DNA of 64,000 nt, taken from the NCBI RefSeq assembly GCF_002157685.2, contig NZ_AP026738.1, positions 4,464,001 to 4,528,000 of the forward strand, read 5' to 3'. Positions 1 through 64,000 of this stretch are shown here, piece by piece. Source of the DNA: Comamonas thiooxydans. GTDB taxonomy: Bacteria; Pseudomonadota; Gammaproteobacteria; Burkholderiales; Burkholderiaceae_C. The position numbers and the translations under genes are program-made. Every line of letters begins with the position of its first letter. Position 1 is the first letter of the stretch. The notes below the pieces were generated by a model, which saw only the letters and a list, made by a program, of their open reading frames with translations, was not told the DNA's origin and made no database searches.

Positions 1-302
1 TCAGCATTGGGCTGGTCGTGAATAACAAAGTGCAGAGGGTGATGGCTGGCCAGGCGCTTCCCCGAGGACGTTCTCTCATGGATCGAGAGAGGGAGCGTTG
101 CGATGGTCTCCGAAATGAGACGAACGCAGCTCCAGACCGCATCCACCTGCATGACCCCTTTCGGGGTTACGTCCACGCCCGCTTCGCTGGCCATCTCGCG
201 ATCTATGTAGAGGTCCTTGTCCCGAAGACTGAAGGACCGCACCCAACCGTCGATGGCCGCGCGCACGCGACCCGCAAGGCTCGGTTTCTTCTGTGTGTTC
301 AT
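1..302 (-). CDS. Phage portal protein, N-terminal part (runs off the window)
   Basis: The first 100 codons of an HK97-family portal protein, which forms the dodecameric DNA entry channel of the head. The ATG (302-300) overlaps the terL stop codon as ATGA, so the two genes are translationally coupled. After a basic N-terminus the frame reads [20 protein letters not shown] (residues about 54-73), the conserved portal signature of this family, followed by a region ending [14 protein letters not shown]. Recognition is by family pattern. The rest of the gene lies left of the window. Confidence 0.88.
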
Positions 303-2023
303 GCCTTGCCCGTCCGTATTGGGTTACTCAGCCAGTCGTCCATGTCGCCCTCGCCGTCTGGCGGCACCAGCACGCGGCCAACAGCCATGATCAGAGATAC
401 CGCGCCGTCGATCTTGTTGTCATTGCCCTGCTTGATCGGCCTCACTACATCGTCATTGCCCGGCAGGGTTTTGCCGATCACGTTCGCAATGCACCAGGTC
501 ATGATCGGGTTGCCGTCATGATGGAAGCGCCCCGAGGCGATAGCCGCCTCGATCTCCTTCATCGGGTCGCTCATGTTGGTGTAGTTCTGGGTGATCGTGA
601 TCGGCGTCAAGCCCTCGTCGTCCAGTTGGTGCGCCAGGTTTGTGGCGCCATGCGGGTCGATCGGCGACGACTGCACGGGGTTCAAATGGTTGGCCTCCTT
701 GGCCTCTTCCAGGATCTCCCGGTAATCGATCTCCGCCCCATCGGTCTGCACTAGCAGGCCAGCGTTTACCCACTTCTGGTACCGCTCGGCCATGCGTCGG
801 TTGTCGTGATTGGCCACAGTGTCCTCAGGCACCCAAAATCGAGGCGCCACACTGTAGTAGTGCCGCTTCCCGTCGATGTCCCGCCAGAACAGGCGCGCCA
901 TGCTATTCATGTCCAACTTGCGTGCCAGGTCGAATGCCAGCACGCACGGTTGACCCTCGAACTGCTCCAGCGTCAGGGTGACGTCCTTCAGCGCCTCCCA
1001 CTGGGCGACGTTGAAAAAGCCGGCCTTGGCCGTCACCCACACGCCCAGGTGCTTGGTCTTGAACGTGTTGGTGAAGCGCGCCTGCTGAACAGCGCGGCGC
1101 TGCTGGCTTTCCAGATACTCCTGATAGACCGACACACCGATGTTCGGATTGGCCTTGGCCAGGACGGCCGGGTCTTTCCAATCGTCACCCTCGTCAATGG
1201 TCCACACCCAGCCGAACAGCTCCTCATTCGGGACAGTGCCCTCGAGCATTTCCAGAACTTCGCGGCGCTTGTCGTAGCACGGCCCTTCGATATTGAAGCC
1301 TGCCGTGGTGATCATGAACATCAGCGGCTGCTTACGGGCACCCATGCCGGTCAGCATGGTGGTATAGAGCGCGTCCGAGTCATGCTCGTGATACTCGTCA
1401 ACAATGGAGCAAGACGGGCTGGCACCATCGCCTGGGTTGCCGATCAACGGCTCGAATCGGCTTCCATCGGCTGGCCTGTTCAGATTCGAGGCGTTGACCT
1501 CGATGCCCGCAGCCTCGATCAACATCGGTGAACGCTTGACCATCAACCGAGCGGGACGGAACACCTCCCACGCCTGCTTCTCCGTTGTGGCTCCCGAGTA
1601 GACCTCCGCGCCGAATTCGTCGTCCAGGCAGAACATCGCCAGGCCAACGCCGGCGGCGATCACCGACTTCCCATTCTTTCGATTTACTTCCCAGTAGCTC
1701 TCGCGAAAGCGGCGCATCTTGTCGCGCTTACGCTTCCAGCCAAAGGTGCAGGCCAGGCCGAACTTCTGCCAGGGCTCCAGCGTCACCAGCTGACGCTTGA
1801 ATGCCCACTCACCTTTCGTGTGCGGCAGCAACTCGATCAAGGCGATCTTTCGCTGAGCCTCCTTTGGGTCGAAGAAGTACGGACAGTCATCGTCCTTGGC
1901 GCGATCGAGATCGTCCAGATGCCGTTGGCAGGCGAGGATCACATACCGGCACGCAGGAATCTTTCCCTTAACCACGTCCTTGGCGAACTTCAGCGCGGCA
2001 TCAACAGCGGGATACTTAGCCAT
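299..2023 (-). CDS. Phage terminase large subunit (HK97-type TerL)
   Basis: The ATP-driven DNA-packaging motor and nuclease that cuts and pumps the phage genome into proheads. At 574 residues it is full length. The ATPase half has a Walker A-like VNRKNGKS (residues 113-120) and a Walker [11 protein letters not shown]. The nuclease half has acidic residues in [10 protein letters not shown] and in [15 protein letters not shown]. It overlaps terS by 8 nt upstream and the portal gene by 4 nt downstream, so terS-terL-portal is one coupled transcript. Start ATG at 2023. Confidence 0.96.
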
Positions 2024-2495
2024 TCATCAACACGGCAAACGGATTGCCGCCCCCTTCTGGCTTCTTGCCCATGATTCGCTGCCGGCTCGATGGATCCAGC
2101 CCCAGCATCCCGCCGTAGGTGGCCATCATCGCGGTAGCCTCCTTGAGTGCCGTGAGCGCCGGATTCTTGACGACGCCGCCTGTGGCGCCTGCAACGGTTA
2201 CGCCGTTTTCCTTCACATCAACCTGAGCCATGCGGAACTGGTCATAGGCGTTGCAGTAAACCTCGAGGTTCTGCACGTCGGTCGCCTCGAGAACGCGCTC
2301 TCGGCACAACAACGGAGCCAACGTCTCCCACAGGACGCGGCCGTCATCGCCCATCCAGATCGGGCAATCGATATTGCGAACCAGACCAAAGTCCGGCTCT
2401 GACTTGTTTAGCGCCCGCTTTCCCGGGTTGCCGGCCAGCTCTTTCTTGGCCGTGGGTTTCGGGCGACGGCCAGAGCGCCCAGCAGCACCTGCCAT
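2016..2495 (-). CDS. Phage terminase small subunit, P27 family
   Basis: The DNA-recognition subunit that brings TerL to the packaging site. The 159-residue protein has the basic N-terminus and the [14 protein letters not shown] segment of the P27 family, then an alpha-helical body ([15 protein letters not shown]) and a C-terminal segment on [12 protein letters not shown]. The basic N-terminus probably contacts DNA. It overlaps terL by 8 nt. The 176-nt gap upstream, next to an HNH gene, is where cos lies in related phages. Confidence 0.92.
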
Positions 2496-2671
2496 CGGGC
2501 CTCCGGTTTAAATTTCATTTTTCGCGGGCGTAAAAATTTGACTGGGGGCGCGGCTGATTCCCGATAGGGGCCTGGACTTTCGCCCCACCCCTCCCCCGGG
2601 GCCTCGAAATGTCGTTTTTTTGACACATTCGGACATTATTGCTCAAAAATGAGGCAAATCCGCATCGGAGC
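2496..2671. other. terS-HNH intergenic region, candidate cos site
   Basis: No gene is visible in these 176 bp. The stretch includes a G/C-rich block (about 2540-2606, with CCCCACCCCTCCCCCGGGGC) beside a T-rich run near 2615. In HK97-like cos phages the cohesive-end site lies between the HNH endonuclease and terS genes, so this is the best candidate for cos by position only; the nick sites cannot be read from the sequence. Confidence 0.4.
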
Positions 2672-3040
2672 CTAGGGTTTTCCCTTTATCGACCGTTCCT
2701 CACGCTGCTTTTCACCGCTGTGGCACGAGAGGCAGAGGGACTGAAAAGGTCCTGCCCAGAACATCTCCGGGTCGCCGCGGTGCGGCGTGATGTGGTCGCA
2801 CACCACAGCCTCTTCCACCTTCCCGCTCCTCATGCAGTAGGCGCACAAGGGCTCCGCCGCGAGTTGCCGCTTACGCAGGGCCCGCCACTTCGTCGTGGTG
2901 TACCAGGCGCTGAACTGCCCGGCACTCCCGCGCTTGGCCTGCTGAGCCTGCTCCTGATGCTGGTCACAGTAGCCGTTGGCATTGCGGTGAATGGCGTTGC
3001 AGCCTCGGTGCCGGCACGGCCGGTTAGGACGCTGTGGCAT
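2672..3040 (-). CDS. Phage HNH endonuclease
   Basis: A small HNH nuclease of the kind that assists TerL at cos in HK97-type phages. The 122-residue protein has two CxxC pairs (LCAYCM and LCLSCH) that would hold zinc, and the HNH core CDHITPHRGD then FQSLCLSCHSGEK. The N-terminus has a further Cys/His cluster (CRHRGCN, YCDQHQ). The gene abuts the upstream gene end to end (stop at 3041, start at 3040) and precedes terS. Function is inferred from family and position. Confidence 0.93.
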   Translation of the reverse strand: MPQRPNRPCRHRGCNAIHRNANGYCDQHQEQAQQAKRGSAGQFSAWYTTTKWRALRKRQLAAEPLCAYCMRSGKVEEAVVCDHITPHRGDPEMFWAGPFQSLCLSCHSGEKQREERSIKGKP

Positions 3041-3355
3041 CTAGCGACCCTGGCGCTGCAACCCGTAGGTGCGATGCAGCGCGTCTGCAACTGGTCCGCC
3101 ATCACGGATGTCGGATTCGATCAACAGCGCGACTTCGGAGGCCTGTTGTTGGCCTCGCTCAGGCTGAAGCACCTCAACATCCAAGCCGCCGTCAAGCACC
3201 ACTGCCTTCACACCTTCAGGGAGGAGTACTTCCATCCTCTGCATAAGCGCGTCTACCGCGCGTTTCGGCATCACCTGCTGGCACTTGATAACCAATATGT
3301 CACCAGACTGCAGGTTAGCCACCTTCACACTATCAAATACAGAGCTAGCCAGCAT
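3041..3355 (-). CDS. Unknown phage protein of the late leader region
   Basis: A 104-residue protein of no recognised family. It has no membrane segment or signal peptide and is rich in Val, Leu, Asp and Gln, with a segment GDILVIKCQQVMPKRAVDAL and an acidic middle. It overlaps the upstream gene by 11 nt and is directly followed by the HNH gene, so it belongs to the transcript that leads into the packaging genes. A packaging-related or HNH-partner role would be a guess from position only. Confidence 0.75.
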   Translation of the reverse strand: MLASSVFDSVKVANLQSGDILVIKCQQVMPKRAVDALMQRMEVLLPEGVKAVVLDGGLDVEVLQPERGQQQASEVALLIESDIRDGGPVADALHRTYGLQRQGR

Positions 3356-3593
3356 GAAGTCTCCCGTAACAGTGAAACAGGCAGGGCATTAGCTCCAGCC
3401 CCTTGATGGCGTAGACAGAACGGAATCGAATGCGCCTGCCTGCTATGCGCCCCTGGGCATCAAGGCGGCTCGGGTTGTCGTGAACCTTGATCCAGCCGCC
3501 TGAGGTGCTGACCTCCAGCACGCGGGCAAAGCGCTCGCCGGTGTCCACATCAATGACCGTTGCACCCCTTGCGTTCTCTGCTGTGTAGAGCAC
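3345..3593 (-). CDS. Small unknown phage protein
   Basis: An 82-residue protein without a recognised family. The open frame reaches back to a GTG at 3695, but the GTG at 3593 is preceded by GAGGAG six bases away, so that start is preferred. The sequence reads as a small beta-rich fold (ATVIDVDTGERFARVLEVS, then GWIKVHDNPSRLDAQGR). The C-terminal 11 nt overlap the next gene. It lies just downstream of a hairpin that separates it from the Acb2/Tad1-like gene. Confidence 0.6.
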   Translation of the reverse strand: MLYTAENARGATVIDVDTGERFARVLEVSTSGGWIKVHDNPSRLDAQGRIAGRRIRFRSVYAIKGLELMPCLFHCYGRLHAG

Positions 3594-3678
3594 TTCGCTC
3601 TCCTCGGGATAGGTGCCGCCACCGAGTGATCCGCCCCTGAAGCAATGTGCGTGATCGTCGGGCGTGCTCGGTGGCAGC

Positions 3679-3707
3679 GAAAACAAGAAGGCCACCCATC
3701 GGTGGCC
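3679..3707 (-). terminator. Terminator-like hairpin after the Acb2/Tad1-like gene
   Basis: On the minus strand a perfect 7-bp stem GGCCACC-GATG-GGTGGCC (3707-3690) is followed by TTCTTGTTTT. It sits 30 nt after the stop codon at 3737, so the preceding gene may be terminated separately from the HNH-terminase genes. Confidence 0.5.
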
Positions 3708-3736
3708 AGGTCAGATTGCTGACGGGTTCAGGTCTT

Positions 3737-4138
3737 TCACTCAGCTCCGTCGCCTTGTGCAATCTGGTGCGTGCCTTCTACCCCAGCACGCATGCGACGG
3801 ATGGTTCGCTGCTGCAGCCAGTGCATGGCTTCTTCAATCTTGGTCAGTGCCAATGCATTCTCACGGCACGAGAAGGGGCCAGACTGAAAGCTGCGCAGGC
3901 GATCAACGACAACCGCAAGCAGTGCTTCTTGTGTCAGCCCATTCACGCCGACCTCATTAATGGGGCCGTTTTGGAACCGGATGACTGTCGCAGTCTCATC
4001 AGCACCCTTTGCGTGATAGCCACGCACCTGATAGACATGGTGCGCGCCGCCAACCCCGGGCTCATCAATTGCTTCAACGACCAGCTTGTCATTGACCGGA
4101 TTGACTACGTGATCAGTGATAGGGCGGGCTTGCGTCAT
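3737..4138 (-). CDS. Acb2/Tad1-like putative cyclic-nucleotide sponge (anti-CBASS/anti-Thoeris)
   Basis: A 133-residue soluble protein. The conserved C-terminal half has FQNGPINEVGVNG (55-67), a helix on EALLAVVVDRLRSFQ, then GPFSCRENALALTKIEEA (88-104) and RAGVEGTH (117-124). From memory this pattern belongs to the phage helical-hairpin family that includes Acb2 and Tad1, which sequester CBASS cyclic nucleotides or the Thoeris cADPR signal; this was not checked by search. ATG 4138 is preferred over the longer frame because GGAG lies 7 nt upstream. Terminator-like hairpins lie on both sides, so it is an isolated, moron-like unit in the late leader. An unrelated phage role remains possible. 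Confidence 0.68.
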   Translation of the reverse strand: MTQARPITDHVVNPVNDKLVVEAIDEPGVGGAHHVYQVRGYHAKGADETATVIRFQNGPINEVGVNGLTQEALLAVVVDRLRSFQSGPFSCRENALALTKIEEAMHWLQQRTIRRMRAGVEGTHQIAQGDGAE

Positions 4139-4149
4139 GAGAACTCCAA

Positions 4150-4182
4150 AATAAAAAAGCCGCCGAGGATAACCAGGGCGGC
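4150..4182 (-). terminator. Late-leader terminator 2 (tR'-like)
   Basis: On the minus strand, GCCGCC, a 12-nt loop and GGCGGC are followed by six T. It ends 12 nt before the ATG of the Acb2/Tad1-like gene, so transcripts must read through it to express that gene and the late operon. Confidence 0.7.
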
Positions 4183-4211
4183 AGATGCCGGCTTTCGGCC
4201 AGCAAGGAGAC

Positions 4212-4246
4212 AAACAAAAAAGCCCACAAGCATCTGCTGCGGGCTG
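4212..4246 (-). terminator. Late-leader terminator 1 (tR'-like)
   Basis: On the minus strand, AGCCCGCA and TGTGGGCT form an 8-bp stem (one G-U pair) with a 9-nt loop, followed by TTTTTTGTTTG. It is the first of two tandem terminators between the PR'-like promoter and the late genes. Confidence 0.75.
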
Positions 4247-4351
4247 TAGGCGCGTCTACCCCTCTCTAGCTACCTGCACCGCTACGGGCTGCATGCAGGG
4301 CATTGGACGGTGACGACTGGTGGCAAGATTTTTCTTGCGACCGACAGCGCA

Positions 4352-4379
4352 ATTCTAAAGGCAGGCGACCCAGTGTCAA
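4352..4379 (-). promoter_or_regulatory. PR'-like late promoter
   Basis: On the minus strand TTGACA (4379-4374), a 16-nt spacer and TAGAAT (4357-4352) form a near-consensus sigma-70 promoter. The -35 box overlaps the stop codon of the Q-like gene. Transcription would begin near 4345, pass two tandem terminators and enter the late genes, the layout of lambda PR', 6S leader and tR'. Confidence 0.68.
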
Positions 4380-5035
4380 GCCCTGCCATGCAACCGGGAG
4401 CGTATGCCCTGCCGAGCGCGCCCGACACAGTCTTCCATATAGGCGAGGAGCTTTCGCCCATGCTCACCGCCTGGAACCTTGCCATGGCCCGCGCCCCCGC
4501 AAGACCTACAGGCGACAGACGACAACTCCCCAGCTCGAGGCGACAGTTGGAACTTGCGGCCGCTGCATGCGGCGCATACCGGTTTGAGCCAATGCAAGAG
4601 CACAGCACAGCAAACGGACTCCGTCTCTGGGCATTGATCCAGCGCTGCAGTCAGCTGCAGGTGCAAGCGCACCTCAGGGAGCATCTTGAGCATGCGCATG
4701 GTTTCCTTGAGCTCAGCAACAAACCCGTCTTCAAGGCGCTTGCGTGCAGCATCAGAGTGTTCCTTCTCCACCTGCTTCGATTGCTTCGCCGTGGCGATAT
4801 CCCGAGCCAGCTGCGCAATCTGTTTGCGGGTCGCCTGACGAGGGATCTGGCAGCCGCGGCGTGCAGCTGCATCCCACTCGCTGTGCAGGCGCATCAATGC
4901 AGCGCCGAAGCGCGACTTGCTCCAGCCGGCGGCAATCAAGTAGTCGGCATCGCCTTGCACGCCTGCCTCAACTCGCAGGCTGCTCGATTGGGTCGCGCTG
5001 GCGTAGCGTTCCTGAGTCGTTGGTGTATCAGTCAT
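4376..5035 (-). CDS. Putative late antiterminator, Q-like
   Basis: A 219-residue protein with a basic helical middle (RKQIAQLARDIATAKQSKQVEKE) and a C-terminal zinc-finger-like element: VCAAC, about 22 residues, then CRSCGGAGHG. Phage Q antiterminators of several types carry such a CxxC pair. The strongest support is position: it is the last early gene and is followed at once by a strong promoter and two tandem terminators, exactly the sites Q acts on. ATG 5035 is chosen over the longer frame because GAGGA precedes it by 6 nt. Sequence similarity alone would not prove Q, so the role is inferred. Confidence 0.6.
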   Translation of the reverse strand: MTDTPTTQERYASATQSSSLRVEAGVQGDADYLIAAGWSKSRFGAALMRLHSEWDAAARRGCQIPRQATRKQIAQLARDIATAKQSKQVEKEHSDAARKRLEDGFVAELKETMRMLKMLPEVRLHLQLTAALDQCPETESVCCAVLLHWLKPVCAACSGRKFQLSPRAGELSSVACRSCGGAGHGKVPGGEHGRKLLAYMEDCVGRARQGIRSRLHGRA

Positions 5036-5049
5036 CCTGTCCTCTTTCT

Positions 5050-5310
5050 TCAATTGCCCATCAAGCGCCGCACGGTCACGTTCAGCGCGTCCAGTTCGCT
5101 CATCTTTTTGATTGCCCACATGCGGCGCTGGCCGTGCAGCCCCATCAGCGGGCCGCGATGGCAGCTCTCGCACAAGGCCACGACGGTGTATTGCTGGCGC
5201 TGCTCGATGTGGTGCGCCTCGCTGGGCCCGGCCTGGTCGCAGACGCTGCAGGGCAGCTCCTTGACCGCTGCCAGGTGGGCGCGCTCTTTGTCGCTCAGTC
5301 GATTCAGCAT
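5050..5310 (-). CDS. Small HNH/Ref-like recombination nuclease
   Basis: An 86-residue protein with LPCSVCDQAGPSEAHHIEQR (about 20-39) and ALCESCHRGPLMGLHG, a compact His-Cys zinc nuclease core like those of Ref-type RecA-dependent nucleases and nin-region HNH proteins. The start at 5310 has AGGAGG 8 nt upstream, inside the end of the previous gene, with which it overlaps by 7 nt. The position between replication genes and Q matches the lambda nin region. The nuclease call is by motif; the cleavage target is unknown. Confidence 0.7.
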   Translation of the reverse strand: MLNRLSDKERAHLAAVKELPCSVCDQAGPSEAHHIEQRQQYTVVALCESCHRGPLMGLHGQRRMWAIKKMSELDALNVTVRRLMGN

Positions 5311-5678
5311 CCGGCGCCCTCCTGCTCCAGTGCGCTCAGCGCCAGCTCCAGGGCGGCCAGTGCATTCCATGCTTCATGTGCCAGATGCGGAAGCCCACTT
5401 TCTGAATCAGAAGCCTCGATCGCACCCTGCAGACGATGGCGGTCCTTGGCTGCAACGTAGCGGCGCCGCCCATCCGGCACACTGCGCCAGCCTTCCTCGG
5501 TGTACTTGCGCGCACCATATGCAGCGACCTCGGCAACGGCCAGCAAGGCGCGTGGAAAGCCGTTCAGAACCAGATCAGGCCTAGCTTTGCCCGCATCCAG
5601 CTTGGCGCCGGGCTCATGAGGATTGCAGCCGTTCGGGTCGCGCTGCTCTATCGTGCCCGTTGTCACATTCACCACCAT
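5304..5678 (-). CDS. dATP/dGTP diphosphohydrolase-domain protein (DUF5664-like)
   Basis: A 124-residue all-helical protein. The start GAKLDAGKARPDLVLNGFPR, then AYGARKYTEEGWRSVPDGRRRY and LPHLAHEAWNALAALELAL, are typical of phage proteins assigned to the dATP/dGTP diphosphohydrolase N-terminal (DUF5664) family, related to MazG-type pyrophosphatases. Such enzymes would adjust the dNTP pool during replication. The assignment is from memory of the family. It lies in the coupled early operon: 14 nt from the gene before, overlapping the gene after. Confidence 0.72.
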   Translation of the reverse strand: MVVNVTTGTIEQRDPNGCNPHEPGAKLDAGKARPDLVLNGFPRALLAVAEVAAYGARKYTEEGWRSVPDGRRRYVAAKDRHRLQGAIEASDSESGLPHLAHEAWNALAALELALSALEQEGAGC

Positions 5679-5692
5679 GCGCGCCCCCTGTC

Positions 5693-5926
5693 CTATACCG
5701 CCACCAGACTGCCGTAGTCGTCGACCACGCAGACCATGCTGCCGCCCACCTGCACCCGGTTGCAGCAGCGGTTCTCCATCCAGTGCTCGATCAGATAGCG
5801 GCCATCGCTCAGGCGCTCATAGGTCGGCCACACCAGCCGCGTGATGCGCGAAGCGCTGGGCGGCTTGCGCTGGCCAGCCAGGGGCACGACCTTGCCAAAG
5901 AATGCGGGGTTCAGTGCCTGGGTCAT
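5693..5926 (-). CDS. Small unknown early phage protein
   Basis: A 77-residue protein of no recognised family, with a basic N-terminal half (GQRKPPSASRITRLVWP) and a beta-rich C-terminal half (MVCVVDDYGSLVAV). The start overlaps the preceding stop by 4 nt (ATGA), so it is translated with the DUF1064 gene in the early operon. Nothing indicates membrane location or enzymatic activity. Confidence 0.7.
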   Translation of the reverse strand: MTQALNPAFFGKVVPLAGQRKPPSASRITRLVWPTYERLSDGRYLIEHWMENRCCNRVQVGGSMVCVVDDYGSLVAV

Positions 5927-6315
5927 TTGATCACCCGCACTTCCCGCCCCAGCAGAGCCTTCATCAGGTGGCGCTTGATCTTGAATTCAGGGGTCTCTAC
6001 GCCCTTCACATCCTCGATCACCTCGGCGCCCTGCTCCAGGTACACGAAGTCGGCGATGTAGCGAATCGCAGGACGGGCGCGCGCAGCGCCAGCAAACTTG
6101 ACTGATGGAACCATCTCGAACACCACCTGCCGGCGCAGATCGCTGATGTGGCCGCCGCGCTGCAGCATCTGCAGGTGTGACCAGCGGTGGAGCTCGGCCA
6201 AGCTGTCGAACTTGCCGCCACCCGCTGCAGTGATCTTCCTGTTGCCGTACTTGGAGCCCGGGGTCCTGGGAACCAGTTTCAGCGTGTGTCCCGTCAACTT
6301 CATTTTCTTGTTCAC
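5923..6315 (-). CDS. DUF1064 family endonuclease-like protein
   Basis: A 130-residue protein of the phage DUF1064 family, which has a restriction-endonuclease-like fold and lies in replication/recombination modules. Visible signature: KYGNRKI, KFDSLAELHRW, GHISDLRRQVVFEM, IRYIADFVYLEQG and EVIEDVKGVETPEFKIKRHL, where the D, E and K residues form a PD-(D/E)xK-like set. The frame extends to a GTG at 6345, but the GTG at 6315 overlaps the upstream stop as GTGA and has GGGAGGG 8 nt before it, so it is preferred. A junction-resolving role is suggested by context only. Confidence 0.82.
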   Translation of the reverse strand: MNKKMKLTGHTLKLVPRTPGSKYGNRKITAAGGGKFDSLAELHRWSHLQMLQRGGHISDLRRQVVFEMVPSVKFAGAARARPAIRYIADFVYLEQGAEVIEDVKGVETPEFKIKRHLMKALLGREVRVIK

Positions 6316-7091
6316 TCTGTCGCCCTCCCGCGAAAGCTTTCCCACTGGAACGGCATAACGTCGCCGCCATCCTCACGCAGGCGATCCATCACACGCTCCC
6401 CCAGGAACGCGGCAACATCGTCTATGGAAAGGTTTGACAAGAACAGTGACGGCTTACGCTTCTCGTAGCGCTCGTTGAGCACGTCAAACAGCAGGTTCTT
6501 TTCAAAATCGCTGCCAAACTGCACTCCAACCTCATCCAAGATCAAGAGGTCTGGGAACACCATCGCAGCAATGGCTTCGCCTTCGGTCTCTCCACTGCGC
6601 TTGGCCCAGGTGTCCTTGATGCGACGGACAGCGCGGGCGACCGTGCTAAACAGCACTGAAGCACCATGCGTGTGCATGACCTGCATGCCGATACCGACGG
6701 CTAAGTGCGTCTTACCTGTGCCGACGTTGCCAACGAAGATCGCGCCACGGCCCTTGCTCTGCACCGCGGAGAAGTTGTCTGCGTAGTCCTTGGCGAAGCG
6801 CAACGCTGCCTGCTGCTCCGGGGTCTCCGCTATGTAGTTGCGCAAGCGGCAGCTCTGGAAGCGCTCAGGGATGGCGGCCGAACCAAGGCGCTTCTCCCAC
6901 GCTTCGCGGGCACGACGCTTTTGCTCGTCCTGGGCCTGAGCATCTTCTTTAGCCTTCGCTTCATCAGCGCACAGGTTGCACTTGGTCCAGATGTCGCCCA
7001 GATGGCAACGGCTCAGAAACAAGCCATGCGTCGGGCAGGTGCTCTCGCGCGTCAAGGGCGGGCGGTGTATGCGGGATGCAAGCAAGTCCAT
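6312..7091 (-). CDS. DnaC-like helicase loader, AAA+ ATPase
   Basis: Loads the host DnaB-type helicase onto the phage origin. The 259-residue protein has an N-terminal Cys/His zinc-like cluster (CPTHG, then CNLC), a charged helical linker, and an AAA+ core with Walker A VGNVGTGKTH (about 120-129) and Walker B LLILDEVGVQF. The C-terminus ends in an arginine-rich segment (RVMDRLREDGG). It directly follows the replication initiator (shared base at 7091), which is the O-P arrangement of lambdoid phages. P-type loaders are a different family, so DnaC-like is the right comparison. Confidence 0.9.
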   Translation of the reverse strand: MDLLASRIHRPPLTRESTCPTHGLFLSRCHLGDIWTKCNLCADEAKAKEDAQAQDEQKRRAREAWEKRLGSAAIPERFQSCRLRNYIAETPEQQAALRFAKDYADNFSAVQSKGRGAIFVGNVGTGKTHLAVGIGMQVMHTHGASVLFSTVARAVRRIKDTWAKRSGETEGEAIAAMVFPDLLILDEVGVQFGSDFEKNLLFDVLNERYEKRKPSLFLSNLSIDDVAAFLGERVMDRLREDGGDVMPFQWESFRGRATE

Positions 7092-7870
7092 CAGATCTTC
7101 CTCGCTTGGCCGTAGTTCACGCCGCCGAAGTTGTCACGCACCGGGGTTTTGGAGGTCTTGGGGCGACCAGTCAAATCAGCTGGCTTGAGCCAATCGGCCT
7201 GCAGACCCTGACTGCCGCGCAGACACCAAATCTGCAGAAAGTTCTCCAGATCCAGCGATGCCTTCTCAGCCTCGGCAATAGCCAGCGTCAGGACGGTCAT
7301 GCTCACCGGCGCATTTTTGGCTTTACGCAGTGCCAGCCAATCAGACCATGTCTGCTCGGTGACGCCATCAGGTCGGGGTAGTGCTGGCGCAGCCATGCGC
7401 GGCGCCCTTTCTTTCTTTAAAGGTTCTTTTACAGGTTCAGTTACTGGTTTATGTGAACCTGCTTCACCACCCTGGTGAACGTCGTTCACTACGTTTGGAA
7501 CGTGGTTCACTACCCCTGGTGAACGTGCTTCACTACCCTGGTGAACGTGCTTCACTACCAAAAATGGATCATTCGGCAGTGCTGGCGCCTTCTCGGGAAC
7601 ACCAAAACTGAGGTTCAAGACATAGTGATTCGACAGCTTCAGAGCACCCTTTGCGCGGTTCATCGCACGGATGTAGCCGGACTCCTCCAGCTTCTTGACC
7701 TGATCCATGACAGATCGACGAGTGAGCCCGCAGTCTTCAGCCAGGCGCTCATGACTGGGGTCGCATCGTCCCGTATCGCTGTTGTGACGCTCTGCCAGCA
7801 TGATGAGCACCAACTTTTGGGTGCTGGGCAGCTGCTGACGGACGGCCCATGCAAGTGCAGACCAGCTCAT
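7091..7870 (-). CDS. Phage replication initiator, O-like, with internal origin
   Basis: Binds the phage origin to start replication. Residues 1-90 form a winged helix (SWSALAWAVRQQLPSTQKLVLIM, then DPSHERLAEDCGLTRRSVMDQVKKLEESGYI), as in many phage initiators with an N-terminal helix-turn-helix. A low-complexity linker follows, encoded by the iteron array, then a C-terminal domain (TEQTWSDWLALRKAKNAP) that would meet the helicase loader. ATG 7870 overlaps the upstream stop by 4 nt (ATGA) and has GAGGTGG before it, so the longer frame is rejected. 259 residues. Confidence 0.88.
   Translation of the reverse strand: MSWSALAWAVRQQLPSTQKLVLIMLAERHNSDTGRCDPSHERLAEDCGLTRRSVMDQVKKLEESGYIRAMNRAKGALKLSNHYVLNLSFGVPEKAPALPNDPFLVVKHVHQGSEARSPGVVNHVPNVVNDVHQGGEAGSHKPVTEPVKEPLKKERAPRMAAPALPRPDGVTEQTWSDWLALRKAKNAPVSMTVLTLAIAEAEKASLDLENFLQIWCLRGSQGLQADWLKPADLTGRPKTSKTPVRDNFGGVNYGQARKI
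7452..7559. repeat. Five 22-bp iterons, candidate phage replication origin
   Basis: Five near-identical units start at 7452, 7474, 7496, 7518 and 7540, an exact 22-bp spacing. The last two are GGTGAACGTGCTTCACTACC and the others differ by a few bases. Each contains the dyad GTGAA-5 nt-TTCAC. The array lies inside the initiator gene and is flanked on the gene-downstream side (7408-7451) by an A/T- and pyrimidine-rich stretch, the same layout as lambda ori inside O. Each unit is about two helical turns, so initiator molecules would stack on one face. Confidence 0.85.
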
Positions 7871-8598
7871 GCAGCCACCTCGCTGCTCATCTTCTCGCGC
7901 ACCTGATGCTGGCACCACAGGCCTGCAATCCACTCCACACCCTTGGCGGTGAACTTGTAGTGAACGAAGGCGTGCGAAGTGTCGCCATGCTCCGCCGTGC
8001 CCGTCTTGGCCTCAAAGCGGCCGTTGTGCATGTGCTCTGCGCGCGGCGTCAGCGGGCCCTGTGGCGTGGTGCGGTACATCAGTCCGCGCTTGAGCAGGAA
8101 GTCAGTGAATGCGTTCAGCTTGGCGCCGAGGAGCTTGCATACCTCACGAACGCCCATGCTGCCAGTACTTGGCTGCACGTATCGGTCGACAAACTCAACC
8201 TTGGGGGCAGCCAGCGCCAGCCGCGCCTCAGCCTCGATGCGGGCCTGCTCCGAGTCCATTGCCAGCTTGAGAATGTCCAGGCGTGTCAGCTGTGCTGGCG
8301 CAGGCTGCAGGTCCTCCAGCTCCTGCCAGCGCTTGACCACCTTCATGCGAGCCACTGGGTCATAGCCCAGCAGCAGCGTCAGGCTGGTGTCCTTGTCCAG
8401 CTCGTATTGGGGATAGCTCTGCTCGTTCTCGCCCACGTAAGTGCTTGAAAAACAAACAGAACGCAATTCTGCGTTTTGCTGCAGCGCGTCCATCATGCTG
8501 CGGATGTCGCGCATCACGTCAGCATGGCGCTTGCCCGTCAGCTCCGCAATGTCGCGGCTGCTCATGGTCAGAGCCGTGGAGGTGGTGATGGCATTCAT
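7867..8598 (-). CDS. Rha-family regulator with C-terminal KilA-C/ANT domain
   Basis: A 243-residue phage regulatory protein. Residues 10-75 match Rha (MSSRDIAELTGKRHADVMRD, then SYPQYELDKDTSLTLLLGYD), a domain that interferes with phage growth in IHF-deficient hosts when overexpressed. Residues 120-235 match the KilA-C/ANT antirepressor domain (REVCKLLGAKLNAFTDFLLK, then LMYRTTPQG). The combination is common in siphophages. It overlaps both neighbours by a few bases. The exact target is unknown; modulation of the lysis-lysogeny decision is the usual expectation. Confidence 0.88.
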   Translation of the reverse strand: MNAITTSTALTMSSRDIAELTGKRHADVMRDIRSMMDALQQNAELRSVCFSSTYVGENEQSYPQYELDKDTSLTLLLGYDPVARMKVVKRWQELEDLQPAPAQLTRLDILKLAMDSEQARIEAEARLALAAPKVEFVDRYVQPSTGSMGVREVCKLLGAKLNAFTDFLLKRGLMYRTTPQGPLTPRAEHMHNGRFEAKTGTAEHGDTSHAFVHYKFTAKGVEWIAGLWCQHQVREKMSSEVAA

Positions 8599-9083
8599 CA
8601 GGAAGCCCTCCGCTCGCCTGCTGGCTTGCCTGCCTCGTTCACAGCACGGGCGGCCTGGCGCAGCTTGCGCAGCACTTCTTCAGCCTCGGCAATCTCGCGC
8701 TCGATCTGCGCCATCTCGTTATCGGTGATCACGCCGTCCTGCATGGCCTCGATCACAGCGCTGGTCACATGGGAGGTCTCCAGCACCAGCTTCGAGACCT
8801 TGGCAACGGGGCTGGCAATTTCGCCGGCAGGCTCTGTCACCAACTCAAAGCGGCCGCCGCACTCCTGGGCCACCATCGCGGCATAGTCATAGCAGTGGGG
8901 GCGGCCTTCTTCGCAGGCAATGCGGGCAATGGTCAGTGCATCCACCGCGCCCAGCTTGTGAGAGGCCGCGCCGGACAGCTCCTTGCGCAGAACCTCGCCA
9001 GTCTTGCCAATACGAACGGCCACCACTTCGCGGCCGCCAGGATAGTTATCTACGCCACGGCGCAGGGCATCAAGTGTGCTCAT
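8598..9083 (-). CDS. CII-like phage regulatory protein (CP76 family)
   Basis: A 161-residue DNA-binding regulator of the type annotated as phage regulatory CII protein. The N-terminal half resembles that family: STLDALRRGVDNYPGGREVV, then GKTGEVLRKELSG and LGAVDALTIARIACEEGRPH. A helical, charged C-terminus follows (ITDNEMAQIEREIAEAEEVLRKL). ATG 9083 with GGAG 8 nt upstream is preferred to the much longer frame, whose extra part is Arg/Ser/Pro-rich. In the early operon it lies just after cro, as cII does in lambda. Confidence 0.82.
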   Translation of the reverse strand: MSTLDALRRGVDNYPGGREVVAVRIGKTGEVLRKELSGAASHKLGAVDALTIARIACEEGRPHCYDYAAMVAQECGGRFELVTEPAGEIASPVAKVSKLVLETSHVTSAVIEAMQDGVITDNEMAQIEREIAEAEEVLRKLRQAARAVNEAGKPAGERRAS

Positions 9084-9184
9084 GTCCGGTTCTCCAGAAA
9101 AAGGACGTTGCGGGCTGGGCCGCGGGGAAAGACACTGGCTGCATGGAAATAAATGCAACCGAAAGAAGAGGGAGTGACGCGCAG

Positions 9185-9391
9185 TTAAGCGGCGGGCGGT
9201 GGCTGGTCCGGATTGCCGGGCTCGGCAGAAGGACGGAGCCATTCGTGCACCAACTGCACGGCGGGTGGTATGCCTCGGCGCTTCCAGTTGTTGACTCGGC
9301 GCGATCCGTTGAGTGAGCACCAACCAAGTCGGTTGGCAACAGCGGTGCTTCCACCAAGGCGATCAATCAGTTTTGTGGCTGGTGCGTTCAT
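9185..9391 (-). CDS. Cro-like repressor
   Basis: A 68-residue helix-turn-helix protein: IDRLGGSTAVANRLGWCSLN then SRRVNNWKRRGIPPAVQLV, the Cro/YdaS-type pattern in which the second helix is ended by the NNWKRRGIP segment. It is divergent from cI, and the 72-nt space between them holds three operator-like dyads. ATG 9391 is preferred to the longer frame, whose extra residues would cover the operator region. It should repress cI and early transcription during lytic growth. Confidence 0.85.
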   Translation of the reverse strand: MNAPATKLIDRLGGSTAVANRLGWCSLNGSRRVNNWKRRGIPPAVQLVHEWLRPSAEPGNPDQPPPAA

Positions 9392-9401
9392 GCCTGCAAT
9401 T

Positions 9402-9453
9402 AAACACCATGTTCGGATTAACCGCAACAGCATGTTTAAACAATAAGTTTAAA
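9402..9453. promoter_or_regulatory. OR-like operators between cro and cI
   Basis: Two copies of AACAnCATGTT (9403-9413 with CCA in the middle, 9426-9436 with GCA) and a 19-bp perfect dyad TTTAAAC-AATAA-GTTTAAA (9435-9453) fill the divergent cI/cro space. On the minus strand TTGCGG (9429-9424), 17 nt and TTTAAT (9406-9401) would make the cro/early promoter, overlapped by the first site. The same 11-mer occurs twice more after cI, which supports its being the repressor site. Confidence 0.72.
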
Positions 9454-9463
9454 AATTACACCT

Positions 9464-10126
9464 ATGCATCCAGTAACCGAACGCATTTACCAGGCCGTGG
9501 CCCATATCACCGGTAAGTCCGACATCGGGCCTACTGACGTTTCCCTGTTTCTGGGGCTAGCCAACTCCCAGACCGCCAAAAACTGGGAGTCGCGAGGCCC
9601 CTCCAGCGACGGCCTTGTGGCCGCTGCTGAGCGGGGCATCAGCGTGAAGTGGTTACGACAAGGCACCGGACCAATGACAACAGACTCAATAACAACCGAA
9701 CCCTCTAACGTTGAGCCAGCGCTTGAGCTGAAGAAATCTCGTCGCGTCCCAGTCACGGGGAGCGTCCGCGGTGGACCCGATGGCTATCTAGTTCAAGACA
9801 ACGGCACTGAAGGCTGGGTTGAGTACTGGACTGGCGACCCTCGCGCATATGCTTTGCGCATCAAGGGCGACTCCATGCATCCTCGCTACCGCGCTGGAGA
9901 GTACGTAGTCGTCACCCCCAGCATTGAGGCGCAATCAGGCCGTGATGTGGTCGTCAAGCTGATTGACGGGAAGTGCTTGCTCAAACAGTTCAACTGGACT
10001 CGGGGCGATGAAATGCAGTTCGTGAGCATCAACAATGGCTACGAGCCAATGACGATCAGCAAAGAGGACATCGAGTGCGTCGACCGCGTGGCAGGCTGTG
10101 TTGGCCCTGACGCCATGGTTTTCTAA
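9464..10126 (+). CDS. CI repressor, LexA-like with S24 peptidase domain
   Basis: Maintains lysogeny by repressing both early operons. The 220-residue protein has an N-terminal helix-turn-helix (SDIGPTDVSLFLGLANSQTAKNWESRG, about 19-45) and a C-terminal S24 self-cleavage domain with the nucleophile Ser137 in GDSMHPRYRAGEYV and the general-base Lys165 in DVVVKLIDGK. A likely cleavage region is VTGSVRGGPDGY, near residues 98-108. RecA-stimulated self-cleavage would link induction to DNA damage. No Shine-Dalgarno sequence precedes the ATG, as is common for cI genes read from PRM. Confidence 0.94.
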   Translation: MHPVTERIYQAVAHITGKSDIGPTDVSLFLGLANSQTAKNWESRGPSSDGLVAAAERGISVKWLRQGTGPMTTDSITTEPSNVEPALELKKSRRVPVTGSVRGGPDGYLVQDNGTEGWVEYWTGDPRAYALRIKGDSMHPRYRAGEYVVVTPSIEAQSGRDVVVKLIDGKCLLKQFNWTRGDEMQFVSINNGYEPMTISKEDIECVDRVAGCVGPDAMVF

Positions 10127-10145
10127 GCCTTACCGCTCCGTAATC

Positions 10146-10170
10146 AGCCCGCTTAGGCGGGCTTTTTCAC
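10146..10170 (+). terminator. Rho-independent terminator after cI
   Basis: AGCCCGC-TTAG-GCGGGCT followed by TTTTTC starts about 20 nt after the cI stop codon. A strong compact hairpin with a T-run. Confidence 0.9.
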
Positions 10171-10181
10171 GCCCATAAAAA

Positions 10182-10232
10182 AACACCATGTTCAAACACT
10201 GTGTTGACATCTGCAGAACACCATGTTTAAAT
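10182..10232 (+). promoter_or_regulatory. OL/PL-like operator-promoter for the plus-strand operon
   Basis: TTGACA (10204-10209), a 17-nt spacer and TTAAAT (10227-10232) form a strong sigma-70 promoter directed away from cI. Two operator copies of AACACCATGTT lie at 10182-10192 and 10217-10227, the second across the spacer/-10 junction, the classical position for repression. This matches OL/PL of lambda and should drive the accessory and integration genes. Confidence 0.8.
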
Positions 10233-10321
10233 CCATTCAACGCCGCAATCACCGTGTTGCTGGCGCCGGGTGCCAAGCGATCGAGCCGCGTGCCACGGGT
10301 CTTTAAAAATCCAAAGTGGAA

Positions 10322-10495
10322 ATGGCCGGCCGCCGTGATCAACAGCGTCTGGCGCGGGTTAAACCCGTCCCCAAGCCGAGCAAGTCGGTACACGGGGCAA
10401 GCAGTCCGGGCATGTGGGTTCACTCCTGCATGTTCACGCCGAGAGGGGACTGCACGCGGAAAGAAGTGCAACGCGTGAGACCAGAGCACTGCTGA
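10322..10495 (+). CDS. Doubtful small basic ORF in the PL leader
   Basis: A 57-codon frame beginning MAGRRDQQRLARVKPVPKP, arginine/lysine-rich at the N-terminus and with four Cys later. It is the first sizeable frame after the PL-like promoter, the place of the N antiterminator in lambda, and N proteins also start with an arginine-rich RNA-binding helix. There is no good ribosome binding site and no recognised homologue, so it may be non-coding. Confidence 0.22.
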   Translation: MAGRRDQQRLARVKPVPKPSKSVHGASSPGMWVHSCMFTPRGDCTRKEVQRVRPEHC

Positions 10496-10895
10496 ATAGA
10501 TGCCAGCGAAAGCATCCCAACCAGGCAGCCGCGCGCTGCGAAGGAGAACACATGCGAGACAAATAGGCCGGACGACCCGGCCCACCACTCAAAACACTCG
10601 CCACCCCTGGGCGATACCAGGGCCATCCGGCGTGACCACTCGAGCAGGTACGGCAGTTCAGGAATGGGCCTGGGCTGGCGGCAATTAGGAACACGGCGCT
10701 TGCGTCGTGGCGACAGTGGTCACGCCAGATGGCGCGGCAACCCTTCTTAAACCCAAGTGCGCAAACTTGTAGCTGGACCCTCATCTGGCGAACCCGCTGC
10801 GCCATCTACCCTTTCAGCCGGGTCTGGGGCTTACCTCATCCCTCCAATCCTTCCTCCCCAGGCGTGACCCGAAAGGTCACCGGCTCTTTATCCAG

Positions 10896-10924
10896 GCCCG
10901 CGAGCGTTTGCAGCGGGCTTTTTC
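10896..10924 (+). terminator. Intergenic terminator before the first PL-operon gene
   Basis: GCCCGC, an 11-nt loop and GCGGGC (10896-10918) followed by TTTTTC. It is immediately followed by an AAAGGAG ribosome site and the ATG at 10944, so read-through transcription is needed to express the operon. Confidence 0.75.
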
Positions 10925-10943
10925 TTTGCCCAAAGGAGACTCC

Positions 10944-11081
10944 ATGCATTCCGCTCCCGCTACCACCCCGACGACAAAGCTGCTGATCGCGGCGCAATGG
11001 GCGCTCACAGGCCTCGGCCTCTTCTGCCTGGTCGGCGCGGTCGTGGTGATGACCCTCACGCCCGAAGCATGGCCCGTCTGA
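10944..11081 (+). CDS. Small single-span membrane protein
   Basis: A 45-residue protein with AAAGGAG 7 nt before the ATG. After about 14 polar residues comes one hydrophobic helix (LLIAAQWALTGLGLFCLVGA, then VVVMTL) and a short tail EAWPV. It is typical of tiny early membrane proteins of phages. Superinfection exclusion or signalling roles are known for such proteins, but nothing here shows which. Confidence 0.65.
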   Translation: MHSAPATTPTTKLLIAAQWALTGLGLFCLVGAVVVMTLTPEAWPV

Positions 11082-11137
11082 TTAATCATTTTTGATAGCC
11101 GATCGCGCTTGCTGCATAAGCGCCAAGGAGTGAAACG

Positions 11138-11332
11138 ATGACAAAGCTACTTGAAGCCCTGATCTTGATCGTCGCCCTCTGCATGGGTCTGGCCTGGCTT
11201 GCTGTGCCGGATGCCCAGGCCGATGAGCCCCAGACCATCGCCCAGAACCTGCGCGATGAGTTCGCCTGCCCGGGCATGCATGCCGAATGGCTGGACGACA
11301 AGACCGTGCAATGCCTGAAAGAGCTGCCGTGA
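11138..11332 (+). CDS. Small exported protein with signal peptide
   Basis: A 64-residue protein with AAGGAG before the start. The N-terminus MTKLLEALILIVALCMGLAWLA is a signal peptide with a likely cleavage site after DAQA (residues 25-28). The mature part of about 36 residues has two Cys (FACPGMH and VQCLKEL) that could form a disulfide in the periplasm. No family is recognised. A periplasmic phage-lysogeny factor, for example one altering infection by other phages, is possible but not shown. Confidence 0.68.
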   Translation: MTKLLEALILIVALCMGLAWLAVPDAQADEPQTIAQNLRDEFACPGMHAEWLDDKTVQCLKELP

Positions 11333-11396
11333 TTGCGGCGCCCGCCTCCTTCCAATCCGCCACCGCTCCGGTGGCTTTCTCTTTTCTGGAGACCCG

Positions 11397-12608
11397 ATGT
11401 TCAAGAACATGACCATGTACCGTATTGCCGAAAGCTGGCAGAGCGATCTGCAGCTGCTGGAAGATGCGCTGCAAAAGACAGTCTTTGAGGAGTGCGGTGC
11501 GACCCAGGAGCGCTCCGTGGGCTGGGTGCCACCGCGCGGCGAGGCTCACGGCGCTCTGGTCGAATCCGTGGCAGGTCAATGGGTGATGCGCTTCATGACC
11601 GAGGCGAAGGTGCTGCCGGCCAGCGTGCTCAATCGCAAGGTCAACGAGAAAGCTGAGCACATCGAAAAGACCGAGGGCCGCAAGCCAGGAAAGAAGGAAA
11701 AGCGCGACCTCAAGGACGAGGCCAAGCTGGACCTGCTGCCCATGGCCTTCACCAAGCAGGGCAGCATGTGGGTCTGGATCGATCCGCAGGCCCGCACTCT
11801 GGTACTCGACACCAGCGCCCAGGGCCGCGCCGACGAGGTGGTAACGCTGCTGGTCGAAGGCCTGCCCGGCTTTGCCCTGGCACTGCTGGATACCCAGACC
11901 AGCCCACAGGCCGCCATGGCGCATTGGCTGATGACGCAGGAGCCGCCCACCGGCTTCACCGCAGACCGCGAGACAGAGCTGAAGGCCACGGACGAGTCAA
12001 AGGCCGTGGTGCGCTATGCCCGCCACCCGCTGGATATTGATGAGGTCCGCCAGCACATCGAGCACGGCAAGCTACCCACCAAGCTGGCCATGACCTGGGA
12101 TGACCGCGTGAGCTTTGTGCTGACCGAGGGCCTGCAGATCAAGAACATCACGCTGCTGGATGCGGTCATGGACGGCAACAGCAAGGATGACAGCGGCTTT
12201 GATACCGATGTGACCATTGCCACCGGTGAGCTGTCCCGCCTGATTCCCGACCTGATCGAAGCGCTGGGCGGTGAAGGTCGAACCGGCCTGGGCGACCTGC
12301 CCGCCTCGCTTCAGAACGCGCCTCCTGCGGAAACTCTGCCGGTAAGGATTGCCAGGACCGCGCCCGCCCCTCACTGCGAAGCTGCTGGCGACGGTCCGGA
12401 CCCGCTCTATGCCGAGGCAGTGGAACTGGTGCGCAAGGACCGGAAGCCAAGTATCTCGTATGTGCAGCGCAAGCTGCTGATCGGCTACAACCGCGCCGCC
12501 GCACTGCTGGAGCGCATGGAAGCCGAGGGGCTGGTGTCACGAATGGATGCCAGCGGGCAACGCGCGCTCCTGACGCCCGCTACCCAGACGCCCAGCGCCA
12601 GCCACTGA
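11397..12608 (+). CDS. rdgC: RdgC-like protein fused to an FtsK gamma domain
   Basis: Residues 1 to about 300 are RdgC, a ring-shaped DNA-binding protein that limits RecA loading: start MFKNMTMYRIAESW, then ESVAGQWVMRFMTEAKVLP, KDEAKLDLLPMAF and WVWIDPQARTLVLDTS. E. coli RdgC is about 303 residues and has no more. Here residues about 335-395 add a winged helix matching the FtsK gamma domain (DPLYAEAVELVRKDRKPSIS, then QRKLLIGYNRAAALLERMEA), the module that reads KOPS DNA and activates XerD. An acid/Pro/Ala linker joins them. The fusion might give RdgC sequence-directed loading. The gene follows a terminator-RBS module and leads the main accessory operon. Confidence 0.9.
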   Translation: MFKNMTMYRIAESWQSDLQLLEDALQKTVFEECGATQERSVGWVPPRGEAHGALVESVAGQWVMRFMTEAKVLPASVLNRKVNEKAEHIEKTEGRKPGKKEKRDLKDEAKLDLLPMAFTKQGSMWVWIDPQARTLVLDTSAQGRADEVVTLLVEGLPGFALALLDTQTSPQAAMAHWLMTQEPPTGFTADRETELKATDESKAVVRYARHPLDIDEVRQHIEHGKLPTKLAMTWDDRVSFVLTEGLQIKNITLLDAVMDGNSKDDSGFDTDVTIATGELSRLIPDLIEALGGEGRTGLGDLPASLQNAPPAETLPVRIARTAPAPHCEAAGDGPDPLYAEAVELVRKDRKPSISYVQRKLLIGYNRAAALLERMEAEGLVSRMDASGQRALLTPATQTPSASH

Positions 12609-12703
12609 CCATGTATTCATAGATTTGCATGAACTGGGCCGAGTGCCCACATCAATGAATCGACTGCCCGCCCCTGAGCGGGCTTTTTGCTTTCTGGAGC
12701 CCT

Positions 12704-14500
12704 ATGCTTACCCCTCAATTTGTGTTGGCACTGTCTGCCAAGCTGGTGATTGACCTGTTTGCCGGTGGCGGCGGAGCCAGCACAGGCATTGAGCAGGCCA
12801 TCGGCCGCCACGTTGACATTGCAATCAACCATGACGCCGACGCCATCGGCATGCATGAAGCGAACCACCCCCAGACGCGCCACTACCGCGCCGACATCTG
12901 GGAGGTCTGCCCCCGTCAAGCCACGGGCGGTCAGCCGGTGGGACTGCTGCATGCTTCCCCGGACTGCACCCACCACAGCCAGGCGCTGGGCGGCCAGCCG
13001 CGCAGCAAAGAGATTCGCTCCCTGGCCTGGGTCGTGCCTCGCTGGGGCGGCATCGCCAAGCCTGATGTCATCACCCTGGAGAACGTGGAGCAAATGCTGC
13101 TCTGGTGCAGGCTGATTGCCAAGCGCTGCCCGGAAACCGGCCGCGTTGTTACGCTGGACAAGATCAAGGATGCATCAGGCAAGGTTACATACCGCGTGGC
13201 TGAGCCAGGCGAGCGCGTGCCGCGCGGCAATCAGTACCTTGTGCCGGACAAGAAACAGCTTGGCAAGACCTGGAATCGCTTTGTGCTGATGCTTCGCAAT
13301 CAGGGCTATGTCGTGCAGTGGCGCGTGATCTGCAATGCAGACCTAGGCTGCCACAGCACCCGAACTCGCCTGTACATGATCGCGCGCAGGGACGGTCTGC
13401 CCATCGTCTGGCCCGAAAAGACCCATGCCAAGAAGCCTGTTGGCAAACTCAAACCCCACAAGCCAGCCGCCGACTGCATCGACTGGAGCATTCCCGGCAC
13501 GAGCATATTCGGTCGGAAGAAGCCATTGGCCGATGCCACGATGCGCCGCATTCAGCACGGCATGCAGAAGTATGTGATTGGCAGCAAAGATCCATTCATT
13601 GCCCCAGCTGCAGCACACGCAGCCTTCATCACCAAGTTCAACACCGGCTCTGTCGGCGTGGATCTACGTGAGTCTGTGCCTACCGTGACGGCGGGCGGAA
13701 ATCCAGTGCGGCCCGGTACCGGCACCACAATTGGACTAGTTGCCGCTTCCATGGTTCAGGTTGGGTATGGGGAGCGCAAGGGCCAAGAGCCGCGCGCCAT
13801 GGATATTGAATCAGCCATCGGCACCATGGTTGCGGGCAGCGTCAAGCATGCGGTGGCGTCTGCATATCTTGTGCAGGCGGGTCACGGCGAAGGCTCAGGC
13901 GCCACAAAGCGCCGCAGCCACGGCACGAACGACATCACCGGGTCCGTGGGCACAGTGACGGCCAGCGGCGGCGGGCAGAGCCTTGCCACGGCCTTCATGG
14001 TGCAAGCGAATGGCGGATTCAACACCACACCGGCAAGGGATCTGCGAGAGGGCATGTCCACAGTCACGACCAGCGGCAGCCAGCAGCAGCTGATTACCGC
14101 AAAGCTGGAGCAGCCGAGACTGAGCCCGGAGCATGAGGCCGGCGCCCTGCGCTGTGCTGCATTCCTGATGCGATACCACGGCAGCGGCGGGCAGTGGGCG
14201 GACCTGCGCGAGCCGGTCACAACAATCACCACCCGCGACCGCCTCGCACTGGTGACCGTCTGGCTCAAGGGAGAGCCCTGGGTAATCGTAGACATCACGC
14301 TGCGCATGCTGGTGCCGCGCGAGCTCTACAACGCTCAGGACTTTCCGCCGAACTACATCATCGACCGCACGGCCGCAGGCAAGCCCCTGACGAAAACGGC
14401 ACAGGTGCGAATGGCCGGCAATAGCGTCAGCCCCCTACCCATGCGGCTGATCGTGGCCGCGAACTACAGCGAAGCAGGCCAGGCCCGAAAAGTCGCCTGA
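12704..14500 (+). CDS. Phage C5-cytosine DNA methyltransferase with internal repeats
   Basis: Methylates cytosine at C5, probably protecting phage DNA from host restriction; no partner nuclease lies nearby. The 598-residue protein has motif I DLFAGGGGAS (17-26), motif IV ASPDCTHHS with the nucleophile Cys88 (Pro-Asp-Cys instead of Pro-Pro-Cys), motif VI LENVEQ, motif VIII/IX-like QWRVICNADLGCHSTRTRLY and motif X MAGNSVSP. Between VIII and X, residues about 315-500 repeat a unit of the form DLRE.V.TVTAGG...VAASMVQ about five times and replace a normal target-recognition domain. It is 200 residues longer than typical enzymes for that reason. Confidence 0.92.
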   Translation: MLTPQFVLALSAKLVIDLFAGGGGASTGIEQAIGRHVDIAINHDADAIGMHEANHPQTRHYRADIWEVCPRQATGGQPVGLLHASPDCTHHSQALGGQPRSKEIRSLAWVVPRWGGIAKPDVITLENVEQMLLWCRLIAKRCPETGRVVTLDKIKDASGKVTYRVAEPGERVPRGNQYLVPDKKQLGKTWNRFVLMLRNQGYVVQWRVICNADLGCHSTRTRLYMIARRDGLPIVWPEKTHAKKPVGKLKPHKPAADCIDWSIPGTSIFGRKKPLADATMRRIQHGMQKYVIGSKDPFIAPAAAHAAFITKFNTGSVGVDLRESVPTVTAGGNPVRPGTGTTIGLVAASMVQVGYGERKGQEPRAMDIESAIGTMVAGSVKHAVASAYLVQAGHGEGSGATKRRSHGTNDITGSVGTVTASGGGQSLATAFMVQANGGFNTTPARDLREGMSTVTTSGSQQQLITAKLEQPRLSPEHEAGALRCAAFLMRYHGSGGQWADLREPVTTITTRDRLALVTVWLKGEPWVIVDITLRMLVPRELYNAQDFPPNYIIDRTAAGKPLTKTAQVRMAGNSVSPLPMRLIVAANYSEAGQARKVA

Positions 14501-14555
14501 CCACCAACACCCAAGCCCGCCGCCGCGGGCTTTTCTCATTCTGGGAGCCACCTAT

Positions 14556-15968
14556 ATGCAAAACAAGATCACGATCGCTGATGCACCTGACTGCTTGAAC
14601 ACCAATGACAAGGCTATGTGGGTGCTGGGCTATGAAGCGGCGATTGAAGCGCGCGGCCAGTGCCTGCACCAGATTCAGGAGCCAGCCGCAGCAGATGTCC
14701 TCACCTCTGGAGCAGCAGCACTCAGCGAATACCTGAAAACCTGCGAGCAGCACGCGATCGTGCCGGATATTGGCGGCGCGTTTGCCTCCGCATTCACAGC
14801 AGGCTTCAACCTCTCCGCTTCCCAGGCAGCGCTGCCCAAGAGCGAATACCTGGAAGGGGTGAACATCCCAAATCTGCGCGAAGCCTTGATCTTCCTCGGG
14901 CGCGAGAACGGAGTGGGAGAAGGCGAGGTTGGCGACAAGCTGGCCCAATACGTGAACTCCGTGGCGTCCGGTGTACTGAGAAAAAAGGCAACCCTGCGCG
15001 AAGCACCCCAGGCAGCGCCCGCAGCCGTGGCAGAGCCCCAGGACTTGCGCGCTGCGGCGCAGGCAGCACTGGACTGGTTGGAAGAGGACGGCCTGAACCT
15101 CACGCACAACGTCCGCGAAAATTTGCGCGCCGCGCTTGCCGCCACCCCGGCAGCGCCTGCAGCAGCCGCGCCAGTGGTACTGCCAGAGCCTGATGCACCC
15201 ATCAAGGAAGTGATGACGCTGGTTGAGCTGCATCGCCAAGAAATCATCAAGGTTATGGATGAAGAAGGATCTTTAGTGGATGTGCAGTCTGCTCAAGACG
15301 CCATCGAATCCAAGCTGCGCGCCCTGCTGGCTACTGCTACCGGACTTCCCGCGCAGGCGGCGAAACCGAGCGGCCTTCTGACGGTTGACGAGTACCAAGC
15401 CAAGTATCTGCACATTCACAAAATGAGTGACGATGAGCGATACGGATACGAATCCCTTTACAACGAAATCGTGTCCGGGCTGCAAATGCCAGCCGCAGAA
15501 CCCCTGGCGCAGGCATTCCAACAGCGAGTTCAGCCCTGGATGATGGCCTGCTTCGGCGCCGAAATCTCCGCTGACCGCATTGAGCGCAACCACCGCTTTC
15601 TGGAAGAGGCCCTGGAGCTGGTGCAGTCGTGCGGCTGCACGGCCAGCGAAGCGCATCAGCTTGTTGACTACGTGTACGGCCGCCCCTGGGGTGAGCCCGC
15701 TCAGGAAGCCGGCGGCGTGATGGTCACTCTGGCCGCGCTGTGCCTGGCCAACGGCCTCGATATGCATGCATGCGGCGAAACGGAGCTGGCGCGCATCTGG
15801 ACAAAGGTCGAAGCCATCCGGGCCAAGCAGGCAGCAAAGCCGAAGCATTCGCCCCTGCCCATGCATGTGGCTCAGGCAGACGCGCGGGATGCTGAGTCTG
15901 ACTATCAGCGCGGCTATCGCCATGGCTACAACCGGCGCGATGCAGAAGTGCAGGGAGCGCTCCTGTGA
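14556..15968 (+). CDS. Phage protein with C-terminal MazG-like pyrophosphohydrolase domain
   Basis: A 470-residue protein. The N-terminal 300 residues are Ala-rich and hold short helical segments of no clear family (ADAPDCLNTNDKAMWVLGYE; DLRAAAQAALDWLEEDGLN). The C-terminal part (about 325-450) has FQQRVQPWMMACFGAEIS, RNHRFLEEALELVQSCGCTA with an EExxE-type metal motif, and AQEAGGVMVTLAALCLANGLD, the pattern of phage MazG-like NTP pyrophosphohydrolases. It would cleave NTPs or alarmones to reset nucleotide pools. A terminator-RBS module nearly identical to that before the 18684 gene precedes it. Confidence 0.78.
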   Translation: MQNKITIADAPDCLNTNDKAMWVLGYEAAIEARGQCLHQIQEPAAADVLTSGAAALSEYLKTCEQHAIVPDIGGAFASAFTAGFNLSASQAALPKSEYLEGVNIPNLREALIFLGRENGVGEGEVGDKLAQYVNSVASGVLRKKATLREAPQAAPAAVAEPQDLRAAAQAALDWLEEDGLNLTHNVRENLRAALAATPAAPAAAAPVVLPEPDAPIKEVMTLVELHRQEIIKVMDEEGSLVDVQSAQDAIESKLRALLATATGLPAQAAKPSGLLTVDEYQAKYLHIHKMSDDERYGYESLYNEIVSGLQMPAAEPLAQAFQQRVQPWMMACFGAEISADRIERNHRFLEEALELVQSCGCTASEAHQLVDYVYGRPWGEPAQEAGGVMVTLAALCLANGLDMHACGETELARIWTKVEAIRAKQAAKPKHSPLPMHVAQADARDAESDYQRGYRHGYNRRDAEVQGALL

Positions 15969-16222
15969 TCGCCCAGCTATTCATCGCACTGTTTGGCGTC
16001 ACAGCCGTGGCGCTTTCTCAATCGACCATGGCCGCGCGCCGCCGCTGGGCCTCAGTCTTCGGCCTCGTCGGCCAGCCATTCTGGTTCTATGCAGCCTGGG
16101 AAACCCAGCAATGGGGAATCTTTGCTCTGTGCGTGCTTTACACGATCACATGGGGCAAAGGCTTCTACACCAACTGGATAAGCATCGACCGCGCCGCTAT
16201 CGCGGCAGCAAAGGGGGAGTGA
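15965..16222 (+). CDS. Small membrane protein
   Basis: An 85-residue protein starting with GTG that overlaps the previous stop (GTGA). It has two or three hydrophobic segments (LFIALFGVTAVALSQ; WASVFGLVGQPFWFYAAW; WGIFALCVLYTITWGKGFY) separated by a basic ARRRW loop, so it is probably an inner-membrane protein. Homologues are common beside MazG-like genes in related prophages, as far as can be recalled, without assigned function. Confidence 0.78.
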   Translation: MIAQLFIALFGVTAVALSQSTMAARRRWASVFGLVGQPFWFYAAWETQQWGIFALCVLYTITWGKGFYTNWISIDRAAIAAAKGE

Positions 16223-16464
16223 TGTCCAAAGCACACGACGATTTCAGCGCGGCATTCGACCGCTTTCTTGATGAAGTCGGGATTGCCGACGCCATGTCGG
16301 TTGCAACCGGCATGTTTGTCTCCTTGGTGGTTGGATACCTCAAGCACAAGGGCGAAGACACCAGCAAGCCCATCACCATCAACGGCGGCGATCAACGCGA
16401 TGTGACCATTCACCCGCCCAAGACCGCACAGCGCGCCGCCCAGGCAGCGCAAGGGGGTGAGTGA
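16222..16464 (+). CDS. Small unknown phage protein
   Basis: An 80-residue protein. ATG at 16222 shares a base with the preceding stop, and GGGGGAG is just upstream. A helical segment AHDDFSAAFDRFLDEVGIADAM leads into a moderately hydrophobic helix (MFVSLVVGYL), then a polar tail rich in Gln and Ala. No family is recognised. It is part of a chain of four overlapping small genes (15965-16598). Confidence 0.7.
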   Translation: MSKAHDDFSAAFDRFLDEVGIADAMSVATGMFVSLVVGYLKHKGEDTSKPITINGGDQRDVTIHPPKTAQRAAQAAQGGE

Positions 16465-16598
16465 TGGGCGAGACGTGCCTATTTATCAGCCTCGGCGCAA
16501 CTGTTCTAGCCGCGGCTTACTGCATAGGACGAGTTGACGGCTACTGGAAGCGCGCAGAAGAAGAACGGCGCGCCCCGGCGAATCAGTCCGAAGGCTGA
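16464..16598 (+). CDS. Very small single-span membrane protein
   Basis: A 44-residue frame coupled to the gene before (TGATG overlap, with GGGGGTGAG upstream). It has one hydrophobic helix, TCLFISLGATVLAAAYCIG, and a charged tail (RAEEERRAPANQ). It ends inside the 3' end of the opposing gene 16583-16750. Function unknown. Confidence 0.6.
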   Translation: MGETCLFISLGATVLAAAYCIGRVDGYWKRAEEERRAPANQSEG

Positions 16599-16750
16599 GC
16601 AAGGGCAATGCCCTCGCCTGACTTATCCACGTTCTCCAGCTTATTCCTGTGCTCACACGCCGGGCACAGGAAGTAGCAGCCTTGCGCATCCACTTCTGGT
16701 TCAACGGCACTGAACATCACAAGCAAGCCGCAGTGTTTGCATTTCCACAT
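16583..16750 (-). CDS. Small zinc-ribbon protein on the opposite strand
   Basis: A 55-residue protein whose ATG (16750) follows a strong GGGAGG site. Two CxxC pairs, WKCKHCGLLV at residues 3-10 and YFLCPACEHRN at 26-36, form a classic zinc ribbon. The C-terminus is acidic and polar. It runs against the surrounding operon and overlaps the 3' end of 16464-16598 by 16 nt, so it has its own promoter or acts as a lysogen-expressed gene. It may bind nucleic acid or RNA polymerase; this is inference from fold. Confidence 0.75.
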   Translation of the reverse strand: MWKCKHCGLLVMFSAVEPEVDAQGCYFLCPACEHRNKLENVDKSGEGIALAQPSD

Positions 16751-16789
16751 ATGACCTCCCGGCCAAAAACGGGAAAACAGGATAGCACC

Positions 16790-17077
16790 ATGACAAAGCG
16801 CAAGCGCTATTTTGAGGCGCGCAGCAATGAAGGCATATCGAGCCTGGGACTGTGCATTGGCTATGACGCCAGCGCTGGTGTGATCGCATCTTGGGATGCA
16901 GCAAAGCGCGAAGAGTTTGAAATCTATGCCGAGCGCGTGCACCTGAAAGCGTCCGATAACCCAGTGCAAGTACCGCCCCGGCCATCGTGGCTCCCAGATC
17001 CATGGCAGGGAGCCGATGACGATTGGGGCAAAGGCCCGACCATCATCCACGACCAGGCTGCGCAAGGGGGGGAGTGA
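16790..17077 (+). CDS. Unknown phage protein
   Basis: A 95-residue protein that begins TKRKRYFEARSNEGISSLG. The Lys/Arg-rich start is followed by LCIGYDASAGVIASWDAAKREEF and a Pro/Trp-rich C-terminus (PPRPSWLPDPWQGADDDW). No family is recognised. ATG 16790 is preferred to 16649 because the longer frame would cover the opposing zinc-ribbon gene. The next gene overlaps its stop by one base. Confidence 0.68.
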   Translation: MTKRKRYFEARSNEGISSLGLCIGYDASAGVIASWDAAKREEFEIYAERVHLKASDNPVQVPPRPSWLPDPWQGADDDWGKGPTIIHDQAAQGGE

Positions 17078-17436
17078 TGTTCTTCGACTTGCCCTCAGAC
17101 AAAACGTGCATCCATCCGGAGCACGACCCGCCAACTGGACTCTACATCCCGCCAGGTAAGGGATACCGCCATGTCTGCCCCGCCTGCAAGACGGTCAAAG
17201 ACGTTATCCCACCGCAGTATTCGCTCACCCAGCGCGCCAAGCCACAGAAGGAGCAGAGCAATGTTGATCCAGTACCGTGGCCACGTGCCGACCCCAAAGC
17301 GCTTGCCGCGTTCGATCCTGCGACAAAGGTTTGCAGCCACAACTGTGGGCAGGCCGTGGGCGATCCACGGTCGGAAAACGAATGCAAGTTTCTGTGCGAC
17401 TTGTGCTGGCGAGTTGAAAAGGAGCAGAGCAAGTGA
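17077..17436 (+). CDS. Unknown phage protein with Cys/His clusters
   Basis: A 119-residue protein starting at the ATG that overlaps the previous stop, after GGGGGGGAG. It contains two probable metal sites: TCIHPEHD with YRHVCPACKTV (N-terminal half) and VCSHNCGQ with KFLCDLCWRVEK (C-terminal half). Such paired Cys/His motifs suggest a small zinc-binding scaffold. No family is recognised, and no enzyme motif is seen. Confidence 0.7.
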   Translation: MFFDLPSDKTCIHPEHDPPTGLYIPPGKGYRHVCPACKTVKDVIPPQYSLTQRAKPQKEQSNVDPVPWPRADPKALAAFDPATKVCSHNCGQAVGDPRSENECKFLCDLCWRVEKEQSK

Positions 17437-17452
17437 GCGCCCTTTCCAGACT

Positions 17453-17515
17453 TTCCCGAACGGGAATGAATCAGCAAAACAGACCGCCTGAACGCACATA
17501 TTTCCCGCTCGGGAA
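17453..17515. promoter_or_regulatory. Paired palindromes TTCCCG-NN-CGGGAA
   Basis: Two perfect 14-bp palindromes, TTCCCGAACGGGAA (17453-17466) and TTCCCGCTCGGGAA (17502-17515), have centres 49 bp apart, close to a whole number of helical turns. They lie in the gap before the winged-helix gene at 17571 and look like operators for a dimeric repressor that could loop. The likely reader is that gene's product. Confidence 0.6.
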
Positions 17516-17570
17516 TATCGATAACCGGAGCCCCGCCACTGAGCGGGGTTCTGCATTTAAGGACCATCGA

Positions 17571-17966
17571 ATGAGCAATTTCCGCGATTACGTCACCAGC
17601 ACAGCCTTTGCGCTGACCATCAGCCACCGTCAGATCCAGTGCATGTGCAGCCTTCATCACTTCGGCTCTACCTGGGCACTGATCACCACGTTCCAGGCGC
17701 TCGAGCGCAAGGGTTTGGTGGAGCGCATCAAGCAAGAAGAACAGCACAAAGAAGGCGCGACCATCCGCCTGACAGACGCCGGCCTCGCCTGCATTCCCCT
17801 CCTGGTGCTGGCCGGCCTGTATGTTGAGCCACCGGAGTGGGTGAGCAACCCTCCGCCAAAAGGGCCAGAACTCGAATGCGTGGCCATAACAGAGCCTGGC
17901 CAGAAGACGAAAATCGTTTTCCGCGAAAAGCAGTCGGAAGCCACTGAACCTCAAGAGGTGAGCTGA
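17571..17966 (+). CDS. Winged-helix DNA-binding regulator (MarR-like)
   Basis: A 131-residue protein. The region FALTISHRQIQCMCSLHHFG, STWALITTFQALERKGLVERI and EGATIRLTDAGLACIPLLVLAGL is a winged helix, with a recognition helix on WALITTFQALERKG and a beta-wing on QEEQHKEGATIRLTDAG. The C-terminal 50 residues are polar and Pro-rich. AAGGACC precedes the ATG at 17571. It probably binds the two 14-bp palindromes just upstream; this is a prediction. Confidence 0.72.
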   Translation: MSNFRDYVTSTAFALTISHRQIQCMCSLHHFGSTWALITTFQALERKGLVERIKQEEQHKEGATIRLTDAGLACIPLLVLAGLYVEPPEWVSNPPPKGPELECVAITEPGQKTKIVFREKQSEATEPQEVS

Positions 17967-18024
17967 TGCTTGAGCCCCTCTGAGGCGCCGCCCCTGATTG
18001 CAAGGAGAAGGCTAAAAAGCATGG

Positions 18025-18600
18025 CTAGCGCTTGTCTAGTGGCACTCCCTGAGACTCCAAAAATTTCTCGACTCTGCTGCTAGCTTCGTTTGTGTTCACA
18101 TCGAGGTAGGACAAGAGGCCAACGATAGAGGCCCAATGGAATTCTGATGGATCACCCTTGTAACGGAGCTCCACCTCAATATGGCTTTTTAATTGACGCA
18201 AGGATTCGACAGCAATAGACAAGGCCTTGGCGCATTCAACATCAACTGATGCGATTACCTGAATGCAATCTGCTCCGGGTAAGAACACACGGCGCAACAT
18301 CTCCGAAACAACTTTCAAGCTCGACTCCGCAGCAGGAAGTTTCGAGCAGTCCTTATGCAACGTTGAAAATATCTCCGCGCTAATTCGCAAACGAGATGCC
18401 AGTGGAATCATCTCAAGCTGCGCATTTAGTTTGGCGGTCGTTACTAAGGATTGCTTCGCCTTACGGTCTGTTAGTTTTGCGAGCAAAAAGGATCCTGCAA
18501 TTGCACCAATTGACCCCCAAGCCTGAACCCAGGATGCACACTCGCTTTTGTTGAGCCCAATATCAATCAGCATGCAAGACTGCCACACGTCATAAGCCAT
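18025..18600 (-). CDS. Membrane-anchored unknown protein, moron-like
   Basis: A 191-residue protein encoded against the operon, with GGGGAG before its ATG at 18600. One N-terminal membrane helix (WVQAWGSIGAIAGSFLLAKLT, about 24-44) is followed by a basic stop-transfer segment (DRKAKQS) and a long soluble helical domain. The gene is visibly poorer in G+C than its neighbours and stands alone, so it was probably gained separately. An exclusion or defence function is a fair hypothesis for such a moron, but no known family is recognised. Confidence 0.72.
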   Translation of the reverse strand: MAYDVWQSCMLIDIGLNKSECASWVQAWGSIGAIAGSFLLAKLTDRKAKQSLVTTAKLNAQLEMIPLASRLRISAEIFSTLHKDCSKLPAAESSLKVVSEMLRRVFLPGADCIQVIASVDVECAKALSIAVESLRQLKSHIEVELRYKGDPSEFHWASIVGLLSYLDVNTNEASSRVEKFLESQGVPLDKR

Positions 18601-18683
18601 TTTTCTCCCCTTCTCTGACTGGGGAAGTATGCCAACACCAGCCCGCCATCGAGCGGGCTTTTCTCTTTCTGGGAGCCACCTAT

Positions 18684-19181
18684 ATGAACATGACGCCCTG
18701 CGTCCTCGATGCCTGCTGCGGCAGTCGAATGATGTGGTTCGACAAGACCGACTCGCGCGCGGTATTTGTTGACCAGCGCAGCGAAACCATCATCGTGACG
18801 GACAACTCGCGGGGAAATGCATCTGGCCAGCGTGTTCTGCGAATTGAGCCCGACTGTCTGATGGACTTCCGCGCGCTGACCTTCCCTGATAGCGCCTTCA
18901 AGCTGGTGGCGTTTGATCCACCTCACCTTATTCATGCCGGACCGAAATCATGGCTTGGAGCCAAGTACGGAAAGCTGGGGCCAGACTGGCGCGAAGACCT
19001 GCGCCAAGGCTTTGCCGAGTGCTTCCGCGTGCTGGAGCCAGGTGGAACCTTGGTGTTCAAGTGGAACGAAACGCAGGTGAAAGTGAAGGAAGTCCTAGCC
19101 CTGACATCTGAAAAGCCTTTGTTCGGCCAAGTCAGTGGCCGCTCGGGAATGACTCACTGGCTTGTTTTCATGAAGCCATGA
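18684..19181 (+). CDS. SAM-dependent methyltransferase, small phage type
   Basis: A 165-residue class I methyltransferase. Motif I is degenerate (VLDACCGSRMMWFDKTDS). Motif IV is FDPPHLIHAG, a DPPY-like site that suggests amino-group methylation of DNA. RVLEPGGTLVFKWNE forms the beta-5 region. There is no target-recognition domain. Small proteins like this are frequent in phage early regions and may be orphan adenine methyltransferases. It starts after a terminator-RBS module nearly identical to the one before the MazG-like gene. Confidence 0.84.
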   Translation: MNMTPCVLDACCGSRMMWFDKTDSRAVFVDQRSETIIVTDNSRGNASGQRVLRIEPDCLMDFRALTFPDSAFKLVAFDPPHLIHAGPKSWLGAKYGKLGPDWREDLRQGFAECFRVLEPGGTLVFKWNETQVKVKEVLALTSEKPLFGQVSGRSGMTHWLVFMKP

Positions 19182-19426
19182 CTATGGCGACCAGCGCCAG
19201 CACCGTGGGCCTTCCAGAAGACAAGGCCTACATCGCCCACCACTTCAACTGCCCTACCTGCTGCGCGGCCGGCTTATCCGGCGGCCAGCAGGAGCGGTGC
19301 ACCGATGGTCTGCTGCTTTGGGATGCTTACAACCAGGCCGCACGCCTTCTGCTCGAACCTTTGAAACCCAACCGCCGGCCCGCAAGGGCCATTTTTAATG
19401 GAGGTCGCCATGGATCAAACTGGTGA
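19178..19426 (+). CDS. Small unknown protein between methyltransferase and excisionase
   Basis: An 82-residue protein whose start overlaps the methyltransferase stop (ATGA). It contains FNCPTCCAAGLSGGQQERCTDG, a Cys cluster that may bind metal, and a helical segment GLLLWDAYNQAARLLLEPL. The end overlaps the excisionase-like gene by 17 nt. No family is recognised. Confidence 0.65.
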   Translation: MTMATSASTVGLPEDKAYIAHHFNCPTCCAAGLSGGQQERCTDGLLLWDAYNQAARLLLEPLKPNRRPARAIFNGGRHGSNW

Positions 19427-19625
19427 ATTCCTGTTGCCACAAGAAATTAAGCGAATGGCGTCAGCTGGGAAGCTGGACCAGCAAGAAGCATTTTTGAAGA
19501 AAGAGGGAATCCCTCATAAACGCCTGGGCAGGCGTATTCTTGTCTCTCGCGCTCATGCTCGGGCGTGGCTGACCGGAGTGGTTTTCACGCCGTCGCGCGG
19601 GATTAACTTGGGAGCTGTCAGATGA
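19410..19625 (+). CDS. Excisionase-like protein (DUF4224 type)
   Basis: A 71-residue small DNA-binding protein. FLLPQEIKRMASAGKLDQQE, then FLKKEGIPHKRLGRRILVSR and ARAWLTG form a winged-helix-like pattern typical of phage excisionase-type proteins in which the LGRRILVSR strand ends the wing. ATG 19410 is chosen because GGAGG lies 5 nt upstream (inside the longer frame from 19398). It overlaps the integrase start by 4 nt, as xis and int usually do, so it probably directs excision. Confidence 0.8.
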   Translation: MDQTGEFLLPQEIKRMASAGKLDQQEAFLKKEGIPHKRLGRRILVSRAHARAWLTGVVFTPSRGINLGAVR

Positions 19626-20653
19626 CTGGAGCTTATCCACGACTGCGCACCAGGACGCGCCGCCGTAAAAGCGGCAAGGTCGTGGTGTATTACTTCTATG
19701 ACGCATCAACAGAAGGAAACGGGGAGATTCCTCTTGGCACCGACTTCGATAAAGCAATCGCCCAATGGAAAGAGATCACTGAAAACGGCACCCACAGCGC
19801 GCGCATAACAGGCACGCTCGAGGAGGCTTTCTCCGGCTGGGAATCTAAAGTCCTGCCAACATACAAGAGCGAAGAGACCAAAAAGGGCTATGCCAAGAAT
19901 CTCAGAATGATGCGCCCAGTCTTTGCCGAAGCCACCTGGGACCAGGTGAGCCTGCCGGTAATCAAGGGCTACCTGACGAAGCGCACGGCGAAGACCCAGG
20001 GCAATCGGGAGATGGCCCTGCTCTCCGTCATCTGGAACTGGGCGCGCGGCGAAGGCCTCACCTCCATGCCATGGCCGGCGGCCGGGATGGAGCGCAGCAA
20101 GTGGAAGAACAAGGAGAAGGCGCGCAAGATCAAGGTTCGGGACGATGTGTTTGCGGCGATCTATGCCGAGGCGGCCCAGCACATCAAGGATTGCATGGAC
20201 CTCGGATCCGCCACAGGCATGCGCCTTACAGACTGCATCACGGTCCTGATGCCACGCGGGAACCTGCTGACGCTGGAGGCCAGCAAGACCGGCAAGGAGG
20301 CCGAGTGGGACTTGAACCTTTCCGCAGTTCTGCCCGACCTGGTGCGCAGACGCAAGGCTCTGGGGGCCGATCACCTGATGCTACTTTCCACTGCAGACGG
20401 GCAGCCAGTGTCACCACAGGCGCTTCGCTATGGATGGGACAAGGCCCGGAGCACGGCCGCAGAGAAGGCCATCGAACGCGGCGACGATGAGCTGGCCGAG
20501 GCGATCAAACAGCTCTACCTGCGGGACATGCGCAAGCGCGCCGCACAGAAAGCGGGCAGCCTGGAAGAGGCATCCAAGCTGCTGCAGCACAGCGACGAAC
20601 GCCTGACCGAGCGCCATTACGGCGGCGTCCGGAGGCTGAAGCCAGTGGGCTAA
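19622..20653 (+). CDS. int: Tyrosine recombinase phage integrase
   Basis: Integrates and excises the prophage at tRNA-Leu. The 343-residue enzyme has an N-terminal arm-binding domain (RLRTRTRRRKSGKVVVYYFY), a core-binding SAM-like domain (about 60-170), and a catalytic domain with Arg in GSATGMRLTD, LYLRDMRKRAA in place of the usual HxxR box (Arg for His), and QHSDERLTERHYGG carrying the tyrosine nucleophile. This variant box is seen in many beta-proteobacterial phage integrases as I recall. The start overlaps the excisionase stop by 4 nt and the attachment site lies 100 nt after its stop. Confidence 0.95.
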   Translation: MTGAYPRLRTRTRRRKSGKVVVYYFYDASTEGNGEIPLGTDFDKAIAQWKEITENGTHSARITGTLEEAFSGWESKVLPTYKSEETKKGYAKNLRMMRPVFAEATWDQVSLPVIKGYLTKRTAKTQGNREMALLSVIWNWARGEGLTSMPWPAAGMERSKWKNKEKARKIKVRDDVFAAIYAEAAQHIKDCMDLGSATGMRLTDCITVLMPRGNLLTLEASKTGKEAEWDLNLSAVLPDLVRRRKALGADHLMLLSTADGQPVSPQALRYGWDKARSTAAEKAIERGDDELAEAIKQLYLRDMRKRAAQKAGSLEEASKLLQHSDERLTERHYGGVRRLKPVG

Positions 20654-20657
20654 AAAG

Positions 20658-20712
20658 TGTTCCGGTTTTGCCTTCTCTGCCTATAGAGAAGTGCGCCCAA
20701 AAAACCGGAACA
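20658..20712. repeat. Nested inverted repeats beside the attachment site
   Basis: A perfect 12-bp inverted repeat, TGTTCCGGTTTT (20658-20669) and AAAACCGGAACA (20701-20712), encloses a second one, TTCTCT-6 nt-AGAGAA (20673-20690). It starts five bases after the integrase stop codon. It could terminate int transcription or be part of the integrase arm-binding sites. Confidence 0.55.
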
Positions 20713-20750
20713 TATCGGCCCGCAGGCCTCATGAATCCTCAATTCTTCAC

Positions 20751-20807
20751 GGGACTCAAAATCCCCCGCCGCAAGGCGTGCCGGTTCGATTCCGGCCCCG
20801 GGCACCA
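20751..20807 (+). other. Prophage attachment site: 3' part of tRNA-Leu(CAA)
   Basis: The sequence holds the anticodon loop CTCAAAA, variable arm, T-arm (GCCGGTTCGATTCCGGC) and acceptor end with CCA of tRNA-Leu(CAA), but the 5' acceptor strand and D-arm are absent to the left. That is the expected right attachment site of a phage that integrates into the 3' half of the tRNA gene, which remains whole at the left junction outside this window. The crossover probably lies at or left of the anticodon stem, where pairing is already lost (C-C at its base). Confidence 0.88.
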
Positions 20808-21419
20808 CATACAAGAAGCCGTTAAGTCTCAAGGACTTAGCGGCTTTTTCTTTGCCCATTTATTTTTCAATTTCCCCTTGCGCGTTCGTGGTTGAGTTTT
20901 GCCGCGTTCGTGAAAAGAGCTGGTTGCAATGACCACTCTGCAAAAAATAGGCACCTAGCATTGGGTCGCCGCCGATTGATGCACTGTATTTATGCACAGT
21001 CTTCGACTATTGAGCGGCATGCCCGTCCAACTCACTGCCACACCAGTTGCTTTGCCTCTGGCAGCTCTCGCTTTGGACAAAGGCGCGGACCTCAAGCCCC
21101 AGCCAACGAGGCTTCAGCCTACCTGGCGTCCCGCAAGCCTCGTAATTCCCCCCCAATACCTTGCATCCCGTGCACTAGCGCGGGTTCGCGATATGCCGAC
21201 CAACTCGTAATTTGCCTCCACGAAGCAGGCAGGCGCGGCGGTAACGTCATGCCCCTCCGAAGGGTAAAAGTAGATCAAAATACAAAAGGAATACAAATCG
21301 TTCGTATTCGACAGCAATGTCAGAACCCATCCTACATTGGGTATGGCTATCAGAAATTAATACTTATTGCATTAATTAACGTCAGCTCATCCACCTAGCA
21401 CACGAGCTCAAGAAACCAT
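20808..21419. other. Intergenic stretch right of the prophage, no supported gene
   Basis: After the tRNA terminator about 570 bp hold no convincing gene. An open frame at 20892-21398 lacks an RBS, mixes compositions and resembles nothing. The last 120 bp before 21420 are A/T-rich and probably hold the promoter of the AlpA-like gene, which lacks a clear Shine-Dalgarno sequence. The stretch looks like decayed mobile DNA. Confidence 0.4.
20816..20850 (+). terminator. Terminator of the original tRNA-Leu transcript
   Basis: AAGCCG-T-TAAGTC, loop TCAAG, GACTTA-G-CGGCTT then TTTTTC, a 13-position stem with one T-G mismatch and a T-run, directly after the tRNA 3' end. It belongs to the host tRNA gene. 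Confidence 0.85.
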
Positions 21420-22262
21420 ATGTCTACGGATAGCACGTCACGCTTCACGAAGAATGTCATCCCTATGGATGAGGTTCTGACACGGACTGGGTTATCGAGA
21501 TCGATGCTCTACAAGCTGTTGCGCAAGGACAAGTTTCCTCATCCCACACCGATGAGCAACAGAGCCATTGGCTGGTTCGAAACGGATGTCGAAAGCTGGC
21601 TGCAGGCGAGCAAAGCAATTCGCCAAGCGAACCTGGTTCTACCTGTCGTCTACATGGCGGGAAAAATGGGGACAGCTTTAGACAATGAGAACCCTGGCAG
21701 AGAGTTTTCCTGTTGGCGAATCTTCGACGTATCCAGATCCAAGGCACTCGGTGATCTAGGGATCGAGAATTCAGATACCGATGTGCTGATCGCGCCACCA
21801 GAAGAAATGCTATTTCACGGAACTCGTACGAGGTTCATGTATTCAGGTCCGTGGAAAGCGAGAAATGGCAGCATGCATGGCGCGAATTCTTACTCTCCCT
21901 CCAACCCACAAAGCGCTGCCTATCGCGGAGCTCTTCAAGGCATCTCACGGGCCGACGTTGTTGTCGCCTATCTCGAAGACCTGGAGGCTTTTGGAACGCT
22001 GGTCGAGATCGGCTATGCAAGAGCGGGCAATAAGAGAGTGGTCGTGATTACTGCACCTACCCTCAAGAAGCAGCGACGAGACAAAGACTGGGACCATGGC
22101 ATTTGGTTCGCTATTCGGGCTGCTGATAGACACATCGAACTACCCGACCATCCTGGCTCCAGCCAGAACGACCTCTGGCGATCAGCACATGCGCATGCAG
22201 CATCGGTCATTTCGGAGTGGTATCCCCATTCATTGACTCCCCCTCCTAGTGCCGCCGAATAG
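21420..22262 (+). CDS. AlpA-type helix-turn-helix fused to nucleoside 2-deoxyribosyltransferase-like domain
   Basis: A 280-residue two-domain protein. Residues about 12-62 are an AlpA/MerR-like DNA-binding domain (VIPMDEVLTRTGLSRSMLYK, then KFPHPTPMSNRAIGWFETDVESWL). Residues about 74-265 have a Rossmann-like nucleoside deoxyribosyltransferase fold: VVYMAGKMG, FSCWRIFD, ADVVVAYLEDLEAFGTLVEI and GYARAGNKRVVVIT. The GTxxEIGxA motif holds the expected catalytic Glu. Such domains cleave or transfer deoxyribose, or sense nucleotides as SLOG-like proteins do. The fusion would couple a nucleotide signal to transcription. It stands alone next to the integration site and looks island-borne. Confidence 0.82.
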   Translation: MSTDSTSRFTKNVIPMDEVLTRTGLSRSMLYKLLRKDKFPHPTPMSNRAIGWFETDVESWLQASKAIRQANLVLPVVYMAGKMGTALDNENPGREFSCWRIFDVSRSKALGDLGIENSDTDVLIAPPEEMLFHGTRTRFMYSGPWKARNGSMHGANSYSPSNPQSAAYRGALQGISRADVVVAYLEDLEAFGTLVEIGYARAGNKRVVVITAPTLKKQRRDKDWDHGIWFAIRAADRHIELPDHPGSSQNDLWRSAHAHAASVISEWYPHSLTPPPSAAE

Positions 22263-22304
22263 AGTGCAGTGGTCAGCTCAGGTTTGCTTCATAAGAAGGC
22301 AGCC

Positions 22305-22590
22305 TCACAATCTCCCGCCCCGCCCACTCGTTGAATGTCTCGGACAGCTCTTGCAACGGGCAACCTCATTCTTGTAGAAGACATCCAGGGCTTGGCTGGC
22401 ATTGCCCAATCTGCCTGTGTTGTTGGGAATGATGCCCTGCAATCCATACGTGACGCGATGTGCAGCCAGCACATTGGCCTCGCGGGCGTACCCGATCACG
22501 CTGAAATCATCCTTGGCCGCGATCTCGTTGACCGAAATCAGCTTGAGGCCTTTGGGCTTTCCGCCTTGGGCATGGACAAAATGCCCGCAC
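22305..22590 (-). pseudogene. Fragment of a P2-type phage portal gene
   Basis: The minus strand encodes FVHAQGGKPKGLKLISVNEI, AAKDDFSVIGYAREANVLAA and HRVTYGLQGIIPNNTGRLG, which match the C-terminal part of portal proteins of P2/PBSX-type phages (typical form: VLAAHRVPPQLMGIIPNNTGGFG). Only about 95 codons are left, bounded by a stop upstream (near 22590) and running into unrelated residues downstream. No capsid or terminase gene is near, so this is a relic of a second, older phage unrelated to the one at 1-20807. Confidence 0.72.
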
Positions 22591-22960
22591 TTTCAAGATC
22601 ACGCCAGAGCTGTTTCGCGCCGTCAATGCGCAGACCGATCAAGTGCTACGTGGCGGAAGAGAGCTGGCATTTGCCACCGGCATGCTTTTGAATGATGTGA
22701 TTGCAGTAAAGATACCCCGAAACGGCCTGCTCAAACGCATCATCAATAAGACCCAGAAAGTCAAAGGTGCCATTGAATTTGAGATTGCAGAATCTTCCGC
22801 CCCTGGTGAGATGCCCGCAACGCTGAGGGCTACCGCAACCGACAATGGAGAGGCTGGCAAACGAATCCGCGCCATGCCTATGTGCGACATACGCAACTTC
22901 GCGGCCGACCCATCCATGGCATCGATGAGGCGTCAAAGCAGCTGGATCGCAGCCATGTGA
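22562..22960 (+). pseudogene. Protein-like open frame, probably a remnant
   Basis: The plus strand carries an open stretch without an obvious start, reading FKITPELFRAVNAQTDQVL, GRELAFATGMLLNDVIAVKI and KVKGAIEFEIAESSAPGEM. The residue usage looks protein-like, but no family is recognised. It overlaps the 5' side of the portal relic on the other strand. It may be the end of another broken mobile-element gene. Confidence 0.3.
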
Positions 22961-23155
22961 AAACAGCACGCAAGCTTTGTCCAACAAGGACCACATGCTT
23001 GAAGTGAGCAAGTAAAAGCGCCTTCCACTTCATGAAAGAAATTTCTCTATCAAAAAACCTGCAAAAAATATTTCAGACTCAAATATTATTTCAATATGAG
23101 ACTTCAGACAGAGTATTTTTACATTTAAGACCTAGAACACAGTTAACAACAGTAT

Positions 23156-23923
23156 TCAAATAATTCCCATCAATATTGCACATCTGACGGCTTGCGCCCT
23201 GGTTCTTACTTGCATCTTTCCGTAAATATTTTTTATATGCGTTGACACAGTCAAAGGGCTTATTTGCAAGTAGGACGCAACCTCTAGAGAGCTTTTTCCT
23301 TGGGCTATCAATTTCAGTATTTCCACTTCTCTTTCAGTCAAAGACTCAAAGCTCTTGTGTTTGAAGATACTTTCCTCGTGAAAATTGGCCTTGAATATTT
23401 TGGGAATGAGTTTCTTCGCCACTACTGGAGATATAGCGGCTCCACCATTCGCAACCTCCAGCACAGCTTGCGAGTAGCTTCCAAACCATGAGTTCTTCAC
23501 TAGGTACCCAACAGCGCCTCTTTTAAGAGCATTCATGGCCGCATCGTCGTTTTCACTTGCAGAAATTGCAATGCTCAGCACGTCAGGCCTCTTTAGTTGG
23601 ATCGATTCCAGTAACTCGGTTCCCTGGCCTTCACCAAGAGACAGGTCAATGAGGAGCACGTCGAACTCTTGCAAAAAGATGTTCTTACGAGCCTCTCTAT
23701 AGCTGGAAGCCTGCCCTACCAGAAGAGTGCGCGGATCACGCATGAGCTCCTGCGAGATCACATTCCTGACATGGCTGTCTTCGTCAACCAGAAAGACTCG
23801 TACCGGCTGGTTCTGCTGCCCCCTCATGTCGGACGGCCACATGCGCCCAAAGACAGTGGATGTGACTTCTGCACTGCCTGCATCATCAAACCGCGAGCTC
23901 ATAAATGCGTCGGATAGATACAT
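23156..23923 (-). CDS. LuxR/NarL-type response regulator
   Basis: A 255-residue two-domain regulator. The receiver domain (about 40-160) has the acidic pair in VFLVDEDSHVRN, the phosphorylation site Asp in VLLIDLSLGEGQG and Lys in GYLVKNSW. The C-terminal LuxR helix-turn-helix (about 190-255) is SLTEREVEILKLIAQGKSSL, then VASYLQISPLTVSTHIKNIY. ATG 23923 has GGAG six bases upstream and is preferred to 23998. The gene lies 518 bp from, and divergent to, a secreted-protein cluster that it probably controls. No partner histidine kinase is nearby. Confidence 0.9.
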   Translation of the reverse strand: MYLSDAFMSSRFDDAGSAEVTSTVFGRMWPSDMRGQQNQPVRVFLVDEDSHVRNVISQELMRDPRTLLVGQASSYREARKNIFLQEFDVLLIDLSLGEGQGTELLESIQLKRPDVLSIAISASENDDAAMNALKRGAVGYLVKNSWFGSYSQAVLEVANGGAAISPVVAKKLIPKIFKANFHEESIFKHKSFESLTEREVEILKLIAQGKSSLEVASYLQISPLTVSTHIKNIYGKMQVRTRAQAVRCAILMGII

Positions 23924-24441
23924 GTGACACTCCATTTGATGAGTCGATTTTTGGGAATTTCGCGAAAAAATAGAATTCCTCCCATTAAAAATCCACAAAA
24001 AACAAATAATGAAAAATAAGGTTTAAATTCTTACAAATTAATACTGGAATACAAGGTATTAACTTAATTTCATCAAAAAATAGATGCAAACCCTTTATTT
24101 TTGAAACAATGGACATTAAAAATAAAAAGAAATATAGATTACACTTTTTAGCATTGTAAGAATTTTCCAACAAGCACTATTATTTCAATAGCACATCATC
24201 CACAAGCCACAACAAATCATTCATTTTTCTCATCATTTTAAATTCTTCAAAAAATATCTTTGAATGGGGTATTACTGTTTCTCCGTCGTTTTCTGAAACT
24301 GCCTTCACCGAAAGCAGTTTTGGAACGTAACAAAGCACTCCAGAACTTGTTGACGGTTAACACTGGCCTTTGCGAATTTGCATCGGTCTTTCGCTCACAC
24401 ACTCTCAGTTGTCTGAGAACTCGCTATTCAAAGGAATGATC
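23924..24441. promoter_or_regulatory. A/T-rich divergent regulatory region
   Basis: Over 500 bp, strikingly A/T-rich compared with the genome, separate the response-regulator gene from the secreted-protein gene. A dyad AAACTGC-11 nt-GCAGTTT (24296-24320) is a candidate regulator site, and a weak promoter TTGACG with GAATTT is seen near 24350-24380. Long A/T-rich divergent spaces are typical of genes silenced by nucleoid proteins such as H-NS/MvaT types. Confidence 0.5.
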
Positions 24442-25125
24442 ATGAAAAAGTCTCTGATTGCCATGGCGGTTATTGCGTTGGCTGGTGTTGCATCTGCTGC
24501 TGTGAGCGGCTCAAGCATCGCTGCCACAAACACGACGTCGAGCGCATCTTCAGCTACGGTGTCGGGTGCAGCCAGCTCGGGCAACGGTGCTGCGCTGAGC
24601 ATGAATAGTGCAACCTCCGGTGCAACTTCCAACGCCAATGCCGCTGGTGGTGGCATTGCTGTAGGCCCTTACGGTGCCGGTGGTGCTGCGGTCAGTGGTG
24701 GCGCAACGACCTACGGTAACGTGAAGAGCCTTTCTGCAACTTCGGGCAACGCTGTTGCGGGTGGCGGTGCTGCGACCAACGCTAACGCAGGTTCTGCGGC
24801 CCTGGCTGGCTATAGCGCAGGCCCCGTCAGCGGCGGAGCAGCTGGTGCGGCCACTTCGCACACAGCCAACCAAGTTGCCACTGGCGCTGGCCCTGGTGGC
24901 GGACTGTCCTATGTGAACAGCAATGCTGGCACCACTTCCGGTTATGGCGCAACTTCGGCTGCTATCTCTGGACCTAGCGGCGCATGGACCAACACCGGAT
25001 CGGGCGCAACTTCGGTGGGTACCGTCCATCAGAACGCTGGAGCATTTGGCAACGCTGGCTACTTCTCCAACGGCGGTGGCACCTCCGGTACTGCTGGTGC
25101 AGGCTCTACTGCCAATGCCAACTAA
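24442..25125 (+). CDS. Secreted low-complexity Gly/Ala/Ser/Thr/Asn-rich protein
   Basis: A 227-residue protein preceded by AAAGGA. MKKSLIAMAVIALAGVASAA is a signal peptide. The mature chain of about 200 residues is made almost only of G, A, S, T, N and V, with about ten aromatic residues spaced through it and no Cys, Asp, Glu or Arg; one Lys (GNVKSL) is its only strongly charged side chain. Imperfect units such as SGATS, GNAVAGGGAA and GGAAT recur. Such chains are typical of silk-like or amyloid-forming surface proteins. It is the first gene of a three-gene set and divergent from a LuxR-type regulator. No family is recognised. Confidence 0.8.
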   Translation: MKKSLIAMAVIALAGVASAAVSGSSIAATNTTSSASSATVSGAASSGNGAALSMNSATSGATSNANAAGGGIAVGPYGAGGAAVSGGATTYGNVKSLSATSGNAVAGGGAATNANAGSAALAGYSAGPVSGGAAGAATSHTANQVATGAGPGGGLSYVNSNAGTTSGYGATSAAISGPSGAWTNTGSGATSVGTVHQNAGAFGNAGYFSNGGGTSGTAGAGSTANAN

Positions 25126-25201
25126 GGCAGCTGTCCCAAGATAGTTGTGTTTGTCCCGGGCCTGGCTGCCTGGCCGGGCTCGGGCAACGTAGGAGCAAAG
25201 C

Positions 25202-25942
25202 ATGAAATTCTCAATAGCTCTGTTAAGTCTTTGCGTTCCTTTGTGCAGTTATGCGCAAAGTGCCGACAGCAGCGCGCAAAGCTCCTCTAGCTCCTCTTCC
25301 GTGGGGGCGCAACAGAATCAGTCGGTCACCATTGTCAATCCGGTCGTTGCCCCGGCGGAAAGTCGATCTGTATCCACGATGGACAGCAGATCCACTTCAA
25401 CCTCCGATCAAAACATCACAACGAACGGCACGACCACCCAGAACCTGAACAGCACTGTGTCCGGGACGTCCAAGAACATTGTGGAGTACACCGGTACTTA
25501 CACCATGAAGAACGTTCCCAGCGTGAACGGCCCCAATCTCACAACCAGCAATGACACCTGTATGGGCAGCAGCAGCGGCAGTGCCAACGGCCCTGGCTTT
25601 GGCGTGAGCTTCGGCACAACCTGGACGGACGAGCATTGCAAACGCCTGAAAATGAGCCGTGAGCTCTGGAACAAGGGCATGAAGGCTGCCTCGCTGGCAA
25701 TGGACTGCATGGATCCTGCCGCTCGCGTGGCACTGGAGATCACGGGTTCGAAATGCCCGCAATCCATGACCGTAGAAGAGCGCCGGAACAACTACGGGCC
25801 GGATGCTTCGGCACAAGGTAGCCCTACTCCCGCTTCAGCGCCCGCAGAGGTTCAGTCAAGTTTGACACCTGAAGCCCCTCGGCCCTCGCTTGTAACATCT
25901 GTGATGGAAGATCCACGTACAGCACAGCTGTACGACAATTAG
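25202..25942 (+). CDS. Secreted Ser-rich protein with a four-Cys domain
   Basis: A 246-residue protein, with GTAGGAGC before the ATG. MKFSIALLSLCVPLCSYA is a signal peptide. The mature N-terminus is Ser/Thr/Asn/Gln-rich and disordered-looking (SADSSAQSSSSSSSVGAQQN). A folded part follows at about 95-195 with four Cys (DTCMGS, EHCKRL, MDCMDP, SKCPQS), including KMSRELWNKGMKAASLAMDC. The tail is Pro-rich. It lies 76 nt after the low-complexity gene and is probably co-transcribed with it, as an accessory or assembly factor. No known family. Confidence 0.75.
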   Translation: MKFSIALLSLCVPLCSYAQSADSSAQSSSSSSSVGAQQNQSVTIVNPVVAPAESRSVSTMDSRSTSTSDQNITTNGTTTQNLNSTVSGTSKNIVEYTGTYTMKNVPSVNGPNLTTSNDTCMGSSSGSANGPGFGVSFGTTWTDEHCKRLKMSRELWNKGMKAASLAMDCMDPAARVALEITGSKCPQSMTVEERRNNYGPDASAQGSPTPASAPAEVQSSLTPEAPRPSLVTSVMEDPRTAQLYDN

Positions 25943-25972
25943 TGGGCTTGATTCCTAATCTAGGAGGCCGCT

Positions 25973-26305
25973 ATGGGCAAGACTCTAGCTCTTTTAGCGA
26001 TTGCACTATGTTGCGCTTCGTCTTTGGCTGCACCTGACTCCAGGGTCATCAATGAACCGCTGAGCATTCAACGCCAGATCTTCGGGAGTGGCGAGCAAGG
26101 TGCAGCAGGCTCGCAGCAAGCCGAGCCGGTGGGCGACTATGGCGTCTGGCATGTGCCCCAGTACCTGCCTGGCTACCCGACTGCAGCAACGATATGGCCC
26201 CGTGCTATCCCTGTGAAATGCAAGGACAGGCAGTGCGAAGGCTATGTGATCACCCCGCAGATGGGGCCAGGTGAGTACCTGTTTTTCGTGCCTACAAGTG
26301 AATAG
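25973..26305 (+). CDS. Small secreted protein, third gene of the cluster
   Basis: A 110-residue protein that follows 30 nt after the gene before, with CTAGGAGG as ribosome site. MGKTLALLAIALCCASSLAA is a signal peptide. The mature part of about 90 residues has a Pro/Tyr/Trp-rich segment (YGVWHVPQYLPGYPTAATIW) and a CKDRQCEG pair that may form a disulfide. Together with the two genes upstream it makes a secreted three-protein set. Function unknown. Confidence 0.72.
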   Translation: MGKTLALLAIALCCASSLAAPDSRVINEPLSIQRQIFGSGEQGAAGSQQAEPVGDYGVWHVPQYLPGYPTAATIWPRAIPVKCKDRQCEGYVITPQMGPGEYLFFVPTSE

Positions 26306-26363
26306 ACTGGTCAAAGGCATCACAGGACGGCAGCACCCCATTGGTGCTGACAGCAACTCACCT

Positions 26364-26393
26364 AACAAGGGCGGGCTTCAACCCGCCCTTGTT
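26364..26393 (+). terminator. Perfect 12-bp hairpin after the secreted-protein cluster
   Basis: AACAAGGGCGGG-CTTCAA-CCCGCCCTTGTT lies 59 nt after the last stop codon. There is no clean T-run, so it may stabilise the 3' end of the message or act as a weak terminator. Confidence 0.6.
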
Positions 26394-26567
26394 GATTGGT
26401 GCTTTGCAAATGTGCAGCCACTCAGCACTGGCAGCGACACCAAGCGAAGTACCTGCTGACAAATCGACCCAGCTTCTACCCATGTCGACATCATGGGCGC
26501 AACGCGTTTTCCCCAAAGGAACGCCACAACAATTTTTTGCGCCTAAATATCGAATACAATCCGCATC

Positions 26568-26632
26568 CCTCCAGGGTAAGTGCAGGGAATTGAAATCCCC
26601 GCAGCAGGGTGTTCCGGTCCAATCCGGCACGA
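26568..26632 (+). pseudogene. Degenerate tRNA-Leu-like relic
   Basis: The stretch aligns by eye with tRNA-Leu(CAA): GGTAAGTGCAGGGA like the D-arm exit, loop ATTGAAA with stem GGGA/TCCC, GCAGCAGGGTG like the variable arm, and TTCCGGTCCAATCCGGCA like the T-arm (C for T and A for G in the T-loop). The acceptor ends do not pair, so it is not a functional tRNA. It may mark an old integration junction of a tRNA-Leu-targeting element. Confidence 0.45.
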
Positions 26633-27016
26633 CATACCCAAGCCGAGAAGGCAGCTTCGCTCCATCCAGCCTTCCGTTCTCCACGCGAAAAGCCGGCGCA
26701 TCAATTACGCACAGCCCCATGCCTTTCCCTTGCCGGGATAAAGCAGGGTCTCTCTTGCTCGCTCATCTTTTCGAAGTTGCACTGCCACTGTGCATAACTT
26801 TGCACAATCTGGTGCGGATCCATGCCTTGCAATGCCATGCCTGGCACCGACGACATCGCCCATCTGGCAAACATCCATTCGCTTCAAGCCAATAGCACAT
26901 AGCTGCTCACCTGGGTCATTTCTCTCTGAAAAATGCCTTTTTCGCATCGCGGCACTTGTACTGTCAACGAGATCCATTGCTGTCAATCCGAGCAACCCAG
27001 GCTTGAGTCAAGCCAC

Positions 27017-27048
27017 AAAAAAAGCGCTGTCCATGACAGCGCTTTTTT
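27017..27048. terminator. Strong bidirectional terminator
   Basis: A perfect hairpin AAAAAAGCGCTGTC-CAT-GACAGCGCTTTTTT, with a T-run in both directions. It separates the accessory region from the minus-strand gene at 27190-27408. Confidence 0.88.
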
Positions 27049-27189
27049 CCACAGATCATGTGGATATGATTGTGGATATTCAGTGAAATCCTGGTGATAA
27101 CAGCACACAAGCCCTTGTACTTGCGGGTTGAAAGGTAGGTTGCCTCCAAATCAGGCAATTGCAATTCAAGGGTTAACCCTTTGGTCCAT

Positions 27190-27408
27190 TCAGAGCTGGC
27201 GCCGGATCACCATACGCCCCGACTCGGTGATATGCCAGTGCTTTTCTGCATCCTGCTCCACCAGCCCCCGCTCCAGCAGGCGCTTGGAAAGATATTCCTT
27301 GGCGGCAGACCACAGGGAGACATCCTCGCCCAGCTCCAGTTTCTTGAGTGTTTCCAATTCATCGACCGTAGGTTCATACACAGGTGCGCGATAGACTGCG
27401 GTTTGCAT
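27190..27408 (-). CDS. Small conserved-looking protein, winged-helix type
   Basis: A 72-residue protein with GGAGAAG 8 nt before the ATG at 27408. After a short extended N-terminus it reads PTVDELETLKKLELGEDVSL, WSAAKEYLSKRLLERGLVEQ and KHWHITESGRMVIRR. The last part is a winged-helix ending of the type found in small PadR/MarR-like domains, so it may bind nucleic acid. The open frame continues back to 27537, so a longer form cannot be excluded. The gene stands alone. Confidence 0.62.
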   Translation of the reverse strand: MQTAVYRAPVYEPTVDELETLKKLELGEDVSLWSAAKEYLSKRLLERGLVEQDAEKHWHITESGRMVIRRQL

Positions 27409-27607
27409 GGTGACTTCTCCTAAGCTCGTGCGATGACTGGCCGCTTCGGCTCCGAAGCGCCTGAGAGCCAAGATAAACCTGTCATCTGCGACGCGCAATA
27501 GCTGCACGCCTGCTTTACCTTTATTCACCCAACCCATACCCCACCCTCACAGAGCTGGCAGCCTGGCAACAGGCTGTCAGCTCATTATTCAGGAGCTGAC
27601 TACCCTT

Positions 27608-27997
27608 ATGCTGTATGCGCTTGCTGTACTTTTTGCCTTTCAGCTACTGGGGGAGTTTTTGGCCCGCGTCACGGGCCTGCCCCTGCCCGGCGCGCTGATC
27701 GGCATCCTGCTTTTGCTGCTGGGCCTGCTGTTTTACAAACGCCTACCCAAGACACTGGAAGATACTGCTCAGGTTCTGTTGCAGAACATGATGCTGCTTT
27801 TCATCCCCGTCATTGCAGGCGTAATGTTGGAATTCGATCACCTGCGCCGCGAATGGCTGCCGTTTGTGCTGGCCTGCATTGCCGGAGCTGCCATCACATT
27901 CACCGCAACCGCCCTCACCTTCCGCTTCTGCCTGCAGCTCCAGCGCACTCGCAAGCCGGATGACGAACCCGCAGCAAGACAGGAGCAGAGCTTATGA
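27608..27997 (+). CDS. CidA/LrgA family membrane protein
   Basis: A 129-residue inner-membrane protein with four predicted helices; LLGEFLARVTGLPLPGALIG and LLQNMMLLFIPVIAGVMLEF are the family signature. LrgA/CidA proteins are holin-like and act with LrgB/CidB in murein hydrolase control or as a small-organic-acid (pyruvate-type) transporter. The ATG at 27608 is used, and the end overlaps the lrgB-type gene by 4 nt (ATGA), so both are translated together. Confidence 0.9.
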   Translation: MLYALAVLFAFQLLGEFLARVTGLPLPGALIGILLLLLGLLFYKRLPKTLEDTAQVLLQNMMLLFIPVIAGVMLEFDHLRREWLPFVLACIAGAAITFTATALTFRFCLQLQRTRKPDDEPAARQEQSL

Positions 27998-28734
27998 GCA
28001 CACCCCTGCTTGAGCGCCTGCACACCGCCTGGCTGAGCCTGGCCCAAGGCTCGCCCCTGCCCTGGCTGGTGCTGACCATGCTGGTCTATCTGGCGGCCAT
28101 GGCCATCTACAGGAAAAGCGGCAACCGCCCCATGCTGATTCCGGTGTTTACCGGCGTGGTCGTCATCGTCGCGATTCTGTTGCTCACAGGCACGCCTTAT
28201 GAAACCTATCGCAGCGGCGTATCCCTGCTGGGTCTGATGATAGGCCCGGCTACCGTGGCACTGGCCATCCCGCTCTACGCCCAACGCGAGCGCATCCGTC
28301 AGCTGTGGCTGCCCATCAGCGTGGCACTGCTGGTGGGCTGTCTGGTCGCCCTGTGTTCGGCGCTGGGCATTGCCTGGGCCTTTGGCGGCTCGCAAGCTAC
28401 GCTGATCGCCGTGGCACCCAAGTCGGCCACCATTCCCATCGCCCTGCCCATGGCCGAGCGTTTTGGAGGGACACCCTCGCTGGCCGCCGTGGCCGTGGCC
28501 ATTACCGGCATCAGCGGCACCATGATGGCACCGCTGCTGTGCCGCGTCCTGCGTCTCAAGGATCCTGCGGTTCAAGGCTTTGCCATAGGACTTACGGCCC
28601 ATGCGATTGGCACGGCACGCGCCATTCAGCTCAACCCCACGGCCGCCGCGTTCTCCGCTCTGGCCATGGGTTTGAACGGCGTGGCCACGGCTGTGCTGAT
28701 GCCACTGGTGCTGGCCATTACCCCCTGGATTTAA
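27994..28734 (+). CDS. LrgB/CidB family membrane protein
   Basis: A 246-residue protein with about seven hydrophobic segments, the membrane partner of the LrgA/CidA protein. Family features seen: FTGVVVIVAILLLTGTPYETY, LLGLMIGPATVALAIPLYAQ, VAPKSATIPIALPMAERFGG and HAIGTARAIQLNPTAAAFSA. The start overlaps the preceding gene by 4 nt. A hairpin with T-runs follows, shared with the convergent EamA gene. Confidence 0.92.
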   Translation: MSTPLLERLHTAWLSLAQGSPLPWLVLTMLVYLAAMAIYRKSGNRPMLIPVFTGVVVIVAILLLTGTPYETYRSGVSLLGLMIGPATVALAIPLYAQRERIRQLWLPISVALLVGCLVALCSALGIAWAFGGSQATLIAVAPKSATIPIALPMAERFGGTPSLAAVAVAITGISGTMMAPLLCRVLRLKDPAVQGFAIGLTAHAIGTARAIQLNPTAAAFSALAMGLNGVATAVLMPLVLAITPWI

Positions 28735-28737
28735 AAC

Positions 28738-28781
28738 AATAGCTGCTGGCGCTTGATGCATAACCGCTGGCAGCTATTTTT
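28738..28781. terminator. Bidirectional terminator between lrgB-like and EamA genes
   Basis: AATAGCTGC (28738-28746) and GCAGCTATT (28770-28778) form a 9-bp stem followed by TTTTTG, and the AAAACA on the other side serves the reverse strand. The AATAGCTGCtgGCGCTTGAT sequence resembles a repeat common in Comamonadaceae intergenic regions. Confidence 0.65.
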
Positions 28782-29724
28782 GACTAGGCTTGCGCTCGCT
28801 ACGCCGGTAGGCTGCAAGCGCCCCCAGAATCAGCACCATCCCCAACCACTGCGCCGGCAGCGGCTTGGCACCAAACCAGAGCAGATCCACCAGCAAGGCC
28901 ATGACAGGGTAGATAAAGGACAAGCCAGCGATCGCCTGCGCCTGCAGTCTTTGAAATGCCGTGTACATCAGTGTGTACATCCAGGCCGTGTGCACCAGGC
29001 CCAGCACCAGCACCGCAGCCCAGACCTTGGGACTGAAGAGTGCCTGGGCGCGCAGCTCCCACACCCAGGGCAGCAAGCTCAGCACACCAAGCAGCATCTG
29101 CAGCATGGCGATCTGCGCTGGCGCAAGCCGCCTGAGCCGCTGGGTGGCCAAGGTGGCCAGGGCATAAAGACTGGCTGCCAGCAGTGCCAGCACAATGCCC
29201 AAGGATTGCCCGTGCGACGCCTGCTGATCAGTCAGCCCGACCAGGCCGCTGCTCAAGCCCACGCCTACCAGCGCCAATAGCAGCCAGGGCAGCCGATTGA
29301 GCGGCAAAGGCTCGCCCTGCAGCAGAGCCGCCAGCAGCAACAGCAAGAAGGGCTGTACGTGATAGACCACCGTGGCAATGGCAATGCCGCTGTATTCATA
29401 GGCACGAAACAGGCACAGCCAATTGACGATAAGCGCCGCAGCCCCCAGCAGCAGCCAGGCGCTCTCGCGCCAGGTCGGCCTGGACCACTGGCCCGACCAC
29501 CACACCCAGGCCGCCAGCCCGAGTCCGCCGAGCAGACAACGCAACCACACCACCCACAGCACGGGCAGGCCGCTCTCCACCACCAGCAGGCCGATGGTTC
29601 CGGAAAGCGCCATGGCCAGCACCATGCGCCAGCTACCGCCGGCTGCTGCATTGGGCGGCGAGGTGGTGGCCAAAGCCGGCTTGGAGGCCTGCACTTGCAA
29701 AGAGGAAGATGTCTGGGAAGTCAT
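28774..29724 (-). CDS. EamA/DMT-family permease
   Basis: A 316-residue inner-membrane exporter of the drug/metabolite transporter superfamily with ten hydrophobic helices in two EamA repeats. The first repeat includes MVLAMALSGTIGLLVVESGL and the second LALLAASLYALATLATQRLR. Met 29724 is preferred to 29742. It is divergent from a LysR-type regulator at 29812, which probably controls it. The substrate, often an amino acid or metabolite, cannot be inferred. Confidence 0.85.
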   Translation of the reverse strand: MTSQTSSSLQVQASKPALATTSPPNAAAGGSWRMVLAMALSGTIGLLVVESGLPVLWVVWLRCLLGGLGLAAWVWWSGQWSRPTWRESAWLLLGAAALIVNWLCLFRAYEYSGIAIATVVYHVQPFLLLLLAALLQGEPLPLNRLPWLLLALVGVGLSSGLVGLTDQQASHGQSLGIVLALLAASLYALATLATQRLRRLAPAQIAMLQMLLGVLSLLPWVWELRAQALFSPKVWAAVLVLGLVHTAWMYTLMYTAFQRLQAQAIAGLSFIYPVMALLVDLLWFGAKPLPAQWLGMVLILGALAAYRRSERKPSQK

Positions 29725-29811
29725 GATGGCATGGTCCCTCAATCACTTTCAAGCATCAATACAGCTCTATTCCACTTACTATTACCTATAGATCAACAAT
29801 CAAGCTGAACC

Positions 29812-30756
29812 ATGAGCACAGAGCCCGGCCTGCTTCCTGAAATGCTGGTTTTCGCCAAGGTGGTGGAGCTGCGCAGCTTTGCCGCCGCCGCACGGCAGCT
29901 GGATCTGACCACCTCGGCCGTCAGCCGCAGCGTGGGCCGGCTCGAAGCCCACTGGGGCGTGCAACTGCTGCACCGCACAACCCGCTCCCTGTCCCTGACC
30001 GAGCTCGGAGCCGAGGTCTATGCCGCCTGCAGCCAGCTGGCACAGACGGCCAGCGATATCCACGCCATCGCCGGCCATTACAGCGGCGTGCCGCGCGGCA
30101 CGGTGCGACTGACGGCACCGACCATCTTTGGGGAAATCTGGCTCAGTGCCCAGTTGCCTGCACTGCGCCGCCAATGGCCCGAGCTTGAGGTCGCCGTCAG
30201 CCTCAGCGACCAGATGCAGGACCTGGCGCAGCAAGGTCTGGATCTGGCCATCCGCCTGACCCGGCCCGAACAGCTACCGCCGCATATGGTGGCGCGCGAG
30301 CTGCGCCAGGTGCGCTACATCGCCGTGGCCTCGCCGGCCTACCTCAGGGGTCTGATCAAGCCGCCCGAGCATCCACAAGAGCTGGGACCCGAGCATGGCG
30401 TGGCATGCATCACGCTGGGCTATGGCGACTTTCAGAGCCGGCTGCAATGGGTGCACAGCCAAGATCGCAGCCCGGCGCCCGCAGTGACCGAAGTCGCCGT
30501 TCACTCTCCTTTGTCCATGGACAGCAGCACGGGCATCATCAATCTGGCGCTGCAGCACCAGGGTATAGGCCTGGTGGCAGACTTTGCCGCCCAGGCCGTG
30601 CTGAGCAGCGGCGCGCTGGTACAGGTGCTGCCCGACTGGCAGTTGACGGGCAACTACGCGCCGCGCACCGCTTATGCGCTGTATATGCCCTCGCGCCACC
30701 TGCCGCTCAAGGTGCGGGCGCTGATTGATCACCTAGTCGAGGCCGGCAAGCATTAA
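29812..30756 (+). CDS. LysR-family transcriptional regulator
   Basis: A 314-residue regulator. The N-terminal winged helix is clear (MLVFAKVVELRSFAAAARQL, then TSAVSRSVGRLEAHWGVQLL), and the C-terminal effector domain follows from residue about 90, with the pattern of the CrgA-like subgroup (DLAIRLTRPEQLPPHMVARE). The gene is divergent from the EamA exporter with an 87-bp space, the usual layout for a regulator and its target. Confidence 0.92.
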   Translation: MSTEPGLLPEMLVFAKVVELRSFAAAARQLDLTTSAVSRSVGRLEAHWGVQLLHRTTRSLSLTELGAEVYAACSQLAQTASDIHAIAGHYSGVPRGTVRLTAPTIFGEIWLSAQLPALRRQWPELEVAVSLSDQMQDLAQQGLDLAIRLTRPEQLPPHMVARELRQVRYIAVASPAYLRGLIKPPEHPQELGPEHGVACITLGYGDFQSRLQWVHSQDRSPAPAVTEVAVHSPLSMDSSTGIINLALQHQGIGLVADFAAQAVLSSGALVQVLPDWQLTGNYAPRTAYALYMPSRHLPLKVRALIDHLVEAGKH

Positions 30757-30765
30757 ACCCGTAAC

Positions 30766-31236
30766 TCAAGCTGGCCCAATCGCAGCCGCCTGATGGTCAG
30801 CCGCATCGGCAGTCGCTGCAGCGGCTTGTGGCCAGAAAAGAGCCCGCACTTCGGCGCTGGCATAAGGCAGGATCAGCGCCATCCCGCTCAGCATCCCGCC
30901 CGCACCAGCAGCTGCATCACCCACACCCGATTGCAAAATCGGCCCCGTAAAACAGGACAACAGCAAGCCGGCTAGCGTCGAGCTGATAGCCAGACTCGGC
31001 GCCCAGCTCCTGAAGCGCAGTTGCCCGTAAAAAGAAGCCAGCGTAGTCACAACCACCACCGCCATGGCCAGCCATACCCCTGGCGGATAACTCTTGATGC
31101 CACCGAACTGCACCATGCTGTCATACACCGACTTCAGACTCGCCGGGATCAGCGCAGAAAAGGAATCCAGGCACAGGCCCGCCACAGGGATGAGCATGGA
31201 GGCAAGAACAATGGCCCGGTATGTTGATTTCTTCAA
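30766..31236 (-). CDS. Unknown membrane protein with four helices
   Basis: A 156-residue protein with four predicted membrane segments (AIVLASMLIPVAGLCLDSF; PPGVWLAMAVVVVTTLASFY; WAPSLAISSTLAGLLLSCFT; GGMLSGMALILPYASAEVRA) and a Lys/Thr start. No family is recognised. It converges with the LysR gene, only 10 bp from its stop. It stands alone with the promoter in the 390-bp region to its right. Confidence 0.65.
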   Translation of the reverse strand: MKKSTYRAIVLASMLIPVAGLCLDSFSALIPASLKSVYDSMVQFGGIKSYPPGVWLAMAVVVVTTLASFYGQLRFRSWAPSLAISSTLAGLLLSCFTGPILQSGVGDAAAGAGGMLSGMALILPYASAEVRALFWPQAAAATADAADHQAAAIGPA

Positions 31237-31623
31237 TTCCCTCTCCCTCGATGCTTTGAGCGCGCATCGTATTGGGATATCCCCATTCGCCCGCTACAAG
31301 CTTGTGGACAATACCCACCACTCAACGGGATAAGCGTATCAAGCCATTGTTCTGCAAAGATTTTTCAATGCCCGCTTAATTTTTAAGCAAATCACGCTAT
31401 ACGGCTCTTAAAGCCTGCAAACTCCGCATTTCATAGCAGCTCACGTCCACCCAAATTGGGCCGTAGCCCAGTTTTCCCCACTAAATCACTACAAGCTTGT
31501 GGACAAACCGGAGCAAGCACTTGAATAAGCGACCTAACTCCTTGTCACATTAGGAAAAACGGGGGTCTGATTATTTTTTAATCAGCACCCCGTTTATGCA
31601 CTAAAACTCAGCAACTCAGCGAC
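31237..31623. other. Intergenic region with an 18-bp direct repeat
   Basis: No gene is visible in these 387 bp. CTACAAGCTTGTGGACAA occurs at 31294-31311 and again at 31489-31506. It contains the palindrome ACAAGCTTGT and the DnaA-box-like TTGTCCACA (on the minus strand). An A/T-rich stretch lies between the copies, and a T-rich run (31560-31580) precedes the end of tenA. Confidence 0.55.
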
Positions 31624-32295
31624 TCAGCGCAGCGGCCCTTGCCAATCTCCCCGGCGGTAGGCACTGTCCCAGAACATCCATTCCAGCCGGGCCGCATCCT
31701 TATAGGCGGCATGCATGGCTGCGCGCGTGGCCTCGGTGGCCTCCTCGGCCAGGCGATCCACCGTGGCGCAAACGCCGCGCACCGCCGCATGAAACTCCTC
31801 GCTGGCATAGGTGTCCACCCAGGCCTGATACGGATTGTCCTTGGCCGAGCGCGCGTGAATGTCGCGCCCCACCTCGGCATAAATCCAGAAGCAGGGCAGC
31901 AGCGCGGCCACGGCCACCGGGTAAGCGGTGCTCCATGCCGTGGCCAGCAGATAGCTGGTGTAGTGATGACAGGCCGGCGTCAGCGGCGTAGCCGCGAACT
32001 GCTCGGGCGTGATGCCGAAGTCGCGCATGAAGCCCCCATGCAGGGCACGCTCCACCACCACGGCCTCATTGGCGGCATTGGCAAACTGCACCACGCCTTC
32101 GGCGTTATCGGATTTGGCCGCCGTCACGGCCAGCGCGCGACCATAGGCGACGAGGTAATGCGCATCCTGAATCATGTAGTGGCAAAAGCGCTCCCGACTC
32201 AACGTGCCGGCCGCCAGCTCCTGGTTGAAGGGCAGCTCCAGGGTGCTCTGAAACAGCGCCTGGTTGGCATTCCACAGGCTTTGGCTGAAAGACAT
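31624..32295 (-). CDS. tenA: TenA-family thiaminase II / aminopyrimidine aminohydrolase
   Basis: A 223-residue all-helical enzyme. It releases hydroxymethylpyrimidine from degraded or intact thiamine for vitamin B1 salvage. Features: FCHYMIQDAHYLVAYGRALA, CHHYTSYLLATAWSTAYPVA, ALLPCFWIYAEVG with the active-site Cys, and YASEEFHAAV with the catalytic Glu. ATG 32295 has GGAG nine bases upstream and is preferred to the GTG at 32310. It stands alone. No TPP riboswitch was found upstream, so regulation is unclear. Confidence 0.9.
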   Translation of the reverse strand: MSFSQSLWNANQALFQSTLELPFNQELAAGTLSRERFCHYMIQDAHYLVAYGRALAVTAAKSDNAEGVVQFANAANEAVVVERALHGGFMRDFGITPEQFAATPLTPACHHYTSYLLATAWSTAYPVAVAALLPCFWIYAEVGRDIHARSAKDNPYQAWVDTYASEEFHAAVRGVCATVDRLAEEATEATRAAMHAAYKDAARLEWMFWDSAYRRGDWQGPLR

Positions 32296-32543
32296 GATTC
32301 GACTCTCCACTTCAAGAATTCATAGCAGCCAGCGCTTTGCTGACTGCATTAGAGGCTGTTTTACCTGAAATAAGCCATTTGCTATTCATACCGCTGCGGC
32401 TTTGAGGTCAAAGCTGTATTGCAGCTGATGCGCTCCATTCGCCCCCCGAATTTGTCCGCCGATTCATGCAAGCGCCAAACCGATGAACAAGGCAGGGGAA
32501 ACCATAGGCACCAAAAGCCTCATTAGCCTCATTAGCCCCATTG

Positions 32544-32561
32544 ACTGACTGATCAGTCAGT
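32544..32561. promoter_or_regulatory. 18-bp operator palindrome before the Rieske gene
   Basis: ACTGACTGATCAGTCAGT is a perfect 18-bp palindrome 59 bp before the Rieske oxygenase start. Its half-site and length fit TetR-family regulators, and a TetR gene (35515-36141) lies at the end of the same cluster. It is probably the operator. Confidence 0.72.
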
Positions 32562-32620
32562 TCATAGACTTGCATCAAGGAATCACCAAAACATCACATG
32601 TATTGAAAGGAGCCTGGGGA

Positions 32621-33808
32621 ATGAATACCCATTTTGCAAACGAGCTTCACCGACGCGCCACACATGCCATGCACACCGGACTGGCCGACGCCGATACACA
32701 GGGCGGGCAGGTCGCAGTCTCCCAATACACCAGCGACGAGCAGACCACGCAGGAGTTGCGCTTGTTGCGCCAGTTTCCCCAGCCCGTGGCCGGTAGCTCA
32801 TCCATTCCCGCGCCCGGCGCCTGGCTGTCGCTGAGTCCATTCGATGTTCCGCTGCTGTTGGTCAGGCAATCCGACGGAGCCGTCCACGCTTTCTTGAATG
32901 TCTGCCGCCACCGCGGCGCACGCGTTGTGGCCGAGGGCAGCGGCACCGAAACACGAGCCTTCATCTGCCCCTACCACGCATGGACTTACCAGCCCGATGG
33001 TGGCTTGCGAGGTGTTCCCGACTCCTTCGGCTTCCCCAGCCTGAAGAAAGAGAAGTCCGGTCTCAAAAGGCTGGCCGCCGTAGAGCGAGGCGGCGTCATC
33101 TGGGTTGTGCTTGACCCCACATCACCCATCAGAGATATCGGCACACACCTGGGCCCGCTCATGGAGAACCTGGAGTCGCTGGACGGGCTCCACTCCCCCG
33201 TGTCCTATGCGCAGCGCTCGCTCGAAGTCAACGCCAACTGGAAGCTGCTGATAGATGGCATCTTTGAAGCCTATCACTTCAAGGTTGCGCACCGCCAGAC
33301 CATTGCCCACATGTTCATGAACAACCTGCAACTGGTGGACGAATTTGACCTGCACCGGCGCTTGTACCTCATCAAGTCCCGCTTTCCAAAAGAGCAACCC
33401 GAAGCAAACGGCTTCGACCCGCGCAAGTACGGCAACCTGACTTACTACTTCTTTCCCAACACGATGATCCTGGTCCAGCCCGACCACGGGCAGCTCAGCT
33501 ACCTGGAGCCGCTCAGCGCCTCCCGCACACGGATTCATGAGATCACACTGATTCCGACAGAGCCCGCCACGGACAAGGCCGCTGCGTACTGGAACGCCAA
33601 CGTGGACCTGTACCGCCGGACTCTGGCCGAAGACTACGCCCTCGCAGAGTCCATACAGGCCGGCCTGGCCTCAGGCGCCAATGACAACCTCACCTTTGGC
33701 TCTTTCGAGTACAGCGCGCCCCGCTTTCACACGCAGCTCCAACAACAGCTGGACTCACTCCAACCCAGCCCTCAGACCCATAAGCCTGTGAAGACAGCCA
33801 CTAGCTGA
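32621..33808 (+). CDS. Rieske non-haem iron oxygenase, alpha subunit type
   Basis: A 395-residue terminal oxygenase. The Rieske [2Fe-2S] cluster ligands are in CRHRGARVV and CPYHAWTY (about residues 92-115), and the mononuclear iron site is in NWKLLIDGIFEAYHFKVAH. The start is ATG 32621 after AAAGGAG; the open frame extends to 32570. No reductase or ferredoxin gene lies next to it, so electrons must come from elsewhere. It is followed by an acyl-CoA ligase and a TetR gene, which suggests catabolism of an aromatic, fatty or carnitine-like acid. The substrate is unknown. Confidence 0.92.
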   Translation: MNTHFANELHRRATHAMHTGLADADTQGGQVAVSQYTSDEQTTQELRLLRQFPQPVAGSSSIPAPGAWLSLSPFDVPLLLVRQSDGAVHAFLNVCRHRGARVVAEGSGTETRAFICPYHAWTYQPDGGLRGVPDSFGFPSLKKEKSGLKRLAAVERGGVIWVVLDPTSPIRDIGTHLGPLMENLESLDGLHSPVSYAQRSLEVNANWKLLIDGIFEAYHFKVAHRQTIAHMFMNNLQLVDEFDLHRRLYLIKSRFPKEQPEANGFDPRKYGNLTYYFFPNTMILVQPDHGQLSYLEPLSASRTRIHEITLIPTEPATDKAAAYWNANVDLYRRTLAEDYALAESIQAGLASGANDNLTFGSFEYSAPRFHTQLQQQLDSLQPSPQTHKPVKTATS

Positions 33809-33891
33809 CCCCTTCCCTGTGCATTTGCCTCTGCGTTTGATTGAGCCACGACCACCTGCTGAGACCCACACAGCATTTCAGGAGATAAGCC

Positions 33892-35454
33892 ATGAGCGCC
33901 CAGAATCTGATCGACTGCCTGATGCAGCAAGCAGAGCAATCCCCGCAAACCGCCCTGTTCACTGCCGGCCTCCGAACCGTCAGCTTTGCGGAGATGAACC
34001 GCCAGACCAACCAGTTGGCGAACGCGCTGAAATCACTGGGGGTGGGACCGCAGGACCGGGTTGCTTTGCTGAGCAAGAGCCAGATTGATTCCGCCCTGCT
34101 GATTTTTGCCTGCATGAAAATCGGTGCCGTTGGCATGCCGATCAACTGGCGCTTCAGCGTGGATGAGGTGCGCTTTGTGCTTGAAGATTCAGACGCCCAC
34201 GTGCTGATCATCGACACGGAGTTTCTGGACCGTATCGACGCTCGCAGTACTTCGTCAGGACTGCGCATCTTTACGACAGATGGTGCCGATCCCGAACACC
34301 AACGGCTGGGCTCCTGGCTCGCAGCGTTTAGCGACCAATTACCCGCTACCACCCTGGAGGCCCACCGGGCCGCGATTCACATCTATTCCTCAGGCACCAC
34401 CGGCCAGCCCAAGGGCGTGGTGCTCACCCACAAGAGCCTGCTATCTGCCTGCCAAGTCACCACCGAGGCCTGGGGCCTTGAGCCTCATTCCGTGCTGGGC
34501 CACGTAGTGCCCATCTTTCACATCGCCGGCCTGCTGATTCTGCTGTTTCCTGTGTATATGGGTTGCCGGTGCGTGGCCTTTCGAGACTTCAAGCCCGCAA
34601 GCTTTCTCGCTGCCCTGTCCAATCAGTCGATCTCGCATGTACTCCTGGTGCCTGCCATGATCAACTTCCTGCTGGCCGAGCCAGCCAATACTGACCTTGA
34701 TTTCAGCCGGCTCAAACTCATCGCTTATGGAGGCTCTCCCATCACCGAGCCCGTGCTGCAAGCAGCCATGCAACGATTTAACTGCGATTTCTCACAGATC
34801 TATGGACTGACTGAAGTTGCAGGCGTCGTCACCAACCTCACCCCCGAAGACCACCGCAAAGCTGCTGGACTACTGCGCTCGGGAGGACGCCCACTGCCGC
34901 GCACGGAACTGCGTATTGTGGATCCCGTCACCCTCACAGAGCTGGAGGACGGCCAGGTCGGTGAGGTCTGGATTCGCAGTGACCGCAATTTTCACGAGTA
35001 CTGGCAAAAGCCCGAAGCCACCCAAGAGGTCTATCCCGAAGGCCGCGACGCCCTGGGCGGCTGGTTCCGCTCGGGTGACGCCGGCTACCTGCTCAACGGC
35101 TATCTATTCCTCAGTGACCGCATCAAGGACATGATCATTTCCGGCGCCGAGAACATATACCCAGCGGAGTTGGAGAACACCTTGATGAAACACCCGGCCA
35201 TAGCGGACGGAGCCATCATCGGCGTGCCAGATCCCGTCTGGGGCGAGTCCGTCAAGGCCTGCGTCGTACTGCGCCCCGGAACCACACTCAGCGAAGACGA
35301 GTTGATCAATTTCATGCGCGAGCAAGTAGCGCACTTCAAGTGCCCGAAAAGCGTGGAGTTTCTGACAAGCCTACCGCGCACGGAATCAGGCAAGCTGCTC
35401 AAGCGCCAACTGCGCGCGCCGTACTGGGCGGGACAAGAGCGGGCCATCAACTGA
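33892..35454 (+). CDS. Acyl-CoA synthetase / AMP-dependent ligase
   Basis: A 520-residue adenylate-forming enzyme that activates a carboxylic acid to its CoA thioester. Motifs: phosphate loop IYSSGTTGQPKGVVLTHKS (about 163-181), IYGLTEVAGVV, RSGDAGYLLNGYLFLSDRIK and the C-terminal catalytic Lys in SGKLLKRQLR. It has a good RBS (AGGAG) and an 83-bp gap after the Rieske gene, so it is probably in the same operon and acts on the same substrate or its product. Confidence 0.92.
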   Translation: MSAQNLIDCLMQQAEQSPQTALFTAGLRTVSFAEMNRQTNQLANALKSLGVGPQDRVALLSKSQIDSALLIFACMKIGAVGMPINWRFSVDEVRFVLEDSDAHVLIIDTEFLDRIDARSTSSGLRIFTTDGADPEHQRLGSWLAAFSDQLPATTLEAHRAAIHIYSSGTTGQPKGVVLTHKSLLSACQVTTEAWGLEPHSVLGHVVPIFHIAGLLILLFPVYMGCRCVAFRDFKPASFLAALSNQSISHVLLVPAMINFLLAEPANTDLDFSRLKLIAYGGSPITEPVLQAAMQRFNCDFSQIYGLTEVAGVVTNLTPEDHRKAAGLLRSGGRPLPRTELRIVDPVTLTELEDGQVGEVWIRSDRNFHEYWQKPEATQEVYPEGRDALGGWFRSGDAGYLLNGYLFLSDRIKDMIISGAENIYPAELENTLMKHPAIADGAIIGVPDPVWGESVKACVVLRPGTTLSEDELINFMREQVAHFKCPKSVEFLTSLPRTESGKLLKRQLRAPYWAGQERAIN

Positions 35455-35514
35455 ACGAGCCACAGCACACGCGCCGCCTTCCGGCCTGCATCCTCCCGTT
35501 TCTATAATCACTGG

Positions 35515-36141
35515 ATGCCCTGCAAACCGCTCTCTCGTAAAGAACTGATCCTGGATCGTGCCGAACAGCATTTCGCCGACCACGGATTTCAGGGGGCATC
35601 ACTATCGGCCATCGCCCGTGACTGCCAGATTGGCAACCCCGGCCTGCTGCACCACTTTCCCAGCAAGGAAGTGCTGTACCGCACCGTGCTCGAGGCTCAG
35701 GCACACGAGCTGATGCAGCGCATGGAGCAAGGCGTCCGGTCCGAGGACCTGCTGCAACAGCGCCTGCAGGCCTTCATCTTGCTGCAGATCGAATGGATGC
35801 AGGCCCGCCCTTCGGGCTTCAAACTCATTACTCGCGAGCTGCTGGACAATTCCGAGCGCATTGAGCAGGCTCATACCCGGCCGCTAGAGACCTTTTTGTT
35901 CCAGAGTGTGGCCTTGATCGAGGAAGGTCAGTCCGCCGGATTGCTGCGTCAAGACATCGCTGCCGTTGCTTTGCTGACCATTATTCTGGGCAGCCTCAAT
36001 TACGCACAGATCGTGCGCCCAACCTTCAGCAGAGCCTTTACCGAGCCAATCCTCAAGAGCCAGAGCCACTGGATGCAGCGCATCGCTGCCGATGTACTGC
36101 TACTCATCAGGGCTTCAGGCTCCGCCTTGAAAAAGACATAA
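35515..36141 (+). CDS. TetR-family transcriptional regulator
   Basis: A 208-residue regulator: the N-terminal helix-turn-helix is LILDRAEQHFADHGFQGASL, then SAIARDCQIGNPGLLHHFPS and KEVLYRTVLEAQ. The ligand-binding domain has a long helical C-terminus. A TATAAT box lies six bases before the ATG, so the message may be leaderless. Its probable site is the 18-bp palindrome at 32544-32561. The ligand is perhaps an acyl-CoA or substrate of the upstream enzymes. Confidence 0.9.
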   Translation: MPCKPLSRKELILDRAEQHFADHGFQGASLSAIARDCQIGNPGLLHHFPSKEVLYRTVLEAQAHELMQRMEQGVRSEDLLQQRLQAFILLQIEWMQARPSGFKLITRELLDNSERIEQAHTRPLETFLFQSVALIEEGQSAGLLRQDIAAVALLTIILGSLNYAQIVRPTFSRAFTEPILKSQSHWMQRIAADVLLLIRASGSALKKT

Positions 36142-36155
36142 CGCAACCAGTTCAA

Positions 36156-37112
36156 TCACGCTGTTTTTCCACCGCGAATTTCCTGTGCGCGGCCCTGCAG
36201 CCACTGGCTGAACACCCTCAGCGCCGGCGACGGTTGTGCCTCGGCCGCCAACTCGGGCGTGACCAGGTAATAGGCGCGGTTGCCGCGCAGCGGCTGGGGG
36301 CAGGCGACGATGAGGTCGCCGCGCGCAATCTCCTGCTCGATCAGCATGGGCGGGATCAGCGCCACGCCCAGACCCTGGCTGGCAGCCACGGCCAGCATGG
36401 AAAACAGCTCGAGCCGCATGCCGTCGAGCGCGCGCGGTGCATCGATATGCATCGCGTCGAACCACTGGCGCCAGCCCTGGGGGCGCGTGCTTTGCTGCAG
36501 CAGCGGCAGGCGCGCAATCACCTCGGGGCCCACCGGCAGCCAGGCGCGGCCCGGATCGCGCTGCTGGGCCGTGGCCAGCAGTTGCGGGCTGCACACGGGC
36601 ACGACCTCTTCGTCCATCAGCCACTGCGCCTGCACGCCGGGCCAGCGTGCCACCTGCTCGGGCGTGCCCGCGTAGAGAGCGGCATCGAACACCGTGTCGG
36701 CAAACAGGAAAGGCCGGGTCTGCACATCGATATGCACAGTAATGTCTGGGTGCTGCTGTGCCAGTTGCGGCAGGCGCGGCAGCAGCCAGCGCGTGGCGAA
36801 AGTGGGCACGGCCGCCAGATTGATGGGGCCGCCCTCGCCCTGGTGACTCATCAGGTCCAGCGTGTCGCGCTCCAGCCCCTGCAGCCAGCGTCCCACCTGC
36901 TTGGCGTAATGCAGTCCCGCATCGGTGAGCAGCACGCCGTGGCGTGTGCGCTTGAACAGCGCCACGCCCACAAACTCCTCCAGCGCAATGATCTGCCGCG
37001 AAACGGCACTTTGCGTCAGCGACAACTCCTGTGCAGCCTTGGTGTAGCTGACATGGCGGGCAGCCGATTCAAAGCAGGCCAGAGCCTGGGTGGAAGGGAG
37101 AACTCTGCGCAT
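36156..37112 (-). CDS. LysR-family regulator of glutarate genes (putative)
   Basis: A 318-residue LysR protein with the GcvA-like winged helix: [40 protein letters not shown] and [19 protein letters not shown]. The effector domain follows. It ends 14 bp before, and convergent to, the TetR gene. It is divergent from glutaryl-CoA dehydrogenase, and a GcvA-type regulator is a usual neighbour of gcdH in beta-proteobacteria, so it probably controls the glutarate genes. Confidence 0.92.
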
Positions 37113-37309
37113 ATCTCTTGTGCTTAGAACGCATCAATCAATCTCAAAACAACGGGGAAACCCTGAATAATTCGTTTATACATGCGTTTTACTCATCCAT
37201 AGATGATTATTCATCGTTTGCCAGCCCCTGTTCTGCGAACCTAATATGTGTGCAAGCACTCAGGCGGAAATACGCCTGCAACCCGACACCTTGCATTCAG
37301 GAGATGAAC

Positions 37310-38503
37310 ATGGCCAATGGCTACCAGTGGGACGACTGCTTCCAGCTCGACCAGCAACTGACCGAAGACGAGCGCATGATCCGCGACGCAGCGCGCGAGT
37401 ACTGCCAGGACAAGCTCAAGCCTCGCGTGCAAGCCATGTTCCGCAACGAGTCCGTGGACGTCAGCATCTTCCGCGAGATGGGCGAGCTGGGCCTGCTGGG
37501 CCCCACCATCCCCACGCAATACGGTGGCGCGGGTCTGAACTATGTGAGCTACGGCCTGGTGGCGCGCGAGATCGAGCGTGTTGATTCGGGCTACCGTTCC
37601 ATGGCCTCCGTGCAGTCCTCGCTGGTGATGGTGCCCATCAACGAATTCGGCACCGAAGCGCAGAAGATGAAATACCTGCCCAAGCTGGCTTCGGGCGAGT
37701 TCATCGGCTGCTTCGGCCTGACCGAGCCCGACCACGGCTCCGACCCTGGCTCCATGGCCACACGCGCCTACAAGGTCGACGGCGGCTACCGCCTCAAGGG
37801 CAACAAGATGTGGATCACCAACAGCCCTGTGGCCGACGTGTTCGTGGTCTGGGCCAAGGAAGTCTCCGAGGACGGCACTGTGGGCCAGATCCGCGGCTTT
37901 GTGCTGGAAAAGGGCATGAAGGGCCTGTCCGCCCCCGCCATCCACGGCAAGGTGGGCCTGCGCGCTTCCATCACCGGCGAAATCGTCATGGACGATGTGT
38001 TCTGCCCCGAAGAAAACGCCTTCCCCGAGGTTCGCGGCCTCAAGGGCCCATTCACCTGCCTGAACAGCGCCCGCTTCGGCATTGCCTGGGGCGCGCTGGG
38101 TGCGGCAGAAGACTGCTGGCACACCGCCCGCCAGTACACGCTGGACCGCAAGCAGTTCGGTCGCCCCCTGGCTGCCAACCAGCTGATCCAGAAGAAGCTG
38201 GCCGATATGCAGACCGAAATCACGCTGGGCCTGCAGGCCGCGCTGCGCGTGGGCCGCATGAAGGACGAGCACCAGAACGTGATCGAGATCACCTCTCTGG
38301 TCAAGCGCAACAACTGCGGCAAGTCGCTGGACATCGCCCGCATGGCGCGCGACATGCTGGGCGGCAACGGCATCAGCGACGAGTTCGGTGTGGCTCGCCA
38401 CCTGGTGAACCTGGAAGTGGTGAACACCTACGAAGGCACGCACGATGTGCATGCGCTGATTCTGGGTCGCGCCCAGACCGGTATCGCGGCGTTTGCGAAC
38501 TGA
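37310..38503 (+). CDS. gcdH: Glutaryl-CoA dehydrogenase
   Basis: An FAD enzyme that oxidises and decarboxylates glutaryl-CoA to crotonyl-CoA in lysine, tryptophan and glutarate breakdown. The 397-residue protein has [19 protein letters not shown] and [18 protein letters not shown] (acyl-CoA and FAD binding), the catalytic base Glu in [16 protein letters not shown] (about residue 375), and full acyl-CoA dehydrogenase length. ATG 37310 is chosen because CAGGAG lies 6 nt upstream; the longer frame to 37118 is not supported. It heads the glutarate gene set with a CoA-transferase and a Bug protein. Confidence 0.95.
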
Positions 38504-38504
38504 T

Positions 38505-38640
38505 AGCACCCCCAGAGCGGCTGCGCCTAGGCGGCCCCGCCGCTTCCCCCTCTCTGGCGCTTCGCGCCGGAGGGGGACGGCAACCTCGCTGCGGGGCGGC
38601 GGGGCCACCCAGGCCCTTGCTTGTTGCCCTGGCCTCGGGA
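38505..38640. repeat. REP-like intergenic palindromic element, copy 1
   Basis: A G/C-rich compound palindrome with TTCCCCCTCTCTGGCGC, TTCGCGCCGGAGGGGG and GCTGCGGGGCGGC motifs. Two further members of the family are found at 49938-50010 and (inverted) at 62072-62127. All are intergenic. Confidence 0.7.
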
Positions 38641-38804
38641 TGATGGCAAAGATTGCTGTCACCGACACCTTCTGCTCACTATCTATTAACGAGCTAGTAC
38701 CGTTTGATTTGTCTGGGTTTTGAATAGTTTTCAGCTCAGAACCCAGACAAATAAAGCGCAAGCAGCTATTTATTTCATTGTTTCGCTTTACGGAATCATC
38801 CGAC

Positions 38805-40067
38805 ATGAACGCAAGCTCCACCACTCCCATGGGCGCACTGGCAGGCATCAAGGTGCTGGATCTTTCCCGCGTGCTGGCGGGCCCCTGGGCCACTCAGATG
38901 CTGGCCGATCTGGGGGCCGACGTGGTCAAGGTGGAGCGCCCGGTTGCCGGCGACGACACACGCCACTGGGGGCCTCCGTTCCTCAGGGACGATGCGGGCA
39001 ACGACACGCGCGAGGCCAGCTACTTCACGGCCTGCAACCGCAACAAGCGCAGCCTCACTGTGGACATGGCACACCCCGAGGGCCGGGCCCTGCTGCAGCG
39101 CATGGCGCAAGAGGCCGATGTGGTGGTGGAGAACTTCAAGACCGGAGGGCTCGCGCAATACGGCCTGGACTATGACAGTCTCAAGGCGCTGAACCCGCGC
39201 CTGGTTTACTGCTCCATCACGGGTTTCGGCCAGGATGGCCCTTATGCCGAGCGCGCCGGCTATGACCTCATGGTGCAGGCCATGTGCGGCCTGATGAGCA
39301 TCACCGGCCATGCGGATGGCGAACCCGGCGGAGGTCCGCTCAAGGTCGGCGTGGCCGTGATCGACGTGTTCACGGGGCTGTATGCCAGCAATGCCATCCT
39401 GGCTGCACTCAACGCCCGCGACAATGCGAGAAACGGCACCGGCCAGGGCCAGTACATCGATATGGCGCTACTGGATGTGGGCATGGCCGTGCTGGCCAAC
39501 CAGGCTGCAGGTTTTCTGGCCACCGGCCAGGCGCCGGGCCGCGCCGGCAATACCCACCCCAGCCTCGCTCCCTATCAGGACTTTCCGACATTGGACGGCA
39601 ATGTGCTGCTGGCCATCGGCAATGACGGTCAGTTCGCGCGCTTTTGCGCAGCCATCGGCCAGGACGGCTGGGCTCTGGATGCACGCTTTGCCACCAATAC
39701 CGCCCGTGTACAGAACCGTGCGGCACTGCTGGAGTTGATGAAGCCACAGATGCTTGAACGCAGCACGGCTGACTGGATTGCGCTGCTGGAAGACAAAGCC
39801 GTGCCATGCGGCCCCATCAACACCATTGCCCAGGCCTTTGAAGACCCTCAGGTCAAGGCACGCGGCATTCAGAAAAGTCTGCCGCGCAACGCCTGTGACG
39901 GCATTGGCCATATTGCCACCGTCGCCAACCCCATACGTCTGTCGGCCACGCCGGTGACTTACCGCAACGCCCCGCCCGCACTGGGCCAGCACACCGATGA
40001 GGTGCTGCGCGAAATCGGACTTGATGACAACGCCATTGCTGCGTTGCATGAGCAAGGAGTGGTTTGA
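38805..40067 (+). CDS. Family III CoA-transferase (CaiB/BaiF), probably glutarate CoA-transferase
   Basis: A 420-residue CoA-transferase: LAGIKVLDLSRVLAGPWATQ, MLADLGADVVKVERP with the aspartyl-CoA region, NRNKRSLTVDMAHPEG and YCSITGFGQDGPYAERAGYD are family signatures. The second domain ends in TDEVLREIGLDDNAI. Next to gcdH it would activate glutarate with succinyl-CoA (SugCT-like). ATG 38805 has no strong ribosome site, and the 300-bp gap to gcdH contains a REP-like element, so it may have its own promoter. Confidence 0.88.
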   Translation: MNASSTTPMGALAGIKVLDLSRVLAGPWATQMLADLGADVVKVERPVAGDDTRHWGPPFLRDDAGNDTREASYFTACNRNKRSLTVDMAHPEGRALLQRMAQEADVVVENFKTGGLAQYGLDYDSLKALNPRLVYCSITGFGQDGPYAERAGYDLMVQAMCGLMSITGHADGEPGGGPLKVGVAVIDVFTGLYASNAILAALNARDNARNGTGQGQYIDMALLDVGMAVLANQAAGFLATGQAPGRAGNTHPSLAPYQDFPTLDGNVLLAIGNDGQFARFCAAIGQDGWALDARFATNTARVQNRAALLELMKPQMLERSTADWIALLEDKAVPCGPINTIAQAFEDPQVKARGIQKSLPRNACDGIGHIATVANPIRLSATPVTYRNAPPALGQHTDEVLREIGLDDNAIAALHEQGVV

Positions 40068-40179
40068 GGCCTTCATGGCCAAAGCAACCTCCTGACAACA
40101 AAAGAGGGCCCAAGCCCCGAAAACCGCAGGCAATTTCACCAGAGATGCACTGCCAATCACACTTTCCAAGGAGACATTG

Positions 40180-41148
40180 ATGTTCAAGTTCACAGCCACC
40201 GTTCTGGCTGCCATGGCTTTTTGCGGCGCTGCACAGGCACAAGGAGCCTATCCCAACAAGCCCATCCGCCTGCTGGTTCCCTTTGCCGCTGGCGGCACGA
40301 CCGATCTGATCGCCCGCATCATTGCCGAGCCGCTGAGCCGCGAACTGGGCCAGTCCGTGGTGGTGGAAAACAAGGGCGGCGGCGGCGGCAGCATCGGCGC
40401 CTCCGAAACCGCCCGCGCGGCACCCGATGGCTACAACCTGGGCATTGCCACCGTCTCCACCACGGCGACCAACCCGGCCATCAACCCCAAGATTCCCTAC
40501 AACGTGGCCACCGACTTCACGCCCATCGTGAACATTGCCGCCACGCCCAACATCATTGCGGCCAACCCCAAGTTCGCCGGCAAGGACTACAAGAGCTTCC
40601 TGGCCGAGATCAAGAACCATCCCGCCAAGTACTCCTACGCTTCGCCCGGCCTGGGCTCCATCACCCACCTGATGATGGAAATGTTCAAGCTGGAAACCAA
40701 GACCGAGATGACCCACGTGCCCTACCGTGGCTCGGGCCCTGCGCTCAACGACACCGTGGCCGGTCAGGTGCCGCTGATTTTCGACAACCTGCCCTCCACT
40801 TTGCCCTTTGTGAAGGAAAAGCGTCTCACGGCCCTGGTCGTGGCAGCCCCTCAGCGCGTGGCCGCCCTGCCTGATGTGCCCACCTTCAAGGAAATCGGTC
40901 TGCCCCAGGTCAACCGCATGGCGTACTACGGCATCGTCGGCCCCAAGAACCTGCCCAAGGATGTCGTGGCCAAGATCAACGCCGCAGTGCGCAAGGCCGT
41001 GCAGGACCCCAACGTGAAGAAGCGCATCGAGGAAAGCGGCTCCATCATCATGGCCGACACCCCCGAAGCCTTTGCCAAGCAGATGGCCGAAGAGCTGGCC
41101 GTCTACAAGAACGTGGTGCAAAAGCAGAATCTGAAGATGGACGAATAA
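40180..41148 (+). CDS. Bug/TctC-family periplasmic binding protein
   Basis: A 322-residue periplasmic solute-binding protein of the tripartite tricarboxylate transporter family. MFKFTATVLAAMAFCGAAQA is the signal peptide, followed by YPNKPIRLLVPFAAGGTTDL, the Bug signature. ATG 40180 has AAGGAG nine bases upstream; the TTG at 40177 is unlikely. No TctAB membrane genes are near, as is common for Bug orphans. Glutarate or a related dicarboxylate is the probable ligand from context. Confidence 0.9.
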   Translation: MFKFTATVLAAMAFCGAAQAQGAYPNKPIRLLVPFAAGGTTDLIARIIAEPLSRELGQSVVVENKGGGGGSIGASETARAAPDGYNLGIATVSTTATNPAINPKIPYNVATDFTPIVNIAATPNIIAANPKFAGKDYKSFLAEIKNHPAKYSYASPGLGSITHLMMEMFKLETKTEMTHVPYRGSGPALNDTVAGQVPLIFDNLPSTLPFVKEKRLTALVVAAPQRVAALPDVPTFKEIGLPQVNRMAYYGIVGPKNLPKDVVAKINAAVRKAVQDPNVKKRIEESGSIIMADTPEAFAKQMAEELAVYKNVVQKQNLKMDE

Positions 41149-41165
41149 GCGTCTGCTGCACATGA

Positions 41166-41208
41166 GAAAAGTCCTCGCCGGCTCATACCGGCGAGGACTT
41201 TTTCTTTG
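41166..41208 (+). terminator. Rho-independent terminator after the Bug gene
   Basis: GTCCTCGCCGG-CTCATA-CCGGCGAGGAC followed by TTTTTC, a perfect 11-bp stem. It ends the glutarate gene set. Confidence 0.92.
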
Positions 41209-41269
41209 CCCCGCCTCATGCACAAGCCAAGTGCTCATGCATGAAACTGGTGCAATGCAAGACCGGTTC

Positions 41270-42319
41270 TCAGAAACGGTGACGGATACCCACCAGGGCG
41301 CTGGTGCCGGACTTGTTGGGAATGTCCATGCTCACGCGGTCATACATGGCCACGGCATAGACATCGGTGCGCTTGGACAGGAAATGGTCGTAGCCCAGGC
41401 TGACGGTGGTGCGTGTGCCGCTGACATTGCCCACTTCCGACTTGGTGCGTGCAGCCGCAGCCTTGAAGGTTCCAGGCGTGCCGCTGACGGGAATGTCCAG
41501 ACCCAGCGAGTAGGTGGTGTTCTCGCGATCCTGGACGTTGATCTTGGCCTGGCCGTAAGTGGCATAGAGCTTGGCCACGCTGAAGTCATAGCTGCCGCCC
41601 ACCATCCAGTTGCTCTTGGTCGGCATCACCGCCAGCGATACCGGGTTGTTGATCTGCGCGCGCTCATAGAAGGCGGTCAGGCTCAGCGGGCCGCCCGAGT
41701 ACATCAGGTTCAGGCCCACATTCTTCTTGCCTTTGTTGCCGCTGCTGGTCTGCTCGCCGAACTGGTAATGCACATTGGCCCTGAGGCCGCCAAAGCTGGG
41801 GGTCGAATACAGGATCTGGTTGCTCCAGCCGGTGTTGGATGCCGTGGTCAGGCTGTCCGCTCCCCAGGCTGCCGTCGTCATATTCGCATGCAACACCAGC
41901 GGCGAGACCGTGAAGGAATCGCCAAACGGATTGGTCAGCACCGTAGGCAGAAAGTTCGGCGCTAGGCCACGGCCCAGGCTGACACGGCCGAAACTGCCGG
42001 CCAGGCCCACATTGGCATCACGCGAGAAAAAGGGGTCGGCATCAAAGCGACCTGGGGTACCGGTATCGGCACGAAAAAAGCTGGTGATATTGAAGTCGGC
42101 CTTGAGACCGCCGCCCAGATCCTCCACGCCTTTCGCACCCCACCACGAAGTGGTCAGGCCGCCGGAGCCGACCGAAGCCACGCGTTCTTGCCCTGCCAGC
42201 TTCATGGAGCCCGCATAGCTATCGATGGTGCCTGTGAGCTGCACGGAACTCTGTGCCTGGGCCGACAGGCTGGCCGCAGCCAGGGCGATGGTGGTGAAGG
42301 TAGCGGCAAACGCTTTCAT
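41270..42319 (-). CDS. Outer-membrane porin, beta-proteobacterial trimeric type
   Basis: A 349-residue 16-strand porin of the Neisseria/Bordetella PorB type. MKAFAATFTTIALAAASLSA is the signal peptide, and the mature protein begins SSVQLTGTIDSYAGS. Strand and loop features: WWGAKGVEDLGGGLKADFNI, GLAGSFGRVSLGRG (loop 3 region) and a C-terminal Phe in VGIRHRF, which is needed for assembly. ATG 42319 has GAGAGG 8 nt upstream and replaces the longer frame. It is monocistronic. Confidence 0.95.
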   Translation of the reverse strand: MKAFAATFTTIALAAASLSAQAQSSVQLTGTIDSYAGSMKLAGQERVASVGSGGLTTSWWGAKGVEDLGGGLKADFNITSFFRADTGTPGRFDADPFFSRDANVGLAGSFGRVSLGRGLAPNFLPTVLTNPFGDSFTVSPLVLHANMTTAAWGADSLTTASNTGWSNQILYSTPSFGGLRANVHYQFGEQTSSGNKGKKNVGLNLMYSGGPLSLTAFYERAQINNPVSLAVMPTKSNWMVGGSYDFSVAKLYATYGQAKINVQDRENTTYSLGLDIPVSGTPGTFKAAAARTKSEVGNVSGTRTTVSLGYDHFLSKRTDVYAVAMYDRVSMDIPNKSGTSALVGIRHRF

Positions 42320-42390
42320 GGATGGTTTCCTCTCTAAAAAGTTTGAGACAAACCACCCATGCAAGAGTCAGGCCAGTTTTGTATACAAAA

Positions 42391-43611
42391 CTAGGACTTC
42401 AAACGGAAGCTGTCGGCCAGCTTGAGCATCATGAACAACCAGAGCGCGCCGCCCATGGCAATCAGCAGGCCTCCCACCAGGCCGATATGCGTCATGCCCC
42501 ATTGCTGGCTGACGATGCTGCCCAGCAGTGCGCCGCCGCCAATGCCGATATTGAAAATGCCCGAGAACATGGACATGGCCACATCGGTGGCATCGGGCGC
42601 CAGATTCAGCACCTTGGACTGCATGGACAGTGCAAAGCAGATCATGGCAATGCCCCAGACCGAGCTTTGCAGATACAGGCTCCAGACATGCGTGCTGCTC
42701 ATGACCAGCAGCAACAGACTCAGCGCCAGCACGCCGATGGACGCCAGCAGAAAGCCGCGCGGAAAGCGCAGACCAAACCAGCCGAACAGCACGCTGCCCA
42801 CAATGCCCATGCCGCCATACAGCAGCAGCACGGCCGTGGTCACATCGCCGGCGTGGCCGGCAATGTCCTGCACAAAAGGCTCGATATAGCTGTAGGCCGT
42901 GAACTGGCCGGTAATCACCAGCACCAGCAGCACATAGATGCCAACCAGGGCCGGGCGCCTGAACAGCATGGGCACACTGGACAGGGAGCCTGCGTTCTCG
43001 CTGGGCAGCCGAGGCAACAGCTTGCCCAGCACCAGCATCACCGCCGCCGCCACCGCGCCAATGGCCAGAAACGTCATGCGCCAGCCCAGCCATTCACCCA
43101 CGATGCGGCCCAGCGGAATACCCAGCACCATGGCCACGGAAGTACCTGTGGCCAGCAGGCTCAGCGCCATGGCCTTCTTGCCCGGAGGCGCCACCCGCAC
43201 GGCCAGCGACGCCGTGATGGACCAGAACACCGCATGCGACAGCGCAATGCCGATACGGCTGATGAGCAGGGACGCATAGCTCCAGGCCACACCCGAGAGC
43301 AGATGGCTGAGCACGAACACCGCGAACACGCCCATCAGCAGCTTGCGCCGCTCCATCTTGCGTGTAAGCAGCATGAAGGGCAGCGAGGCCAGCGCCACCA
43401 CCCAGGCATAAATGGTGAGCATCAGCCCCACCTGCTCCACCTGCATCCCGAAACTGGCGCCAATGCTGCTGAGCAGACCGACGGGCACGAACTCGCTGGT
43501 GTTGAAGACAAAAGCGCCCAGCGCCAGCGCAATCACGCTGAGCCAGGCCTGGGCGGGGGATCGGGCAGGAGATATCGAGGTGGAGATCGGAGAGGCTAGG
43601 GGCTCTGTCAT
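42391..43611 (-). CDS. MFS exporter (sugar/arabinose efflux SotB-like)
   Basis: A 406-residue major facilitator protein with twelve predicted helices. The first helices contain [20 protein letters not shown], and [20 protein letters not shown] with the MFS loop RKMERRKLL follows. The family (SotB/YdeA-like) exports sugars or drugs. The N-terminus before residue 64 of the open frame is not protein-like, so ATG 43611 is preferred. Gene order with a DUF2127 gene upstream suggests an operon, but no substrate is inferred. Confidence 0.85.
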
Positions 43612-43688
43612 GAATTTGCAGCTTGCTGCAACGCAGCATAAAGACCGAATTGTGCGCGCCCATGCGTCAAATAGGGCGTGCGGTCCGC

Positions 43689-44180
43689 TTATTCCGCAGC
43701 CGTTGCAGGGACGAGGACCTGCCTGCGCTTCTGAATGAGCCTGGCCAGCAGCACCAGAACCAGTGCAATATTGAAGGCCAGCACCAGCATCGCCTGCCAA
43801 CTGCTGCGATGCAGCAGATGGAGCAGCTCAAACGGCAGGTACACGGTGCTGGCCAGTACGCCGAACCACTCCCCCCAGGCCTTGTCCCGCCACAGCCCCC
43901 AGGCCTCGATGAAGCGCACAGCCGCATAGAGACAGCCGAGCAACACCAATGTACTGACGGGCGTGACGTTGAGGGCATCTGCGGCGTGCAGCAGCAGGGC
44001 CGGATAGCGTTGCTGAGGCGACAGGCCCATATGGCCGATCAACTCCAGCACCAGCCGGTGGATATCATGGTGCAGCAGACTCAGCACGCCCCACAACCCC
44101 AATAGCGCCGCAACGCCTTTGGTGGCCTCGAACACGGCCATGGCCTTGACCGCAGTGCGCAGTGACGACTGTGAACTCAT
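43689..44180 (-). CDS. DUF2127 membrane protein
   Basis: A 163-residue inner-membrane protein with four helices. [40 protein letters not shown] and [20 protein letters not shown] are typical of the DUF2127 family. ATG 44180 is chosen over 44207. The function of the family is unknown. It precedes the MFS gene on the same strand at 77 bp. Confidence 0.82.
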
Positions 44181-44332
44181 GGGCGTTTCCGTCGCTGAAA
44201 GCACCACTATAGAAACAACTGCCGGATAGCGCTCGCGCTTACCTTATGCAGACACGCACCGCCATCCGCGGCAGCTCAAGTGCCCCGGGCGCTTGCGCCC
44301 CAGGTAAAGCGCAGACCCAAGCTGCCGCAGAA

Positions 44333-44992
44333 TCAATAGGCCACCGTGAAGCGCTCACGCACATGGAGGCCCTGCTCCAGTGTATCGATCAGCGCCACGG
44401 CCAGATCCTGCACCGAAATATCGCCAGGCTGACCATCAGCCTGCACCAAAGGTTCATCCTTGCCCGTGCGGTACTGACCGGTTCGCCCCCTGGACTGCGC
44501 ATCGGAGCCGCCATGGAAGCCCACGGCCGGGCTCAGCATGGTCCAGTCCAGAGCGGCCTCCTTTTGCAGCTCGGCAAACATGTCGCGCGCCGCCGAGGCG
44601 CCGGGCTTGATGAAGGCCGGAAAATCGGGCGAATCCACTAGTTGCTGACCATTCACATACAGACTGCCGGCTCCGCCCACGACCAGATAACGCTTGATGC
44701 CCGCAGCCTTGACACCTTGCACGATGGCACGCGATCCCTGCATGAAATCGTCATAGATATTGGGATTGCTCCAGCCTGCGTTATAGGCGCTGACCACGGC
44801 ATCGCAGCCGGTCACGGCGCGCTGCACCTCGTCGGCATTGAGCACGTCAGCCTTGACGAACTGCACATGTTCGCGCGCTGCAGCGGCCTCGGGCTTGCGT
44901 ACCAGGGCCACGACTTCATGACCGCGACGCAGCAACTCATCCAGCAATCCGGCACCGACAAAACCCGTGGCGCCAATCAATGCAACTTTCAT
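44333..44992 (-). CDS. NAD(P)-dependent oxidoreductase, NmrA/YwnB-like
   Basis: A 219-residue Rossmann-fold protein. VALIGATGFVGAGLLDELLR (3-22) is the nucleotide-binding motif. VKADVLNADEVQRAVTGCDA and LVVGGAGSLYVNG follow. Such atypical short-chain proteins reduce small carbonyls or act as redox sensors. It is divergent from a LysR gene (45100) with a 107-bp spacer, which suggests inducible expression, perhaps by electrophiles or aldehydes. Confidence 0.88.
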   Translation of the reverse strand: MKVALIGATGFVGAGLLDELLRRGHEVVALVRKPEAAAAREHVQFVKADVLNADEVQRAVTGCDAVVSAYNAGWSNPNIYDDFMQGSRAIVQGVKAAGIKRYLVVGGAGSLYVNGQQLVDSPDFPAFIKPGASAARDMFAELQKEAALDWTMLSPAVGFHGGSDAQSRGRTGQYRTGKDEPLVQADGQPGDISVQDLAVALIDTLEQGLHVRERFTVAY

Positions 44993-45099
44993 GAAAAACT
45001 CCTTGTATCTTCAACAGGGCTAAAGATTAATCGGCATTAATTGCGAGAAAAACCCCTTTCAGCCACCATGACCTTGAAGTAGCACTTCAAAATAGCCCC

Positions 45100-46011
45100 A
45101 TGGAAGATTTCAGACGCATGGCCATTTTTGCCGCCGTGGTGGAGCGCGGCAGCATGAGCGCAGCCGCCCGCCAGCTCGACATGACGCCCTCGGCGGTCAG
45201 CCAGCATATCCGTCAGCTGGAGCACGATGCTGACTTGACGCTGCTGCACCGCTCCACGCGCCAGCTCACGCTGACGGATGCCGGCCAGCGCTTCTACATA
45301 CAGTGCGCCGCCATGTGCGAGGCCGCCAGCCGAGCCCGCGCCGAGCTGGCCGCCGAGCATCAGCGCCCCAGCGGCGAGCTGCGTCTGGCCGCCCCGGCCG
45401 GCTTTACCCAGCATGCGGCCCCGGCGCTGGGCAAGTGGCTGTCCATGCACCCTGAGCTACGGCTGCGCCTGCTGATGGATGACGCTCCCATAGACCTGAT
45501 CCAGGCGCGCGTGGATCTGGCGCTGCGCTTCGGTAATCTGCAGGATTCCAGCTGGGTGGCCCGCCACCTGGGACGCAGCGCCACCGTGCTCTGCGCCTCG
45601 CCGCATTGGATCAAGGCCAACGGCAGCACGCCTCGACACCCCAGCGAGCTGGCACATCTGCCTTGGCTGGACATGAGCCGCAGTGACGATCCTCAGGCCG
45701 ACTTTCTGTGGCGTCAGCAGGGCACGGCGCAGGAGTACCGGCTGCAGGTGCGGCCGCTCATGGTCAGCAACCATCGCGGCGCGGTGCAGCAGTTCTGCGA
45801 AGCGGGCCTGGGGCTTGCCCTGCTCTCGGCCCATGACGTGGCGGCAAGTCTGGAGACGGGCAGCCTAGTGCGCCTGCTACCTGACTGGGATATGGGCATG
45901 CTGGATATCTGGGCTGTCACCGCCAGCCGCGACAGCCTGCCCGCCAAGGTGCGCGAGGCCATCGAGGTGCTGCGCCAGTATTTTGCGCAGCTCCGGGGCA
46001 TGCAGAGCTAG
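45100..46011 (+). CDS. LysR-family transcriptional regulator
   Basis: A 303-residue LysR protein: FRRMAIFAAVVERGSMSAAA, RQLDMTPSAVSQHIRQLEHD and ADLTLLHRSTRQLTLTDAG form the winged helix, with a CrgA/AaeR-like effector domain after residue 90 (LRLAAPAGFTQHAAPALGKW). It is divergent from the NAD(P)-dependent oxidoreductase, which is its probable target. Confidence 0.92.
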   Translation: MEDFRRMAIFAAVVERGSMSAAARQLDMTPSAVSQHIRQLEHDADLTLLHRSTRQLTLTDAGQRFYIQCAAMCEAASRARAELAAEHQRPSGELRLAAPAGFTQHAAPALGKWLSMHPELRLRLLMDDAPIDLIQARVDLALRFGNLQDSSWVARHLGRSATVLCASPHWIKANGSTPRHPSELAHLPWLDMSRSDDPQADFLWRQQGTAQEYRLQVRPLMVSNHRGAVQQFCEAGLGLALLSAHDVAASLETGSLVRLLPDWDMGMLDIWAVTASRDSLPAKVREAIEVLRQYFAQLRGMQS

Positions 46012-46154
46012 CGCAATCCTTTCGCGTGCAATGCCCCAGCCAGCAACCATCCATGCCTGCCCCAAAGGCCGAAAGCAAAAAAGCCTGCAAATGCGAGGCA
46101 TCCGCAGGCTTTGCAAAACAGGCCACACCACATGGCCCGGTGCACTCAAGGCAA

Positions 46155-47291
46155 TCAGTTCAGGTCGATAGGCATCTTGTTGCCGTTCACATAGCGGCTC
46201 AGCGTATAGCTGGGGTTCTTCATCTCGCCATTCTTCTCGAACTGGATCTTGGAGGTCACACCCGAATAGTCGGACTTCTGCAGGAAGGGGATATAGACCT
46301 TGGGGTCCCATGAATTGGCACGCTTCATGGCGTCGGCCAGCAGCATGGTGCCGTCATAGAAATAGGGGCTGTAGACCTGGAACTGGCCGGGATACTTGGC
46401 GTCATAGCGCTTCTTCCACTCCGTGCCGCCAGGCATCTTGGCAATGGAGGCTCCGCCATCGGCGCAGACCACGTTCTCCAGCGGCTTGGCGCCGGCAGCC
46501 ACCTTGGCCAGCTCGGTCACGCAAATGCCGTCACCGCCGAACATCTTGACGTCGTTCATGCCCAGCTGGGCCATCTGGCGCAGCATGGGGCCGGCCTGGC
46601 CGTACATGCCGCCGTAGAAGATGGCATCGGGTTTCTTGGCCTTGATGGAGGTCAGAATGGCCATGAAGTCCGTGGCCTTGTCGTTGGTGAACTCGTTGGC
46701 CACGATCTTGATGCCGTGCTTTGCGGCATCCTTCTTGAACACATTGGCCAGGCCCTGGCCGTAGGCCGTGCGGTCGTCGATCACGGCCACGTTCTTGAGC
46801 TTGAGATTCTTGGCCGCATAGCTGGCCAGCGCCGCACCCAGGGCGTTGTCGTTGGCAATCACGCGGTAGGTGGTGTTCCAGCCGGGCTTGGTCAGGTCGG
46901 GATTGGTCGCAGCGCCCGTGATCATGGGAATGCCGCAGTCCTGGAAGACCTTGGAAGAAGGAATCGCCACACCGGAGTTCACAAAGGCCACTGCACCGGC
47001 CACCTTGTCATCGCACAGTTTTTGCGAAGCTGCCGTGCCCTGCTTGGGATCGGCCACATCGTCTTCGGCCACCAGCACGAACTTGACCTTCTTGCCGCCG
47101 ATTTCCATGCCCTTGGCGTTCAGGTCCTCAATGGCCATGCGCACGCCGTTTTCATCGTCCTTGCCGAAGTGAGCCTGAGGGCCGGAGGTCGGGCCGATAT
47201 GGCCGATCTTGATGATCTGCTCCTGGGCCATCACGCCCCCTGCCATACCTGCTACGACTGTCGCGATACACAACTTGCCAAAATTCTTCAT
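46155..47291 (-). CDS. Branched-chain amino acid ABC transporter binding protein (LivK-like)
   Basis: A 378-residue periplasmic binding protein. MKNFGKLCIATVVAGMAGGV is the signal peptide; KIGHIGPTSGPQAHFGKDDE, NGVRMAIEDLNAKGMEIGGK and DDKVAGAVAFVNSGVAIPSS are LivJ/LivK patterns. ATG 47291 with GGAG 6 nt upstream is preferred. No permease or ATPase genes follow, so it must use a transporter encoded elsewhere; the ligand might be an amino acid or another small acid. A G/C-rich A-run hairpin (around 46075-46115) lies after the stop. Confidence 0.9.
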   Translation of the reverse strand: MKNFGKLCIATVVAGMAGGVMAQEQIIKIGHIGPTSGPQAHFGKDDENGVRMAIEDLNAKGMEIGGKKVKFVLVAEDDVADPKQGTAASQKLCDDKVAGAVAFVNSGVAIPSSKVFQDCGIPMITGAATNPDLTKPGWNTTYRVIANDNALGAALASYAAKNLKLKNVAVIDDRTAYGQGLANVFKKDAAKHGIKIVANEFTNDKATDFMAILTSIKAKKPDAIFYGGMYGQAGPMLRQMAQLGMNDVKMFGGDGICVTELAKVAAGAKPLENVVCADGGASIAKMPGGTEWKKRYDAKYPGQFQVYSPYFYDGTMLLADAMKRANSWDPKVYIPFLQKSDYSGVTSKIQFEKNGEMKNPSYTLSRYVNGNKMPIDLN

Positions 47292-47531
47292 TGCGCACTC
47301 CACTCGGTTGAGACAAGACGCAACCTTATGCCCCGCGACAGGCAATTGGCAATGAGGCAATCACATAGGTGCAGCGAGTGCTACACCGGCACAACAATCA
47401 GTGTTTTCAGGGATCGGCAAGCGCCCCGGGCTGTGCTGGAAAAACCCGCCGCACGCCCTTGCTCGCGAAATGGCAGCAGCGCCAAAGAAAAACGCCCCAG
47501 ACTGGGGCGTTCCTTCATCGACACCTGCCGC

Positions 47532-48074
47532 TCAGGCAGCCTTGGCCTGCAGGAGCGCATCCACCTTGGCATGCTGGTCCAGCGTGCTCAGGCAGGCATG
47601 GGCCACTTCCACGCCCTTCTTCACGAAGTGCTGGCGGAAGAACTCCACATGATCGCCATGCTCGTGAAAGTCGCGCGGCGTCAGCACGGCGGAGAACACG
47701 GGCACTTCGGAGTCCATCTGCACGCGCATCAGGCCGTCGATCACGGCCGTGGTCACGAATTCGTGGCGATAGATGCCGCCGTTGACGATCAGTGCCGTGG
47801 CGATCACTGCATCGAAACGACCGCTTTGCGCCAGCTTCTTGGCCAGCAGCGGGATTTCAAAGGCACCGGGCACGCTGAAATGTGTGATGTTGCCTGCCTG
47901 CACGCCCTGTGCCTGGAGTTCGGCCTGGGCCGCATCGCGGGCCTGGTAGACCACTTCGGTGTGCCAGCTGGCGCTGATGATGGCAATGCGGCTGCGGCCG
48001 GCCACAGCCTTCCAGGGCGTACCCTCGGAAGTCGCGTGAGTGGCAAAGTTCATGGAGATGGGGGTCTGATTCAT
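47532..48074 (-). CDS. ribH: 6,7-dimethyl-8-ribityllumazine synthase, RibH2 type
   Basis: Makes lumazine from 5-amino-6-ribitylaminouracil and dihydroxybutanone phosphate, the penultimate riboflavin step. The 180-residue protein has SRIAIISASWHTEVVYQA, HFSVPGAFEIPLLAKKLAQ, ALIVNGGIYRHEFVTTAVI and VPVFSAVLTPRDFHEHGDH, with the catalytic His region, and it resembles the decameric RibH2 of Brucella more than the classical RibH. An FMN riboswitch lies directly upstream, so it is controlled separately from the main rib operon, which is not here. Confidence 0.92.
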   Translation of the reverse strand: MNQTPISMNFATHATSEGTPWKAVAGRSRIAIISASWHTEVVYQARDAAQAELQAQGVQAGNITHFSVPGAFEIPLLAKKLAQSGRFDAVIATALIVNGGIYRHEFVTTAVIDGLMRVQMDSEVPVFSAVLTPRDFHEHGDHVEFFRQHFVKKGVEVAHACLSTLDQHAKVDALLQAKAA

Positions 48075-48170
48075 GGTGGTATTTCCAGAAAATTCCAATG
48101 AATCAGGGCGTGCGCTAATACACCCGCCCATGCGGCAGCGACAGCTGCATCACGGACCGATGCTGCGCGA

Positions 48171-48332
48171 TCTCTTTCATCCGGACTATGACCGTCGGCT
48201 CTGGCATCTCACCAGATCTGCTGACCCTGCTGGCTCTGGCGAGACTGCAGGCGCTCGCGGGCTGCTGCAGTCAATGCAAGGCATTGCCACAGATACCGCC
48301 GGTGGGGAATTGCACCCCGCCCTGAGAACGCT
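48171..48332 (-). promoter_or_regulatory. FMN riboswitch (RFN element)
   Basis: On the minus strand the conserved RFN blocks appear in order: CTCAGGGCGGGGTGCAATTC (from 48325), CCCACCGGCGGTAT, a long variable stem, GGTCAGCAGATCTGGTGAGA, then CCGACGGTCATAGTCCGGAT and GAAAGAGA, ending near 48171. It is about 160 nt and lies 100 nt before the RibH2 gene, which it should repress when FMN is bound. The region between holds stems that could sequester translation. Confidence 0.95.
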
Positions 48333-48578
48333 GCTTTGCGGTGAACCTGGATTCACCACAAGACGAAGTCATTCTAGCGACGCTTTGGCAGCGCTTTTGG
48401 CAAAAGGGTCACTATGGTGTCAATCTGAAAAATCAAGAAAAAACCACCCTTAACGCACAGCCACAAAGCGAAACGAGCTCTCATTTGATGAGCATACAGC
48501 GTCGTGAAGTCAACCTGGAATAGCCGCCGGACGTTAAGAGCACAGGGCATTGCGCCCCCACACCTCACCAGACACGCC
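48333..48578. other. Intergenic region upstream of the FMN riboswitch
   Basis: No gene is supported here. The minus-strand TAGAAT near 48376 could be the -10 box of the riboswitch promoter, but no good -35 box was found. A stretch of A-runs (48425-48460) and the start region of the lipoprotein gene on the plus strand fill the rest. Confidence 0.4.
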
Positions 48579-49166
48579 ATGAAACCATCCCTGCAGGCAT
48601 TGATGTCCACCTCCACACGCTGGGCCAGCATGGGGGCTTTGGCCGTGCTGTGCACAGCCTGCGCGGTTCCCGGCGAGTATGACTCTGGCTATGGCGGCGG
48701 CTACGGTGGCAGCTATGGCTCCACCACCATCTACAGCACCCAGCCCGCCTATCCGGCCTATCCCGCCTACCCTGTGTACCAGGGCCAGGACCGCAATGAC
48801 TGGGCATGGCGCGAACGTGAGCGCCGTCAATGGGAGCGCCAGCGCGAGCTGGAACGCGATCGCGCCCAGAACATGCGCGATCGCGAGCAATGGCAACGTC
48901 AGATGGAACGCGACCGGGATCAGCAGCGTCGCGAATGGGATCGTCAGCAGTCTCAGAATCGTCGCGATCAGGACCAGATGCGCCGCCAGCAGGAGCGCGA
49001 GCAGCAACAGCAATCGCAGCAACGCGAGCGTGACCGCATGCAGGCCGAACGCGATCGCCAGCAACAGGCCCGCGACCGCCAGCAGCAAGACCGCGATCAG
49101 CGCCAGCAGCAACGCCAGCGCGAAGGTCAGCAACAGGGCTTTCCTCCTCGCGGTGACTGGCGCTGA
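48579..49166 (+). CDS. Lipoprotein with highly charged Arg/Gln-rich tail
   Basis: A 195-residue protein. MGALAVLCTACAVPG has a lipobox (LCTAC), so it should be an outer-membrane or periplasmic lipoprotein. A Gly/Tyr/Ser/Pro-rich segment follows (GYGGGYGGSYGSTTIYSTQP; AYPAYPAYPVY). Residues about 75-190 are made of R, Q, D, E and W only, with RDRQQQ-type repeats, probably one long charged helix that reaches to the peptidoglycan. ATG 48579 has no good ribosome site, so an ATG at 48603 is an alternative. No family recognised. Confidence 0.72.
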   Translation: MKPSLQALMSTSTRWASMGALAVLCTACAVPGEYDSGYGGGYGGSYGSTTIYSTQPAYPAYPAYPVYQGQDRNDWAWRERERRQWERQRELERDRAQNMRDREQWQRQMERDRDQQRREWDRQQSQNRRDQDQMRRQQEREQQQQSQQRERDRMQAERDRQQQARDRQQQDRDQRQQQRQREGQQQGFPPRGDWR

Positions 49167-49253
49167 CCGGATGCTGCAGCACGGCACCGCTTCTGCTTTT
49201 CCTGCCGCCACCTCATAATTTGCAGGCACTCAAACGCCTTTGAAGGAGCGGTC

Positions 49254-49937
49254 ATGCCAGAGCCCCTATCTCCCGCCGTCACCATGCGCAAGCTGCCGCT
49301 GGGCTTGCTGCTGGGCTGGGCGCTGATCGCAGGCTCGGCCCAGGCTCAGGTCATGCGCTGTGTCGATGCCAAGACCGGCGAGGTGACCTATACCAATGGC
49401 CGCTGCATCTCGGGCGAAATGAGCACGCAGATTCAGGCGGCACAAAGCGCCGAGGAAATTGCGGCCGAGCGTGCCAATGCCAGCCAGGCGCGGGAGCGCA
49501 GCAAGGCCCAGATGGCGCGCGACGATGCCCAGCGCCGTCAGCGTGAAGAGCAGGAGCGCAAGGAACGCGAGGCCGCAGACAGAGCCCAGGCCCGGGCCGG
49601 GGCCAATCTGGAAAACACGCCCGCCTGCCGCCAGGCCCGCGAGCGCTACAACGCGATACTGGCCGAAGCCAGCCCCGACCCAGCCACCTGGGGAGAGCGC
49701 AGCCAGGCGGCCCAGGCCCAGATGGAGATGAGCTGCCTGGGCGCAGCTGCCTACCAGCAGCTGCAGCAAAGCCGGGCGCTGCAGCCCAATGCCATCAACC
49801 GCCCGCAGTGGGGCTATGGCCATCCCAACCGCTACCCGCCGGCACGTCCCACGCCATCGCAGCCGCCCGCCAAGATCGTCAACTGCAATGTCTTCCGCTG
49901 CTATGACAACCGCGGCGGCGTTCATCCGATACCGTAA
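49254..49937 (+). CDS. Exported DUF4124-like coiled-coil protein
   Basis: A 227-residue protein with GAAGGAG before its ATG. RKLPLGLLLGWALIAGSAQA is the signal peptide; VMRCVDAKTGEVTYTNGRC is the DUF4124-type two-Cys start; a charged helix rich in A, E, R and Q follows (about 60-125); CRQARERYNAILAEASPDP and a Pro-rich end with CNVFRCYDN complete it. Such proteins are periplasmic and of unknown role. It lies 87 bp after a charged lipoprotein gene and may share its transcript. Confidence 0.82.
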   Translation: MPEPLSPAVTMRKLPLGLLLGWALIAGSAQAQVMRCVDAKTGEVTYTNGRCISGEMSTQIQAAQSAEEIAAERANASQARERSKAQMARDDAQRRQREEQERKEREAADRAQARAGANLENTPACRQARERYNAILAEASPDPATWGERSQAAQAQMEMSCLGAAAYQQLQQSRALQPNAINRPQWGYGHPNRYPPARPTPSQPPAKIVNCNVFRCYDNRGGVHPIP

Positions 49938-50010
49938 TCCCCCTGAGGCGCTGTGCGCCTTCCCCCTGGGGACAACAGCTTCGCTGCGTGGCGACGCTTG
50001 CTTACTTGCT
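49938..50010. repeat. REP-like element, copy 2
   Basis: CCCCCTGAGGCGCTGTGCGC followed by CTTCCCCCTGGGGACAACAG and TTCGCTGCGTGGCGACG. It matches the element at 38505-38640 in order and spacing, with a shorter first stem. It lies between converging genes. Confidence 0.65.
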
Positions 50011-50064
50011 TGCTGCCCATTGCCTGGTCCCGCGATTTTTTGAGGGCCGTGCTTTTTGCCCTGC

Positions 50065-51081
50065 CTAGCTTTGCAGGCCCTCGGTCACCGTGGGATAGCG
50101 TAGCCTGAGTCGCAATTCATGCTTGAGCCGCTGATTCGACAGTCGCCGCGACTCGCTCATGAAACTCAGCAGGCTCGCAGGCAGTTCTGTCTGCGCCTGC
50201 TCGCGCGAAATGCGCGGCGGGCGGGCCAGGCCGTAGAGATCGGCCGCCAGATCGAAGTAATCCCCCATCTTCAGCTGCGTGTCGTCGCTGGCGTGATAGA
50301 TGCGCTGCGCCTTGCCGCGCCACAAGGCGAGCAGGCAGGCACGTGCCAGATCGTCGGCATGAATATGGTTGGTATAGACGTCGTCGTCGGCCTGCAGCAC
50401 GGCCGTGCCTCGCTGCAGCCGGGCGCGGGGCGTTCCGCCCTCACGATCGGGGGCGTAGATGCCGGGAATGCGCAAGATGCTGGTCCGCAGACCCGAGCGA
50501 CCGGCAAAGCGCACCGCGAGCTCGGCATTCACGCGGCGCTGCGCTCTGGCAGTCGTCGGCGCGACGAATCGGGTTTCGCTCACCCACTGCCCCTTGCAGT
50601 CGCCATAAACGCCAGAGGTCGATGCATAGACCAGGCTGCGCGGCAGGCTGCGCAGGCGCAGCGCCCGCAGCAGCGCCGTGCTGCGGGTGTCGAGCCACCA
50701 GCGCTCATCCCCGGCAGCCGGTGCCGGTGGCGGAGCCAGATGCAGCACCCGCGTCGCGATACCGGCCAGCCTGCGCAGGCTGGCCGGATCATCCAGATCC
50801 CCCCACAAAGGCCTCACGGCCTGGGCATGCAGTTGCTCGGCCCGCTCCGGATTGCGGCTCAAGGCCAGCACCTGGACTGCCTGCCTGCCGCGGCCTGAAG
50901 TGGCCAGCAATCGGGACACGCGCTGACCCACATCGCCGAGGCCGACGATCAATAGACGTTCACGACGAAAGCGCGCTGGCAGCGCGCCCAATGGGCTTTG
51001 GTTTGAGGGCAAAATCGGGACCTGCTGCGTACAAGTTCTAAGGAGCCACTGGCGTTGCTGCGACAGCAGCAGCGCCGACAA
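50065..51081 (-). CDS. NAD-dependent epimerase/dehydratase-like protein (YeeZ-like)
   Basis: A Rossmann-fold short-chain dehydrogenase-like protein of about 300 residues (338 in the open frame). LLIVGLGDVGQRVSRLLATS (about 43-62) is the NAD-binding motif; LVYASTSGVYGDCKGQWVSE has the Ser/Tyr region, and NHIHADDLARACLLALW follows. No ATG lies in the first 45 codons. The frame begins at a TTG at 51081, and a TTG at 51012 with AGCAGG upstream is a better start. The substrate of this YeeZ-type family is unknown. It is divergent from the ferredoxin reductase. Confidence 0.8.
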   Translation of the reverse strand: MSALLLSQQRQWLLRTCTQQVPILPSNQSPLGALPARFRRERLLIVGLGDVGQRVSRLLATSGRGRQAVQVLALSRNPERAEQLHAQAVRPLWGDLDDPASLRRLAGIATRVLHLAPPPAPAAGDERWWLDTRSTALLRALRLRSLPRSLVYASTSGVYGDCKGQWVSETRFVAPTTARAQRRVNAELAVRFAGRSGLRTSILRIPGIYAPDREGGTPRARLQRGTAVLQADDDVYTNHIHADDLARACLLALWRGKAQRIYHASDDTQLKMGDYFDLAADLYGLARPPRISREQAQTELPASLLSFMSESRRLSNQRLKHELRLRLRYPTVTEGLQS

Positions 51082-51122
51082 AAAAGGCTGCCGGATACGC
51101 CTTCAAGGATAACCAAAACGTC

Positions 51123-52169
51123 ATGACCGAGATTGCCCACGCTTCGTTTGAAATTACCGTCCAGCCCAGCGGACGTGCTTTTGCCACTCAGGGCGCTGAA
51201 ACCATTCTGGCCGCGGCCATTCGCACCGGCGTCGGCCTGCCTTATGGCTGCAAGGACGGTGCCTGCGGCTCCTGCAAGTGCAAGAAGCTCAGCGGCGAAG
51301 TCAGCCACGGTACGCACTCGGACAAAGCTCTGACAGCCGAAGAGGAAGCTGGCGGCTATGTGCTGACCTGCTGCGCCACGCCTCACAGCGATGTGGTGCT
51401 GGAGTCACGCCAGGTCACGGACGCCAGCTCCTTCCCCATCAAGAAGATGCCCGTGCGCGTGGCCGCGCTCGAGAAGAAGTCGCATGACGTGATGCAGGTG
51501 CGCCTGCAGCTGCCGGCCAGCGAGAAGTTCCGCTACCACGCCGGCCAGTATGTGGAGTTCATACTGCGCGACGGTGCCCGCCGAGCCTACTCCATGGCCA
51601 CCGCGCCCCATGTGCAGGAGACGGCGCCCGGCATCGAGCTGCATATCCGTCACATGGAAGGCGGCAAGTTCACCGATCATGTCTTCGGCGGCATGAAGGA
51701 AAAGGAAATCCTGCGTGTGGAGGGCCCGTTCGGCAGCTTCTTCCTGCGCGAGGACTCGGACAAGCCCATCATCCTGCTTGCCTCGGGCACGGGCTTTGCC
51801 CCTATCAAGGCACTGATCGAGCATATGCTCCACAAGGGCATCAACCGCCCCGTCACGCTGTACTGGGGTGGCCGCCGCCCCACCGACCTGTATGACGCCA
51901 GCTGGATTGCCGAGCACACGGCCGCCATGCCCCAATTCAGGTATGTGCCCGTGATCTCCGACGCCCTGGCCGAAGATGCCTGGACGGGCCGTACCGGCTT
52001 TGTCCACCAGGCCGTTCTGGACGACTTTGCCGACCTGTCCGGCTACCAGGTCTATGCCTGCGGTGCCCCCATCGTCGTGGATTCGGCCCGCACCGCGTAT
52101 ACCAGCGAACGCGCGCTACCAGCCGAAGAGTTCTACGCCGACGCCTTTACCTCCGAAGCGGACAAGTAA
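51123..52169 (+). CDS. Ferredoxin-NAD(P)H reductase-type flavoprotein
   Basis: A 348-residue three-domain electron-transfer protein. The plant-type [2Fe-2S] ferredoxin domain (1-95) has CKDGACGSCKCKKL and LTCCATP; the FAD domain has RAYSMATAPHV; the NAD domain has ILLASGTGFAPIKALIEHM and ends CGAPIVVDSARTA. It resembles CDP-6-deoxy-3,4-glucoseen reductase (AscD) and oxygenase reductases. It could supply electrons to Rieske oxygenases such as the one at 32621, which has no neighbour reductase, though this is speculative. No operon partners. Confidence 0.9.
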   Translation: MTEIAHASFEITVQPSGRAFATQGAETILAAAIRTGVGLPYGCKDGACGSCKCKKLSGEVSHGTHSDKALTAEEEAGGYVLTCCATPHSDVVLESRQVTDASSFPIKKMPVRVAALEKKSHDVMQVRLQLPASEKFRYHAGQYVEFILRDGARRAYSMATAPHVQETAPGIELHIRHMEGGKFTDHVFGGMKEKEILRVEGPFGSFFLREDSDKPIILLASGTGFAPIKALIEHMLHKGINRPVTLYWGGRRPTDLYDASWIAEHTAAMPQFRYVPVISDALAEDAWTGRTGFVHQAVLDDFADLSGYQVYACGAPIVVDSARTAYTSERALPAEEFYADAFTSEADK

Positions 52170-52289
52170 GAACGCTGTTTTGCGAAAACCCCGATGCATT
52201 CCATGCCGCATCAGGGTTTACGCGCAATTTTCTTGCACAAGTAACCGCCAGTTCCAGAGCCGCTGCAATTTTTTGCACAATAGAGCTCT

Positions 52290-53258
52290 ATGAACCGTAG
52301 AAACAGCCTTCTCTCGGTCATGGCGGCCGTTGCTGCCTTGGCCTCTCCCCTCTCCCAGGCCCAAGAACCCATCCGTCTGATCGTGCCCTATGCGCCCGGT
52401 GGTCCGCTGGACATCACCTCGCGCGCGCTGGCAGAGCGGGTGCGCGATTCCCTGGGCGTCGTCATCATCGACAACAAGGCCGGTGCCGGCGGCAATATCG
52501 GCGCCGATGCCATTGCCAAGGCCCAGCCCGACGGCCTGACCATAGGCCTGGCCGCCACGGCCACCCATGCCGTCAACCCCTGGCTCTATACCAAGATGCC
52601 TTATGACGCGGGCAAGGACTTTGCGGGCATCACCCAGATGGTGCGCGTGCCCAATGTGCTGGTGATGAATGCCGCCAAGGCCGAGCAGCTCAAGATCCAT
52701 AGCGTGGCCGATCTGATCGCCTACGCCAAGAGCCATCCCGGCAAGCTCAACTACGGCAGCGGCGGCAATGGCTCTGCAGGCCATCTGGCAGGCGAGATGC
52801 TCAAGCAAAAGGCCGGCATCTTTGCACTGCACGTGCCTTACCGTGGCGCCAACCCCGCCCAGCTGGCCTTGCTGTCTGGCGAGGTGGACTTCAATATCGA
52901 CAACCTGGCTGCGGCCGCGCCCAATATCAAGAGCGGCAAGCTGGTGGCTCTGGCTGTGACTTCGCTCAACGCCACACCGCTGCTGCCCGGCGTGCCCGCG
53001 CTGTCCAAGAGCTACCCTGGTTTTGCCATCGACACCTGGTGGGGACTGGTTGCCCCGGCCGGCACCCCCAAGCCCGTGCTGGACAAGCTGAGCAAGGCCT
53101 TCAATGATGCCCTGCAAGCACCGGAAACCAAGACCCGCTTCAACGCACTGATGGCCGAACCCGTGGGCTCCACGCCCGCCGAATTCGACAAGTTCATGGC
53201 CGCCGAGCGCGCCAAGTACCAGCCTATCGTCAAGGCCTCCGGCGCCAAGGTCGACTGA
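52290..53258 (+). CDS. Bug/TctC-family periplasmic binding protein
   Basis: A 322-residue solute-binding protein: MNRRNSLLSVMAAVAALASP is the signal peptide, then EPIRLIVPYAPGGPLDITSR, GAGGNIGADAIAKAQPDGLT and LHVPYRGANPAQLALLSGEV mark the Bug family. There is no evident ribosome site before the ATG. It is monocistronic, ending in a strong terminator, and differs from the Bug gene at 40180, so it binds another organic acid. Confidence 0.9.
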   Translation: MNRRNSLLSVMAAVAALASPLSQAQEPIRLIVPYAPGGPLDITSRALAERVRDSLGVVIIDNKAGAGGNIGADAIAKAQPDGLTIGLAATATHAVNPWLYTKMPYDAGKDFAGITQMVRVPNVLVMNAAKAEQLKIHSVADLIAYAKSHPGKLNYGSGGNGSAGHLAGEMLKQKAGIFALHVPYRGANPAQLALLSGEVDFNIDNLAAAAPNIKSGKLVALAVTSLNATPLLPGVPALSKSYPGFAIDTWWGLVAPAGTPKPVLDKLSKAFNDALQAPETKTRFNALMAEPVGSTPAEFDKFMAAERAKYQPIVKASGAKVD

Positions 53259-53276
53259 CGGACCCTGGCGCTGATG

Positions 53277-53313
53277 AAAAAGCCCCGGCAGCCTGACGGC
53301 TCCGGGGCTTTTT
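53277..53313. terminator. Bidirectional terminator
   Basis: AAAAAGCCCCGG, a 13-nt loop and CCGGGGCTTTTT. It serves the Bug gene and may also terminate the converging folK-pcnB transcript. Confidence 0.88.
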
Positions 53314-53371
53314 CATGTAGTTTCAGCCTCAATCGCTTTCCAGGCAAGTGCGAGAAGCTATCAAATCAGAA

Positions 53372-53884
53372 CTACGCTGACTGCTCTATCCACCAGCCCT
53401 GGGCCAGGCTGCGTGCTATGCCCTGGTCTGCCACGGCCTGCAATTGCTCGGTGCTGACGCTTCCAGGCGCAATTTCGGCCAGCGGCAGCAGCACAAAGGC
53501 TCGCTGCCACATGCGCGGGTGGGGAAGGATCAGCTCGGGAGCCTGCGACTGCCGATCACCCCATAACTCGATATCCAGATCCAGCGTGCGGGGTGCATTG
53601 CGGTAGGGACGCTCGCGTCCGGCCTGCTGCTCGATCGCCTGCAGCGCATGCAGCAGATCCAGCGGTTCCTGTTCGGTGCGCAGCAACGCCACTGCATTCA
53701 GATAGTCAGGCCCGGACGAATCAATGGGTTTGCTGCTGTAGAGCGAGGACACGGCCAGCAGCTCGGTCCGGGCCAGCCCGGCCATCGCCGCCACAGCCCA
53801 GGACAAGGTCCGGCGTGCATCGCCCAGATTGGCCCCGAGACCGACGGCAACCGTGTCGGCCGCCAGCGCCACCGGTTTACTCAT
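53372..53884 (-). CDS. folK: 2-amino-4-hydroxy-6-hydroxymethyldihydropteridine pyrophosphokinase
   Basis: Transfers pyrophosphate from ATP to hydroxymethyldihydropterin in folate synthesis. The 170-residue protein has VAVGLGANLGDARRTLSWAV, SSLYSSKPIDSSGPDYLNAV, RPYRNAPRTLDLDIELWGD and LPHPRMWQRAFVLLPLAEI, the FolK signature. ATG 53884 overlaps the pcnB stop region, and the longer frame is out. It is the last gene of the hda-HAD-pcnB-folK group, the usual beta-proteobacterial order. Confidence 0.95.
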   Translation of the reverse strand: MSKPVALAADTVAVGLGANLGDARRTLSWAVAAMAGLARTELLAVSSLYSSKPIDSSGPDYLNAVALLRTEQEPLDLLHALQAIEQQAGRERPYRNAPRTLDLDIELWGDRQSQAPELILPHPRMWQRAFVLLPLAEIAPGSVSTEQLQAVADQGIARSLAQGWWIEQSA

Positions 53885-55442
53885 CACCACCGGCGGCTGG
53901 AGCCGCACCGGCGGATGGTTTGCGGCGACGGCGGCGGCGCTTTTTGGGAGCGGCGGCATCGCCTTCTGCGGCCACCTGATCCAGCGGGCTGTCCTGCTCG
54001 CCTTCGGCTTTTTTCTTGGCCACGCGATGCACCTTGGGAGCCGTCTGCTGCTGGGCACGCTGGCGGGCGCGCTGCTCGTCGCGGGCCTGGGCAATCAGGT
54101 CATCGCGCTGGGCATCGTCGGCCTGCTGGAACTCCTGCCACCAGCTGGCCAGGCTTTCCTCGACCTCGCCGATATCGGCACGCAAGCGCATGAAGTCAAA
54201 ACCGGCACGGAAGCGCGGCTGCGCCACCATGGAGTGCGGAGTGGCTCCGGTGCGCTTGTCAAAGCGCGGCTGCATGACCCAGATCTCGCGCATATCGGCA
54301 GCCAGCTTGCCCCGGCCCGAGACATCGCCGATACGCTGATCGAACACCTCGTCAATCGACTCCTGCAGTGCAGGAAAAGGGTGATAGCTCTTGGCCAGAC
54401 GCTTTTCCCAGCCCTGCTTGACGTCCTGCCACAGCACGCAGGCCAGCAGGAAGCTGGGCGCCACGGGCTTGCCTTCGGCCACGCGGCGGTCGGTGTCCAT
54501 CAGTGCGGCCTGCACGAAGGGATGGTCGGCACGCTCCATGACCACGTCCAGCAGCGGATAGATGCCGCGCGACAGACCCAGTTCCTTGAGCTGTGCCACC
54601 GAGGCCAGCGCGTGACCGGTCTGCAGCAGCTTGAGCATTTCGTCGAACAAGCGGCTTTGCGGCACTTCCTGCAGCAGCGGCTCGCACTCGACCAGAGGCT
54701 TGGCGGTCTTGGCTTCGAGCTTGAAGCCCTTGCTGCTGAGCTTGGCGGCAAAGCGCACGGCACGAATGATGCGCACCGGGTCTTCGCGATAGCGCGTGGC
54801 CGGATCGCCGATCATGCGCAGCACCTTCTTCTTGGCGTCCGCAATGCCGCCGTGATAGTCGACCACGATCTGTGTCTCGGGGTCGTAGTACATGGCGTTG
54901 ATGGTGAAGTCGCGGCGCGTGGCATCCTGGTCCTGCGGGCCCCAGACGTTGTCGCGCAGCACGCGGCCGCTGGCATCCACGGCATGCTTCAGCCCAGCCA
55001 GCTGATTCTTGCTGGTACGTTCATTGCCGCTGACCTGCTCGGCCGCGCTGTTGTCCAGAAAGGCACGGAAGGTGGACACCTCGATGACTTCGTTTTCGCG
55101 GCCGCGGCCATAGACCACGTGCACGATGCGAAAACGCTTGCCGATGATGAAGGCGCGGCGAAACAGGTTCTTGACCTGTTCGGGCGTGGCATCGGTGGCC
55201 ACGTCGAAGTCCTTGGGACGCAGACCCAGCAGCAGGTCGCGCACGGCGCCGCCGACGATGTAGGCCTCGTGGCCCGAGCGCTTGAGCGTCTGCACCACGT
55301 CGATGGCGCGACGGTCCACCAGGTTCGGGTCTATGCCATGCACCTGAACCGGCACTTCCTCACGCTTGCCGAACTTTGGCTTGCGCGAGCGGGGGGCTGC
55401 GGGCGCCTTGCCCAGCAGCTTGTCAATAATGGTCTTGATCAT
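53877..55442 (-). CDS. pcnB: Poly(A) polymerase I
   Basis: Adds 3' poly(A) tails to RNA, tagging it for decay. The 521-residue protein has the nucleotidyltransferase signature EAYIVGGAVRDLLLGLRPKD then FDVATDATPEQVK (catalytic Asp pair), the RNA-binding RFRIVHVVYGRGRENEVIEV region and the flanking helical domains. The C-terminus is a basic, low-complexity tail (PKKRRRRRRKPSAGAAP), typical of beta-proteobacterial PcnB. It overlaps the HAD gene upstream by 4 nt and folK downstream by 8 nt. Confidence 0.95.
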   Translation of the reverse strand: MIKTIIDKLLGKAPAAPRSRKPKFGKREEVPVQVHGIDPNLVDRRAIDVVQTLKRSGHEAYIVGGAVRDLLLGLRPKDFDVATDATPEQVKNLFRRAFIIGKRFRIVHVVYGRGRENEVIEVSTFRAFLDNSAAEQVSGNERTSKNQLAGLKHAVDASGRVLRDNVWGPQDQDATRRDFTINAMYYDPETQIVVDYHGGIADAKKKVLRMIGDPATRYREDPVRIIRAVRFAAKLSSKGFKLEAKTAKPLVECEPLLQEVPQSRLFDEMLKLLQTGHALASVAQLKELGLSRGIYPLLDVVMERADHPFVQAALMDTDRRVAEGKPVAPSFLLACVLWQDVKQGWEKRLAKSYHPFPALQESIDEVFDQRIGDVSGRGKLAADMREIWVMQPRFDKRTGATPHSMVAQPRFRAGFDFMRLRADIGEVEESLASWWQEFQQADDAQRDDLIAQARDEQRARQRAQQQTAPKVHRVAKKKAEGEQDSPLDQVAAEGDAAAPKKRRRRRRKPSAGAAPAAGGDE

Positions 55443-56140
55443 GGTGCTTCGCTAAATAGGTCCACGATGCGCCAGCCGCGTTCCTCGGCCAGGGCACGCA
55501 AGCGCGCATCGGGGTTGGTGGCCACCGGGTGATCCACTTTTTCAAGCAGGGGCACATCGTTCATGGAGTCGCTGTAGAAGGTCGCCTCGACGTCCTCCCA
55601 GCGCAGGCCGCGCTGGGTCAGCCATTCGGTCATGCGCACGACCTTGCCCTCGCGCATATTGGGAGTGCCGGCGATCTCGCCGGTGAACCAGCCACTGCCA
55701 TCACGCACCAGCTCGGTTGCCAGCAGGTGCTGCACGCCGAAGGCATGGGCGATGGGACGCGTCACAAACTCGTTGGTGGCCGAGGTGATGACCACGGTAT
55801 CGCCCGCATCCAGGTGCTGCTGCACCAATGCCAGGGCGGCAGGCTTCATGGCGGGGCGAATCACTTCGTCCATGAAACGCTGGTGCGCAGCCGTGGCCGC
55901 AGCCTCGCCGCGCTGCACCACGGCAGCCGTGGCAAAACGCACATAGTCGGGGATGTTGAGACGGCCGGCCAGATAGTCGTCAAAAAAGGCATCGTTCTGG
56001 CGCCCGAACTCCTCGCGGTCGCACCAGCCGATGGCAATGGAGAACTCGCCCCAGCCATGGTCGGAGTCCAGAGGCAGCAGCGTATGGTCCAGGTCAAACA
56101 GGGCCAGCCTGGGCTTGATAGCCAATTCAGAAGTCGACAT
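55439..56140 (-). CDS. HAD-family phosphatase (SerB-like, HAD-IB)
   Basis: A 233-residue HAD hydrolase. Motif I is LALFDLDHTLLPLDSD with the nucleophile Asp, the cap helices follow (NDAFFDDYLAGRLNIPDY), motif II is VVITSATNEFVT and motif III/IV FYSDSMNDVPLLEKVDH. Family members dephosphorylate phosphoserine, histidinol phosphate or similar. Its gene order with pcnB (ATGA overlap) and hda is conserved in beta-proteobacteria. The exact substrate is unknown. Confidence 0.92.
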   Translation of the reverse strand: MSTSELAIKPRLALFDLDHTLLPLDSDHGWGEFSIAIGWCDREEFGRQNDAFFDDYLAGRLNIPDYVRFATAAVVQRGEAAATAAHQRFMDEVIRPAMKPAALALVQQHLDAGDTVVITSATNEFVTRPIAHAFGVQHLLATELVRDGSGWFTGEIAGTPNMREGKVVRMTEWLTQRGLRWEDVEATFYSDSMNDVPLLEKVDHPVATNPDARLRALAEERGWRIVDLFSEAP

Positions 56141-56197
56141 TCAAATCCAACAAAAAGTGCTGTGGCATGGCCAAAGCGGGGAGCGTGGCCTGAGGCC

Positions 56198-56905
56198 TCA
56201 CTCGGTTTCCAGCATGGTCTTGAGCAGCGGGATGGTGATGGCGCGCTTGTTGCGCAAGGCAAAACCGTCCAGCATGTCCAGCAGCTGCATCAGCGAGCCC
56301 AGATCGCGAGAAAAGCGTCTGAGCATGTAATCCATCACTTCGTCGCTCAGAAACACGCCACGGGCATCGGCTTCCTGACGCAGCACGGCACGCCGCGCCG
56401 ACTCGTCGAGCAGATGCAGCTGATAGACGTGACCCCAGCCAAGGCGGGTGCGCAGGTCCTCACGCATCTTGAGATCGGCCACCGGCAACTGACCCGCAGC
56501 CAGCACCCAGCGCGGCAGGCCGGTGGCGGGGCTGGTGGCATTCACGAACCAGTTGAAGGCACGCGCCTGCTGGAACGGGGTGTAGATATCCACATCGTCC
56601 ATGAGCACGGCGGCCCAGCGCTCGTCGAACTCGGGCGGGAACGGTGTGGATGCATCCATCCAGCCCACCATCGCGCCTTGCTCACGCAAAGCTTCACGCA
56701 CCGCCTTGAGCAAATGACTCTTGCCGGACCCGGCCTCTCCCCAGAGATAGGTGGGTACAGGCGTGCGCGACTGCTGCAGCTGACCGTCGCCCACCCAGTG
56801 ACGCAGATGATCAATCAGCGCGGCATTCGGGCCGACGAAGAAACGCGCAAGCGTCGGGCCGGGCGCCATGCTGATATCCAGAGCCAGCTGCTTCATCTGC
56901 GACAT
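56198..56905 (-). CDS. hda: DnaA regulatory inactivator Hda
   Basis: A 235-residue AAA+ protein homologous to the DnaA ATPase domain. With the DNA sliding clamp it stimulates DnaA-ATP hydrolysis to prevent over-initiation. KQLALDI at the N-terminus is a clamp-binding-like QL motif. Walker A is WGEAGSGKSHLLKAV, Walker B VLMDDVDIY, and the sensor region WVLAAGQLPVADLKMREDLR. ATG 56905 is chosen; 56896 and 56932 are alternatives. It is divergent from purM. Confidence 0.92.
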   Translation of the reverse strand: MSQMKQLALDISMAPGPTLARFFVGPNAALIDHLRHWVGDGQLQQSRTPVPTYLWGEAGSGKSHLLKAVREALREQGAMVGWMDASTPFPPEFDERWAAVLMDDVDIYTPFQQARAFNWFVNATSPATGLPRWVLAAGQLPVADLKMREDLRTRLGWGHVYQLHLLDESARRAVLRQEADARGVFLSDEVMDYMLRRFSRDLGSLMQLLDMLDGFALRNKRAITIPLLKTMLETE

Positions 56906-57252
56906 ACGCGCAGCGCCCCCTTTCCTGGGCATTCAACAGCCCATGCGGCGAAATCTGGCAGGAGATTCATCAGCATCAATGGTGGAAGATACAAAGGCCC
57001 GGACGCGCACTAGATCAGGCCCTGCAATATGCCCTAGCGTGATCACTCGGTAACAAAAGCACCAATTTTAGTCTGCACTCGCAGCCCCCGAGCGGCTTCA
57101 GGCTGATTTTGCCTACTGCCGTTGTTGTAGTCAGGCCATGAATGCTCCAGCAAAACCCTTTGACGCATGTCCGGGCGCCCCCGCTGCACGGGCAAGCGCC
57201 GTAGAATCCCGGGGTTTCCGCCCAGCAGGGCGCCCCCGCACCGGATCCATCG
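56906..57252. promoter_or_regulatory. Divergent hda-purM promoter region
   Basis: No gene in these 347 bp. It must hold the promoters of hda (minus) and purM (plus). No clear PurR-type operator or strong -35/-10 pair was identified by eye. Confidence 0.45.
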
Positions 57253-58305
57253 ATGAGCTCTTCCGCATCCTCCTCTACCCCCATTTCCTACAAAGACGCC
57301 GGTGTTGACATCGACGCAGGCGACGCCCTGGTCGAACGCATCAAGCCCCTGGCCAAGAAAACCATGCGCGAAGGCGTGATGGCCGGCATCGGCGGCTTCG
57401 GCGCCCTGTTCGAAGTGCCCAAGCGCTACAAGGAACCCGTGCTGGTGTCCGGCACCGACGGCGTGGGCACCAAGCTCAAGCTGGCTTTCGAGTGGAATAT
57501 GCACGACACCGTGGGCATCGACCTGGTGGCCATGAGTGTGAACGATGTGCTGGTGCAGGGCGCCGAGCCCCTGTTCTTCCTCGATTACTTCGCCTGCGGC
57601 AAGCTGCATGTGGACACGGCCGCTGCCGTGGTGGGCGGTATCGCCAAGGGCTGCGAGCTGTCCGGCTGCGCGCTGATCGGTGGTGAAACCGCCGAGATGC
57701 CCGGCATGTACCCCGATGGCGAATACGATCTGGCCGGCTTTGCCGTCGGTGCGGTCGAAAAGTCCAAGATCCTCAGCGGCCAGAACGTCAAGCCCGGCGA
57801 CGTGGTGCTGGGCCTGGCTTCGCACGGCGTGCACTCCAACGGCTTCTCCCTGGTGCGCAAGTGCATAGAGCGCGCCGAGGCCCAGGGCAGCGTGCCCGAG
57901 ACTCTGGACGGCAAGCCCTTCAAGGCTGCCATCATGGAGCCCACCCGTTTGTATGTGAAGAACGTGCTGGCAGCACTGGACAAGCACCCCATCAAGGCCC
58001 TGGCCCACATCACCGGCGGCGGCCTGCTGGAAAACATCCCCCGCGTGCTGCCCGAAGGCACCGCTGCCCATCTGAAGGCTGGCAGCTGGCCCCAGACCGA
58101 GCTGTTCGCCTGGCTGCAAAAAACCGCCGGCATTGACGACATCGAGATGAACCGCACGTTCAACAACGGTATCGGCATGGTGGTTGTGGTGGCCGCTGAA
58201 GACGCAGAAGCCACGGCAGCCACACTGGCCGAGCTGGGCGAGAAGGTCTACAGCATCGGCGCCATCACGGAAATCGGCTCCGGCAAGCCCGTTGAAGTTC
58301 GCTAA
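57253..58305 (+). CDS. purM: Phosphoribosylformylglycinamidine cyclo-ligase
   Basis: AIR synthetase of purine biosynthesis, converting FGAM and ATP to aminoimidazole ribonucleotide. The 350-residue protein has [57 protein letters not shown] and [16 protein letters not shown], all PurM signatures. It is followed by an AI-2E-family permease gene at 37 bp and probably co-transcribed with it. Confidence 0.97.
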
Positions 58306-58342
58306 GCAAATCTTCATCACAGCCCCTCTACCCCGAGCCTGA

Positions 58343-59401
58343 ATGACGCAGCATTTGCCCGCCCCCATCACTACGCAACCGGGCCCTTCGCCCAAGGTCA
58401 TATTGGCCAGTTACATATTGATGGGAGCAGCATTGCTGCTCGTCATGCATCAGGGAATACTCCCCGGCCTGCTGTGTGTGTGCGTAGGCTTCATGCTTAC
58501 CCGCTCGCTGTCGCGCCTGCTGTCACGCGCCAACCCTCGCGCCTTTGCCAGCAACCAGCTGCCACGCTGGGCCCAGGTGGTTGCCACCACCATCGTGATT
58601 CTGGCACCGCTGGCCCTGCTCAGCGGCGCACTCTCCCAGACCCGAACCTATATCACCGAAGCCCCCGCCCAGTACAAGGAACTGCTGGACTATCTGGCGG
58701 CCACGGTGCTGGAGCTGCGAGAGAAACTACCTTCGGACATTGCCGATCAGCTGCCTGACGGCGCTCAGGAGATTCAAAGCAAGCTGGCCGGCTATCTGGC
58801 CGCCAAGGCCGGTGTGCTGGCCACGGCAGGCAGAGCCTGGCTCACTGGCTTGCTCTATGCCTATGTAGGCCTGATCATCGGCGCGCTGGCAGCCGTTCGC
58901 CCCATCGCCACGCGCCACCCGCCGCTGGTGCTGGCCCTGCAGCAGCGCATCGGTCACTTTGCCTTGGCCTTCAAGCAGATCGTGGCCGCCCAGTTCTGGA
59001 TTGCAGCCTTCAACACGCTGCTGACGTCCGTCTTCCTGTTGGCCATATTGCCGATCTGGAAGCTGCAACTGCCTTACACCCCCGCGCTGATCACGCTGAC
59101 TTTCATCGCCGGGCTGATCCCCATCGTCGGCAACTTGCTGTGCAATGCCGTGCTGACGCTGGTTGGCCTGTCCGTATCGCCCATAGCTGCTGCCGCCTGC
59201 CTGGGCTTCCTGATCCTGATTCACAAGGCTGAATACGTGATCAACGCCAAGGTAGTGGGAACACGCACGCATATGGGCGTATGGGAGCTGCTGGCCGTGA
59301 TGTTTGTGGCCGAGTCCGTCTTCGGCCCCGCAGGTCTGGTGGCAGCGCCGCTGTTCTACGCCTATCTCAAGAAAGAGCTGGAAGCCGCACAACTGGTGTA
59401 A
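58343..59401 (+). CDS. AI-2E-family transporter (PerM/YhhQ-type permease)
   Basis: A 352-residue membrane protein with about seven helices and the family pattern LARVVATTIVILAPLALLSG-like at ATTIVILAPLALLSGALSQT, LITLTFIAGLIPIVGNLLCN and YVINAKVVGTRTHMGVWELL. The name comes from a relative that exports autoinducer-2, but most members have unknown cargo. The order purM-permease-hda is conserved across beta-proteobacteria. Confidence 0.92.
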   Translation: MTQHLPAPITTQPGPSPKVILASYILMGAALLLVMHQGILPGLLCVCVGFMLTRSLSRLLSRANPRAFASNQLPRWAQVVATTIVILAPLALLSGALSQTRTYITEAPAQYKELLDYLAATVLELREKLPSDIADQLPDGAQEIQSKLAGYLAAKAGVLATAGRAWLTGLLYAYVGLIIGALAAVRPIATRHPPLVLALQQRIGHFALAFKQIVAAQFWIAAFNTLLTSVFLLAILPIWKLQLPYTPALITLTFIAGLIPIVGNLLCNAVLTLVGLSVSPIAAAACLGFLILIHKAEYVINAKVVGTRTHMGVWELLAVMFVAESVFGPAGLVAAPLFYAYLKKELEAAQLV

Positions 59402-59425
59402 GCCAGCGGCTTGCCACCAAGGCGC

Positions 59426-60274
59426 TCAACCCGCCCGGCGCAGCCGGGCAATGGTTTTGGCGATGTAATCGGCCTCCTGTCCTTGCGCGGCAGGCGCATA
59501 ACGCTCCAGATCCGATAGCGCTCTTTCAATCACTCCCCATTGGGCATACGCCATGCCGCGGTCCCGGAACAGCTCCTCGCGGCCGGGCTGCAGCAGGATC
59601 AGGCGATTGAGCACGGCCACCAGCATGGGCCAGTCTTTCTGGACCTGATGAATCTCCTGCAGATTGCGCAGCATGCGCGCCACGACATCGCGCGGATGAG
59701 CTGCCTGCAGATACAGCCCCAGCGGGGGCGCATCATCGGGTGTAATGCCGGCCTGATCGAGAAACGGCTGCAGGCGCTCTGCCAAGGCGCTTGCGGAGTA
59801 GGAGTCGCCGGTCAACGGATCCTGCACCACCTGCCCCTGCGGCAGCATGACCTTGACCAGAAAATGCCCTGGAAAGCCTATGCCTTCCACCGTCAGACCA
59901 ATGCCGGCAGCCAGCTCCAGCCAGATCAGCGCCACGCTGATGGGAATGCCGCGCCTTGTCTGAAGCACATGGTGGATATAGCTGTTGGCGGGGTCGTAAT
60001 AGTTGTTGAGGTTGCCGGCAAAGCCAAGCTCGCCATAGAAGAACTTGTTGAGCGCACTGAGCTTGCGCAAACCGTCCTCCTCGCCTGCCAGACGTTGCAC
60101 CAAACGCACCTGCAGCCTGTCCAGCTCGGCCAGCACGGCCTGCAGGTCAAGATCAGGTTCGGCATCCTGAGCAATGCTGATGGCGGCTTCCATCAAGGCA
60201 AAGTTTTCATCACTCTGCACCAAAGACGCAAAATACTGCAGGGCCGTGGGGTACTCGTCTATCGTCCAGCTCAT
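59426..60274 (-). CDS. SirB1-family protein (transglutaminase-like plus TPR)
   Basis: A 282-residue cytoplasmic protein: FFYGELGFAGNLNNYYDPAN, SYIHHVLQTRRGIPISVALI and GFPGHFLVKVMLP belong to the transglutaminase-like SirB1 fold, and the C-terminal third (RMLRNLQEIHQVQKDW; GREELFRDRGMAYAQWGVIE) is TPR-like. The function is not established. ATG 60274 is preferred to 60310. It lies between purM-permease and murJ. Confidence 0.9.
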   Translation of the reverse strand: MSWTIDEYPTALQYFASLVQSDENFALMEAAISIAQDAEPDLDLQAVLAELDRLQVRLVQRLAGEEDGLRKLSALNKFFYGELGFAGNLNNYYDPANSYIHHVLQTRRGIPISVALIWLELAAGIGLTVEGIGFPGHFLVKVMLPQGQVVQDPLTGDSYSASALAERLQPFLDQAGITPDDAPPLGLYLQAAHPRDVVARMLRNLQEIHQVQKDWPMLVAVLNRLILLQPGREELFRDRGMAYAQWGVIERALSDLERYAPAAQGQEADYIAKTIARLRRAG

Positions 60275-60378
60275 AGGCTGATTTGTAAGCCGCCTTGGCA
60301 GGTCATGCAAGCGAAATCCCCTTGATACGCCTGTAAAACCTGCGCTGACCGCTCACTTTTCCATGAGCAGCTCAAGCT

Positions 60379-61944
60379 TTAACGGCGCAGCAATTGACGC
60401 AGATTCAGGCCCGACAGCATCAGCACGCCAAAGTAAAGCACGGCGGCACCGACCATCATGACAGCCAGCAGACCTGCGCGCAGCAAGCCATTGCTGCGCA
60501 AGCCCACCCAGTCGAAGTGCTGACTGCCCCAGAGCAGCAGCACCGCCAGCAAGGCACTGGCCGCAATCACCTGCACGATGAACTTCAGCCAGCCCGCTCC
60601 GGGCTTGTAGGTGCCGCGGCGCAGCAGGCCGATGAGCAGCCAGGTCGCATTGACCAGCGCGGCCAGGCCGATGGACAGGGCCAGCCCGGTGTGCTTGAGC
60701 CAGGGCACCAGCACCAGATTGAGCAACTGCGTAATCACCAGCACCACGATCGCGATCTTCACGGGTGTGCGGATGTCCTGGCTGGCGTAGTAGCCGGGCG
60801 CCAGCACTTTGATGGCCACCAGACCCAGCAGGCCGGCGCCGTAGCCCATCAGCGCCAGGGCAATCTGCCCCACATCGCTGTCATGCAAGGCACCGCGATG
60901 GAACAGCGTGGCCACCAGCGGCGTGGCAAAGGTCAGCAGCCCCACGGCGCAGGGCACGGCCAGCAGCACCACCAGGCGCAGACCCCAGTCCAGCATATTG
61001 GAATAGCGCTCGCCGTCACCGGCCGCCTTGGCCGACGCCAGCTGCGGCGTCAGCACCACGCCCAGGGCCACGCCCAGCAAGGCTGTGGGAAACTCCATCA
61101 GCCGGTCGGCATAGAACAGCCAGGTCACGCTGCCGGGCGCCATATAGGAAGCGATCTGGGTGTTGATCATCAATGAAACCTGGGCCACGCCAACCCCCAG
61201 CAGCGCCGGCCCCATCAGCGTCAGGATACGGCGCACGCCCGCCTCGTCCCAGGCTGCGCGAATGGCCGCCGGCGAAAAGCCGATCCTGGGCATCAGCCCC
61301 ATGGAGCGCAGCGCAGGAATCTGCACCGCCAGCTGCAGCACGCCGCCCAGCATCACGCCGCCAGCCATGGCGTAGATGGGCTCTATGCCCTGCTTCTCGA
61401 ACCAGGGAGCTCCCAGCAGAGCCGCCACGATCATGCTGAGATTGAGCAGCACGGGCGTGGCCGCCGATACCGCGAACTTCTTCCAGGTATTGAGAATGCC
61501 TGCCGACAACGCCACCAGCGACATAAAACCGATATAGGGGAACATCCAGCGCGTCATCACCACGGCGGCGTGATAGCCGTCGGGCGACTGGCGCATGCCG
61601 CTGGCCAGCAGCCAGACCAGCAGCGGAGCGCCGATCACGCCCAGCACGCAGACCACCAGCAGCGCCCAGAACAGCAGGGTCGCGACATGGCTGATCAGGT
61701 GGCGCGTGGCCTCCTCGCCATCCCGGGTCTTGCTCGCGGCCAGCACCGGCACAAAGGCCTGACTGAAAGCACCCTCGGCGAACAGACGGCGAAAGAGATT
61801 GGGAATTCTGAAGGCGACATTGAAGGCATCGGTCAGCGCATTGGCGCCGAACATGGAGGCCATGAGCAGATCGCGTACCAGCCCCGAAACACGGGAGGCC
61901 AGCGTCAGAAGAGATACGGTGGAGGCGGCTTTGAACAGTGACAC
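60379..61944 (-). CDS. murJ: Lipid II flippase MurJ
   Basis: Flips lipid II across the inner membrane for peptidoglycan synthesis. The 521-residue protein has fourteen predicted helices; LLTLASRVSGLVRDLLMASM, FGANALTDAFNVAFRIPNLF and RRLFAEGAFSQAFVPVLA are the MurJ N-terminal signature. It is divergent from rpsT, as in most beta- and gamma-proteobacteria, with a REP-like element in between. Confidence 0.97.
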   Translation of the reverse strand: MSLFKAASTVSLLTLASRVSGLVRDLLMASMFGANALTDAFNVAFRIPNLFRRLFAEGAFSQAFVPVLAASKTRDGEEATRHLISHVATLLFWALLVVCVLGVIGAPLLVWLLASGMRQSPDGYHAAVVMTRWMFPYIGFMSLVALSAGILNTWKKFAVSAATPVLLNLSMIVAALLGAPWFEKQGIEPIYAMAGGVMLGGVLQLAVQIPALRSMGLMPRIGFSPAAIRAAWDEAGVRRILTLMGPALLGVGVAQVSLMINTQIASYMAPGSVTWLFYADRLMEFPTALLGVALGVVLTPQLASAKAAGDGERYSNMLDWGLRLVVLLAVPCAVGLLTFATPLVATLFHRGALHDSDVGQIALALMGYGAGLLGLVAIKVLAPGYYASQDIRTPVKIAIVVLVITQLLNLVLVPWLKHTGLALSIGLAALVNATWLLIGLLRRGTYKPGAGWLKFIVQVIAASALLAVLLLWGSQHFDWVGLRSNGLLRAGLLAVMMVGAAVLYFGVLMLSGLNLRQLLRR

Positions 61945-62071
61945 GCAGCGAAGTGTATGCGTTCATGCCAAGCGCTGCAGGCTGATTTGCGGCGCTTTTC
62001 ACTCTGTAGCAATCCAGCGATCTCAAACCAGACACGGCCCAACACAGAGACATCGAGCAAGGGCCGCCCCG

Positions 62072-62127
62072 CCGCGAGGATGTCGTCCCCCTTAAAGGGG
62101 GAAGCGGCAAAGCCGCACAGGGGGTGA
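62072..62127. repeat. REP-like element, copy 3 (inverted)
   Basis: Read on the minus strand: CACCCCCTGTGCGGCTTTGC, CGCTTCCCCCTTTAAGGGGG and ACGACATCCTCGCGGCGGGG, the same order of blocks as the elements at 38505 and 49938. It ends directly before the TACAAT box of the rpsT promoter. Confidence 0.65.
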
Positions 62128-62133
62128 TACAAT
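62128..62133 (+). promoter_or_regulatory. Likely -10 box of the rpsT promoter
   Basis: TACAAT, 45 nt before the rpsT start. The -35 region falls within the REP-like element and is not a good match to consensus. Confidence 0.45.
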
Positions 62134-62178
62134 CCACGGTTTTGCTGACATCATCCTCAGACACACAAGGAAATAATC

Positions 62179-62472
62179 ATGGCAACTAAAGCCAAAAAGA
62201 ACCCCCGCCTGGCTTCTGGCCGCAAGCGCGCCCGCCAGAACGTCAAGCTGAACGCTGCGAACACTTCGCTGCGTTCCAAGTACCGCACTGCTGTCAAGAA
62301 TGTCGAGAAGGCTGTTGTGGCCGGCGACAAGACCAAGGCAGCTGAACTGTTTGCCAAGGCTCAGTCCGTGATCGACGCGATCGCTGACAAGGGCATCTTC
62401 CACAAGAACAAGGCAGCTCGTGATAAGAGCCGCCTGTCCGCCAAGGTCAAGACCCTGGCTCTGGCTGCTTAA
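62179..62472 (+). CDS. rpsT: 30S ribosomal protein S20
   Basis: A 97-residue basic helical protein that binds 16S rRNA during early 30S assembly: [20 protein letters not shown], then [18 protein letters not shown] and [32 protein letters not shown] precedes the ATG. In E. coli S20 represses its own translation; no leader structure is evident here beyond 45 nt. A terminator follows at 62547. Confidence 0.98.
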
Positions 62473-62546
62473 TACCAGCCTCCCTCAAGCACGGATGACT
62501 TCGGTCATCTGCCGTTTGTAACGGGTGCGCTGTCAGCAAAAACATC

Positions 62547-62571
62547 AAAACCGCCCTAGGGCGGTTTTTTT
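62547..62571 (+). terminator. rpsT terminator
   Basis: AAAACCGCCCTAGGGCGGTTTTTTT, a perfect palindrome with a T-run, 75 nt after the rpsT stop codon. Confidence 0.92.
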
Positions 62572-62741
62572 GTTGCCCGCGCTCGACAGTTGACTGCCTC
62601 ATCAGCGCATGCGCAAACCGCCTCTCCTTTAGCACAAAGCGCCCTAATACGAATTGATTAGCGTCAGTTTTTGACTTCCCTAGGACAATCCCCAGGTCGG
62701 GGAGTCTCATGTCTTTTATAGGACTTGCCCCGTATCTTCGC

Positions 62742-62774
62742 AAAAAGCCTGCCGCCTGCCCGCAGGCTTTTTTG
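62742..62774. terminator. Second terminator before mqo
   Basis: AAAAAGCCTGC, loop CGCCTGCC, and CGCAGGCTTTTTT. It lies only 23 nt before the mqo ATG, so mqo transcription must start upstream and pass it, or begin within the spacer. An attenuator role is possible. Confidence 0.8.
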
Positions 62775-62796
62775 ATAGTCAAGTCTAGAAAAAGTC

Positions 62797-64000
62797 ATGA
62801 AAAAGTCGATCAAAGCAGGACTGGGAGCCGTCGCGGCCCTGGTCCTGGCCGCGCTGTTATTTTTGTTTTGGCCAATATTTCCTCGCTCCGTGCCCAAGGC
62901 CGAGAACGAGCAGCCCGTCGATGTGGTGATGGTAGGCGCCGGCGTGATGAGCACGACGCTGGCCACCTACCTGCAGGAGCTGCAGCCCGACTGGAAGATC
63001 GAGGTCTTCGAGCGCCTTGACGGCGTGGCCCTGGAAAGCTCCAACGGCTGGAACAACGCCGGCACCGGCCACTCCGGCTTTGCCGAGCTCAACTACACGC
63101 CCCAGCTGCCCGACGGCAGCGTGGAAACCAAGCGTGCCGTGGGCATTGCCGAGCAGTTCGAGGTGACGCGCCAGTTCTGGGCCCACCAGGTCGGCCGCGG
63201 CCACCTGCAGTCGCCCGAGACTTTCGTGAACGCCACGCCCCATATGAGCTTCGTCTGGGGCGATGACAACATTGCCTTCCTCAAGAAGCGCCAGCAAGCC
63301 CTGGTCCAGAATCCTCTGTTCTACGGCATGGAGTACTCCGAAGACCAGGCACAGATCAAGAAGTGGGCCCCGCTGATGATCGAAGGCCGTGACCCGGCCC
63401 AGAAGATCGCCGCCACCTACATGCCCCTGGGCACCGACGTGAACCATGGCGTCTGGACCGAGCAGCTGATGGCCTCGCTCCAGAAGGGCCCCAACTTCCA
63501 GCTGCACCTGCAAAGCGAAGTCACGGCCCTGCGCCAGAACGCCGACAAGACCTGGAACGTGACCGTGGCTGATCTGGCCAAGGGCGGCCAGGAAAAGACC
63601 GTCAAGGCCAAGTTCGTCTTCGTCGGTGCCGGCGGTGCCGCACTCAAGCTGCTGCAGGCCTCGGGCATCCCCGAATCCAAGAACTACGCCGGCTTCCCCG
63701 TGGGCGGCCAGTTCCTGGCCATCGAGAACCCCGAGCTGGCCAAGCGCCACGACGTCAAGGCCTATGGCATTGCGTCCACCGGCTCGCCCCCCATGTCCGT
63801 ACCCCATCTGGACGCCCGTCAGCTCGACGGCAAGCCCGTGGTGCTGTTCGGCCCCTTCGCCCTGGCCACCACCAAGTTCCTCAAGAACGGCTCCTGGTGG
63901 GACCTGTTCTCCTCGGTCACCCATGACAATCTGATGGGCATGCTGCGCGTGGGCATCCACAACCTGGACCTGGTCCAGTACCTGATGCAGCAGGCCGAGC
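62797..64000 (+). CDS. mqo: Malate:quinone oxidoreductase, N-terminal part (runs off the window)
   Basis: An FAD membrane-associated enzyme that oxidises malate to oxaloacetate and reduces quinone. The start is ATG 62797. [20 protein letters not shown] is an N-terminal hydrophobic helix not found in E. coli Mqo, so this form may be anchored or exported. [20 protein letters not shown] is the FAD-binding motif, followed by [20 protein letters not shown] and [19 protein letters not shown], all Mqo signatures. Over 400 residues are in the window and the C-terminus lies to the right. Confidence 0.94.

Follow-up and report, generated by a model that had tools for sequence, protein, structure and literature searches.

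A Tad1 homologue in an exchangeable prophage slot behind a putative Q-dependent late promoter in Comamonas thiooxydans

Identity of the tad1 product

The window analysed here, a 64,000-nucleotide stretch of Comamonas thiooxydans contig NZ_AP026738.1, contains a small prophage gene flanked by terminator-like hairpins, and raises the question of what this gene codes for and how its expression may be controlled. The gene, tad1 (4138..3737, minus strand, with the ATG at 4138 and the stop at 3737), codes for a protein of 133 amino acids, in which all three motifs quoted in an earlier note on this DNA are present. The mechanically called open reading frame comprises 158 amino acids from an upstream TTG at 4213, while ATG 4138, or a position a few residues away, is the start for most of the 40 aligned homologues and is preceded at 5 nt by a likely ribosome-binding site (GGAG, 4144..4147, minus strand). 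A chance open reading frame is ruled out by the 6339 proteins, the window's own counted in, that are homologous at E ≤ 0.001. The product matches the Pfam Acb2/Tad1 hairpin domain PF24729 (30.3 bits against a cut-off of 27, residues 71-108) and PHROG 2428 (1.2e-34), a family labelled 'unknown function' in version 4 that could take Tad1 as its new name; no match was found in PADLOC or NCBIfam. All seven matches among the sequences of solved structures are Tad1 chains or gp184, the best being CmTad1 (E 1.9e-21), with CbTad1 at E 1.4e-19 over query residues 20-124. The Tad1 protein of Bacillus phage SBSphiJ7 shares 44% identity over 86%.

As prediction from the single sequence reached a pLDDT of only 44.5, the structure was modelled from the alignment (mean pLDDT 81.5). 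The model has strands at residues 5-7, 20-23, 35-43 and 48-54, followed by two long helices at 70-85 and 92-117, which is the order of a Tad1 protein and agrees with the CbTad1 alignment. The helices of model residues 68-119 superpose on 7uav residues 66-117 at 0.8 A (52 residues, equal spans). The whole single-chain model superposes poorly on Tad1 (TM 0.41, rmsd about 15 A), most likely through a different placement of the beta domain and the hairpin in a lone chain compared with an interlocked dimer. The structural comparison that the earlier note had proposed as a check gave Tad1 chains only (14 of 14 Foldseek hits at E ≤ 0.001), and together with the Pfam score above cut-off and the solved-structure matches this bears out the family membership that the note had suggested.

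In a further reading of the earlier note, the protein would be a minimal sponge of the Acb2 type, extended in a novel way by some 50 residues at the N-terminus. A shared Pfam hairpin domain speaks for such a protein, but the N-terminal half is conserved in the 40 aligned homologues, aligns with CbTad1 from residue 20 onwards and is modelled as strands, and the solved-structure matches are confined to Tad1 chains and gp184; this part of the note is thus very improbable, and what was taken for an extension corresponds to the beta domain usual in Tad1. In a passage of PMC12043709, Acb2 is described as shorter than Tad1, lacking the N-terminal beta sheet and consisting of one short and two long helices. 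An Acb2-type minimal protein was also ruled out as a candidate on the 133 amino acids and four model strands of the tad1 product, set against the short, all-helical Acb2. The gene therefore codes for a full-length, ordinary, prophage-borne member of the Tad1 family, and is one further copy in a known family of thousands. Sequestration of signals by Tad1 is established for homologues (passages in PMC12043709), and the reading that the prophage protein is a Tad1 that would likewise sequester signals is given a probability of about 85%.

Candidate ligands and possible targets

Residues F84, N94, R111 and R115 of the tad1 product align with CbTad1 positions 82, 92, 109 and 113 (7uav numbering), and all four are identical. 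We take F82 and N92 of CbTad1 to be gcADPR contacts and R109 and R113 to be trinucleotide contacts, so that the tad1 product would have the Tad1 ligand-contact residues at the equivalent positions. In the set of fetched loci, which gives 91 distinct sequences with the own copy counted, F84 and N94 are each kept in 90 and R111 and R115 each in 91. The papers listed in a literature search with the residue names included none on phage Tad1.

By analogy with its homologues, the protein most likely forms a hexamer of interlocked dimers, in which one set of pockets would bind, without cutting, the cyclic ADP-ribose signals made by the TIR proteins of Thoeris systems, and a second set would bind the cyclic trinucleotides of CBASS. 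With these signals sequestered, the suicide effectors would stay off, to the presumed benefit of the phage. The ligands might be weighted differently, with a CBASS cyclic oligonucleotide (or the cA3 of type III CRISPR systems) as the main ligand of the Tad1 fold and the Thoeris pocket as secondary. The ligands of Tad1 homologues include cyclic dinucleotides and trinucleotides in addition to gcADPR (passages in PMC12043709), and SMODS domains, found in 5 of 53 genus genomes, are about as frequent as ThsB_TIR domains (4 of 53, own included in both counts), which both fit such a preference. The presumed gcADPR contacts are, however, conserved to nearly the same degree as the two arginines, so that the sequence favours neither ligand; a mainly CBASS-directed protein is considered possible but the less likely case, and a sponge with both pocket sets is retained as the preferred reading.

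Neither ThsB_TIR nor SMODS was matched in the host genome (a single contig, 99.99% complete), in a search directed at these two domains; a SAVED search matched no control genome, which makes its result uninformative. Since a phage sponge would serve in other hosts, the absence of targets at home weighs little against the proposed function. PF24729 itself was found in only one of the 53 genus genomes, namely this one.

Promoter, hairpins and the upstream gene

Upstream of tad1 lies a gene for a putative Q-antiterminator-like protein of 219 amino acids with two CxxC pairs (5035..4376, minus strand), so called from weak PHROG matches of its relatives and from the conserved layout. Its stop codon is overlapped by a sigma-70-like, pR'-like promoter (TTGACA-16-TAGAAT, 4352..4379, minus strand), which has 11 of 12 consensus matches and is the sole hit with at least 10 in the 64 kb window, where 0.07 sites with at least 11 matches would be expected on both strands (30 simulations). 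Two terminator-like hairpins follow on the same strand, the first in a tR'-like position (4245-4221) that is similar in the relatives of the upstream gene and the second at 4182-4159, with a T-rich tail reaching to about 4148, so that the T-run ends about 10 nt short of the tad1 start codon. A third lies downstream of the gene (3707-3690, minus strand). The earlier note's placement of tad1 between terminators thus stands, with a second hairpin on the upstream side. RNA folds of the three stretches compared with shuffles gave z values of -1.9, -3.4 and -2.7. Terminator-like sites in the 4 kb around tad1 show no excess over chance (2 against 2.9 expected), and it is position and conservation, not number, that speak for the hairpins.

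A q gene, the promoter pR' and the terminator tR', in this order, form the anatomy of lambdoid late control, and here, too, the upstream gene ends at a strong promoter that is followed by a terminator. This succession is also common among the relatives of the upstream gene: in 37 loci, own included (selected from 63 Q-like loci by leaving out near-duplicates and truncated loci by eye), a promoter occurs near the stop in 22, a terminator within 400 nt in 32 and both in 19, against 2, 62 and 1 for 450 control ORF ends from the same loci, which, like the controls of the comparisons given below, are mechanical calls with spurious ones among them.

The identity of the upstream protein is less clear. 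Its homologues number 71 proteins at E ≤ 0.001, and every named one among them is annotated as 'hypothetical protein'. Two families labelled 'anti-termination protein Q-like' match members of this family, phrog_6060 in 7 of 32 (best 4.4e-5) and phrog_127 in 3 of 32 (best 0.0012) at E ≤ 0.05, rising to 14 and 10 of 32 at E ≤ 10; the window's own protein gave no Q-family match in the PHROG scan. The unlabelled phrog_8027 outscores the Q families (8.1e-7, 4 of 32 members), and the DnaJ CXXCXGXG model matches 8 of 32 at E ≤ 10 (best 1.7e-4). Because the relatives also match unlabelled PHROGs and the DnaJ model, the likeness to Q may rest on a zinc-finger-like motif, and with the window's copy unmatched and phrog_8027 scoring higher, the sequence by itself identifies the protein as Q only weakly. 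The proposal of the earlier note that tad1 lies at the start of the late transcript is therefore well supported as to the promoter and the conserved promoter-terminator anatomy, and less so as to the antiterminator. Another protein encoded in the window, of 124 amino acids (5304-5678, minus strand), has the N-terminal domain of a dATP/dGTP diphosphohydrolase (PF18909); its best PHROG label, 'endolysin; inhibits RNA polymerase', looks wrong.

A slot with exchangeable cargo

The stretch that holds tad1 and its downstream hairpin (468 nt, 4149-3682, minus strand) is replaced by 5 nt in a close relative (L113) with a Q-like gene 96% identical, in which the site is empty and both upstream hairpin sequences remain in the alignment. 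Presence in one phage and absence from the corresponding site of a near relative, as seen here, is characteristic of a moron. A second relative (L114), with a Q-like gene 97% identical, carries a different 69-amino acid open reading frame in the slot (L114:4863-5072, without significant family match); the replaced stretch begins about 100 nt further upstream there, with one hairpin before it and another, identified by eye, after it. Among the 63 Q-like loci tad1 occurs in one, its own. The slots of other relatives, surveyed in 34 of the 63 loci after near-duplicates and truncated loci had been left out by eye, contain other small open reading frames, mostly without family matches. Eight cargo frames from the slots of eight relatives gave few: that of L117 (227 amino acids, L117:4881-5564) is without family, that of L118 (L118:5311-5664) matches DUF4145 and phrog_1305 (DNA binding protein), that of L132 (L132:4927-5538) matches phrog_3482 and that of L169 matches phrog_18476 weakly (E 0.005), with the remaining Pfam and PADLOC matches at E 0.008-0.07 and the Pfam ones under the cut-offs. 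From these sequence comparisons, tad1 is judged to be an optional cassette, open to exchange and placed behind a late promoter that is putatively Q-dependent. Being empty in one relative and differently occupied in others, the slot is well defined and offers a place to look for further small counter-defence genes, for which the slot genes of L114, L117, L118 and L132 are candidates.

The exchange of the slot, with hairpins at its borders, also lends itself to another explanation, in which there is no Q gate, the hairpins were left behind by exchanges of the cassette, and leaky read-through or early transcripts account for tad1 expression. Terminators at the borders of an exchanged slot may merely seal a foreign cassette, and the weak Q identity of the upstream gene points the same way. 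Against this, the unit of gene, promoter and terminator is conserved in relatives without tad1 (62 of 63 loci), so that the leader exists independently of the cassette, and no promoter match was found between the hairpins and tad1 in the window or in the 12 relatives inspected. An ungated tad1 is hence regarded as rather unlikely, and a Q gate upstream of the gene, as suggested by the anatomy, as probable.

Downstream genes and other tad1 loci

The gene order after tad1 is two genes of unknown function, a gene for an HNH endonuclease (2672..3040, minus strand; phrog_144, 5.2e-29, with the Pfam HNH score just below cut-off) and the genes for the small (2016..2495, minus strand) and large (299..2023, minus strand) terminase subunits, both with Pfam and PHROG matches. 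A search of phage DNA with positions 2016-6400 gave 50 records, and the 20 listed match only the stretch of the terminase small subunit (65.8%). In a sample of 50 from 80 viral loci, reduced by the 20 without a match to the large subunit (TerL), tad1 is followed on its own strand by TerL at a distance of at most 5.6 kb in 15 of the 30 remaining records, own included, where random placement would give 2.1 of 30; after clustering at 90% identity the count is 11 of 26. The other 15 records, in which tad1 is not close ahead of TerL, are in keeping with expression independent of a late gate.

A terminator within 300 nt upstream of tad1 is found in 24 of 86 other loci (158 of 1561 mechanical control ORFs), and one downstream in 9 of 86 (97 of 1561), little above the control, in counts that required at least 310 nt of sequence ahead of the gene and 160 nt behind it and left out identical tad1 genes and own copies. 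Of 87 other loci, 12 have a hairpin with its T-run ending no more than 50 nt from the start of tad1, compared with 21 of 906 mechanical control ORFs; the exclusions were the same except for the downstream limit. By eye, the hairpins of these twelve loci are unrelated in sequence in six, and one is common to four. The layout with a hairpin abutting the start thus recurs, yet in a minority of loci. In L038, L073, L095 and L097 a common leader, composed of a hairpin, a T-run and a ribosome site, lies right before tad1 and the DNA further upstream largely differs (by eye), as if leader and gene travel together. Genes for tRNA-Asn (L012:7859-7934) and tRNA-Met (L038:7838-7914) are located just ahead of a terminator hairpin and tad1.

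Further features of the window include a protein in which an RdgC domain is followed by an FtsK gamma domain (11397-12608, plus strand; PF04381, PF09397), a fusion that looks unusual, an adjoining gene for a C-5 cytosine DNA methylase of 598 amino acids (12704-14500, plus strand; PF00145) and an FMN riboswitch (48165-48333, minus strand).

Proposed timing of the sponge

In the proposed course of events, transcripts from the promoter at the end of the Q-like gene would stop at the two hairpins until the Q-like protein lets the polymerase pass, and the sponge would then appear as late expression sets in, immediately before the packaging genes. A passage of PMC12043709 reports that Acb2 acts during induction and not while the lysogen is at rest, in keeping with a late gate for tad1. 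The timing of a sponge during induction would be directly testable with a reporter, given the promoter-terminator layout. It may tentatively be suggested, as a doubtful generalisation, that temperate phages keep nucleotide-signal sponges behind an antitermination gate, silent in the lysogen and released together with the capsid genes. Passages in PMC12657218 describe a guard, Panoptes, with which two of four co-expressed Tad1 alleles stopped colony formation, and passages in PMC12578639 describe the sensing of capsid genes by Thoeris. If the gate is real, the terminator at the tad1 start would spare the lysogen from tripping guards such as Panoptes. Among the papers listed in literature searches, none named Tad1 or Acb2 together with antitermination, a late promoter or a moron, and none of those listed for Tad1 in an anti-defense and prophage setting contained the term 'late operon'.

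Comparison with known systems

Among characterised proteins, CbTad1 from a Clostridium botulinum prophage (7uav, 7uaw, 8smd, 8kbe, 8kbf) aligns with residues 20-124 and shares the four candidate ligand residues, but differs in two short alignment gaps (three residues in all) and in its host and genomic setting. CmTad1 (8kbb, 8kbc, 8kbd), the best match, matches residues 48-126, among them the conserved segment that precedes the hairpin, with the N-terminal part outside the sequence match. Tad1 of SBSphiJ7 is encoded in a 153-kb phage, whereas the gene described here occupies a late-leader slot in a prophage. Residues 124-227 of gp184 (8y6v) match tad1 residues 28-124 (E 5.5e-18) in a longer protein (230 against 133 amino acids). 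This protein is probably the Tad1 of phiKZ, going by 'orf184' in a passage of PMC12043709 and by the description of phiKZ Tad1 in PMC13282480, where it is also said to be injected into the host. Acb2 has the Pfam hairpin family in common with the tad1 product. As to gene layout, a passage in PMC6266700 describes, for Shiga phage, lambdoid prophages with an extra gene downstream of the antiterminator Q and under the control of the late promoter pR'. The arrangement behind the Q-like gene resembles this lambdoid cargo layout, but the C. thiooxydans prophage belongs to another kind of phage and has a putative anti-defence sponge as its cargo.
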